From contig QIKW01000214.1 of the NCBI GenBank assembly GCA_003231975.1, forward strand, positions 1-38,331: DNA of 38,331 bases, written 5' to 3'. This document shows, in pieces, positions 1-38,331 of the stretch; the stretch's first letter is position 1; each line of letters opens with the position of its first letter. The DNA is from Acidimicrobiia bacterium (GTDB lineage Bacteria; Actinomycetota; Acidimicrobiia; Acidimicrobiales; SZUA-35). The position numbers were made by a program, and so were the translations under genes. The notes under the pieces were generated by a model. That model saw only the letters and a program-made list of their open reading frames with translations, was not told the origin of the DNA and did not search any database.

Positions 1-842
1 GGCCCGGCGGAATGGCCGATCTTTATGTAGGTTCCGCCGTTCGAGTAGCGGACGGGTGGCGTCAGGTAAACACTCTCGCGGGCACCGTCACCCCGTTTGT
101 AGATGACCGTTGGCATCGCGGCCAGATCACTGGCGATGTCACTGGTTACCTCGCCGAACACCACCGTGTGTTTGTGGATCTCCATTTCCACCTTGGCCGG
201 GATGATGCCCAGGTGGTTGGCGAACGCTCCCGTTGCCAGCAGAACCTTCCCGCAATCGAAAGTTCCTTGGCTGGTTGACAGCCTGACCCCGCCTGGCAGT
301 GAAGCCAAACCGGTTACCACGCAGTCCAACACCTCACCACCTGCCATCTTGGTTGCGCTCTGTTGGGCCACGATGAACCTGCGGGGATCCATGAATCCTC
401 CGGTGGCGCGCTCGTGAATCGCGGTCATGCCTGCGCCAAACCGAAGCTGGGGGAACTGGGCTTTCAGCTCTGCATCGTGAAGTTCTGAATGATCCAGCTT
501 GTGATGCTTGGCTTGGCGGCCAAGGGCTTCCATGTGCTCGGGCATCGAGCCAACTGTGAGGTGGCCAACCGGGAACCAAAACTGCACCCCCGTGCTTTCC
601 TGCAACTCGTTGAAGCGGGCAATTGAGGCCGCGGCAATTTGTGAGTAGTAGGGATCTTTGTCGGTGATCCGACAGATCCGGCCAGAGTCGTAGTGGCTGG
701 CGAACACACCGCGATGACTGGCCCGGTCTGTTGGCTCGCCAGGGCCAACCAGGAGAACCTTGGCCCCCATCCGGGTCAGGTGGCGGGCCGCAGCAGAGCC
801 GGTCGGGCCGCGGCCAACCACTGCCACGTCACAGTCAGTCAC
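1..842 (-). CDS. FAD-dependent oxidoreductase, DAO/sarcosine-oxidase-like (C-terminus cut by window edge)
   Basis: About 280 residues are visible, read on the minus strand from a GTG at 842; an in-frame stop lies four codons upstream, so this is the earliest start. The N-terminus is a Rossmann dinucleotide fold (VAVVGRGPTGSAAARHL, then a beta strand ending in KVLLVG). It is followed by an ASHRGVFASHYDSGRI stretch that matches the 'SSHG-x-R' FAD region of monomeric sarcosine and N-methyl-amino-acid oxidases, and by MDPRRF further on. The family oxidises C-N bonds of secondary amines or amino acids with FAD in the cytoplasm. It starts 32 nt after the MttB-like gene on the same strand, so the two are probably co-transcribed and act on the same methylated amine. 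The substrate is not determined. The C-terminal substrate domain lies outside the window. Confidence 0.82.
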   Translation of the reverse strand, partial: MTDCDVAVVGRGPTGSAAARHLTRMGAKVLLVGPGEPTDRASHRGVFASHYDSGRICRITDKDPYYSQIAAASIARFNELQESTGVQFWFPVGHLTVGSMPEHMEALGRQAKHHKLDHSELHDAELKAQFPQLRFGAGMTAIHERATGGFMDPRRFIVAQQSATKMAGGEVLDCVVTGLASLPGGVRLSTSQGTFDCGKVLLATGAFANHLGIIPAKVEMEIHKHTVVFGEVTSDIASDLAAMPTVIYKRGDGARESVYLTPPVRYSNGGTYIKIGHSAG

Positions 843-874
843 GTTGGCCCGTCACACTGGCTCATCACCGAAAC

Positions 875-2401
875 TTAGATTTCCTGGTCACCGATTTCCA
901 GCTTCCGCTTCGCCACATACTCTTGCAGTGCGTTGTCAATGGCTGGGTCAATTGGCGGCCGCTGGTAGTTGGCAAGCATTTCCTTCCACAGGGCGTTTGC
1001 CCGCTGGGCGGTGTCGGGGCTGCCGGCGTCTTCCCAGAACTCATAGGGCCGCCAGTCTGAAAGTTTCGGGGTGTGGAACGCGGTTTGATAGCGACTCATG
1101 GTGTGGGCCGATCCCAGGAAGTGGCCGCCGGGACCGACAGAGGCGATTGCGTCGATTGCCTCCTCTGCGTCAGACAGATCAATCGTTGGCTCAAGGGCCG
1201 CCATCATCTGGATCAGGTCGGCATCCAGAACCGTCTTTTCATAGCCGGTGGTTAGGCCTCCCTCCATCCAGCCGTGGCCATGGTGCACGAGGTGTGCCCC
1301 CGATAGGTAGCCCGACCAGATCGACATGAGCGTTTCGTAGGCGGCCTGAGCGTCAACGGCATTGGATGTTGAGCCAAGCATGATCCGCTGGGGGAGGTTG
1401 TAGCGGCGGGCCATTTGACCGGCAGCAATTGTGCCTGTGATCGTTTCTGGAACCCCCATTGCCGGGGCGCCGGACTTCATGTCAACCGGGGTAACCAATG
1501 AGCCGTAGAACACTGGGGAACCGGGGGCAAACATCTGCAAGAACGCAATCACGCCGATGCTTTCGGCGTTGTGCTGAATCAGGCTGCCGCCCTGAGTTAT
1601 CGGAGACATAGCCCCCGAGAAAGCAACCGGCGAAACAACAACGGCCTGGTTGTTCTTGGCCAACTCCATAGATCCGAGAAGCAGTGGCTCGTCTATCTTC
1701 AGCGGCGAGTTGACGTTGAAAACCGTGTACGTGCGGGGCGCCTCTCGCAGCTGTTCGCGGCTGATTCCGTGGCCGATCTCGATCATGGCCAAGCCGTCCT
1801 GGGCTCGTGTTTCGCCAATGGCGTACAGCCTGAATACCTTGTCAGACAGGGTCAGCCAGTTGTAAACAGAGTCCAGATGACGGGTGTTGGCTGGCCAGTC
1901 GATTGGTTCGACGGGGTGGCCACAGAACACGTGGCTGCTTGGAATCAAGTGGTTCAGCTTCACCAGGTCCTGGAAGGTGTCGCCAGTGCCTGGGCGCCTG
2001 CCGCGGTCTGCATCAAGTACGTTCGGGGCGCTTGACGCAGAGCCGTAAACGATGTTGTCGCCTCCGAAGAAAACCGTCTTCGCCGGGTCCCTTGCCACCA
2101 TGTTGAACTGGGCCGGGGCCAGGCTGAGGTAGTGATCAACGGCGGCAGGCGGGAAGCGAACCATGCCCGTATCGTGATCAACCGCGCAGCCTGCTTCTTC
2201 CAGAATGGGCCAAGTTTGCGGGGCCATGAATTCGAGACCAATGTCGGCAAGGATGCGCAACGACAAACGGTGCACCTCGTCCACCTGGTCTTCGGTCAGC
2301 ACTGCCATCGGTGGATAGGGCCGAGTAATTGGCACAAAGTGCGGATCTGGCGGGTCTTCCTCGGTCTTGGTTGGCTTTCGGCGGGCTCCCCTTCTCACCA
2401 T
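875..2401 (-). CDS. MttB-superfamily (trimethylamine methyltransferase-like) protein, non-pyrrolysine
   Basis: A 508-residue protein of the usual MttB length, with an uninterrupted frame and hence no in-frame amber codon for pyrrolysine. Recognisable family stretches include the N-terminal region 'LTEDQVDEVHRLSLRILADIG', the central GGSLIQHNAESIG and VPETITGTIAAGQMA, and GPGGHFLGSAHTM near the C-terminus. Non-pyrrolysine members (for example the glycine-betaine demethylase MtgB) transfer a methyl group from a quaternary amine to a corrinoid protein. No corrinoid protein or second methyltransferase is visible nearby; the partner is instead a FAD oxidoreductase 32 nt downstream. The start ATG at 2401 lacks an obvious Shine-Dalgarno, and MAVLTEDQV at residue 33 is an alternative start. 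The gene is divergent from the LysR regulator, which probably controls it. Family call is firm; substrate unknown. Confidence 0.85.
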   Translation of the reverse strand: MVRRGARRKPTKTEEDPPDPHFVPITRPYPPMAVLTEDQVDEVHRLSLRILADIGLEFMAPQTWPILEEAGCAVDHDTGMVRFPPAAVDHYLSLAPAQFNMVARDPAKTVFFGGDNIVYGSASSAPNVLDADRGRRPGTGDTFQDLVKLNHLIPSSHVFCGHPVEPIDWPANTRHLDSVYNWLTLSDKVFRLYAIGETRAQDGLAMIEIGHGISREQLREAPRTYTVFNVNSPLKIDEPLLLGSMELAKNNQAVVVSPVAFSGAMSPITQGGSLIQHNAESIGVIAFLQMFAPGSPVFYGSLVTPVDMKSGAPAMGVPETITGTIAAGQMARRYNLPQRIMLGSTSNAVDAQAAYETLMSIWSGYLSGAHLVHHGHGWMEGGLTTGYEKTVLDADLIQMMAALEPTIDLSDAEEAIDAIASVGPGGHFLGSAHTMSRYQTAFHTPKLSDWRPYEFWEDAGSPDTAQRANALWKEMLANYQRPPIDPAIDNALQEYVAKRKLEIGDQEI

Positions 2402-2448
2402 GGGGGAGACACTAGAGCGAGCAATCCCGTCATCACAGGGCCAATTGA

Positions 2449-2462
2449 TAATCTATTCATTA
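2449..2462. promoter_or_regulatory. Candidate LysR-type operator (TAAT-N6-ATTA)
   Basis: In the 90-bp divergent spacer between the MttB-like and LysR genes is TAAT-CTATTC-ATTA, extendable to the imperfect palindrome TGATAAT-N6-ATTACCA. It fits the T-N11-A class of LysR boxes and is the only AT-rich dyad in the spacer. Assignment rests on position and pattern only. Confidence 0.45.
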
Positions 2463-2491
2463 CCAAAACGGCATGAGTCGGCTAGGTTTCG

Positions 2492-3439
2492 GTGATGCAG
2501 ATGGAGCTGCTCGAGCTGTTTGTGGCGGTGGTCGAGCGCGGAGGCATGACCGCAGCGGGTCGAGAAAAGGGCATCAGCCAGCCTGCGGTAAGTCGTTCGA
2601 TGAGGAACCTGGAGCGCCAGCTTGGGGTTCAGTTGTTCAGGCGTGAGGGCCGAGGGGTGGTGCCAACCGAGGCTGGGGAGCTGGCCTACCAGCGGCTGCT
2701 GGTTGTCACCAAGGACTGGCAGGCCTTGGTGGAAGAGCTCCGACAGATGGCAGCAGGCCCGTCCGAAGTGAGAATTGCGATCCCGTTCGGAACGGCCAGG
2801 GTGCTGATTCCCGTTTTGGTTCGCCGCGCTGCCACCTCGCCTGGCGAGATGCGGGTTGAGGTGGTTGAGGTGGCCTCGGCTGATGGTTTGACGGCGGTGG
2901 CAGACCGAGATTGCGCTGCCTCTGTGTGCTACCTCCACAGTCACGTGTCTGGTGACCAGGTAGCTGTCGATTCGCAGCCAGGCGGTTCAGCGGTTGCGTT
3001 GGTGAGAACCGAGCGCCTCTTCGCGGTTGGCACGGCCAAATTCCTGGGGCGGGGCTCCGAGCGAATCCGGCTTGGCGATCTGGTTGGCAGGCCACTGTTG
3101 TTGCCGGGGCCGGCCTGGCCAATCCGCCACCTGATTGACAGCGCATTTGCCGGAATTCAGGCAGTGCCAACGGTGGCTCGAGAGGTTGGCGTTTCCGAGG
3201 CGCTTGTTGCGTTCGCCCTTGAGGGAGAGGGCATCAGCATCCTGCCGTACAGCAATGTGATCAGGGAATGTGAGCTTGGCACCCTGGTCGCAAGGGAAAT
3301 CGCCGAGCCAGCCATTGAACGCCAAATTGGCGTGGCGGTTGGACCGGGCGTGACACCTCATTTGGCGGAAGGGCTTCGGGATCTCATAACGCAATCGATC
3401 AACGAGGTAGCTGCAACCGCCTGTTGGCGGCCCTTGTAG
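2492..3439 (+). CDS. LysR-family transcriptional regulator
   Basis: 315 residues, the normal LysR length. The N-terminal winged helix-turn-helix (about residues 1-62) is clear: MELLELFVAVVERGGMTAAG, then SQPAVSRSMRNLERQLGVQL, FRREGRGVVPTEAG and a linker helix. A periplasmic-binding-like effector domain follows (about 90-300). The frame begins GTG-ATG at 2492; either codon or the ATG three codons in (MELL) could be the start. It is divergently transcribed from the MttB-like/FAD oxidoreductase pair, the classical LysR arrangement, so it probably activates that pair in response to a methylated amine or a breakdown product, and represses itself. The effector is unknown. Confidence 0.92.
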   Translation: MMQMELLELFVAVVERGGMTAAGREKGISQPAVSRSMRNLERQLGVQLFRREGRGVVPTEAGELAYQRLLVVTKDWQALVEELRQMAAGPSEVRIAIPFGTARVLIPVLVRRAATSPGEMRVEVVEVASADGLTAVADRDCAASVCYLHSHVSGDQVAVDSQPGGSAVALVRTERLFAVGTAKFLGRGSERIRLGDLVGRPLLLPGPAWPIRHLIDSAFAGIQAVPTVAREVGVSEALVAFALEGEGISILPYSNVIRECELGTLVAREIAEPAIERQIGVAVGPGVTPHLAEGLRDLITQSINEVAATACWRPL

Positions 3440-3636
3440 GGACGCCGGAGGCACACGGCTCCAGATAGAGACGGTCTAGCCAAACTCGATTCTCTCGCTC
3501 TATGAACGGCGGCGACATCCACACAAGGGGTTGTGTCACCTAAGGCCAGACGTCGGTCATCCAGGCGACATTCGGCGCGCCCGCGGACGCGTCTTTGCTA
3601 CTTCAGGTGGTCGTGTGGTCACTGAGGGCGGCGTCC

Positions 3637-3654
3637 ACGCGTCCGCGGACGCGT
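3637..3654. repeat. 18-bp perfect palindrome, copy of a local MluI-containing element
   Basis: ACGCGTCCGCGGACGCGT is perfectly self-complementary. A half copy (CCGCGGACGCGT) occurs at 3581-3592, and a two-mismatch copy (ACGCGTCCGCAGACACGT) at 4561-4578, so this is a small repeated palindromic family within the gene-poor region. Function unknown; REP-like element or protein-binding site are both possible. Confidence 0.6.
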
Positions 3655-3814
3655 TTGGGATGGCTTGATGGGGCTTGCGGCCGGCAAGCTAGCGAGTGCG
3701 CCGACACGGCCCAGTTCCAAGACTTCAGCTTCGGTTTCGCGCGGTTCGAATCGCCGCTGTCAGAGCTGTTGTTGCGGTGTTCTGGCGGGTGGCGGCGGGG
3801 GAAGCGGGCCGGTC

Positions 3815-3836
3815 ACTGTCGAACTAGTTCGACAGT
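3815..3836. repeat. 22-bp perfect palindrome
   Basis: The 11-bp half site ACTGTCGAACT is followed immediately by its reverse complement. The lack of a loop favours a dimeric-protein operator or DNA cruciform over an RNA terminator; no T-tract follows. It is one of a cluster of hairpins between 3637 and 3935. Confidence 0.6.
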
Positions 3837-4642
3837 AGCAGTGGCCTGTGACAGCGTCGGGAAAGACCCGGGTGGTCGGGAACCCTTTGGGTTCCTTGGT
3901 TTCGGCGTGCCGAGGCCGCCGTCAAGCAAAGCTTGTAGGGCGTCAGCGTGTTGCTGAGCCACCGAAGGCCAAACCAGCGCCCGCCCAGCCGGGGCCTGGC
4001 TGGCTGTGGTGTGGCTGGCTGGCCGGTGAGCCGGTTTGGGTGTGTTGCGGCGCCTTGGCTGGTTCTGGTTTGGGCCTGGTTTTCATTACCCAACTGGTGA
4101 GGAACGCTATGAGGAGTCCGGCCAGGAACGGCGGTAGGCGTATACGAAATCACTCCCGCCTCGAACGCTTTCTGCGATGGCTGACAGATCTGCGAGTTGG
4201 CGGCCCACCCGGATCCATTCCCGGGCCGTGCAAGCCTCAACATCAGCCACAGCGGCTAGCCAGTGGGCTGGGGTTGGTGACCCGTCAAGGAGGCCGAGTC
4301 ACCCCAAGAACGCTTGGCTGACTTGCCGGGTCTTCTGGCAGCCGGCCTGGTGGTGACTGTTTTGAAGCCTGTCATGGGGGGTCGCCTTTTAGGTTTGTTG
4401 AGCCTGGTTCTCGGCCGGTCAAGTGTTCTTTCCCCATCCGCATGAGGGATTGTGGCTGGTCGAGTCTTCGCTCGACTAAGCGTAACGACGGCCTGTGACA
4501 CTCTCAGAACAGGGCAGCTCACCGCTCAACGCGGCCAGACCATCACTCACAGTCCCCCAGACGCGTCCGCAGACACGTCCTGGCCACTCACCGGCATCGA
4601 CCCACCACCCAACGCGGTATCACTCACGGCGACATCCGTTCC

Positions 4643-4691
4643 GACATCCGACATCCGGCGTCCGGCGTCCGGCGTCCGGCGTCCGGCGTCC
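4643..4691. repeat. 7-bp tandem repeat, seven units
   Basis: Two units of GACATCC are followed directly by five of GGCGTCC; a further GACATCC lies at 4631-4637. The array ends 39 bp before the GTG start of the PLP enzyme. A reading frame is open through it into that gene, but the encoded Pro/Arg-rich tract is unlike any family N-terminus. The array probably lies in the leader and could vary in copy number by slippage. Confidence 0.8.
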
Positions 4692-4730
4692 TGGCGTTTG
4701 CTGGTCAGAGGCGGACCTAGGGTTAGCCCT

Positions 4731-5684
4731 GTGATCTTGATCGACGACATCCACCGGGCCGCCGAGCGGCTGAACGGAGTTGCCAGGCGCACCCCGGTGA
4801 TCACCAATCCTGTGATTGACTCGCTGGCTGGATGTCAGGTGTTTCTGAAGGCTGAGAATCTCCAAGTCACAGGTGCATTCAAGTTTCGTGGTGCCTGCAA
4901 CGCTGTCGGTTGTATGGATACCGATCAGCTAAGTGGTGGAGTGGTGGCATTTTCCTCGGGCAATCACGCCAAGGCCGTCGCAACGGCGGCCCAGCTTTGT
5001 CGCACCACCGCGGTGATCGTGATGCCAACCGACGCACCGCCCGAGAAGGTAGATGGCACAAAGGCGGCTGGGGCCCGGGTGGTGTTCTATGACCGTTTTG
5101 GCGAAGACAGAGCGGCAATTGCTGCCGAGATCGCCGAACGCGAAGGCCGGCTGCTGATTGCCCCCTACGACAATCCGTTGGTGATGGCAGGCCAGGGAAC
5201 TGTTGGGCTTGAACTCATGGATCAGGTGACCAACCTCGACGCCCTGTTTGTATGTGTTGGCGGTGGCGGGTTGTTGGCCGGCTGTGCCACCGCTGTTCAC
5301 GCCGGGTCAGGATCGGTTGAGGTGTTTGGTGTGGAACCTGAGGCCAGCAACGACCACGCACTTAGCGCGGCGGCTGGCGAACGAGTAGCCGTTCAGGTTC
5401 AGCCCACAATCGCCGATGGGCAGCAGGTGTCTACTCCCGGCAGGCTTACGTGGCCGGTAACAGCGAGGTTGACAAAGGCCTTCCTTACCGTCAGCGACGC
5501 CGAGATAGTGGCAACAATGAAGCTGTTGTTCGAGCACGCCAAGCTGGTGGTTGAACCGAGCGGCGCCTCGGCTCTGGCTGCGCTGGTGCACCAGGATCTG
5601 CCCGACCTTCGCGGCAAACGAGTGGGGGTAACCCTTTCTGGCGGAAACATCTCACCAGATCGTTTTCACTCATTGGTTGGGTAA
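4731..5684 (+). CDS. PLP-dependent threonine dehydratase / serine racemase-like enzyme
   Basis: 317 residues from the GTG at 4731 (MILIDDIHRAAERL), the length of single-domain serine racemase or threonine dehydratases without a C-terminal ACT domain. Fold-type II PLP signatures are present: Lys51 in GAFKFRGA forms the Schiff base, SSGNHA (75-80) binds the substrate carboxylate, GGGGLLAG (177-184) is the phosphate-binding loop, and TLSGGNI near the C-terminus contacts the pyridine ring. The reaction is probably deamination of serine, threonine or 3-hydroxyaspartate to a 2-oxo acid, or racemisation. The frame is open far upstream through the 7-bp repeat array, but homology starts at 4731. There is no obvious Shine-Dalgarno. 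It stands alone, with no co-directional neighbour. Confidence 0.88.
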   Translation: MILIDDIHRAAERLNGVARRTPVITNPVIDSLAGCQVFLKAENLQVTGAFKFRGACNAVGCMDTDQLSGGVVAFSSGNHAKAVATAAQLCRTTAVIVMPTDAPPEKVDGTKAAGARVVFYDRFGEDRAAIAAEIAEREGRLLIAPYDNPLVMAGQGTVGLELMDQVTNLDALFVCVGGGGLLAGCATAVHAGSGSVEVFGVEPEASNDHALSAAAGERVAVQVQPTIADGQQVSTPGRLTWPVTARLTKAFLTVSDAEIVATMKLLFEHAKLVVEPSGASALAALVHQDLPDLRGKRVGVTLSGGNISPDRFHSLVG

Positions 5685-5786
5685 CCGCAGCGCCCCCGCC
5701 GGGTCTAATCGAAGGTGCCAAGAGCCGCAGCCAAAGCGAAAATCGAGAAAGCCAACGCCACTAGTACGGGTATCAGGTTGGACCCC

Positions 5787-6104
5787 TCAGCGGTCGGCGG
5801 TGTCGATGCCGAACCCGTCCTCCTCAAGTAGTTCCTCGGCTTCAGCGCCGCCCCGGTTGCTGCCTGAATGGCCCGCAGCCACAAAGCTCAACGACCGACG
5901 CTTGGCCGCTTCGGTCGAACGCTCAGCGTGAATGTCGAAGGGATCAGTTCGCCCTGAGGCTCCGACACCTATGAACGCGTCCAGCCCGTCAGGCTCAGCG
6001 TCGGCGACGAACTCAGCGATCAACTCTGCTTCGGCGGTGCCACGCTCAGCCGCGGCGGCAGCCAACGCGGCGCCAACATCGTCGGGGAGTTCGATCGTAG
6101 ACAT
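5787..6104 (-). CDS. Orphan VapB-like antitoxin
   Basis: 105 residues from ATG 6104. The N-terminus MSTIELPDDVGAALAAAAAE is nearly the same as that of the VapB encoded at 9098 (MSTIQLPDDVAAALAAAAAD), and the C-terminal toxin-wrapping tail (AEAEELLEEDGFGID) is also shared, so the two are paralogues. The middle is longer here, with a divergent Asp/Gly-rich insert. In the intact locus the PIN toxin starts inside the last codons of the antitoxin; here no toxin start or PIN motif follows in the 100 bp to the convergent PLP gene, so the toxin is missing. Transcription probably starts at the promoter within the 35-bp repeat, 7 nt upstream of the ATG. It may neutralise the VapC at 9318 or be a relic. 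Confidence 0.75.
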   Translation of the reverse strand: MSTIELPDDVGAALAAAAAERGTAEAELIAEFVADAEPDGLDAFIGVGASGRTDPFDIHAERSTEAAKRRSLSFVAAGHSGSNRGGAEAEELLEEDGFGIDTADR

Positions 6105-6111
6105 GACACCT

Positions 6112-6146
6112 AGTGTAGAACGGGTCTGCGACACAGTCACTGGTCA
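6112..6146 (-). repeat. Left copy of 35-bp inverted repeat carrying a vapB promoter
   Basis: These 35 bp are identical, in inverted orientation, to 9056-9090. Read on the minus strand they hold a candidate promoter for the orphan antitoxin: -35 GTGACT (6135-6140), 17-bp spacer, -10 TACACT (6112-6117), then 7 nt to the ATG, which implies a nearly leaderless transcript. Identity stops at both ends, and the flanking antitoxin genes are clearly less similar than the repeat. Confidence 0.8.
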
Positions 6147-6251
6147 ACTTCCCCCGCCGGGGTTCGGGCGGTTCTCTAGAACAACTTCTTGTTTCAAAGC
6201 AGCCAGCAGTTCTTCTTTCGACATCACGGTGCCATCATCACCGCAGAGCAT
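6144..6251 (-). pseudogene. Short ORF fragment (35 aa), unknown
   Basis: An ATG at 6251 opens a 35-residue frame containing MSKEELLAALKQEVVLENRP, followed by a Gly-rich end. The helix-like MSKEELLAAL looks like coding sequence rather than noise. Its stop codon is the last three bases of the 35-bp repeat, so it looks like a protein truncated where the repeat begins. An in-frame TGA lies three codons upstream. It follows the ankyrin-like gene on the same strand and could be the remnant of another immunity or cassette gene. Not assignable to a family. Confidence 0.3.
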
Positions 6252-6365
6252 TATCGAAGTTGATCAGCCAGAGACGCCTCGCATCCACCGTCGACGGTTA
6301 CCCCGATGTCGGCTCAACCTCCCATCGGCGTGGCAGTCTTGGCACAACGAATCGTGCGCGAGGTG

Positions 6366-7702
6366 TCAGCATCGGTCCCGATACCAGGTTGCGAGCTCGG
6401 CCGAGTGTCGACCAGCCAGGGTCTGAACATCAGGGGCGCTCAGTTGAGCCTGCTGATCTGCGGTCAGGCGGACGCAAGGATCGGCACCGTGGTCTACAAG
6501 CCAATCCGCGAAAAGGGCCTCAGATCGGAATCCGTCCGGCCAGCGTTCGCCCAGCTCTGTTGGCGCCAGAACCAGCAAGAAAGAGTCGGAGGGAACAGAA
6601 CCCTCACCAACAAGGAACCTCAGTCTTTCCAGCGACTGAAACTCAATGGCGTACCCAACCAGATTCTGCCGCTCGGGCTCGCTAAACGGGCCGAGCCGTC
6701 GAAGTTGCCCCACAGAGCTTCCGTCCAGCAGGAATTCAGCAACAGCCGAGGTTGGCGGACATCGGCCCTCGTACCACGATTCAAGCTGGGGCGAGAGAAG
6801 ACCGGCCAGGGTAGGAAGATCCGACCCGCCCAGGAAACCCTGCCTCTTCCGCGACATCTCAAAACAAGGATCGGCCCCTCGGCCCAAAAGCCAGTCAGCA
6901 AGCTCCACCACCTCATCGCCAACCAACGGAAAATCCCCAATCGGCTCGGTGAGTGTCACAAACGAATCAGCAGGCACACTAGATTCGCTGTCAACCAGAA
7001 CCTCCAAGGTTGCCAGTTGCTTGAACCGGATGCCTTCCTCGATCAACCCCTGCCTTTCGGCTGGCGGCATCCGGATTAGGGAGCCAAGAGCAGCCACATC
7101 GCCGTTCCTCGCAGCCACCACAGCCTCAGATTCAGAAGCGCAGCGGCCGTCGTGCCAGACACGAATTTCGGGAGTGTGCCGACTGGCCAACGTCGCAAGA
7201 TCAGCTACTCCATAGATGCGCTGGTCCCACAGCCCAAACTCGAAACACTGATCGGCGCAACGGGCCAAAAGCCATTCCGCAACCTCCACATCCCCATCGG
7301 CGCGCTCTGTTCCATGGCTAGAACGAGAGCCCACCAGCGACAACAGAGAACCGGCCGGAACCCTCCCATCACCAACAAGCGCCTCCAGCATGTCCAAATC
7401 GTGGAATCCAGCCGCCCAACTCACCAGATCATCCCGCGCAGATTTGCTGAGCTGATCAAGATCACCCAGCCCATCCAGATCACCAGCGATCACAGCGCTC
7501 TCGGCCCGCACCGCCGGGCTGTCGATGCCGAAGAACGAATCTTGATCGACGAACAAAGCAATCACCAAGAACAGGTGAGCACAACACCAACCATCATTCC
7601 AGCAACAACAAACCCGCCAACAATCAGCGCTCGTCGAGCCAACGTCGAAACGCCAATCCTCAACACCCACCTCGCTGCGCTGCCCCATCCGCCGTAACGC
7701 AC
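6366..7702 (-). pseudogene. Membrane-anchored three-module ankyrin-like protein, one frameshift; candidate immunity gene
   Basis: Most of the protein is in one frame ending at 6366. It has three homologous modules of about 127 residues ending in VWHDGRC, SWYEGRC and TWYRDRC. Each holds an ankyrin-like helix (for example ELADWLLGRGADPCFE, FADWLVDHGADPCVR), a 'LATLA-RHSxEL' helix and a VPADSF loop. Upstream of about 7600 that frame turns Cys/Trp-rich and implausible, whereas the next frame, from GTG 7702, reads arginine-rich residues then a good membrane helix (RRALIVGGFVVAGMMVGVVL) before stopping at 7562. A one-base shift between about 7570 and 7600 would join them. The start overlaps the end of the RHS toxin frame by 43 nt, the usual place for an immunity gene. 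Family not recognised beyond ankyrin-like; whether the shift is mutation or sequencing error cannot be told. Confidence 0.6.
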
Positions 7703-9012
7703 CAGGACCGACCCTGTCCTATCGCCGTTTCTACAGCATCGATGACCTCATCAACTGAGGCATCTGGGCCAACCTCAAGCCCGATTGCAACCCCAACATA
7801 GTTGTTAGCGATATATCCCTATTGCTGTCCGCGTCGTCAGGCTGGAAGCCCGACTCGTGACCTAACGCGAACTGGAAGGCATCGTCTGGCCCCAACTCCT
7901 GAGTCAGCCTCGCCAACCAGAGCAGGTGGCGCAACGCTTCTCTGTAGTTTCGCCTATCTTGCCTTTCCTTTTCGGAGGCAGGATTCCGGTTGTAGCGTGG
8001 CGGCAGAGAACTCCAATCAGCGGAGTACTCAGTGGTCTCCGAAGTGATCTCTTCGGCCCGTCCCCAGCCCACTCCGCCAGCCGCCATTCCAGTGCATTGC
8101 CATAGACCAACAATCATGCAGGAGATCGCCCAACCCGACGAAGTCCAAACTTGATCACGAAAATCTTGTTGCAACTTTCCGCAGGAGGCCAGCGACCCTT
8201 CTTGGAAACATGAATTGAAGACTGCGAGGTCTTGCTTCCCTTCGAATTCGTCGGCTTTTGTTTCGCGAGTTGCAACCAACATCGGCAGGCGGACAGTCTG
8301 AGTTCCCGGTGGGGTCGATGGCGTTGACCGGGTTGTTTCTGACGTAGGTGTAGCGGTTGAGGCCATCCAACACTGGGTCGGCCATGATGAAGCGGCCTAT
8401 TTGTGGGTCATAGGCCCGTGCGTTGTACTCGATGAGTCCTGTGCCTGGGTCATCTGTTTGGCCGGTGAAAGTTAGGTCGGCTGGCATTTGGTTGCCGCCA
8501 CCACCGCCACGGGTGGCGCCGTATGGCGTGTATCGCTGGGTGACGGTGACACCATCGGTTTGGCGTGAGGTTGTCGCTGATCCGAGATGATCAGCGAGGG
8601 AGGCTTGGTATACGCCGTCGCCGGGTACTCCGATGTTTTGGCCTGCAAATGCGTGTGCGACTGTGATGGATTCAACAATTGTGGTGCCTCCGCCGCCGTT
8701 GTTGCCTGTGGTCCAGTTGATGGTTGCGTCGAGGATGGCCCAACCATCTGTGGTTGGGTTGGCGTTCTGGTTATGCAGTCCGGATAGGCCGACCCGTGCT
8801 TCTGGCGCGGTGTTGCCGTCGGCCAATGTTTGGCCCGACGTGTAGCCGATGAGTGTGTATTGGCCTGCGGTGGTTGTTTCGGCTACCAAAGCCGGGGTTG
8901 CTGTGCCGAGTTCATCGCTGGTGATGTAGCTGATTCCTTTGGCTGATTGCAGGAAGTTGATTGTGCCTGACAGCCCGGCCGCGAGGGGGTGGGCTGGGTC
9001 GGTGATGACCAT
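7660..9012 (-). pseudogene. Truncated RHS-repeat core protein with DUF6973-like C-terminal toxin candidate, two frameshifts
   Basis: From about 9012 the frame encodes first a ThuA/GATase-like module (ITDPAHPLAAGLSGT, later DGWAILDATINWTTG). The RHS-associated core follows (about residues 135-237): LADHLGSATT, RYTPYG, LIEYNARAYDPQIGRF, ADPVLDGLNRYTYVRNNP, AIDPTGN. After AIDPTGN the frame fails near 8262, in an AAAA run. The next frame continues with SCGKLQQDFRDQVW and then YREALRHLLWLARLTQELG, then GHESG. A second shift near 7820 leads to GYIANNYVGVAIGLEVG and VIDAVETAIGQGRS, stopping at 7660. RH-x2-W, HE and NN-x-VG are the landmarks of DUF6973-type domains. There is no N-terminal RHS barrel: upstream the frame runs into the 35-bp repeat and stops in vapB, so this is an orphan RHS C-terminus. 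Confidence 0.75.
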
Positions 9013-9055
9013 CTGGTCTGTCCAGGGGGTGCCTGGGGGGTCGGCGGTGGTGAGG

Positions 9056-9090
9056 TGACCAGTGACTGTGTCGCAGACCCGTTCTACACT
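9056..9090 (+). repeat. Right copy of 35-bp inverted repeat carrying the vapBC promoter
   Basis: Identical to the reverse complement of 6112-6146. Read forward, -35 GTGACT (9062-9067), 17-bp spacer and -10 TACACT (9085-9090) precede the vapB ATG by 7 nt. On the other strand the truncated RHS frame reads into this repeat, so the repeat marks the boundary of the RHS segment. Confidence 0.8.
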
Positions 9091-9097
9091 GGGACCT

Positions 9098-9331
9098 ATG
9101 TCTACGATTCAACTCCCCGATGATGTCGCTGCCGCGTTGGCGGCTGCCGCAGCTGACCGTGAGGTGAGCGTCGATGAGTTGGCTGCGGAGACGATCTCGG
9201 CCCGATTCGGCCCGGTTCGCCGGACGTTGAGTTTCGCAGCGATCGGGTCTTCGACCACGGGCCGAACAGCTGCTGAGGCCGAACAGCTGCTCGAAGAAGG
9301 CGGGTTCGGCATCGATAGTGCTGATCGTTGA
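9098..9331 (+). CDS. vapB: VapB-family antitoxin
   Basis: 77 residues from ATG 9098. The N-terminal half (MSTIQLPDDVAAAL... VDELAAETI) fits a short DNA-binding and dimerisation segment; the C-terminal AEAEQLLEEGGFGID tail is typical of the strand/helix that blocks a PIN active site. It overlaps the downstream toxin by 14 nt, so the pair is translationally coupled. The start is chosen because the candidate promoter -10 ends only 7 nt upstream; frames open further upstream would lie in the promoter. Type II antitoxins bind their own promoter, so the shared 35-bp repeat may be the operator for both VapB paralogues. Confidence 0.85.
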   Translation: MSTIQLPDDVAAALAAAAADREVSVDELAAETISARFGPVRRTLSFAAIGSSTTGRTAAEAEQLLEEGGFGIDSADR

Positions 9332-9737
9332 CACAGCGCCGCTTGTAGCGGCCGCCGATGCTGCTGACCCGATGCATCAACGTTGTTTGGCGTTGCTGCA
9401 AACCCATCCAGGGCCTCTTATCACCACGGCGTTGGTGATCGCCGAAGCTGGTTGGCTTATCCGCCGTCAGCTCGACATCGCCGCCGAGGCAGTGTTCTAC
9501 ACCGCGATTGTTCAAGGCCAGCTCAGCATCGAACCCCTCACCGTCAAGGACTGGGCACGAGTCACCGAACTGCTCGGCACCTACAGCGACATCAACCTCG
9601 ATGCCGCCGACGCGTCCATCATCGCGATCGCCGAACGTCTCAACCAGGCCGTCATCGCCACCCTCGATGAACGCGACTTCCGGATTGTTCGACCCGCCCA
9701 TACCGACGCGTTCGAACTCGTCCCCGGACCCACCTGA
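9318..9737 (+). CDS. vapC: VapC-family PIN-domain ribonuclease toxin
   Basis: 139 residues from GTG 9318, the usual VapC size. PIN-domain acidic residues are all present: Asp5 in LIVDTAPLV, Glu43 in LVIAEAGWLI, Asp95/Asp98 in INLDAADASIIAIAERL, and Asp117 in VIATLDERDF. VapC toxins are Mg-dependent endoribonucleases that cleave tRNA or rRNA loops. The gene overlaps vapB by 14 nt and appears intact, unlike the neighbouring RHS island. A GGCGA-TC-TCGCC hairpin starts 12 nt after the stop and could help end transcription. Confidence 0.9.
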   Translation: MLIVDTAPLVAAADAADPMHQRCLALLQTHPGPLITTALVIAEAGWLIRRQLDIAAEAVFYTAIVQGQLSIEPLTVKDWARVTELLGTYSDINLDAADASIIAIAERLNQAVIATLDERDFRIVRPAHTDAFELVPGPT

Positions 9738-9834
9738 AACCACCCAGGCGATCTCGCCAGGACCGTGAGGTGAGGGTTCGCACCAACATCTCCCGGGAAC
9801 CTACGGCTGTGTCTCGAAGCGACCTTCTCAACGT

Positions 9835-10560
9835 CTAATCAGCTGCGGCTTCGGGAAAGGCCACCTCGTCCAAGAACCAGTCGACCAGTGCGTGGCACTG
9901 CTTTATGTTGGCCGCCTCGTAGCGGCGAACCTCTAACATCATCTCCTGCTTGGAGACGCCGTTTTCGGCCAGGTACTCATCCGACGCTCCTTCCAGGAAC
10001 CGGGCGATGTGAGCGGCGTCTACCTCGGGATGAAACTGGGTGCCAACCGTGCGGCCAATCCGGTAGAGCTGGGGTCCGTTAACTGTTTCGGCCAACAATG
10101 TGGCATCTGGTGGGATGCGGAAACGGTCGTGATGCCACTGCATCCACGGCCCCGGCCCAACAGGATTCTCAACACCGTTGGCCGCCTGAATCTCGAACCA
10201 ACCAATCTCGGTGACCGGCGCCGCCTCAACCGAGCCGCCCAAAGCTTCGGCCAGAAGCTGACCGCCAAAGCAGATGCCAAGCACGGCCTTGTCTTTGTGG
10301 GCGATGCGCAGCAGCTCTAGTTCTTCATCCACCCAGTTGCTGATCTCGGCCTTGTTGGTTAGCGAGCGGACCGATCCGGTTGGGATCACAATGTCGAACC
10401 CGTCGAGATTTGGGAACGGAGCGGCAACATTTGGTTGGTCGTGGTTTGGCGTCACCACATGGGTGTGAACCTTCACGCCTCGCTGTACCAGGCGGACCTC
10501 AACCTGGCCACCGGGGCCGTCTGGTTCGTGGGCAATAATCAAGGCTTGCATCTGACCCAT
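9835..10560 (-). CDS. Class I glutamine amidotransferase (GMP-synthase-like GATase1 domain)
   Basis: 241 residues from ATG 10560, chosen because AAGGAGG lies 10 nt upstream; a second Met sits three codons in. The catalytic triad is visible: nucleophile Cys in GICFGGQLLAEALGG, and His-x-Glu in TQFHPEVD. The single-domain architecture is that of the GATase1 GMP-synthase-like group, related to the hydrolases of gamma-glutamyl compounds (PuuD type). It is divergent from the transporter operon that includes a glutamine-synthetase-like ligase. A role in removing a gamma-glutamyl group added by that ligase is an attractive inference, but release of ammonia from glutamine for another partner is equally compatible with the sequence. 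Confidence 0.85.
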   Translation of the reverse strand: MGQMQALIIAHEPDGPGGQVEVRLVQRGVKVHTHVVTPNHDQPNVAAPFPNLDGFDIVIPTGSVRSLTNKAEISNWVDEELELLRIAHKDKAVLGICFGGQLLAEALGGSVEAAPVTEIGWFEIQAANGVENPVGPGPWMQWHHDRFRIPPDATLLAETVNGPQLYRIGRTVGTQFHPEVDAAHIARFLEGASDEYLAENGVSKQEMMLEVRRYEAANIKQCHALVDWFLDEVAFPEAAAD

Positions 10561-10619
10561 CCTATGAGCGCCTCCTTGCCCGGCCCAGGTTGCCGAGCGT
10601 GCACCAGTCGGTGATGATA

Positions 10620-10633
10620 GTTTGGATCCAAAC
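10620..10633. promoter_or_regulatory. 14-bp perfect palindrome, candidate operator
   Basis: GTTTGGATCCAAAC lies in the 126-bp divergent spacer between the amidotransferase and the transporter operon, 59 bp from the amidotransferase start and 53 bp from the lipoprotein start. Short AT-flanked dyads of this form are typical of GntR-type repressors, but no regulator gene adjoins. It could control both directions. Confidence 0.45.
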
Positions 10634-10686
10634 GATTGTTGCATGGCCCAGCCCGCCATGTGAACCGCACAAAAGGGGACCCACTC

Positions 10687-11946
10687 ATGAAACTGAAGAA
10701 CCTGATCGCGCTATTAGCGGTCTTCGCCCTGGTAGCTGCTGCGTGCGGCGGGGGAGACGACGACGCTGGAACCTCACCGACCACAGCCGCTGTACTTGAA
10801 GACACTGGCACCGAGGCCCCAACGGGTGAGTCTGTAGACATCGACGCGGTATTGGCTGCCGACCTGAACAACTGCGTGGCAGCCCCAACGGGAGACACCA
10901 TCAGAATTGGAATGGCAATGGACTTCAGCGAGATCTCTGGATTCGCCGATATCCCTGGCAGCGAGGCGGTGCAGCATCTTGCCGACCTCCTCAACTGCAT
11001 CGGGGGCGTAAACGGTTCGCCGGTTGAGGTTTCTGTTCAGGACATCCAGGGAGATCCCGAGGTTACGGTCAGGGCAACCCAGGATCTGCTGGACTTTGGG
11101 GCCAACTTCCTGATTGGCCCGCCGTTTGCCGACTTTGGCCAGCCCGTCTTGCAGGTAACCGAAGGTAACGTTCCAGTCTTCTTTGCGGCCTCAACCGAGC
11201 CGAGCCTGCCAGACGTTGCCGCCAACTCCTTCCTCGTCACTTTCGACGACACGGCCCAGGCCACAGCGGCCGCTGAGTACGCGCTGCAAGAGGGTTTCAC
11301 CCGCGCCATCACGTTCTCAAGCCCCGGCCCCTACTTTGGCTACAACCCAGAAATCTTCACCGAGGTGTTCGAAGCCGGGGGCGGCGAAGTGATTTCAGAC
11401 CAGAGCTACGTGCCAGTCGACGACGTTGACTTCTCGGCCCAAGTGAACGAACTGGCCGGAATTGCAGATGGCAGCGAGGTGCTCTACTCGGCAATGCTGG
11501 CCTTTCAGGTCACGGCCCTTCGCGGCCAGATGGAGGGTCAAGGCCTCGACAGCATCACCTACATCGGAACCGACGCCTTTGAGGCGACCGGGCTCTTGTT
11601 CGAAGAGAACAACGAGGGAATCGTCCACACCACCCACGCATTCATTGAGCCAGGCGGGCGAATCGACAAGTTGCTGGAAAGTTATGAGGCAGCCAACGGC
11701 TCGACCCTGGACAGCGGCACCTTTGCCGGCTTGTACGCAGATTCGATGTTCCTTGGGATCCAGGGAATCGTGAACTGTGGCTGCACAGATCCAGGCGGAA
11801 TTGGTGCTGCAATAGCAGCAATTTCCAGCTTCAACGGCTTCACCGGAGAGATGGGCTACGTCGGCACAAACGGGATCCCAGACAAGCCGGTGTCCATCAA
11901 CAGAGTGGTTGACGGAGTAGACACCCAAGTGGCCAGTTGGGGCTAG
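10687..11946 (+). CDS. Branched-chain-amino-acid-type ABC transporter substrate-binding lipoprotein
   Basis: 419 residues from ATG 10687, preceded by AAGGGGA. A signal peptide (MKLKNLIALLAVFALVAAAC) ends in a lipobox, so the mature protein is lipid-anchored through Cys20, followed by a Gly/Asp/Thr-rich linker. The body is a type 1 periplasmic-binding fold: IRIGMAMDFSEISGF, GGVNGSPVEVSVQDIQGD, a FLIGPPFADFG loop and IGTDAFEATG. LivK-type proteins bind amino acids, amides or other small zwitterions. It heads an operon with LivF-, LivH- and LivM/G-like genes followed directly by amine-metabolism enzymes, so its ligand is probably the substrate of those enzymes rather than leucine. Confidence 0.9.
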   Translation: MKLKNLIALLAVFALVAAACGGGDDDAGTSPTTAAVLEDTGTEAPTGESVDIDAVLAADLNNCVAAPTGDTIRIGMAMDFSEISGFADIPGSEAVQHLADLLNCIGGVNGSPVEVSVQDIQGDPEVTVRATQDLLDFGANFLIGPPFADFGQPVLQVTEGNVPVFFAASTEPSLPDVAANSFLVTFDDTAQATAAAEYALQEGFTRAITFSSPGPYFGYNPEIFTEVFEAGGGEVISDQSYVPVDDVDFSAQVNELAGIADGSEVLYSAMLAFQVTALRGQMEGQGLDSITYIGTDAFEATGLLFEENNEGIVHTTHAFIEPGGRIDKLLESYEAANGSTLDSGTFAGLYADSMFLGIQGIVNCGCTDPGGIGAAIAAISSFNGFTGEMGYVGTNGIPDKPVSINRVVDGVDTQVASWG

Positions 11947-11952
11947 CACCCA

Positions 11953-12654
11953 GTGCTTGAAGTTGCTGGGCTAACCACAAAGTACGGGTCGATTTCGGCC
12001 TTGCGAGACGTGAGCTTGTCTGTTCGGGAAGGTGAGGTTGTTGGCCTCATCGGCCCGAACGGGGCAGGCAAGACCACACTTCTCGGCTCCATTGCTGGCT
12101 TGCTTGAGCCAACGTCTGGGTCGGTGCACTTAGACGGCAAAGAGGTCACAGGCGCGGCTCCGGATCAGATGCTGCGCGCAGGGGTTGCCTTGGTGCCCGA
12201 GCACCGACGGATATTTGCCGATCTCACAGTTGTTGAGAATCTCAAGATCGGTGGCGTCACCACCGGTGCAGCTGAGCGCAACGCCTCGGTTGAGGAGATG
12301 GTCGACCTCTTCCCCGTTCTTGGCGAGAAACTCTCAACCCCTGCTGGTTATCTCTCTGGCGGTGAGGCGCAACAGTTGGCCATTGCCAGAGCCCTGATGT
12401 CCAAACCCCGCCTGCTTATGATGGACGAACCATCCCTTGGGTTGGCCCCCATTCTGGTTGACGTTGTGTTCAAACTCATCGACAAACTCCGAGCCGAAGG
12501 TCGAACCCTTCTTGTGGTTGAGCAGAACGCAACCCGCATGCTCCAGGTTGCCGACCGGGCCTATGTGCTTCGCAGCGGCCAGGTTGCGGCCTCAGGCCCC
12601 GGCCCCGAACTCTTGGCCGGAGCCGACCTGTTCGACACCTTCGTTAGCGGTTGA
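11953..12654 (+). CDS. LivF-like ABC transporter ATPase
   Basis: 233 residues from GTG 11953, 6 nt after the binding-protein gene. Walker A GPNGAGKTT (34-42), Q-loop region, signature LSGGE (134-138) and Walker B LLMMDEP (154-160) are intact, with the H-loop replaced by the VVEQN variant typical of LivF. It hydrolyses ATP to drive import as one half of a heteromeric ATPase; the other half is the C-terminal domain of the fused gene at 13527. It ends 1 nt before the permease start. Confidence 0.92.
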   Translation: MLEVAGLTTKYGSISALRDVSLSVREGEVVGLIGPNGAGKTTLLGSIAGLLEPTSGSVHLDGKEVTGAAPDQMLRAGVALVPEHRRIFADLTVVENLKIGGVTTGAAERNASVEEMVDLFPVLGEKLSTPAGYLSGGEAQQLAIARALMSKPRLLMMDEPSLGLAPILVDVVFKLIDKLRAEGRTLLVVEQNATRMLQVADRAYVLRSGQVAASGPGPELLAGADLFDTFVSG

Positions 12655-12655
12655 A

Positions 12656-13543
12656 GTGGACCAGCTGATCCAGATTCTGGTCGATGGTCTTGGTCGGGGA
12701 AGCATCTATGCCCTGCTGGCCCTTGGAATTGCGGTGATCTTTGGGGTGATGCATCTGCTGAACTTCGCCCACGGTGCCCTCATTACCGTTAGCGGATACG
12801 TGGCCTACTGGGCGTTCATCAGCGGGCTCAGCTGGTATGTGATTGCACCTTTGGTGGTGCTGGCCGCCGTTGCAACATCGCTTGCGGTTGAGCAGGTGGC
12901 GTTCCGCTGGGTAAGAGGAGCCTCGGACTTCACGCTGCTGCTCACCTCGTTTGGGGTTCACTTCATAGTCGAAGCCATTTTCTTGATGTACGTGTCGGCT
13001 TCTGTCAAGAATTTCAATCGTCCAGGCTGGATCTCGAACACGTTCTCGGTTGGGTCGGCCAGCATTGAAGTGTTTGACGCGGTCGTGATTGGGGTCACAC
13101 TTGTAACGCTTGTTCTGACGGCTGCCCTCTTGCAGCGAACAATGTTTGGCCTGTCATTGCGGGCTGCGGCCGAAGATTTCGACACCGCCCGCCTGATGGG
13201 AGTGAAGTCAGACAGGGTTATCCGCGGGGCGTTTGCTTTATCTGGGGTTCTGGCTGGAGTTGCCGCCATCTTCTGGTTAATGAGAGCTGGTCAAACCACT
13301 CCCGGAGCTGGAGTAACTCCAATGCTCAAAGGCGTGTTGGCGGCACTCATCGGCGGCTTGGGAAGCCTCCGAGGAGCGGTTCTTGGCGGCTTTGTGCTTG
13401 GCGTTGCCGAGGTTGCTCTGCGGTCACGCCTTCCAGACAACATCGCCAGCCTCACAGACGGCGTGGTGTTCGTTCTGATCGCCCTGCTGTTCATCTTCCG
13501 GCCCCAGGGCCTTATCTCGGTGAGTCATGCTGAAAGGGTCTGA
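12656..13543 (+). CDS. LivH-like ABC transporter permease
   Basis: 295 residues from GTG 12656, immediately after the LivF stop; the frame is open further upstream, but that part is the out-of-frame shadow of LivF. MDQLIQILVDGLGRGSIYAL and GIAVIFGVMHLLNFAHGALI are the characteristic LivH N-terminus. Several hydrophobic helices follow, and the coupling-helix region LRAAAEDFDTARLMGVKSDRV is clear. It is an integral membrane subunit. The last 17 nt overlap the next gene, consistent with translational coupling. Confidence 0.92.
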   Translation: MDQLIQILVDGLGRGSIYALLALGIAVIFGVMHLLNFAHGALITVSGYVAYWAFISGLSWYVIAPLVVLAAVATSLAVEQVAFRWVRGASDFTLLLTSFGVHFIVEAIFLMYVSASVKNFNRPGWISNTFSVGSASIEVFDAVVIGVTLVTLVLTAALLQRTMFGLSLRAAAEDFDTARLMGVKSDRVIRGAFALSGVLAGVAAIFWLMRAGQTTPGAGVTPMLKGVLAALIGGLGSLRGAVLGGFVLGVAEVALRSRLPDNIASLTDGVVFVLIALLFIFRPQGLISVSHAERV

Positions 13544-15401
13544 CCTGATCCGCGATCCCGCCCGAGACGTTGGGTTTCCGCTTGGCGCGGCCGCCGTGCA
13601 GTTCGGCGTGCTGGTTCTCGGTGGCCTGGTGTACACAGCCATCGTTGGAGGTTCAGCTGAACGGCTGGTGACCGCCATGATGATTGACGCCATCATGGTG
13701 ATCGGCATCCAGATCTATGTTGGCAATACCGGCGTGCTGTCGTTTGGACACATCGGGTTCGGAGCCATTGCCGGGTATGCGTTCGCGGTGCTGGCCATCG
13801 CCCCTCAACGCAAGGGAACGGTCATTCGCAATGCTCCTTGGGGGCTGGACGAAGTGCAACTCCACCCAGCCCTTGCTGTTGGAGTTGCCCTTGTTGTTGC
13901 CTTGATTGCTGCGGCCATCGTTGGTGTAGGCCTGGCTCGGTCAGGGACCAAGTCGGGTTCTGTTTCGGCAACGGTTATCACCCTTGCCCTGCTCTTTGTC
14001 ACCCATGAGATTGCGATCAACTGGACCGACCTAACTGGCGGGGACCGAGCAGGTTTGTCGTTCAGCATCGGCGCAACGCTTGACAGCCGCATTCCCGTCT
14101 ACCTAACGCTGTTCGGAGCCATCGTTGTGGCTCGCCTCTTCGCCCAGAGTCGCTCTGGCCGACTGGCGAAGGCTGCGCGCGAAGACAATTTGGCCGCACG
14201 AGCCATGGGGGTCAACCCTCAGGTCCAGCAAATGATTGCGTTGCTGATCTCGGTTGCGGTCGTCACTCTGGCGGCCAGCCTCAGAGTTTATGAGATCGGC
14301 AACATTACCCCGAAGTTCTTCTTTTTCCAGTACACGCTGCTCACGCTGGTGATGCTGATAGTTGGTGGACGAAACGGCGTCACAGGCGCCCTTGTCGGCG
14401 TGGTTGTCATCACCGCGGGCCGAGAGCTAACACGCAAGTTGGCTTCGGACGGTTACGAAGTCTTTGGCGTCGGTTTGGACGGAGCCCCAGCCGACTGGAT
14501 CTTCAGGGAAGGGCTGAGCGACATCTTCCTGGGCGGGGCCATGCTTGGTTTCATGGTGTTCAGACCGAACGGCCTGCTGGATGACTGGGAACTTGATGAG
14601 TGGTTCCGAAGACGATTCGGAGCCAAGGCCGAGGCGCAACCTGGCCCCCTTTCTGAGATCGAAGCTCCGGAACCTTTGCAATTGGAGGTCGCAGATGTCA
14701 CCGTTCAGTTCGGCGGCTTCCGGGCCCTTTCCGGTGCTTCAGTTGTTGCCGACAACTCAGAGATTGTTGGTCTGATCGGGCCAAACGGGGCAGGCAAAAC
14801 CACACTGCTGAACGTGGTGACCGGGCTGGTGCAACCAACAGAAGGGTCGGTCAAACTTGGCAGCGTGGACCTAACAAATGCCGCCTCGCATGAACTGGCC
14901 AGGAACGGACTGGTCCGAACCTTTCAGAACTTGCGGCTCTTCTCGTCTCTGACAGTTCGCGAAAACGTTGAGGTGGCCTCCCGGGTAGCCGCGGCTCATA
15001 GGGTGAAGAGGCGGCGTCCGGACGTTGATTCCCTGATTGCCGAAGCTGGTTTGTGGGAGCACCGAAACAGAAGGGCGAGGGAACTTGACTACGGAAACTC
15101 CCGCCGCCTCGAGCTGGCCAGAGCAGCGGCAATGTCGCCATCGTTCCTTCTTCTTGATGAGCCAACTAGCGGTATGAGCGACGCCGAATCGGCTGAGATG
15201 ATTGAACAGGTGCGGCACATGGCTGCAACTGTTGGAGCCGGCGTTCTGGTGATCGATCACGACCTCAACTTCATAACCGGCATCAGCGACCGCATCTATG
15301 TTCTTGATCAGGGCCGCATGATCGCGGTTGGCAGCCCAGATTCAATTCAAGCCGATCCCCTTGTTCGGGCCGCCTACCTTGGGTCTGGCCCCGAAGACTA
15401 A
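13527..15401 (+). CDS. Fused LivM permease - LivG ATPase
   Basis: 624 residues in one uninterrupted frame. Residues 1 to about 355 are a LivM-like permease with multiple membrane helices, the family sequence GNTGVLSFGHIGFGAIAGYA (67-86) and the coupling motif AARAMGVNP (223-231). After a short linker (about 355-385), residues 387-624 are a LivG ATPase: Walker A GPNGAGKTT (418-426), the LivG-type signature LDYGNSRRLELAR (520-532), and Walker B LLLDEP (541-546). These subunits are usually separate; fusion fixes a 1:1 ratio and is known in some actinobacteria and proteobacteria. With LivF and LivH it makes a complete importer. Confidence 0.93.
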   Translation: MLKGSDLIRDPARDVGFPLGAAAVQFGVLVLGGLVYTAIVGGSAERLVTAMMIDAIMVIGIQIYVGNTGVLSFGHIGFGAIAGYAFAVLAIAPQRKGTVIRNAPWGLDEVQLHPALAVGVALVVALIAAAIVGVGLARSGTKSGSVSATVITLALLFVTHEIAINWTDLTGGDRAGLSFSIGATLDSRIPVYLTLFGAIVVARLFAQSRSGRLAKAAREDNLAARAMGVNPQVQQMIALLISVAVVTLAASLRVYEIGNITPKFFFFQYTLLTLVMLIVGGRNGVTGALVGVVVITAGRELTRKLASDGYEVFGVGLDGAPADWIFREGLSDIFLGGAMLGFMVFRPNGLLDDWELDEWFRRRFGAKAEAQPGPLSEIEAPEPLQLEVADVTVQFGGFRALSGASVVADNSEIVGLIGPNGAGKTTLLNVVTGLVQPTEGSVKLGSVDLTNAASHELARNGLVRTFQNLRLFSSLTVRENVEVASRVAAAHRVKRRRPDVDSLIAEAGLWEHRNRRARELDYGNSRRLELARAAAMSPSFLLLDEPTSGMSDAESAEMIEQVRHMAATVGAGVLVIDHDLNFITGISDRIYVLDQGRMIAVGSPDSIQADPLVRAAYLGSGPED

Positions 15402-15448
15402 AACGAAGTTCTCCAGTACCAATCCATTCTCGAATCGAGGCAAGTGCA

Positions 15449-16795
15449 ATGACTGATTTAGCAGCATCGTTGGCGAACTACCAGGCACTCACCGAGTTGC
15501 ACGATGTGCACACCGTTGAAATAGCCGTGCCGGATACTCAAGGCCACCTTCGCGGCAAGCGTGTGCCCGTTGCGCGCTTCTTTGAAACCACCCACAAGGC
15601 CGGAGTGAACGTGGCCGATGCCATCTTTGTCTTCGACATGGCCAACGACTTGCCAGACAACGAGTTCATCAACATGGACACCGGCTACTTGGATTGCCGC
15701 CTGGTTCCGCAGGTGGCAACCGGTCGTGTGTTTACCCATCGGCCGGGGTATGGAATCGTGTTCGCCGACGCGGTGGATCCTGAGGGGCAACCCCATCCGC
15801 TCGCTCCGCGCAGCGTGCTGGCGGCTCAAATAGATCGGTGCCGTGCCGCCGGCCTCGATCCTGTTGTTGCCACCGAGCTTGAGTTCTATTTGTGCACTCC
15901 AGATTGGCAGCCAGTGCAATCTCACATTCAGTACAGCTCGCTGACCGATGCGGTCGCCATCGAGGAAGTGCTTTTGGCAATGCGAACCGCCCTGCTTGGC
16001 GCCGGAATCGAGGTCGAGTCTTCAAACGCCGAGTACGGCCCCGGTCAGCTCGAGATCAACACGGGCCCGGCTGACGCCATGACGTCGGCCGACAATACGG
16101 TTCTGTTCAAGTCAATCGTGAAACAGGTAGCGGTTCAGCACGGCCTGCGGGCCACGTTCATGCCAAAACCGTTCACTGATCAGTCGGGTTCTGGCATGCA
16201 CGTGCACACCAGCCTCAATGTTGACAACAAGAACGCGTTTGCAGACTCAGCCGGGGAACCGAACGAGCTGATGGCCAAGTGGATCGCAGGATTGCTAGAA
16301 CACGCGGCGGCGCTCACCTTCCTTGGCGCTCCAACCATCAATGGGCCAAAACGAATTCGGCCATACACCTTTGCCCCAACCCATATTCACTGGGGGCTAG
16401 ACAACCGAACGGTGTTGGCCCGCTGCATCACCGAAAAAGGCTCAAGCGCCAATCGGGTCGAGTTCCGCTCGGCCGGTGCCGATGCCAACCCGCACCTCCT
16501 CATCGCCGGAATTCTGGCCGCAGGCGCCGACGGGATCGAACGCAATCTCAGCCTCCCGCCAATGAGCACTGGCGACACCTACGGCAACCCCGGCGATGCG
16601 GCTGCATTGCCAAGCGATTTGGCGGGCGCAATAGCTGGATACGCGGGCAGTTCCCTCGCTCTCCTGCTTGGCGACAAATTCAGCCGCAGCTACCTCAGCA
16701 TCGCCCAGGCCGAGCTGGCTCTGGCCGATGACAACTCAGCCGACCCAGACGACGTGAACGACTGGGAACGGGCCCGCTACATAGAGCACTGTTAG
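15449..16795 (+). CDS. Glutamine-synthetase-like ligase (gamma-glutamyl-amine/polyamine synthetase type)
   Basis: 448 residues, with GAGG at 15436 ahead of ATG 15449. Glutamine-synthetase active-site motifs are present: ELEFYL (143-148), the metal/glutamate-binding GPGQLE (197-202), GSGMHVH (247-253), the Arg-rich GPKRIRPYTFAPTHIHWG and ANRVEFRSAGADANPHL. The adenylylation loop of housekeeping GlnA is absent, and the sequence resembles the PuuA/GlnA-paralogue branch, which ATP-dependently joins glutamate to an amine to form a gamma-glutamyl amide. It follows the transporter by 47 nt and is itself followed 8 nt later by two P450s, a combination compatible with activation of a secondary or cyclic amine. 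The amine is not known. Confidence 0.87.
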   Translation: MTDLAASLANYQALTELHDVHTVEIAVPDTQGHLRGKRVPVARFFETTHKAGVNVADAIFVFDMANDLPDNEFINMDTGYLDCRLVPQVATGRVFTHRPGYGIVFADAVDPEGQPHPLAPRSVLAAQIDRCRAAGLDPVVATELEFYLCTPDWQPVQSHIQYSSLTDAVAIEEVLLAMRTALLGAGIEVESSNAEYGPGQLEINTGPADAMTSADNTVLFKSIVKQVAVQHGLRATFMPKPFTDQSGSGMHVHTSLNVDNKNAFADSAGEPNELMAKWIAGLLEHAAALTFLGAPTINGPKRIRPYTFAPTHIHWGLDNRTVLARCITEKGSSANRVEFRSAGADANPHLLIAGILAAGADGIERNLSLPPMSTGDTYGNPGDAAALPSDLAGAIAGYAGSSLALLLGDKFSRSYLSIAQAELALADDNSADPDDVNDWERARYIEHC

Positions 16796-16803
16796 GACAG
16801 CCA

Positions 16804-18051
16804 ATGCAGGCCGGGAACTCTCAACACCCTGAAGTAACCGAATCAAGCCTCTACCTCGAGGGGATCCCGCACGACCGTTTCCAGGCGATGCGAGAGGCTC
16901 CAGGGCTCACCTGGCACCCCTATGAGGACGACGGATTTTGGGCTGTCACCAGGCACGCCGAGGTCAAGAATGTTTCGCGAAACGCCGATGTGTTCTCCTC
17001 AGCCATCGGCCATACCAACCTGTGGGACCTGGAGGCAGATGCCCTTGCTGCCCGCCGCTCTCTGATAGACACCGACGGCGCCGACCATGTGAGGCTCCGT
17101 CGTTTGATCTCAAAGTTGTTCACGCCGCGCGCCATTAACCGGTGGGAGCAAACAACCAGGGACATTGCGGCCAAGCTGCTTGACGACTTCATCCAGCAAG
17201 ACGGTGGAGACTGGGTAGAGATGGTGGCGGCGCCGCTGCCCATCCAGGTCATTCTCACCATCCTTGGTGTGCCAATTGAAGACGCAGATTACCTGGTTGA
17301 GCTTTCTGACTATCTGGTTGAGGGCACGGGAGATCAGCAATCGTTGCCTGCCGGCGCGTTTGGTAACACAACCGAGCTTCGGCTCTTGCCGTTCAACAGC
17401 CCCGCCAGCCACGCCTTGTTTCAGTATGGGGACCGCCTGGGGACCGAGAGGCGGGCCAGCCCACGCAACGACATTGTCAGCATGCTGGTTCAGGCCGAAG
17501 AAGATGGCGAAGGCCTGTCCGCAAACGAATACCGCAACCTCTTTCACCTGCTTGTGTTTGCCGGGAACGAGACGACCCGTACCGCCATCAGTCACGGCGC
17601 CATTGCCTTCGCCCAGAACAAAGAGCAATGGGAACGCCTTGTGGCCAAACCGGGCTTGCTTGACTCAGCTGTTGAGGAGGTCTTGCGGTGGGCCACCCCG
17701 GTGCTGCACATGCGTCGCACCGCGTCAACCAACACTGTGCTGGCTGGAACCCAGATTGAGGCAGGCCAGAAAGTGGTGATGTGGTACGCATCGTCCAACC
17801 GAGACGAAGCGGTGTTTGCTCGGCCCTTCAGCTTCGACATCGCCCGCCAAAACAACCATCAGCACTCGTTTGGTAGCGGCGGGCCCCACCATTGCCTCGG
17901 TGCCTCTCTGGCCAGGTTGGAGATTTCGGTGTTGCTGCAAGAGATGCTGAAGAGGGGCCTGGCTCTGGAACTCCGAGGCGAGCCGGTGCGAACCCCGTCG
18001 AACTTTGTGCACGGCATTCTGTCGGTTGCCATGACCCCAGAGGTGGCGTGA
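16804..18051 (+). CDS. Cytochrome P450 (first of tandem pair)
   Basis: 415 residues, soluble bacterial P450 size, with no membrane anchor. The oxygen-activating I-helix is FAGNETTR (AGNETT at 253-258), the K-helix ExxR is at 292-295, and the heme loop is FGSGGPHHCLG (356-366) with Cys364 as axial thiolate. The style of the heme loop is like the CYP125/CYP142/CYP124 group of actinobacteria, but the substrate cannot be read from that. It needs a ferredoxin and reductase, neither encoded nearby. Its stop overlaps the start of the second P450 (ATGA), so both are made together. Confidence 0.95.
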   Translation: MQAGNSQHPEVTESSLYLEGIPHDRFQAMREAPGLTWHPYEDDGFWAVTRHAEVKNVSRNADVFSSAIGHTNLWDLEADALAARRSLIDTDGADHVRLRRLISKLFTPRAINRWEQTTRDIAAKLLDDFIQQDGGDWVEMVAAPLPIQVILTILGVPIEDADYLVELSDYLVEGTGDQQSLPAGAFGNTTELRLLPFNSPASHALFQYGDRLGTERRASPRNDIVSMLVQAEEDGEGLSANEYRNLFHLLVFAGNETTRTAISHGAIAFAQNKEQWERLVAKPGLLDSAVEEVLRWATPVLHMRRTASTNTVLAGTQIEAGQKVVMWYASSNRDEAVFARPFSFDIARQNNHQHSFGSGGPHHCLGASLARLEISVLLQEMLKRGLALELRGEPVRTPSNFVHGILSVAMTPEVA

Positions 18052-19301
18052 TGGCCAGCCCAGCCCGGCCCGAGGCGCCGATTGACCTTGACAACGCAGA
18101 CACTTTCGCCAGCGGAATCCCCCAAGCGGCCTTTGCCTCGATGAGGGCAACGGCTGGCCTGCTGTGGAGCCCCGTGGCCGAAGGCCAGGGTTTCTGGTCT
18201 GTTACCCGCCATGCCGAAGTGGTTGAGGTGTCACGAGACACCACCACCTACTCATCCGCGGTTGGCCACATTCAGATCTACGACATAGATGAAGACGCCA
18301 TCGCGGCCAGAGCTTCGATGATCGACCTGGACCCACCAATTCACACCAGGCTGCGTCGCCTTGTCAGCTCGGCTTTCACCCCGCGCCACGTCCAGGGCTA
18401 TGAGGGCGCCGTGCGTTTGAGAGTGTCGGATTGCCTGGACTCTTTGGTGGCAGCAGGCGGGGGAGACTGGGTGAAGGCGGTGGCTGCACCCGTCCCTATC
18501 GGAGTGATCTGCGACATCATGGGCGTGCCCGAAGAAGACCACAACTACATGATCGAGTTGTCAGACCATCTGGTTGCGGGCACCGCCAACGAACCTTTGG
18601 AACCAGACGCATACGGCAACACCACGCCGCTGCGGATGCTGCCGTTCAACAGCCCGGCCGCACACGGGATCTTCGAGTACGCCCGCTGGCTTGGCCAGAA
18701 ACGAAGAGAGCAGCCAACCAAAGATCTGGTAAGCGAACTTGTGAACTCCGAAGTAGACGGCGAACGGCTCAGCGATGCCGAATACACGAACTTCTTCCGG
18801 CTGATGATCTTTGCCGGAAACGAAACCAGCCGTTCGTCAATGGCCCACCTCGCCATGCACATGGTGCAGTTTCCCGAGGCTTTCGACGGCGCCGAAACCG
18901 AAGCAGACCAAGCGGCGGCCCTGGCGGAAGAGGTGATCCGATACTCGTCGCCCATCTTGTACTTCCGTCGCACTGTTACAGCCCCAACGGTGCTGTCCGG
19001 CACGGCGTTGAAACCCGGCGACAAAGTTGTGATGTGGTATGCGGCCGCCAACTTCGACGATGCAGTGTTTGATGACTCGCTTGCGTTTCTGGCCGACCGG
19101 CCCCAAGCTCCTCCCAACGTTGCCTTTGGCGGAGGCGGAGCCCACTTCTGCCTTGGCGCATCGCTGGCCCGGATGGAGCTGATGATTTTAGTCCAGGAGA
19201 TGCTGGCTAGGGGAATCGAACTGGAAGTGGTTAGCCCGCCGGTGTTTGTGCCTTCCAACTTCGTGAACGGGATAGAAGAGTTGGAAGTGGTTGTGCAATG
19301 A
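18051..19301 (+). CDS. Cytochrome P450 (second of tandem pair)
   Basis: 416 residues from ATG 18051, overlapping the previous stop by 1 nt. I-helix FAGNETSR (AGNETS at 255-260), ExxR at 294-297 (EVIR) and heme loop FGGGGAHFCLG with Cys367 are intact. It is clearly paralogous to the first P450 (shared layout 'GFWxVTRHAEV', 'IxDLxx..HTRLRRLVSxxFTPR', 'LLPFNSPA'), so the pair arose by tandem duplication and has diverged well past recent copying. The two may form a heteromer, take successive oxidation steps, or differ in substrate range. Its end overlaps the TTC38-like gene by 4 nt. Confidence 0.95.
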   Translation: MASPARPEAPIDLDNADTFASGIPQAAFASMRATAGLLWSPVAEGQGFWSVTRHAEVVEVSRDTTTYSSAVGHIQIYDIDEDAIAARASMIDLDPPIHTRLRRLVSSAFTPRHVQGYEGAVRLRVSDCLDSLVAAGGGDWVKAVAAPVPIGVICDIMGVPEEDHNYMIELSDHLVAGTANEPLEPDAYGNTTPLRMLPFNSPAAHGIFEYARWLGQKRREQPTKDLVSELVNSEVDGERLSDAEYTNFFRLMIFAGNETSRSSMAHLAMHMVQFPEAFDGAETEADQAAALAEEVIRYSSPILYFRRTVTAPTVLSGTALKPGDKVVMWYAAANFDDAVFDDSLAFLADRPQAPPNVAFGGGGAHFCLGASLARMELMILVQEMLARGIELEVVSPPVFVPSNFVNGIEELEVVVQ

Positions 19302-20545
19302 GCAGCGCATCGAGCCGACCCGACGCCTGGCGCCAGCCGGTTGCCTGCGCCAACGCTGCATCGGTAGAGGCATGGGACGAGGCCTGGGATCTGCTGCTTC
19401 ACTTTCGTGGCGACCCGTTGGCTCACTTGGCCGAGGCGAATGAGGCCGACCAGGCGTTTGCGCTTGGCTCTGTGTTCTGCGCCACCTACAAAGTGCTCGG
19501 TGGTGCGCCGCCAACGGATCGGTCTCTTCAGGAAGAGGTGGCGCGGGCCCGGGAACGGTCGGCTGCCTCAGAGCGAGAGCGGCGCCATTGGGATGGCCTC
19601 CAGTTGATGCTGGCCGGCGAATTCAGCGCGGCTGCGGCGGCATGGGACGAGGTTGCCGCGGGCTCCAACGATCTGGCCGCGGTTCGTTTCGCCCACGACG
19701 TCTACCTCCACGTCGGCGACGCCGAGGCCCGCCTGCGGTCCAGCCGGGCGGCCATGCAGAGGTGGACCAAGGCAGATCCGGGCCACAACTTCGTGCTTAG
19801 CCAATACAGCTTTGCCCTCGAAGAAGCTGGCCATTTCGGTCAGGCCGAAGAAGTTGGCTGGGAGGCCCTTGATGCCGACCCCGACGACCTCTGGGCGCTT
19901 CATGCACTGGCGCATGTGTACGAAAGCACGAACAATCGAGCCGCTGGCCTTGACTTGTTAAAGTCTCGCCAGGATCGGTGGCAGACCCAGGACTTGCTGG
20001 CGGTTCACATGTGGTGGCATCTGGGGCTGCGGCTGATGGTTGAAGGCGCATTCGATGAGGTGCTTGGTATCTATGACCAGCTGGTTCCAGACGCCTCAAC
20101 CGCTTTCCGCATGGGAGATCTGTCCTCCTTGTTGTGGCGGTTGGAGCTGGCAGGGGTGGATGTTGGAGACAGGTGGGAGCCCCTGGCGGCGCTCTGGGCC
20201 AAGCGCCCCGAGCGCCACACGGTTGCCTTCCTCGACCTGCACGCCGCCTTTGCGTTCGCCCGATCTCCCAAAGAGCCTCAGGCTGCGGTGTTCTTTGCCG
20301 GTGCGGCCAAGGCGGGCCAGGGAGACACATCTGAAAACGCTGAGACTCTTCGGGTTGTTGCCCGCCCCGCGGCCCAAGCGATGGAAAGGTTCGCGTCGGC
20401 CGACTACCAGGCTGCTGTCGATCTGCTGGATGAGGTTGAGCCGCCGGGCCACCGGCTGGGTGGAAGTGTGGCCCAACGCGAAATCTTGCAGCTGACCCGC
20501 GCCGCCGCATCAGAACGGCTGGCGGCCAACGGAGGAGCGTCATGA
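19298..20545 (+). CDS. TTC38-like tetratricopeptide-repeat protein
   Basis: 415 residues, start ATG 19298 in an ATGA overlap with the second P450. It is alpha-helical and Ala/Leu-rich throughout, with SQYSFALEEAGHFGQAEEVG, AHVYESTNNRAAGLDLL and AVHMWWHLGLRLMVEG segments that are characteristic of tetratricopeptide-repeat protein 38 homologues. No catalytic motif is visible. Bacterial members have no established biochemical role; the tight coupling to P450s and an acyl-CoA dehydrogenase suggests a scaffold or assembly factor for the pathway enzymes, which is inference only. Confidence 0.8.
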   Translation: MSSASSRPDAWRQPVACANAASVEAWDEAWDLLLHFRGDPLAHLAEANEADQAFALGSVFCATYKVLGGAPPTDRSLQEEVARARERSAASERERRHWDGLQLMLAGEFSAAAAAWDEVAAGSNDLAAVRFAHDVYLHVGDAEARLRSSRAAMQRWTKADPGHNFVLSQYSFALEEAGHFGQAEEVGWEALDADPDDLWALHALAHVYESTNNRAAGLDLLKSRQDRWQTQDLLAVHMWWHLGLRLMVEGAFDEVLGIYDQLVPDASTAFRMGDLSSLLWRLELAGVDVGDRWEPLAALWAKRPERHTVAFLDLHAAFAFARSPKEPQAAVFFAGAAKAGQGDTSENAETLRVVARPAAQAMERFASADYQAAVDLLDEVEPPGHRLGGSVAQREILQLTRAAASERLAANGGAS

Positions 20546-21750
20546 CCAACTCTGGGGCGCCTCGATCGTGGGGGCTTACAGAAGACCAGGTTCGGATTCA
20601 GTCAAAGGCCAGGGAGCTGGCCAACGAGGTGATCGGGCCTCGGGCAGCTGAGGTTGACCGCACCGAGCAGTATCCGTGGCCAAACGTCGAGGCGCTCACT
20701 GAGGCCGGGTTCACCGGCATGACAGTGCCCAAAAGCCTTGGCGGGCCGGGTCACTCCTTTCTCGACGCGGTTCTGGTGGTTGAGGAGATGGCAAAGGTCT
20801 GCGGGGTAACCGGCCGAATTGCGGTTGAGTGCAACATGGGGGCAATCTCGGCCGTGCTGGCCTACGGCACCGCGGCCCAGCAGAAGTTGGCCGCAGGCTT
20901 TGTGCTGGAGGGAGACAAACCGGCCATCTGTATCACCGAGCCTGGTGCAGGCAGCGCCGCCTCGGAGATGACAACCAGGGCCGACCGCAAGGGCCAGGGC
21001 TATGTGCTGAACGGCATGAAGCACTGGATAACTGGCGGCGGCGTTTCCCGCCTGCACCTGATCTTTGCCAGAGTGTTCGACCAGGACGGAACCGAGGAAG
21101 GTATTGGCGGGTTCTTGGCCGTTCGAGACGAGACCCCGGGCCTCAGCTTTGGGAGGCGTGAGCCAACCATGGGGCTACGCGGCATTCCCGAGGTTGAGGT
21201 AATCATGCAAGACATGGCGGTTGGCCCACACATGGTTCTGCTCCCTCCATCGGGATTCAAGCGCGGCTTTGCCGACCTGATGAATGCATACAACAGCCAA
21301 CGAGTTGGAGCAGGCACCGTTGCGCTTGGGCTGGCGGCAGGCGCATATGAGTTGGCCCTGAAGTTCGTTAAGGAGAGGCACCAGTTCGGCAGACCGATCG
21401 CTGAATTTCAGGGCCTTCAGTGGATGCTGGCCGACATGTCGGTGCAGCTGGAGGCGGCCCGCAGCTTGACCTATAGAGCCGCACAGTCAAGGGGCGAAGG
21501 GGGCAGCCCGTTCCCAGATGCGGCGCTTGCCGCTCAAGCAAAGATCTTCACCTCTGAAGCATCAATCAGGGTTGTGTCGGATGCTCTGCAAATGTTCGGA
21601 GCCGCCGGTTACTCCCGCCGCAATCCGCTAGAGCGGATGTATCGCGATGTGCGAATGTTCACGATTGGTGGCGGCACCGCCCAGATCCTCCGCACCGTTG
21701 TTGCCTCCCGCATTCTGGAAATGAAGCTGCCCCAAAGGCGCAATAGCTGA
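20542..21750 (+). CDS. Acyl-CoA dehydrogenase family protein lacking the canonical catalytic Glu
   Basis: 402 residues, ATG 20542 overlapping the preceding stop by 4 nt. Typical features are the flavin/substrate loop ITEPGAGSAASEM (131-143), the WITGGG strand, the ERHQFGRPIAEFQGLQWMLADM helix and the C-terminal FGAAGYSRRNPLERMYRDVR. In most family members the base is the Glu of the IYEGT motif; here the equivalent is IGGGT with Gly377. In isovaleryl-CoA dehydrogenase a Glu in 'LDLER' does the job; here it reads YNSQR with Gln253. The enzyme may therefore use another base, or catalyse a flavin reaction other than alpha-beta desaturation. It is the last gene of the operon, with no terminator seen. 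Confidence 0.9.
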   Translation: MTNSGAPRSWGLTEDQVRIQSKARELANEVIGPRAAEVDRTEQYPWPNVEALTEAGFTGMTVPKSLGGPGHSFLDAVLVVEEMAKVCGVTGRIAVECNMGAISAVLAYGTAAQQKLAAGFVLEGDKPAICITEPGAGSAASEMTTRADRKGQGYVLNGMKHWITGGGVSRLHLIFARVFDQDGTEEGIGGFLAVRDETPGLSFGRREPTMGLRGIPEVEVIMQDMAVGPHMVLLPPSGFKRGFADLMNAYNSQRVGAGTVALGLAAGAYELALKFVKERHQFGRPIAEFQGLQWMLADMSVQLEAARSLTYRAAQSRGEGGSPFPDAALAAQAKIFTSEASIRVVSDALQMFGAAGYSRRNPLERMYRDVRMFTIGGGTAQILRTVVASRILEMKLPQRRNS

Positions 21751-21786
21751 CCAATAAAAAGCGCATACCAAGTAGGGATCGCCCCA

Positions 21787-21828
21787 ACGCGTCGAACCGC
21801 ACGCGTCGAACCGCACGCGTCAAACCGC
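21787..21828. repeat. 14-bp tandem direct repeat, three units
   Basis: ACGCGTCGAACCGC is present at 21787-21800 and 21801-21814, and with one mismatch (ACGCGTCAAACCGC) at 21815-21828. It lies in the 182-bp spacer after the acyl-CoA dehydrogenase operon. The ACGCGT core recalls the palindromes at 3.6 kb. Function unknown. Confidence 0.8.
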
Positions 21829-21858
21829 ATTGCCACCGAGAAACTCAGCCATCTTGGG

Positions 21859-21924
21859 TCCTGAAATTCGCCGGGGTTGGTCGCCGGGAATACCCGGTGT
21901 TAGATCCTGAAAATACCCTATGCT
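21859..21924 (+). promoter_or_regulatory. Candidate control region of the DUF4143 ATPase gene
   Basis: TCCTGAAAT occurs at 21859-21867 and again as TCCTGAAAAT at 21905-21914, flanking a CCGGG-AATA-CCCGG dyad (21884-21897). A possible -10 (TATGCT, 21919-21924) lies 8 nt before the GTG start, which would give a nearly leaderless mRNA. No good -35 is seen. Confidence 0.35.
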
Positions 21925-21932
21925 AGTTAGCT

Positions 21933-23201
21933 GTGAAGAGTCTTCCGCGGGGCGCGACCCCCATGCTCCACCATTTGCTCAATATCTCCAAGGTTGTGGT
22001 GCTCGAGGGCGGACGCGCAGTTGGCAAGACCACCCTCGCACGCCAAGTCGGTGCGGACCGCGACTTCCGGACGTACTTTGACTTGTCGGATCCTGCCGAT
22101 AGAGCAGCACTTGCTGGAGATCCCCATCGAATTTTGGGTGCGTCGGCCCGCCCGATCCTGGTCGACGAGGCACAGCTTGAACCAGAGGTGGCTGTGGCGG
22201 TGAAGCGGTTGGTCGACACGTCAAGCGATTTCGGGCAGGTTCTGCTGACCGGGTCGAGCAGGATCGGCCGCAGTGCCCTCGGTGGAGGCGATCCCCTTGC
22301 TGGACGGGCAACGCGGCTTCGACTCAGTTCCTTCACTCAGGGAGAGCTGGCGGGCACACCTAGCCGAGCGCTCGATCGGTGGTGGTCGGCCGAGCCAGAG
22401 CCTCAGGTTTATGACGAGCTCTCGCTCGATGAACTGACCGGCAGGCTGGTGAGGGGTGGCCTGCCTCCGGTGGCGCTCGACGAGCTGCGCCAAGGGAATG
22501 GAGACCCGGCTGACGTCGCTCGATTGATCGGGGGTTATGTCGATGGGGTGCTGACGGAGAACCTCGTGTCCCGCCGGATCGACAGGGCCCGGCTTCTGCA
22601 AACGTTTCGGTACCTCGCTGCCAACCCTGGCCAGATCCTGAATGTGAGCCGCGCAGCATCGGAGCTGTCCATGCGTGCAGAAACGGTCCAGGGTTATGTC
22701 GATCTGTGCGAGTCGTGCTTCCTTCTCGACGTCGCTCCAGCTCATCGGCCAAGCGAACATCAGACCCTCACCGCCCATCCGCGGGTGTTTGCCTCCGACA
22801 CGGGTCTCGCAGCCTGGGCCGCCGATACATCGCCAGATCGCCTCATTCGAGATTCGAAACTGTTGGGTTCGCTCGTGGAGAACTTGGTGGCTGCTGACCT
22901 CGCGGCACAGTCGGCATGGTCGCCCGATCGCACCCGGCTCCTACATTGGCGAGACACCCGACTTGGTCGAGAAGTCGATCTGGTCCTTCGTCGCTCAGAC
23001 GGGTCGATGCTGGCGATCGAGGTCAAGTCAGCTGCGACCGTTTCGATATCAGACGCCAAAGGCATCATCGCATTCGCCGGGGCGGCGGGCGACCGTTTCC
23101 GCCGTGGACTAATCGTCTACACCGGAAGAGCGACGCTGCAACTCGCCGAGCAAATCTGGGCAGTCCCGCTCAGCTCGCTGTTCAACGACGATCAAACCTG
23201 A
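21933..23201 (+). CDS. AAA ATPase with C-terminal DUF4143 domain
   Basis: 422 residues from GTG 21933. It has Walker A GGRAVGKTT (26-34), Walker B PILVDEAQ (74-81), a sensor-like LLTGSS, then a winged-helix region (LNVSRAASELSMRAETVQGYVDLCESCFLLD). The C-terminal DUF4143 domain carries a PD-(D/E)xK-like signature: Asp349 in REVDLVLR and Glu363-Val-Lys365 in LAIEVKSA. This family is common, scattered in prokaryotic genomes and of unknown cellular role; links to mobile DNA or stress have been suggested from its patchy distribution. It is a single gene with its own control region, not part of the flanking operons. Confidence 0.88.
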   Translation: MKSLPRGATPMLHHLLNISKVVVLEGGRAVGKTTLARQVGADRDFRTYFDLSDPADRAALAGDPHRILGASARPILVDEAQLEPEVAVAVKRLVDTSSDFGQVLLTGSSRIGRSALGGGDPLAGRATRLRLSSFTQGELAGTPSRALDRWWSAEPEPQVYDELSLDELTGRLVRGGLPPVALDELRQGNGDPADVARLIGGYVDGVLTENLVSRRIDRARLLQTFRYLAANPGQILNVSRAASELSMRAETVQGYVDLCESCFLLDVAPAHRPSEHQTLTAHPRVFASDTGLAAWAADTSPDRLIRDSKLLGSLVENLVAADLAAQSAWSPDRTRLLHWRDTRLGREVDLVLRRSDGSMLAIEVKSAATVSISDAKGIIAFAGAAGDRFRRGLIVYTGRATLQLAEQIWAVPLSSLFNDDQT

Positions 23202-23298
23202 AGCGCTCGTCGTCACACAATAAGGCGCAATGAGTAGTGACCTTGGCGCTAACGCTCTGTGTGTCACCCATGGCAGTGCAGTTTGGCCTGTTGGCGGG

Positions 23299-24540
23299 CT
23301 ACAGGCGGTGGATCGAAGTTTGCTGGTCTGTTGAGGCAACCAGAACCCCACGGCGAAAGACCCGTCGGTTCATCGAGGCATCTGCGATTGCCTCACGCAC
23401 CGAGGCTGCCTTGATGGCAACGAAGTCGGCTGGGTCTCCTGGCAACAGGTTTGCTTGGGGCAGCCCGATGGCGCGGCGGGCGTTGCTGCTTACCATTTGG
23501 AATGCTGCTTCTGGCAGCTGATGGCCCGCCATCACCATCAGCGCCGCCGTTTCCAGCGGGTCGCTGCGGCCAACCAGATTGAACGGATCTTGAACGTTGT
23601 CTGCCCCGGCTGCCACCAGCACGCCCGCATCCTGAAGTGCCCGCACCGCTGTTAACCCTCGTGGTGTTGCTGTTTGGTGATCTCGGCCTTGGAGGAACAA
23701 GTTGGTTTGGGGCAGTGCGAACACCGCAATTTCCGCCTCGGCCACTTCCTTCGCCACCTGAGCCTGAATCGCTGGGGGCTGCATCCCAAGGGTTACACAG
23801 TGGCTGGCGGCAACCAAACCGTTGAAGCCGGTAGCCAAAACTTCGCGGGCCAGCAACCTCAGGGTTAGAACGCTGGGGTCAAGCATCTCATCAACGTGCA
23901 GGTCGATCCCAACCCCAGCTTCGGTTGCGGCCTCGATCACCACGGTGATCAGCCCGGCTGGGTTCGGGTCAAGATGAGGGCACCCGCCAACCAGGTTGGC
24001 CCCAGCCTCCAGCGCGGCCGCCAGGGCTGCCCGAACCGCCCGACCTTCGGGGCCAGTGATAGGCGAGCTACACAATGCAACTATCTGAACTTCGAGCAAG
24101 CCGTCTAGATGAGCGGCTGCTTCCTTTAGGGCAACCACGGCGGTTGCCCCCAGGCTCTCGGTCACGTTCACGTGGGTTCGCACCGCCGTTGCCCCGCTGG
24201 CCAGAAGCTTTTCCATTGCCGTCACAGCCCGTTCAACAATTCCGGTGTGGGTGATCTGGCCTCCCGCGGCGGCCCCCACCCAAGCCTCGATGGCGCCCAA
24301 CAGGTTGCCGTCGGGGTTGGGCACCAAGTCGGCGGTTAACGCCTTGTCGAGATGAGCGTGAGGTTCGGCCATGGCCGGAAGCAGCAACCACTGGTTGAGG
24401 TTGATGTCTTTCGCCGCGCCCTCAGCCGCCCCGCTCGTTTGAATCTCAGCAATCAGCCCGTCCTGGATTCGCAGGTCAACCACGGCCCCGTCGGCCAGGC
24501 GGCCGTTGCGTATCCAATGGCCCGAGATTGGGCTGATCAT
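23299..24540 (-). CDS. Cytosine-deaminase-like metal-dependent amidohydrolase
   Basis: 413 residues, ATG 24540 overlapping the upstream stop by 4 nt. The amidohydrolase metal site is intact: His61-x-His63 in EPHAHLDKA, His215 in DLHVDEM, His247 in ASHCVTLG and Asp314 in AGADNVQDPF. Of the characterised groups the pattern is closest to the cytosine deaminase/isoguanine deaminase branch, where HVDE contributes the catalytic Glu. It probably hydrolyses an N-heterocyclic or cyclic-amidine C-N bond in the cytoplasm. It is translationally coupled to a phytoene-dehydrogenase-like flavoprotein, an unusual partner that hints at a shared catabolic route; substrate unknown. Confidence 0.87.
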   Translation of the reverse strand: MISPISGHWIRNGRLADGAVVDLRIQDGLIAEIQTSGAAEGAAKDINLNQWLLLPAMAEPHAHLDKALTADLVPNPDGNLLGAIEAWVGAAAGGQITHTGIVERAVTAMEKLLASGATAVRTHVNVTESLGATAVVALKEAAAHLDGLLEVQIVALCSSPITGPEGRAVRAALAAALEAGANLVGGCPHLDPNPAGLITVVIEAATEAGVGIDLHVDEMLDPSVLTLRLLAREVLATGFNGLVAASHCVTLGMQPPAIQAQVAKEVAEAEIAVFALPQTNLFLQGRDHQTATPRGLTAVRALQDAGVLVAAGADNVQDPFNLVGRSDPLETAALMVMAGHQLPEAAFQMVSSNARRAIGLPQANLLPGDPADFVAIKAASVREAIADASMNRRVFRRGVLVASTDQQTSIHRL

Positions 24541-26180
24541 CGGCTCACAGCGGGGTTGTTGGCGCGGGCCTGCCTGGAGCGAAGTGGGCGAAGGGCACGC
24601 GCCCGTCTACCAGTCCTGCCCCGGATGTCTCGTTCAACAACGGCTGCGGTATTTCGGCCCGCGGCCCCGAAGATTCCGGCGCCCGGGTAGGTGCCAGCAC
24701 CGGAGAAGTAGAGCCCCGAGATCGGAGTTCGATACCGGGTTAGTTCTCGTTCTCGGCCAACCAGAGCAGCAAGGGGCGATGCTGAAAATGAGGGCGTGTG
24801 GCCCCGGTGCATTGAGAACTCCTTCTCGTAGCGATCTGGGGTCATTGCCCGCCAGGCTTTCACCAGGTCAAGTGCGCCCGGTTCGGCCATGTCGGCCCAA
24901 AGCTCAAGCCATCGCTGGGGCTCTGAAGACTTCGGCCAACCGCCAGGGTGGTTGTACGGCGTGAACAACACCTCGAGGCTCAACACGTGGCAACCGCTGG
25001 CAGGTCGCATTTCGGGGTCTAGAACAGACGGCACGTTTATCAGCATCGTTGGCTGCTCGGCCACCTGCCCGGCGGCTCGACGTAGGTGGGCGTCGGCCAA
25101 CTCTTTTGGGCTGGGAGAAACAACCGTGGTTGGGCTAACGATGTCCAAACCCGAATGGTGGGCCAGAATGTCGTTCGCCCAGCGATAGCGGGGCGGCTCG
25201 GTGATTACGGCATCGATCTTTGACTCGTAGCCGTCGTTGACCGGTTGGGCCCGTAACCGGGAGAGAAGCCGTTGCGCCGCGGGCGGCGGATCACGGAGCC
25301 AGTCGAGCAGCACCCGAGACGGGTCACAGGCAGCAACAATGAAGTTTGCTTGCAGCACTGTGTTGTCTTCAAGGGTCAGGCCTGTGACCGCTCCGTCTTC
25401 CACCAGCAAAGCAGCAACAGGCGAGTCGCAGCGAACGTGGCCGCCTGCCTTTTCGAAGCTGGCTCTTACAGCATCTGTTAGGGCGCCGCTGCCTCCCTTT
25501 GGTCTGCCGGTTCGAACAACGTGGCGGCTGGCGTAAGAGGCCGCGGCCAAGCCAGTGCCCGGACTGTCGGGCGAAACGCCCCACACTGTTGGCCCGGTGC
25601 TGACCGCAGGCATCGTGAGGTGCCAGTCATCAAAGTACTCCGCTAGCACATCGGAGGCGCTGCGCTTGGCCCAGTTCAGCAGCCGGGCTGCCCCCTTTGT
25701 TCGTTGTCTGAGGGCTCCGGCCATCAGCCTTGGGCCGGTGGGGGTTGAGCGGGCCATCTCTATTGCCAATCTGGCAACGGGCATGGCGTCTTTCAGGTAG
25801 CGCTGGTAGCCAGCCACTTGTTTTGGGTAGGTGGCGGCCAGGCCATCGATCGTTCTCTCGATTTCGTGAAAGAACACCCAGGGCTGGGCACCGTCATGAA
25901 AGCCCGAGATGAAACTGGCCTCGCTCTCAAGGTATTCAAGGCCGAACCCCGTTAGGTCCAGTTCGTCAATCACTGGCATGGCCCGAATCAAGGTGTGGTC
26001 GCAGTTGCAGATGTTGAAACGGGCTCCCAGATCTGAAACCGTTGAGGCACAGCCGCCAACTTCTGAGCGAGACTCAACCAACAAGGTGTCGATTCCTGCG
26101 CGGGCCAGGTAGGCCGCGCAAATCAGCCCGTTGTGACCCGCACCAACCACGATTACATCAGCGGCGTTCGAACTGCTCAC
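24537..26180 (-). CDS. Phytoene-dehydrogenase-like FAD/NAD(P) oxidoreductase
   Basis: 547 residues from GTG 26180, which is preceded by GAAGGGG; the frame is open about 35 codons further upstream, but that extension has no family resemblance. The Rossmann motif VIVVGAGHNGLICAAYLARAG starts at about residue 8, followed by VESRSEVGGCAS. The C-terminal FAD motif is GLYFSGAGTYPGAGIFGAAG. This COG1233 group includes carotenoid desaturases and many uncharacterised members, including human PYROXD2-like proteins; no carotenoid genes are nearby, so a carotenoid role is unlikely. It overlaps the amidohydrolase by 4 nt on the same strand. Confidence 0.88.
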   Translation of the reverse strand: MSSSNAADVIVVGAGHNGLICAAYLARAGIDTLLVESRSEVGGCASTVSDLGARFNICNCDHTLIRAMPVIDELDLTGFGLEYLESEASFISGFHDGAQPWVFFHEIERTIDGLAATYPKQVAGYQRYLKDAMPVARLAIEMARSTPTGPRLMAGALRQRTKGAARLLNWAKRSASDVLAEYFDDWHLTMPAVSTGPTVWGVSPDSPGTGLAAASYASRHVVRTGRPKGGSGALTDAVRASFEKAGGHVRCDSPVAALLVEDGAVTGLTLEDNTVLQANFIVAACDPSRVLLDWLRDPPPAAQRLLSRLRAQPVNDGYESKIDAVITEPPRYRWANDILAHHSGLDIVSPTTVVSPSPKELADAHLRRAAGQVAEQPTMLINVPSVLDPEMRPASGCHVLSLEVLFTPYNHPGGWPKSSEPQRWLELWADMAEPGALDLVKAWRAMTPDRYEKEFSMHRGHTPSFSASPLAALVGRERELTRYRTPISGLYFSGAGTYPGAGIFGAAGRNTAAVVERDIRGRTGRRARALRPLRSRQARANNPAVSR

Positions 26181-26309
26181 GTTCCCCTTCACCAGTTGGC
26201 CTGGCAATTGTCTGACCAGGGGTCGACTGTAGTTGGCGCGGCCGCAGCGGTCAGAACGTCTTTGGGTTGAGCTGGACGTACCCACCCGAGGTCGATCTAC
26301 AGTGACGTC

Positions 26310-27461
26310 ATGCGAGTTGGAATATTCCTGTTTGGTGGAGTTGAGATGGACGACGCGGGTGCTGGCCCACCTGCGTCAACCGAAAGGCGGTTCAGCCAGG
26401 AGGTGATGTGGCACGCCACGGAACGGATCCTGGATATGGGCGTGTTGTCAGACAAGCTTGGGTTCGACTCTTTCTGGTTGACCGAACACCACTTTCAGTA
26501 CGAGGGGTACGAGGTAATTCCGAACGGGCTGCTTATAGGCGCCATCCTGGCGGAGCGAACCGAAAAGATCGGTATTGGCATGGCTTTCAATGTGGTGCCC
26601 CAATGGCATCCGTTGAAGCTGGCCGAAGACTTCTCGACCCTGCACAACGTCTCGGGCGGACGAGCCATTCTTGGCGTTGGCAGAGGAACTGTTCCCAGGG
26701 AAGCCGAGGTGCTTGGCGCCAAGATCGGCAGCTTCGACAATCCGGACAAGGCTGTTGCCGACAAGCTGAATCGTCAACAGTTCGAAGAGGGCATGAAGGT
26801 GATCAAGCTGGCCCTCGACAACGAGACGTTTTCATTCCACGGCAACGTCTATGACTTTCCACCCCCCGGCATTCCCGACAGGGGAGGCACTGTTCAAGAG
26901 CTAACCCTCGTGCCCCGGCCCCTTTATCCTTACGAAACCTGGCAGGCCATCACCTCGCCCCCAACTCTGGATCAGGTTCCAAGAGATGGCTGGGGTGGGG
27001 TGTTCTGGAACAACCATCATTCTGTTGCGAAGGCTCGCTGGGAGAAGTTCGCAGACACATACGAGTCGGCCCACGGCGTTCCGCTGGAGCGGGGCCAGCA
27101 CCGGCAGTTGGCGCTGGCGGTGCGGGTTGAGGACAGCCACGAAGAAGCTATGGAGTCTGTGCGAGACGGCCACGATGAATTCTGGAAGTTCCTGGGGCCC
27201 TACGGGTGGAGCCGGGGCTACCTCAACCCCGATCAAAGCCCTGTCGAACCGGGGATGATTCCAACTCTTGAACAGTCGATGCAACAGAAAACGTGGCTGG
27301 TTGGCACCGAAGACGAGGTGGCAGAACAGATCAACTGGTACGACGAGCAGCTTGGGCTTGAGAACCTGATGCTGTTCCCGGCGATGCCGGGCGATCACTA
27401 CGACAAAGTTGCAGAGCAGCTTCAGAGGCTGGCTCAGAACGTCCTACCACAGCTCGGCTGA
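26310..27461 (+). CDS. Luciferase-like (LLM class) flavin/F420-dependent oxidoreductase
   Basis: 383 residues from ATG 26310; TACAGT at 26298-26303 is a possible -10 only 6 nt upstream, which implies leaderless translation. The TIM-barrel family pattern is clear: MRVGIFLFGG, DKLGFDSFWLTEHHF, LAERTEKIGIGMAFNVVPQWHPLKLAEDFSTL, SGGRAILGVGRG and, near the end, WLVGTEDEVAEQI. These enzymes use FMNH2 or F420H2 to oxidise or reduce small organics. It is divergent from the flavoprotein gene and followed 13 nt later by a flavodoxin-fold reductase that could supply reduced flavin. Confidence 0.9.
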   Translation: MRVGIFLFGGVEMDDAGAGPPASTERRFSQEVMWHATERILDMGVLSDKLGFDSFWLTEHHFQYEGYEVIPNGLLIGAILAERTEKIGIGMAFNVVPQWHPLKLAEDFSTLHNVSGGRAILGVGRGTVPREAEVLGAKIGSFDNPDKAVADKLNRQQFEEGMKVIKLALDNETFSFHGNVYDFPPPGIPDRGGTVQELTLVPRPLYPYETWQAITSPPTLDQVPRDGWGGVFWNNHHSVAKARWEKFADTYESAHGVPLERGQHRQLALAVRVEDSHEEAMESVRDGHDEFWKFLGPYGWSRGYLNPDQSPVEPGMIPTLEQSMQQKTWLVGTEDEVAEQINWYDEQLGLENLMLFPAMPGDHYDKVAEQLQRLAQNVLPQLG

Positions 27462-27474
27462 CCGGGCGGCGCTG

Positions 27475-27990
27475 ATGGCTGCTCTGATAATACACGCCCA
27501 CCCCATTGAAAACAGCTACAGCTCGGTCCTTAGAGACGCGGTTCTTCAGGCAATGACCGCGGCGAAGGTTGACCACACCGTGGTGCGGCTCTGCCAGGGT
27601 GATCCAGCCGGGGTTGCTGTTTTGGAGGGGGTTCACCATCTGGTAGTAGTTGCGCCAACCTGGTGGGGGGGAATGCCCGCCCAACTACTTGATTGGGTGC
27701 AGCAGCTGGTTGGCCCGCTGATAGACCAACAGGCCGCCCTTGCTTCGCCATTGGCTGGGGTTCGCACGCTCACAGTTATAAGCACCCACGGATCAACCCG
27801 GTTGAAGAACAGAGTGCAGGGCGAGCCCGGCTTGCAACTTTGGAAAAGGGTGGTGCTGCCGCTTTGTTCGGCCGATGCAGCATTCCGCTGGGTAGCTCTG
27901 TATGACATCGACCGAGGCGGGGCCCTCAAGCGCGAAGAGTTTGTTGGTCGGGTTTGGGCTGAAGTTACCAGCGCGCTAAGCGCCGCCTAA
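27475..27990 (+). CDS. Flavodoxin-fold NAD(P)H dehydrogenase (quinone)-like protein
   Basis: 171 residues from ATG 27475. The flavodoxin-like alpha/beta fold is indicated by ALIIHAHPIENSYSSVLRDAV at the N-terminus, the LVVVAPTWWGGMPAQLLDWVQQL FMN/active-site region and LTVISTHGS. NQO/MdaB relatives reduce quinones or flavins with NAD(P)H. It follows the luciferase-like gene by 13 nt, so a role as flavin reductase for that oxygenase is plausible. Its last 26 nt overlap the convergent gene on the other strand, another protein of the same fold. Confidence 0.82.
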   Translation: MAALIIHAHPIENSYSSVLRDAVLQAMTAAKVDHTVVRLCQGDPAGVAVLEGVHHLVVVAPTWWGGMPAQLLDWVQQLVGPLIDQQAALASPLAGVRTLTVISTHGSTRLKNRVQGEPGLQLWKRVVLPLCSADAAFRWVALYDIDRGGALKREEFVGRVWAEVTSALSAA

Positions 27991-28525
27991 CTTCGGAGTA
28001 GTTGTCGCTTCCCGATGGCACAGATACAAAGGTGCGTCGGCAAAAGCGGTTGGCGCTAATTCGCACCGTGCGCAAGATCGTGCGTCTGCCGCCATCACGG
28101 GATTGCTTGGTGGCCGCAGCCGAATGCGATGTTGTAGTAACCAGGCCCAGGCGGCGGATGTTGGTCATGCCCGGATGGATTCGTCGTTCTTCGTCGAAGA
28201 CGAACGCCACACCAGGCACCAGAACACGGTCCAGCCAGCCCTTCACGATGGCGGGCACGGTGAAGGTTGTTGTTGGGTAGCAGAACAGCAGGCCCTGTGA
28301 AGCCTTCAAAGAAGCTGCGCCTGCTCTGGTTTCCTCTGTCAAGAGAGGTGACGCTTCGTGGTAGGCAGCCCGCTCGTCGCCGGTCATAAACGGTTGGAAA
28401 CCCTCACGATGAAGAGCTGCGTGGTCCACCACGTGATCGTTGGCCTCAAGGGTCTCGATTGCGGTTTGCACCACCGCAGAATCGGGATGGTTGACGGCGT
28501 AGCCGTCGACTAAGAGAACTCGCAC
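27965..28525 (-). CDS. Flavodoxin-fold NAD(P)H dehydrogenase (quinone)-like protein, convergent paralogue
   Basis: 186 residues from GTG 28525 (MRVLLVDGYAVNHPDSAVVQ). LLFCYPTTTFTVPAIVKGWLDRVLVPGVAF is the typical FMN/quinone site of the NQO family, with LGLVTTTSHS downstream. The last third (RRTILRTVRISANRFCRRTFV) is unusually basic. It faces its relative at 27475 tail to tail with a 26-nt overlap, so antisense interference between the two transcripts is possible. No Shine-Dalgarno is obvious. Confidence 0.8.
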   Translation of the reverse strand: MRVLLVDGYAVNHPDSAVVQTAIETLEANDHVVDHAALHREGFQPFMTGDERAAYHEASPLLTEETRAGAASLKASQGLLFCYPTTTFTVPAIVKGWLDRVLVPGVAFVFDEERRIHPGMTNIRRLGLVTTTSHSAAATKQSRDGGRRTILRTVRISANRFCRRTFVSVPSGSDNYSEVRRRLARW

Positions 28526-28546
28526 TTCGCAACTGTAACTTGGTGG

Positions 28547-28663
28547 TCAAAGGTCATCAAGACCCACGGGCACAGGCGCCGACAGCATCTGCTCAGCTGT
28601 CAAGTCGAGCGGCAAAAGAGACACACCGTGCCCGCCATGCTGCTCCTCGGCTCTATTGGTCAT
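28547..28663 (-). CDS. Small ORF, 38 aa, unknown
   Basis: ATG 28663, about 11 nt downstream of GGGAAGA, encodes a 38-residue acidic peptide whose second half reads LPLDLTAEQMLSAPVPVGLD. Composition and codon use look protein-like. It ends 22 nt before the flavodoxin-fold gene on the same strand and may be its leader gene, or the end of a truncated gene. Family not recognised. Confidence 0.35.
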   Translation of the reverse strand: MTNRAEEQHGGHGVSLLPLDLTAEQMLSAPVPVGLDDL

Positions 28664-28717
28664 AGAACGATTCGTCTTCCCGTAGGTGTGTTCTGGTCGC
28701 ACTTCGCCGTAACGGTC

Positions 28718-28766
28718 GAACTGGCATGGATTTAGTGCAGTAAACTCGCCTAATCCATGCCAGTTC
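28718..28766. repeat. 15-bp perfect inverted repeat with 19-nt loop
   Basis: GAACTGGCATGGATT at 28718-28732 is matched by its exact reverse complement at 28752-28766. It sits between divergent genes, so it is not placed like a terminator; no T-tract follows. It could be an operator pair, a mobile-element end or a structured 5' leader of the small ORF on the minus strand. Confidence 0.7.
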
Positions 28767-28844
28767 CAACTTTGGGGACCCAGTCAACTTCGCTAGCTCG
28801 AAGGCTGGTTCTTGCCAGAGGCCACGTCGGGCCAAGGCGCCACG

Positions 28845-28935
28845 ACCAATGTGGCAGAGGAGCGCCGTCCGGCGCTCGGACCAATGTGGCAGAGGAGCGC
28901 CGTCCGGCGCTCGGACCAATGTGGCAGAGGAGCGC
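28845..28935. repeat. 35-bp tandem repeat (2.6 units) containing an 8-bp hairpin
   Basis: Two complete identical units (28845-28879, 28880-28914) start ACCAATGTGGCAGAGGAGCG, and a 21-bp partial third follows (28915-28935). Each full unit holds GAGCGCCG-TC-CGGCGCTC, a perfect 8-bp-stem hairpin. This resembles intergenic REP-type palindromic repeats. There are no unique spacers, so it is not a CRISPR array. Confidence 0.85.
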
Positions 28936-29043
28936 TCTTTAGGTTGATCCCCATTGGGCCGACCGCCGAAGTCGATCCACTTGTCAACTCGATGAGACAG
29001 CGACGTCAAGGCTTGGGTAGCAAAAGACCACTAGATTGCCGTG

Positions 29044-29826
29044 ATGGCAGGATTCCTCGGTGCTCTCTCTGGCCCTCAGGCCCACTCGGCAATCGGGCCA
29101 GACTCGGTGGTGTTAGTCCCGGTTGGCGCCATTGAACAGCACGGGCCTCACCTGCCGCTGTCAGTTGACTTTGTGATAGCCGATGAGGCTGCCAGCGCTG
29201 TGGTTAATCAGCTTGGGGACGAGCTGGATCTTCTGGTTGCACCAACCCTGCCGTTCTCAAAGTCGAACGAACATGCCTGGTCTTCAGGAACTATCTGGTT
29301 GTCTGCTGACACGATGCACCAGATGCTTGACGACATCGCCCGCTGCGTTGCCTTTTCTGGCGCCCGCCGCATCGTTTTCCTGAACGGCCACGGTGGTAAC
29401 AGCAGCCTCCTAACCACGGCGTGCCGCGAGATTCGCCTGGCCCACAACCTCCTCACGTTCGTGATCCACCCGTTTCTGCCCCCCGCTTACTCCGCCCCTG
29501 AACTTACTGCCTCGCACTCCACAGAGCTTGGGATGGGAATCCACGGCGGGCTGCAGGAAACTTCGGTAATGATGCATTTGCGACCAGATTTGGTTGACCT
29601 CTCACAAGCCATCAGGAACGTTCCCGAATGGCTGGCTGCAAACGAACACGTGAAGTTCGGGGGCAGCGTGCAATTCGGTTGGTTGTCTGATGACTTTGGC
29701 CCTCACGGCCACATTGGAGACCCAACTGGGGCTAGCGCTGGGTTGGGGGCTGAACTGTTTGACGAATCCGTTGGCTCGCTTTGTGATCAGCTCAGAGAAA
29801 TCGCGGCCTTCAGTTTCCCAAGCTGA
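29044..29826 (+). CDS. Creatininase-family amidohydrolase
   Basis: 260 residues from ATG 29044 (a GTG sits directly before it). Family motifs are complete: VPVGAIEQHGPHLPLSVD (25-42) gives the metal ligands Glu31, His33 and Asp42; NGHGGNSSLL follows; GIHGGLQETSVMM gives the His/Glu pair. The family binds two divalent metals and opens cyclic amides or formamides (creatinine, FAPy, mycofactocin peptide MftE). No mycofactocin genes are present, so MftE is unlikely. It precedes a NitT/TauT-type importer by about 185 bp on the same strand, fitting hydrolysis of an imported cyclic amide. Confidence 0.9.
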   Translation: MAGFLGALSGPQAHSAIGPDSVVLVPVGAIEQHGPHLPLSVDFVIADEAASAVVNQLGDELDLLVAPTLPFSKSNEHAWSSGTIWLSADTMHQMLDDIARCVAFSGARRIVFLNGHGGNSSLLTTACREIRLAHNLLTFVIHPFLPPAYSAPELTASHSTELGMGIHGGLQETSVMMHLRPDLVDLSQAIRNVPEWLAANEHVKFGGSVQFGWLSDDFGPHGHIGDPTGASAGLGAELFDESVGSLCDQLREIAAFSFPS

Positions 29827-30011
29827 AGGGCGGGCTCGCGGCCCATTCGCGGCCCACCGATGGTGTGTCAGGTAACTGAAATGGGCATGAACCCACTTCG
29901 ATTGTTAGCTGGTAGGTCCTGCTATCTCTTCGACGGTTGGCTGATTCGGTCTGCTGGCCAAGAACCTACTAGCGTGATTCGCAGTTGTCCGCTGGCTCTA
30001 AGGGGAGATGG

Positions 30012-30779
30012 TTGACCAGTACAAGCACCGCATTCTCAGCTTTCGCCACGCCCACCCTGTCGTTTGACCGCATTGGGATGACATTCCCAGACGGCACAGA
30101 AGCGCTCAGGGACGTGAGCTTCTCTGTTGACAAGAAAGAGTTTGTCACCGTTGTTGGCCCCTCGGGTTGCGGCAAGTCGACGTTGCTGAAGATCGCGTCC
30201 GGGCTGTTGGAGCGCACCAGTGGGGAGCTTGAAGTGGACCGCGATCACTTGGGCTATGTCTTCCAGGACTCCACCCTTCTGCCATGGCGCACTGTTACTG
30301 ACAACGTGCTGCTGCTGGCTGAACTGCACAACATTCCGCTGGCTGACAGAAAGCAGTTGGCGCGCGACGCAATAGATCTGGTTGGCCTCACTGGATTTGA
30401 GAACCACTATCCGAAGTCGCTGTCGGGCGGCATGAAAATGAGGGTGTCGCTAGCCAGAACCCTCACTTTGAAGCCCCCAGTGTTTCTCTTCGATGAACCT
30501 TTCGGAGCTGTGGATGAGATCACACGGGAACACCTGAACGAGGAAACCCAAAAACTGTTTCTGCGCGAGGGATTCGCCGGGCTGTTCATCACGCACTCAA
30601 TCGGCGAGGCGGTTTTCATGTCAACCAGGGTTCTGGTGATGTCCGCCCGCCCTGGCCGGATCGTTGCCGAGTTTGTTGTTCCGTTTGACTATCCACGCAA
30701 GCCCGAGCTTCGGTTTGATCCGGAGTTCTCGAAGCTGAGCGGCGAGGTTTCCCACGCCCTTCGGGGAGGTTACGGATGA
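30012..30779 (+). CDS. NitT/TauT-type ABC transporter ATPase
   Basis: 255 residues from TTG 30012, chosen because AGGGGA lies 5 nt upstream; an in-frame TTG nine codons earlier has no ribosome site. Walker A GPSGCGKST, Q-loop YVFQDSTLLPWRTV, signature LSGGMKMRVSLARTL and Walker B VFLFDEPFGAVDE are intact, and the WRT after the Q-loop is typical of nitrate/taurine/thiamine-precursor importers. It overlaps the permease by 4 nt. The 185-bp upstream spacer (29827-30011) holds no recognised riboswitch or clear promoter. Confidence 0.92.
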   Translation: MTSTSTAFSAFATPTLSFDRIGMTFPDGTEALRDVSFSVDKKEFVTVVGPSGCGKSTLLKIASGLLERTSGELEVDRDHLGYVFQDSTLLPWRTVTDNVLLLAELHNIPLADRKQLARDAIDLVGLTGFENHYPKSLSGGMKMRVSLARTLTLKPPVFLFDEPFGAVDEITREHLNEETQKLFLREGFAGLFITHSIGEAVFMSTRVLVMSARPGRIVAEFVVPFDYPRKPELRFDPEFSKLSGEVSHALRGGYG

Positions 30780-31684
30780 CTCTGCCAGATCTCGGCCAAG
30801 CCTCAGAGACCATCAGCCCACTGGCTGGCATCGATGCTTCCGCTGCACAGGCAGTGGATGACAATGTTCGTCAAGCGGCATTCCGGCCGAAGTCCAGGGG
30901 CAGAGAACTGGCCGAAACCGTGCTGCCGCCGCTGGTGCTTGGGTCATTGGTGATTGCGGCCTGGTATTTCATTTCCTACGGAGTTTTGACCGAGGCCAGA
31001 CGCTTTTTGCTGCGGCCCCCTCACCAAGTGCTTCAGGTCGGCTTCCTGGACTGGGAGAATTTCTCTGAGATTCTTCTTGGCTTGTGGTCAAGCGCCAGGG
31101 TGGCAACGATCGGGTTGTCTATCTCAATAGCCATCGGCTTCTTTCTGGCGACCCTGATGAGCCAGGCCAAGGTGGTTGAAAGGGCCGTGTTTCCGTTCAT
31201 GGTTGCCCTCCAAGCCATCCCGGTTCTGGCCATCGTCCCGCTCATTTCGTTCTGGTGGGGCACCGGCCAGCGGTCTCGAATCGTGGTTTGTGTAATCATC
31301 TCCTTGTTCCCGATCATTGTTAACACGCTCTTTGGCCTGCAATCGGCCGAGCGGGGGATCCACGATCTGTTCACCCTTCACCACGCAAACCGACTTACCC
31401 GCCTTCGCAAGCTGATGTTTCCCGCTGCCCTTCCCGCCATCTTCGCCGGCCTTCGTATCTCGGCTGGTCTGTCGGTGATTGGCGCCATCGTTGGCGACTT
31501 CTTCTTTGGCAAGGGCGGCGTTGGCATTGGTCAACTGCTTCGTCGTTACGCCAACAATCTCCAGGGCGAGGAACTGTTGGCCGCGGTGATTATGTCTTCG
31601 CTGTTGGGCGTAGCTGTATTCCTGCTGTTCGGCTGGATCCAAAACAGAGCGGTTGGAAGATGGCATGACACCACCGGCGCCTAG
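30776..31684 (+). CDS. NitT/TauT-type ABC transporter permease
   Basis: 302 residues, ATG 30776 in an ATGA overlap. A soluble N-terminal tail of about 45 residues precedes six or so membrane helices; the binding-protein-dependent permease motif is FPAALPAIFAGLRISAGLSV with GAIVGDFFFGKGGVG following. It transports the ligand captured by the lipoprotein encoded 39 nt downstream. Confidence 0.92.
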   Translation: MTLPDLGQASETISPLAGIDASAAQAVDDNVRQAAFRPKSRGRELAETVLPPLVLGSLVIAAWYFISYGVLTEARRFLLRPPHQVLQVGFLDWENFSEILLGLWSSARVATIGLSISIAIGFFLATLMSQAKVVERAVFPFMVALQAIPVLAIVPLISFWWGTGQRSRIVVCVIISLFPIIVNTLFGLQSAERGIHDLFTLHHANRLTRLRKLMFPAALPAIFAGLRISAGLSVIGAIVGDFFFGKGGVGIGQLLRRYANNLQGEELLAAVIMSSLLGVAVFLLFGWIQNRAVGRWHDTTGA

Positions 31685-31723
31685 CTCAGATTCGATCTAC
31701 AACACAACCTCTTGGGAGGGGAT

Positions 31724-32899
31724 ATGTCAGTCAAACCATGGTTAAGAATAGTTGCAATGCTCATGGCCTTCGCGCTTGTGGCCGCTGCTTGTGGCGGTGA
31801 CGATGAGGTCATCAACGCAGGTGAGGAGGGCGGAGAGAGCGGAGGCGGGGATGAGGGGGATGCGATGGCAGAGAGCGACTTGTCTGGCGTTTGCCCAAGC
31901 CCGTTGGTGATCCAAACCGATTGGTTCCCGGAAGCTGAACATGGCGCTCTTTACCAGATGATCGGTGAGGGCTACACAGTTGATGCAGACAACCTGGTAA
32001 CCAGCGGCCCAATGTGGGGCCCCGGAGGCGAACCAACGGGCATAGACATCGAGGTTCGCGCCGGTGGCCCGGCCATTGGGTTCGCTGCTCCTCGAGTACA
32101 GATGTACACAGATGATTCAATCCATCTTGGTTACACCTCAACCGACGGCCAGGCGACGGCCTGGGCCGACGCGCCGCTGATTTCTGTTATCGCCCCCCTT
32201 GAGAAGAACCCGCAGATGATCATGTGGGATGCAGATGTCTATCCCGACGTTGAAACCCTCGCAGACATTGGAACAGAGGGAATTACAGTCAACGTGTTCG
32301 GTGGTGGGGCGTTCTCTGAGTTCTTCGTGGCCCAAGGCCTCTGGCAGGCCGACCAGGTCGACCCGTCTTATGACGGTTCGCCTGCCCGGTTCGTTGCTGA
32401 GGGAAACATTGCCCAGCAAGGTTTCGCTTCGGCCGAGCCATACAACTATGAGTTCGTGGTTGAGGAGTACGCAAAGGCTCCAAGCTTCCAGCTTCTCCAC
32501 GACGCCGGATTCCAGGTTTACTCCCAAACCTTGGGTGTCAAGCCAAGCGAAATGGAAACTCTGCGGCCATGCTTGGAAAGGTTGGTCCCAGTCATTCAGA
32601 CTGCGATTGTTGAATACGCCGAAGCCCCAGAGCGGGCCAATGCGGTCATCGTTGATGCAGTTGCCCAGATCGATTCTTTCTGGGTTTATGGCGACGGCAT
32701 CGCCGCTTTCGGCGCCGAAACTATGAGCGAGCTTGGCCTTCACGGCAACGGCCCCGATGGAACCGTTGGCAATATGGAGGCCTCTCGTATCCAGAAGATC
32801 ATCGACGATGCCAGATCAGCTGGCCTTGACGCACCCGACGATCTAACGGCAGAAGACATGTTCACAAACGAGTTCATCGATGACAGCATCGGCTTCTAG
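31724..32899 (+). CDS. ABC transporter substrate-binding lipoprotein (NMT1/NitT-TauT type)
   Basis: 391 residues from ATG 31724, with GGGAGGGG just upstream. The signal peptide ends in a lipobox (AFALVAAAC), then an acidic Gly/Glu/Asp linker. The mature domain begins LVIQTDWFPEAEHGALYQMIGEG, the family's strand-helix for binding N-containing ligands (pyrimidine precursors, riboflavin, taurine, aliphatic amides); a mobile-domain hinge region (VNVFGGGAFSEFFVAQGLW) and a QGFASAEPYNYEFV loop follow. Cysteines are few. Ligand unknown, but gene order with creatininase and a Rieske oxygenase suggests a nitrogen heterocycle or amide. Confidence 0.88.
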   Translation: MSVKPWLRIVAMLMAFALVAAACGGDDEVINAGEEGGESGGGDEGDAMAESDLSGVCPSPLVIQTDWFPEAEHGALYQMIGEGYTVDADNLVTSGPMWGPGGEPTGIDIEVRAGGPAIGFAAPRVQMYTDDSIHLGYTSTDGQATAWADAPLISVIAPLEKNPQMIMWDADVYPDVETLADIGTEGITVNVFGGGAFSEFFVAQGLWQADQVDPSYDGSPARFVAEGNIAQQGFASAEPYNYEFVVEEYAKAPSFQLLHDAGFQVYSQTLGVKPSEMETLRPCLERLVPVIQTAIVEYAEAPERANAVIVDAVAQIDSFWVYGDGIAAFGAETMSELGLHGNGPDGTVGNMEASRIQKIIDDARSAGLDAPDDLTAEDMFTNEFIDDSIGF

Positions 32900-32919
32900 C
32901 CGAAGTTGAAAGCTGGAAG

Positions 32920-32951
32920 GGCGAGGCTGGCGCTTTGGCGCCGGTCTCGCC
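32920..32951 (+). terminator. Strong hairpin between binding protein and Rieske gene
   Basis: GGCGAG/CTCGCC closes an inner CTGGCGC-TTTG-GCGCCGG stem, extended by GGAA/TTCC outside. It is a stable stem, but there is no T-run after it, only GGGCTTTCC; it may be a partial terminator or an mRNA 3'-stabilising element that lowers expression of the downstream genes relative to the transporter. Confidence 0.5.
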
Positions 32952-32973
32952 GGGCTTTCCAAGGAGGGGTTTG

Positions 32974-34188
32974 ATGACCGAAACGACGGCCGAGGGGCGG
33001 GCCTACGAAATCAGCGACGGCACGTGGGACCCCGAACTGGTTCAGGTTGAGCGCGGTACTCCTTCAGGCGAGCTGCTCCGGCGCTATTGGCATCCGATCG
33101 CCCGGTCAACCGAAGCTGGCACTTCGCCACTGAATGTGCGAGTCCTTGGCGAAGATCTTGTGCTGTACCGGGATCGGTCGGGCACACCTGGTCTGTTGCA
33201 CCCGCGCTGTTGCCACCGGGGCACAACCCTCTACTTCGGCCGGGTTGAAGACAACGGGATTCGCTGTCCGTATCACGGCTGGTTGTTCGCCGCTGATGGG
33301 CAGTGCCTGGATCAGCCGTGCGAGCCAGACCGTGGTCGCAACAAAGCCAGTCACCGCCAACCCTGGTATCCCGTTGTTGACTACAACGGCTTGGTCTTTG
33401 CCTACCTCGGCCCGGCAGACAAGCAGCCGGTCTTTCCTCGCTTCGACATATTTGAAGACATGACCGAAGACGAAGAAATCGTAATCGTTGACCATTTCGC
33501 TTTTGGTGGTCCGACTAATGCTCCGTGCAACTGGTTCCAGACCCACGAGAACGCCATGGATCCGCACCACGTGTTCATCCTGCATAACACAATCAGCGGC
33601 CCCCAGTTCGACCCGAAGCTCGAGATCTGGCCCCGGATTGACTGGCAAGCCCATTCGTGGGGCGTTACTGCAACCCAAGACAGAGACTTGCCCGATGGCA
33701 CGATTCTGCACCGGATCACCGAGGTGCGTTCGCCAACTATGCGGGTGATCCCAACCCCAACTCTCAGCGTGCTCGGCAAGACCAACAACCTGTCCTGGGC
33801 TCTACCGATCGACGACACCAACACTCGGGTTTATGCCATGCTGCGCAAACGCAAAGATGAAGAAGCTCAGGGTTTGCCCGTGTATGGCAACGGGAAGAGC
33901 TGGTTTGACCTAACCGAGGCCGAGCATCAGGTCTACCCTGGAGACTACGAAACCCAGGTTGGCCAAGGGCCAATCACCCTTCACTCTGAAGAACGACTGG
34001 TGTCCAGCGATCGTGGGGTCTCAATGGTGCGTCGCCTGTTCAAAGATCAAGTCAGGGTGGTTGCCGCTGGGGGCAACCCGGTTGGTGTTGGATTCAGCGA
34101 CGAAGATGCGTTCGTCTCTCTGATTGCTGGCAACTACATCGTTGGGCCAAACACCGACCCGGCAACAATCCCGCTGTGGGACGCGTAA
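32974..34188 (+). CDS. Rieske non-heme iron oxygenase, large subunit
   Basis: 404 residues from ATG 32974, with AAGGAGGGG 5 nt upstream; the longer open frame lies in the hairpin. Rieske [2Fe-2S] ligands are Cys79-x-His81 (CCHRGT) and Cys98-x2-His101 (CPYHGW). The mononuclear iron site is the ENAMDPHHVFILH segment with Asp196, His199 and His204 (the Asp is the bridge/facial-triad region). The arrangement resembles the vanillate O-demethylase/phthalate dioxygenase alpha-only branch, which demethylates or hydroxylates aromatic or N-methyl groups. The reductase partner is not in the window. It lies in the creatininase/NitT-TauT gene group, so N-demethylation or ring opening of the imported compound is likely. 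Confidence 0.93.
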   Translation: MTETTAEGRAYEISDGTWDPELVQVERGTPSGELLRRYWHPIARSTEAGTSPLNVRVLGEDLVLYRDRSGTPGLLHPRCCHRGTTLYFGRVEDNGIRCPYHGWLFAADGQCLDQPCEPDRGRNKASHRQPWYPVVDYNGLVFAYLGPADKQPVFPRFDIFEDMTEDEEIVIVDHFAFGGPTNAPCNWFQTHENAMDPHHVFILHNTISGPQFDPKLEIWPRIDWQAHSWGVTATQDRDLPDGTILHRITEVRSPTMRVIPTPTLSVLGKTNNLSWALPIDDTNTRVYAMLRKRKDEEAQGLPVYGNGKSWFDLTEAEHQVYPGDYETQVGQGPITLHSEERLVSSDRGVSMVRRLFKDQVRVVAAGGNPVGVGFSDEDAFVSLIAGNYIVGPNTDPATIPLWDA

Positions 34189-34195
34189 GGTTGCC

Positions 34196-34717
34196 ATGGC
34201 AACATTGGTGGTAACAGCAGTTGGCAACGATCAGGCTGGGCTGGTGGAAGCCTTGGCCGGTGTTGTTACGAACCACGAGGGCAACTGGGACAAAAGTCAG
34301 ATGGCTGGCCTGGCAGGCAAGTTCGTTGGGATCGTTGTTGTCACTGTTCCCGACAAAGCCGTTGACCTTTTTGTTGATGATCTGAAATCACTGGAGATGG
34401 AGGGCCTATTGCACATAACGGTGGCCACGATTGAGGCCGTCCCCAGCACGCCTGCACCCCTTCAGTTGCGGCTGGAGTTGGTTGGGCAGGATCACCCCGG
34501 CATCGTTCACGACATTTCCAAGGCGCTGGCGGCGCGGGGTGTCAGCATTGAAGAGCTTGAAACCGGAACCGAGAGCGCGCCGATGGCGGGCGGCCGCCTG
34601 TTTAGGGCCAGCGCCGTGCTGGCGGCGCCTTCCGGGATCTCAATTGCCGATCTGCGTGGCTCGCTGGAAGAGCTGGCGAACGAGCTGATGGTAGACATCG
34701 ACCTGAGTGAGCAGTAG
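34196..34717 (+). CDS. Tandem ACT-domain protein (GcvR-like)
   Basis: 173 residues from ATG 34196, 7 nt after the Rieske stop. Two ACT domains are visible: TLVVTAVGNDQAGLVEALAG (about 3-80) and LRLELVGQDHPGIVHDISKALAA (about 93-170). The second holds the DxPG turn for amino-acid binding. Stand-alone double-ACT proteins such as GcvR sense glycine or other amino acids and act by protein-protein contact. Coupled to a catabolic oxygenase, it may report the level of an amino-acid product (glycine or sarcosine) from the pathway. Confidence 0.83.
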   Translation: MATLVVTAVGNDQAGLVEALAGVVTNHEGNWDKSQMAGLAGKFVGIVVVTVPDKAVDLFVDDLKSLEMEGLLHITVATIEAVPSTPAPLQLRLELVGQDHPGIVHDISKALAARGVSIEELETGTESAPMAGGRLFRASAVLAAPSGISIADLRGSLEELANELMVDIDLSEQ

Positions 34718-34733
34718 CTCTGCCCGACGCGCC

Positions 34734-35411
34734 TTAGTCGTCGGTGTCGGTTGCGCCGTCGTCGAGGTAGTCCATCAGGGGAATGGGTTCTGATGCGGTG
34801 CGAACGATGCCAACCAGGTTGGCGATGATCCGCTTCAGGTAGCGGTAGTAGATGGCCAGCGGAACTACCTCTCTGCCGGGCCGGTCAGATGTCATGAACT
34901 GGTTTATCTCGGCCTGATGGGCTGCAACGATGGTTAGGGCTCGTTTGGTGAAATCGTCTATGGCCGCGTCGTCGGGATCTGCCTCGCCCAGTAGTTCGGC
35001 CGCTTCGCCAAACAGGGCTGATGCAATCTGGCGGTCTTCACTGAGCGTGGCGATGTTCGTTGCCCCTGCCAGTGAGATCCCGTTTTCGGCCAGGTCAAGA
35101 ATGTTCTTGGCCTGGTCTCCAATGCGTTCGATCTTCTTCAACAGAAGAGTGAGGCCAAGAACCGAGCCGATGTCAGACCCGCCCTGCACGCTTACGTGCA
35201 CCACCAGTTCAGACCGCAGTTCCTGCTCGGCCCGGTTGATTCGCTGGTCGGTCTCGCGGATGTCGGCCGAAACTATGTCGGGGTCGGTTCCGGTTAGCAG
35301 CGCCAGGGTTGCCAAGTCAAAGGAGTGGCGGGCGTCGCCCAACATGGCAACAGACTTGGCAACCACGTGGTCAAGTCCGGTTGACCCCTTCCTGAAGAAT
35401 GAGAGCACCAT
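34734..35411 (-). CDS. PhoU-domain protein
   Basis: 225 residues from ATG 35411 (MVLSFFRKGSTGLDHVVAKS); the frame is open into the preceding gene, but this start avoids overlap and matches the family N-terminus. All-helical, with PhoU metal-binding acidic patches: 'RETDQRINRAEQELRSEL' and 'EDRQIAS..EAAELLGEAD', and the IERIGDQAKNILDLAENG segment (ERIGDxAxNI) typical of PhoU. It is 13 nt downstream of the Na/phosphate cotransporter on the same strand; in other Na/Pi systems the PhoU domain is fused to the transporter and restrains phosphate uptake. Confidence 0.87.
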   Translation of the reverse strand: MVLSFFRKGSTGLDHVVAKSVAMLGDARHSFDLATLALLTGTDPDIVSADIRETDQRINRAEQELRSELVVHVSVQGGSDIGSVLGLTLLLKKIERIGDQAKNILDLAENGISLAGATNIATLSEDRQIASALFGEAAELLGEADPDDAAIDDFTKRALTIVAAHQAEINQFMTSDRPGREVVPLAIYYRYLKRIIANLVGIVRTASEPIPLMDYLDDGATDTDD

Positions 35412-35424
35412 GGCAAGCGGCCTT

Positions 35425-36558
35425 TCAGCGAAGTAGCGCAACCCCAGTGAGGGGAAGAATGATGAACGCAACTAGAACGTAGGCTACGGCCCAGCTCCGC
35501 TGTTTGACTGCCACATTCGCCAATGCTTCTGCTCCCAGGATTGGAAGGTTCCGAAGGAACGGAAGCACATAGATGGCAAGGATTCCGAGGATGTTGAACG
35601 TGGTGTGGGTGAGCGCAACGATAAGTGAATTTGGGCTGGCCGCGGCCAGAGATGCAAGCAGTGCAGTGATGGTGGTGCCGACGTTCGCCCCCAGGGTTAC
35701 CGGGAACGCGTTGCGAAGTGAGAGCACGCCTGCGGCGCACAGCGGAATCAGGATGGATGTTGTGATGCTTGAGGACTGAACGGCCACAGTGATCACAAGC
35801 CCCAGGAGCATGGCTACCGCACCGCCGCCCTTGCCAAGCACTGCGTTAACCGAACGCTCCACCCGGTCAGCCACAAGCGACCGCATGTTTTTGGTGATGA
35901 ACGTGAGGGCCAGCAGAATAATTGCCAGGCCGGTGGCCACCATTAACGTGCCCTGAAGATTTCCGGCGGCTCCCACCTGGCCCCAGAAGTCGGCCAGCCA
36001 GCCAACCGGTTCCTTCACCCACGCTTTCACCGGGCTTTTCCATTCGGTGCCTGACGTGCCAACCAGCCGCTCGGTCGCCCATTTCGCTATGGAAGAGATG
36101 GTCCCAAATGCCAGCTCCACCGGTAGGAAAATGGCAACACTTAACACGTTGAAGAAGTCGTGAACGGTTGCTGCGGCGAAGGCTCGACGGAACTCGTTGG
36201 ATTGGCGAACGTGACCAAGCGAAACCAGCGTGTTGGTTACAGTGGTGCCGATGTTGGCTCCCATCACCATCGGTACTGCTTGGTCAACCCCAAGCGCACC
36301 CGAGGCAACCAGGCCAACAATCACCGAGGTGCTGGCAGAGGAAGACTGCACCAACACCGTTCCCAGGATTCCAACGGCCAACCCAGCGATTGGGTTGGTG
36401 ACAGCCGAAAAGAGGCGCTCCTGGGTGTCGGCCCCCATGATCTTGATGCCCGCCTCAAGCGAAGAAACGCCAACCAGGAATATGTAGATGAGGCCCACGA
36501 CCAGGGCCGAGCGGGCAACGCCCGGCATTCGAGAATCTTGACTCTCGGAGCTAGCCAT
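35425..36558 (-). CDS. Na+/phosphate cotransporter (PNaS family)
   Basis: 377 residues from ATG 36558. Inverted-repeat topology is shown by two QSSS signatures, LVQSSSASTSVIVGLVASGA (70-89) and VAVQSSSITTSILIPLCAAG (259-278), each followed by a GANIGTT / GANVGTT motif (100-106 and further on). It imports inorganic phosphate with sodium. A hydrophilic segment between the halves (about 155-195) contains Trp-rich loops. The PhoU-like gene follows. Divergent from the peroxiredoxin across 165 bp. Confidence 0.92.
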   Translation of the reverse strand: MASSESQDSRMPGVARSALVVGLIYIFLVGVSSLEAGIKIMGADTQERLFSAVTNPIAGLAVGILGTVLVQSSSASTSVIVGLVASGALGVDQAVPMVMGANIGTTVTNTLVSLGHVRQSNEFRRAFAAATVHDFFNVLSVAIFLPVELAFGTISSIAKWATERLVGTSGTEWKSPVKAWVKEPVGWLADFWGQVGAAGNLQGTLMVATGLAIILLALTFITKNMRSLVADRVERSVNAVLGKGGGAVAMLLGLVITVAVQSSSITTSILIPLCAAGVLSLRNAFPVTLGANVGTTITALLASLAAASPNSLIVALTHTTFNILGILAIYVLPFLRNLPILGAEALANVAVKQRSWAVAYVLVAFIILPLTGVALLR

Positions 36559-36681
36559 ATCGGGAACGAAATCTAGTCAATCCCTGAAGGGTTCGCGGCG
36601 CCTTGCCCATCTTTTTTGGCTGAGCGCGTTGGCAGGCAGAGTCGTTGGTCACCTGAGTGTGAATGTCTGGCAATCAGGGTT

Positions 36682-36687
36682 TAGAAT
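36682..36687 (+). promoter_or_regulatory. Possible -10 of the peroxiredoxin gene
   Basis: TAGAAT (five of six consensus bases) lies 36 nt before the ATG, with AAGGGAG as ribosome site in between. No convincing -35 is present at the right distance (GTGAAT at 36659). Confidence 0.3.
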
Positions 36688-36723
36688 AGCTTTGTCCGTA
36701 CATTTAACCAAAGGGAGAAAATC

Positions 36724-37353
36724 ATGTCGCTAAGGCTTGGAGACGAAGCCCCGAACTTCACTGCAACCACAACCGATGGAGATATTGACTTTCATCAGTG
36801 GAAAGAAGACTCGTGGGCTGTTCTGTTCAGCCATCCGGCCGACTACACCCCGGTGTGCACCACCGAGTTGGGTCGAACCGCGGCGCTGAAGGACGGTTTC
36901 GCCGATCGCAACACAAAGGTGCTTGCTCTTTCGGTTGACCCGATTGAAGACCACCACGGTTGGGCTCCCGACATTGGCGAGGTAACAGGAACCGAACTGA
37001 ACTTCCCAATTATCGCCGATCCGGATCGCAAGGTTGCTGAGCTCTATGACATGATCCATCCCGGCGCCGGAGACACCTCCACCGTCAGGTCGGTGTTCGT
37101 GATCGATCCCGTCAATAGCGTGCGTCTGATTCTCACCTACCCTAAGTCCACGGGCCGCAACTTCGATGAAGTGCTGCGGGTGATCGACAGCTTGCAGCTA
37201 ACCGATCACCACCAAGTTGCCACCCCAGCCGACTGGGTGAAGGGCGATCGGGTGATCGCCTCGCCTGCGATGTCAACCGAAGACGCTAGGGAGCGATTTC
37301 AGAACCTCGAAGAGGTTAAGCCATACCTCCGTTATGTAGACGACCCTTCGTGA
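36724..37353 (+). CDS. 1-Cys peroxiredoxin (Prx6 type)
   Basis: 209 residues from ATG 36724, with AAGGGAG upstream. The peroxidatic motif is SHPADYTPVCTTELG, with Cys45; the long C-terminal extension with DWVKGDRVIASPAMS and KPYLRYV is that of the Prx6/AhpC-TSA 1-Cys group; there is no resolving Cys in the usual C-terminal place. It reduces peroxides using an external thiol. The position beside oxygen-using enzymes is suggestive but it has its own promoter region. Confidence 0.94.
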   Translation: MSLRLGDEAPNFTATTTDGDIDFHQWKEDSWAVLFSHPADYTPVCTTELGRTAALKDGFADRNTKVLALSVDPIEDHHGWAPDIGEVTGTELNFPIIADPDRKVAELYDMIHPGAGDTSTVRSVFVIDPVNSVRLILTYPKSTGRNFDEVLRVIDSLQLTDHHQVATPADWVKGDRVIASPAMSTEDARERFQNLEEVKPYLRYVDDPS

Positions 37354-37392
37354 GCTAACCCAGCCGTTCGGTGTTATGGCTAGGGTCAGAAC

Positions 37393-38331
37393 GTGGCTGA
37401 CGACGTTACGTTCTACGACGAGATCGAGGCTTACTGTGGCAGGCTCAGTTACCGCCAGAGCCAGCAGGTTGAACTGCACGTTTCGTGCCGCGCGGAACGC
37501 TACGACATCGAGATCCAGCGGTGGGGGGCCAGCCTCGAAACGGTGTGGAGTGGCGCCGACCTTGAAGGCTCGTTCACAGCACCGCCAGAAGATGCCGATG
37601 CGAATGGTTGCCGCTGGCCCGTGTCGGTTCTCGTTGACATCCCCGATACCTGGGCCAGCGGTTTTTATCTAGTAACCGCCACCGCGAAGGGCGCCGCGCC
37701 AGGGCGAGACACCTGCCATGCCGGGTTTGTTGTGCGGCCAGCAAAACCGGTGGCCCGGGCGCTGCTGGTTCTGGCAACGAACACTTGGAATGCATACAAC
37801 ACCTGGGGTGGTGTCAGCCTCTACACCGGAGGCACGCAGGTCTCGTTTCAACGGCCGTTCGGCCGGGGGATGCTGTGGCGCGAAGAGGTTGAGCGAGACG
37901 ACCGAAAGGCTCGGCCCGCCCGATGGGGAGAAGAGCCAGACGTTGACGGTGAGATCTTTCAGCAGTACCGGATGGAGCAGGGCTATCCGGCTTCGATTGG
38001 TTCCTCTGGCTGGTTCATCTTCGAGCGCCGCTTTGTTCGCTGGGCCGAGGCTGAGGGGCTAGCCATCGACTATGCAATCTCGGCCGACCTGGCGGAGGAT
38101 CCAGAAGCGCTGGATGGCTATGACCTGGTGCTTAGTGTTGGCCACGACGAGTACTGGTCTGTCGGCCAACGCGATGCAGTTGAGGCCCATGTGGCCGCTG
38201 GTGGGGCTTTCGTTAGCTTCTCTGGCAACACGATGTTTTGGCAGGTTCGCCTTGTTGACTCTGGGGCCGCCATGGTGTGCCACAAGTACACCGCTACCGA
38301 AACCGATCCCGTGGTTGAGGCTGGGCGGCCT
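37393..38331 (+). CDS. N,N-dimethylformamidase large-subunit-like protein (C-terminus cut by window edge)
   Basis: 313 codons are visible from GTG 37393; an in-frame TAG four codons upstream fixes this as the first start. The first 110 residues are a beta-sandwich-like domain (SQQVELHVSCRAERYDIEIQRWG); the main domain starts ARALLVLATNTWNAYNTWGG-SLY and includes VSFQRPFGRG, LVLSVGHDEYWSVGQRDAVE and SFSGNTMFWQVR. In the characterised enzyme the non-heme iron is held by Tyr, His and Glu; His251-Asp-Glu253 here is that His-x-Glu pair. The family hydrolyses formamides; members with other amide substrates exist. No small subunit is seen in the window. Whether it is active on dimethylformamide is unknown. 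Confidence 0.85.
   Translation, partial: MADDVTFYDEIEAYCGRLSYRQSQQVELHVSCRAERYDIEIQRWGASLETVWSGADLEGSFTAPPEDADANGCRWPVSVLVDIPDTWASGFYLVTATAKGAAPGRDTCHAGFVVRPAKPVARALLVLATNTWNAYNTWGGVSLYTGGTQVSFQRPFGRGMLWREEVERDDRKARPARWGEEPDVDGEIFQQYRMEQGYPASIGSSGWFIFERRFVRWAEAEGLAIDYAISADLAEDPEALDGYDLVLSVGHDEYWSVGQRDAVEAHVAAGGAFVSFSGNTMFWQVRLVDSGAAMVCHKYTATETDPVVEAGRP

Follow-up and report, generated by a model that had tools for sequence, protein, structure and literature searches.

A perfect inverted repeat around the remains of a toxin locus raises the question of whether the repeat is the border of a recombining cassette or belongs to the genes beside it. In the window analyzed here (the whole stretch of 38,331 nucleotides from an Acidimicrobiia bacterium, contig QIKW01000214.1), positions 6112-6146 are the exact reverse complement of positions 9056-9090 (35/35), as a preliminary description of this DNA had stated; by simple arithmetic, an exact 35-bp inverted pair is expected by chance in 38 kb at about 6e-13. 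No further copy of the 35-mer within three mismatches was found in the 3.7-Mb source genome, and a search of 198 genomes at the same tolerance gave no match outside the window. Outside each copy lies a vapB-like gene that points away from it, vapB-L on the minus and vapB-R on the plus strand, which agrees with the preliminary description. The repeat and the genes next to it are as follows:

6112..6146, minus strand: left 35-bp copy, the putative promoter/operator of vapB-L, with GTGACTGTGTCGC at 6140-6128 and the -10 element TACACT at 6117-6112
9056..9090, plus strand: right 35-bp copy, the putative promoter/operator of vapBC-R, with GTGACTGTGTCGC at 9062-9074 and the -10 element TACACT at 9085-9090
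6041..6149, minus strand: left arm of a 109-nt inverted repeat (85%), comprising the operator and the 5' part of vapB-L
9053..9161, plus strand: right arm of the 109-nt inverted repeat, comprising the operator and the 5' part of vapB-R
5787..6104, minus strand: vapB-L, 105 aa, a chimeric orphan antitoxin gene; no vapC follows
9098..9331, plus strand: vapB-R, 77 aa, predicted ribbon-helix-helix antitoxin
9318..9737, plus strand: vapC-R, 139 aa PIN-domain toxin, overlapping vapB-R

The inverted repeat is longer than 35 bp because both of its arms are homologous vapB genes. It extends over 109 nt at 85% identity (6041-6149 and 9053-9161), of which the 35 bp are the core, and the arms share a second homologous stretch of 60 nt at 75% (5787-5846 and 9272-9331). 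As the preliminary description noted, the two vapB genes are less alike than the two copies of the repeat. Elsewhere in the window, three tandem copies of a different 35-bp unit (GGCGCCACGACCAATGTGGCAGAGGAGCGCCGTCC) lie at 28836-28940 within a 118-aa frame lacking a Pfam match; these are unrelated to the inverted repeat.

We consider it very probable that the repeat serves two paralogous vapB genes, which face outward, as their autoregulatory promoter/operator and that the cargo is not a cassette framed by it. The ATG of vapB-L follows the -10 element TACACT after 7 nt, and the first T of this element is 13 nt before the ATG. In high-GC bacteria, leaderless promoters have a TANNNT element ~12 bp before the start codon (PMC3160421), and TANNNT is a -10 motif in M. 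tuberculosis (PMC3898074). A scan with the sigma-70 consensus returned no promoter; however, this consensus says little about promoters of the TANNNT type. When the DNA preceding vapB genes of the same family was aligned among relatives, the closer orthologs had (G/A)TGAC-N3-G(T/C)C and, downstream of it, CTANNNT, whose last base is 6-7 nt from the start codon; the distance to the ATG was as in the window. The motif is present at equal distance before the ATG in eight distinct orthologs outside the window, five of which carry the perfect 5/5 palindrome GTGAC-N3-GTCAC; the window copies fall short of this, at 4/5 with a GTCGC half-site. In the more distant family members L009, L012, L011, L020, and L022, the motif was absent from the alignment. 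In 198 genomes, the pattern GTGACNNNGTCNC-N9-CTANNNT-N7-RTG had five matches, all preceding this vapB family (two in the window and one each in G017, G061, and G064), while the reversed control had one. At the level of sequence, the right vapBC module has an inverted-repeat operator, putatively of the ribbon-helix-helix type, that overlaps its promoter and is kept among orthologs.

Binding of a VapBC complex to an inverted repeat that precedes vapB is known (PMC3302801; reviewed in PMC3920265). We propose that the palindrome GTGAC-N3-GTC(A/G)C would be the binding site of a VapB dimer, joined by VapC on the right side; the TANNNT -10 box that closely follows it may drive a leaderless vapB mRNA. 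At the vapBC-1 operator of Haemophilus influenzae, VapBC likewise binds an inverted repeat located immediately 5' of vapB (PMC3302801); however, the sequence there is different and Fis is involved, whereas in the window we infer binding from conservation.

The preliminary description had offered two conserved operators with cargo between them as one of its options, and our data favor this option, since the same promoter/operator precedes unlinked vapB genes elsewhere. Among these, the vapBC loci L029, L031, L065, and L026 have the operator without an xerC tail and without Rhs matches in the stretches examined. Because the operator is present at unlinked vapB genes, several of them without cargo, the repeat is best read as a promoter/operator. 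The preliminary description had also reasoned that the same 35 bp upstream of unlinked, cargo-free vapB genes, together with a lack of orientation variants, would reduce the repeat to a shared operator; the distribution of the operator motif agrees with the first half of this expectation. In viral contigs, the motif had 16 matches; as judged by eye, none of their start codons opens a VapB-like frame; by that test, there is no sign that the motif is phage-borne.

The right vapBC has the organization of a type II toxin-antitoxin (TA) module, a small upstream antitoxin gene encoding a predicted DNA-binding fold and an overlapping toxin gene. VapC-R matches the PIN domain above the cut-off (PF01850, E 3.7e-14) and VapC26 at E 8e-12; with a profile of VapB, the match to VapB26 has an E of 6e-4. 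The RHH_1 Pfam match of VapB-R is below its cut-off; in the structural model (mean pLDDT 66, confident over residues 1-40 only), strand 4-5, helix 8-20, and helix 25-37 give a strand-helix-helix arrangement over residues 4-37. The nearest solved pair is VapBC26 of Mycobacterium tuberculosis (PDB 5x3t), which, like vapBC-R, is encoded by an overlapping vapB-vapC operon; in contrast to VapBC26, the left copy in the window is a vapC-less, chimeric antitoxin, and two outward vapB genes share one identical operator. Candidate functions of the right module are autorepression and an RNase toxicity neutralized by VapB. Its closest relative is the L029 module of an Acidimicrobiales MAG, which lacks xerC and Rhs (VapB 87% and VapC 86% identical). 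The DNA homology of the cassette to L029 runs from the operator through the vapC stop codon and ends there, and about 8-14 bp on the cargo side of the right operator also resemble the L029 upstream sequence (TGGTGAGG). In our reading, the right vapBC is a separate solo module that abuts a cut Rhs end.

Based on segment comparisons, which were used to tell VapB subtypes apart because the VapB tree is too short to resolve them, VapB-L is a chimera: residues 1-63 (6104-5916) are 79% identical to the "type 2" VapB in G064:C12, while residues 68-105 (5903-5787) are 84% identical to the "type 1" VapB of L030, unlike type 2. Type 1 is the subtype of vapB-R. No VapC match was found beside vapB-L, and so the left antitoxin gene is unpaired. 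In G064:C12 (L067 9150-10420), two modules stand in tandem behind a trace of an xerC tail, in the order operator, vapB2, vapC2, operator, decayed vapB1, and decayed vapC1; a deletion of ~0.8 kb between such modules would yield vapB-L and remove vapC2. Thus, vapB-L probably arose by deletion between tandem vapB modules, an event that would have removed vapC and left a DNA-binding domain joined to a type-1 toxin-binding tail. A similar joining was observed in G002:C407 (L114 3440-3900), where the xerC tail is fused to the 3' end of vapB and followed by a primase fragment, a scrambled relic of the mobile unit described below. VapB-L retains an intact frame of 105 aa, the DNA-contact strand STI(E/Q)LP, and a type-1 toxin-binding tail that agrees with VapB-R at 15 of the final 18 residues. 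Because this strand and the VapB-R-like tail are kept, VapB-L may bind VapC-R; it may also repress the right promoter and neutralize the toxin.

Between the two operators, the following features were identified:

6144..6263, minus strand: C-terminal remnant of an XerC-type tyrosine recombinase (...MSKEELLAALKQEVVLENRPNPGGGS*), last 39 codons
6366..7688, minus strand: 440-aa ankyrin-like protein downstream of the toxin tip, a possible immunity protein (weak match, below cut-off)
7731..8366, minus strand: open frame that contains the sequence following the Rhs core, a probable toxin tip with a weak DUF6973 match; its reading frame differs from that of the Rhs core
8155..9033, minus strand: Rhs fragment with Rhs_assc_core at its end, its 5' side cut near 9024-9056

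According to the preliminary description, truncated frames run into the repeat from inside on both sides. On the right, the Rhs frame is indeed open through the repeat. On the left, the frame exists but counts 39 codons between stops (6147-6263, minus strand), not the 35 residues given earlier. It is the natural 3' end of a lost xerC gene, and the repeat begins with its TGA stop codon. An intact XerC of 378 aa (PF00589; NF002331 XerC) is encoded directly before vapB in G017 and G009, the xerC tail alone precedes vapB in G061/L030, and traces of it are found in G064; wherever the tail is intact, its stop codon overlaps or abuts the operator. The continuity of xerC tail, operator, and vapB as in relatives argues that the left operator is native and marks no junction. 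The actual deletion on the left is between the ankyrin-like gene (6366) and about 6263. The repeat was also considered as an attachment site of XerC and rejected as such, because the motif is present without an xerC tail in L029, L031, L065, and L026. No XerC relatives were found in viral contigs. Between G009 and G017:C28, which represent two species of one genus, 1.9 kb are 99% identical from xerC to the vapC start (L063 1799-3737 and L064 8259-10197), while the flanks differ and vapC is cut in G009; this common stretch may reflect a recent transfer or an assembly break.

On the right, homology to other Rhs proteins starts at 9024-9033, about 20-30 bp inside the repeat, so that a start exactly at the repeat edge was rejected; the stretch from there to 9056 is ambiguous in origin. 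On these alignments, the Rhs gene is cut next to, or slightly inside, the repeat. The end of the Rhs core and the toxin-tip frame overlap in different frames at 8155-8366, and the Rhs-toxin fusion therefore looks frameshifted. A second copy of the same Rhs end (78%) is present in the source genome, where it is cut by a contig end (G000:C204, L111 3892-4605).

The suggestion that the repeat is a recombination boundary can be judged against both flanks. It fails on the left, where the arm is continuous with its native XerC tail; on the right, Rhs is cut near the repeat, yet the adjoining 10-20 bp past the repeat seem to be the vapBC module's own sequence; and, as discussed below, the arms probably did exchange sequence. 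In its stronger form, this suggestion holds that the 2.9-kb toxin segment could flip or be swapped by way of the 35-bp arms, acting as homology or site-specific arms. The arms are exact, inverted, and near the minimal length for homologous recombination, Rhs ends within about 0-30 bp of the right arm, the window operators are more alike than the family background, and a recombinase remnant lies beside the left arm. However, the left arm sits in its native context, some 14 bp on the inner side of the right arm are similar to what lies upstream of its nearest relative, L029, and only the tail of xerC remains; no XerC of that kind was found in the source genome at E 1e-20. We consider this explanation very unlikely.

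Known invertible DNA elements of the Hin/fim type are flanked by identical inverted repeats, and inverted repeats likewise flank the segment in the window. In contrast to those elements, no invertase was found in the window, the repeats are promoters of genes outside the segment, and inversion would switch nothing. Among the scanned ORFs of the window, no recombinase family was found; the XerC tail is the only trace, and the genome-wide search covered related XerC at E 1e-20. Because the repeat holds the core promoter up to -8, each vapB would keep its promoter after inversion, with no change in expression or coding. The XerC tail before vapB-L and the L029-like upstream sequence before vapB-R fit the present orientation; however, the xerC tail precedes both VapB subtypes elsewhere, which makes the orientation argument weak. 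The genes flanking the locus, PALP (4752-5684) and GATase (9835-10659), were neighbors in none of the 46 genomes searched, and hence no uninterrupted (empty) site was found. Altogether, programmed inversion is not supported. In principle, contigs of a metagenome-style assembly could have been joined wrongly, or a piece turned around, at the 35-bp repeat; the genome is in 275 contigs, and its relatives are metagenome assemblies. However, the two copies differ in their surroundings on either side, the vapB-side contexts recur in other genomes, and 35 bp is below the usual final assembly k-mers. We regard such an artifact as extremely improbable.

If the repeats are operators, why are the two identical? 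Among the other distinct operators, the mean identity of the 28 pairs is 24.4/35 and the maximum is 31; the one full match elsewhere is between G009 and G017, whose operators belong to copies of a single near-identical element. With 35/35 positions the same, the two window operators are an outlier, while the coding identity of 50/60 is ordinary for the vapB family. Since the two 35-mers are more alike than the family's other operators, sequence was probably exchanged between the arms at some time. Either gene conversion between the arms or selection for co-regulation would have made the operators identical. Our first choice, to which we give about an even chance, is gene conversion, i.e., homogenization by RecA-dependent recombination with no programmed role. 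It accords with the sharp onset of mismatches on both sides of the 35/35 tract, with states within TGACCA before GTGAC that the window operators share and no other operator has, and with the different subtypes of the coding parts of the two vapB genes. However, the tract is short. If divergence were uniform, 35 identical nt in a row would arise with a P of about 0.02 in a 120-nt stretch carrying 18 mismatches, which makes the evidence moderate and means that homogenization is suggested, not proven. Our second choice is that selection keeps the operators identical, with the orphan VapB-L co-repressing and buffering the right vapBC. The retention of the 105-aa frame, the STI(E/Q)LP strand, and the type-1 tail in VapB-L, although its own vapC is gone, speaks for this possibility; however, the shared non-consensus states (the GTCGC half-site and TGACCA) are not obviously favored by selection for binding, and we hold selection to be rather unlikely.

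The cargo itself points to a wider mobile unit. In G017:C28, Rhs, an HTH gene on the opposite strand, a CHC2/Toprim primase, XerC, and vapBC follow one another in the order and strand of the left half of the window; this half resembles such a unit from which parts have been deleted. In the window (9033 to 5787), an Rhs/CdiA tip lies upstream and a TA gene immediately 3' of xerC, all on one strand; the HTH gene, the primase, and intact XerC are deleted, and only the xerC tail is left. From 9033 leftward, the segment would represent a decayed mobile unit consisting of Rhs tip, toxin, possible immunity gene, xerC tail, operator, and vapB-L, from which HTH, primase, and most of xerC would have been lost. 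We suggest that the toxin remains between the vapB genes derive mostly from this unit.

Among PLSDB plasmids, XerC is 46-58% identical in the best hits, and the order there is a CdiA/TpsA/Rhs-type tip, immunity, HTH (opposite), primase, and XerC. A TA pair follows the plasmid XerC in five of the nine records checked (Enterobacter twice, Lonsdalea, Pseudomonas, and Salmonella). Together with G017:C28, the plasmid loci L147, L142, L141, L143, and L139 define a recurring unit of tip, immunity, HTH, CHC2 primase, XerC, and TA. Tandem units are 100% identical over 3.3 kb in Enterobacter and 98% over 2.9 kb in Pseudomonas, and Lonsdalea has one such unit on an 11.3-kb circular plasmid. Zhang et al. 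2012 noted XerC/D recombinase genes beside polyimmunity loci (PMC3482391). Polymorphic toxin (Rhs/CdiA) loci with adjacent XerC/D genes resemble the window, which likewise has an Rhs tip, a toxin, and a possible immunity gene by an XerC relic; unlike them, the window lacks HTH, primase, and most of xerC, while the intact unit with TA is found in G017 and on plasmids. In the passages of that paper considered here, no TA slot behind xerC is described, and our literature search found none of the unit with this slot, although one may still exist.

We tentatively speculate, as a possibility that we would not call likely, that the left half is what remains of a mobile unit that is widespread and possibly undescribed. 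Such a unit would comprise a polymorphic-toxin tip, an immunity gene, HTH, a DnaG-like primase, XerC, and a TA slot; it would exist in tandem and as part of a small circular plasmid, and it would carry toxin tips from one Rhs/CdiA gene to another. According to this model, the TA slot recombines, giving rise to tandem vapBC modules, chimeric orphan antitoxins, and homogenized operators that let an orphan buffer a neighboring vapBC.

The perfect inverted repeat around the toxin remains is, in our interpretation, two antitoxin operators and not a cassette border, and the case guards against taking shared operators for recombination sites. It provides a specific candidate operator for a VapBC26-like family in Acidimicrobiales and clearly exemplifies a chimeric antitoxin without vapC that could buffer the neighboring module. 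Moreover, it points to a unit of toxin tip, primase, XerC, and TA genes that ranges from Acidimicrobiales to plasmids of Enterobacter; this unit may move polymorphic-toxin tips and is possibly an undescribed carrier of them.
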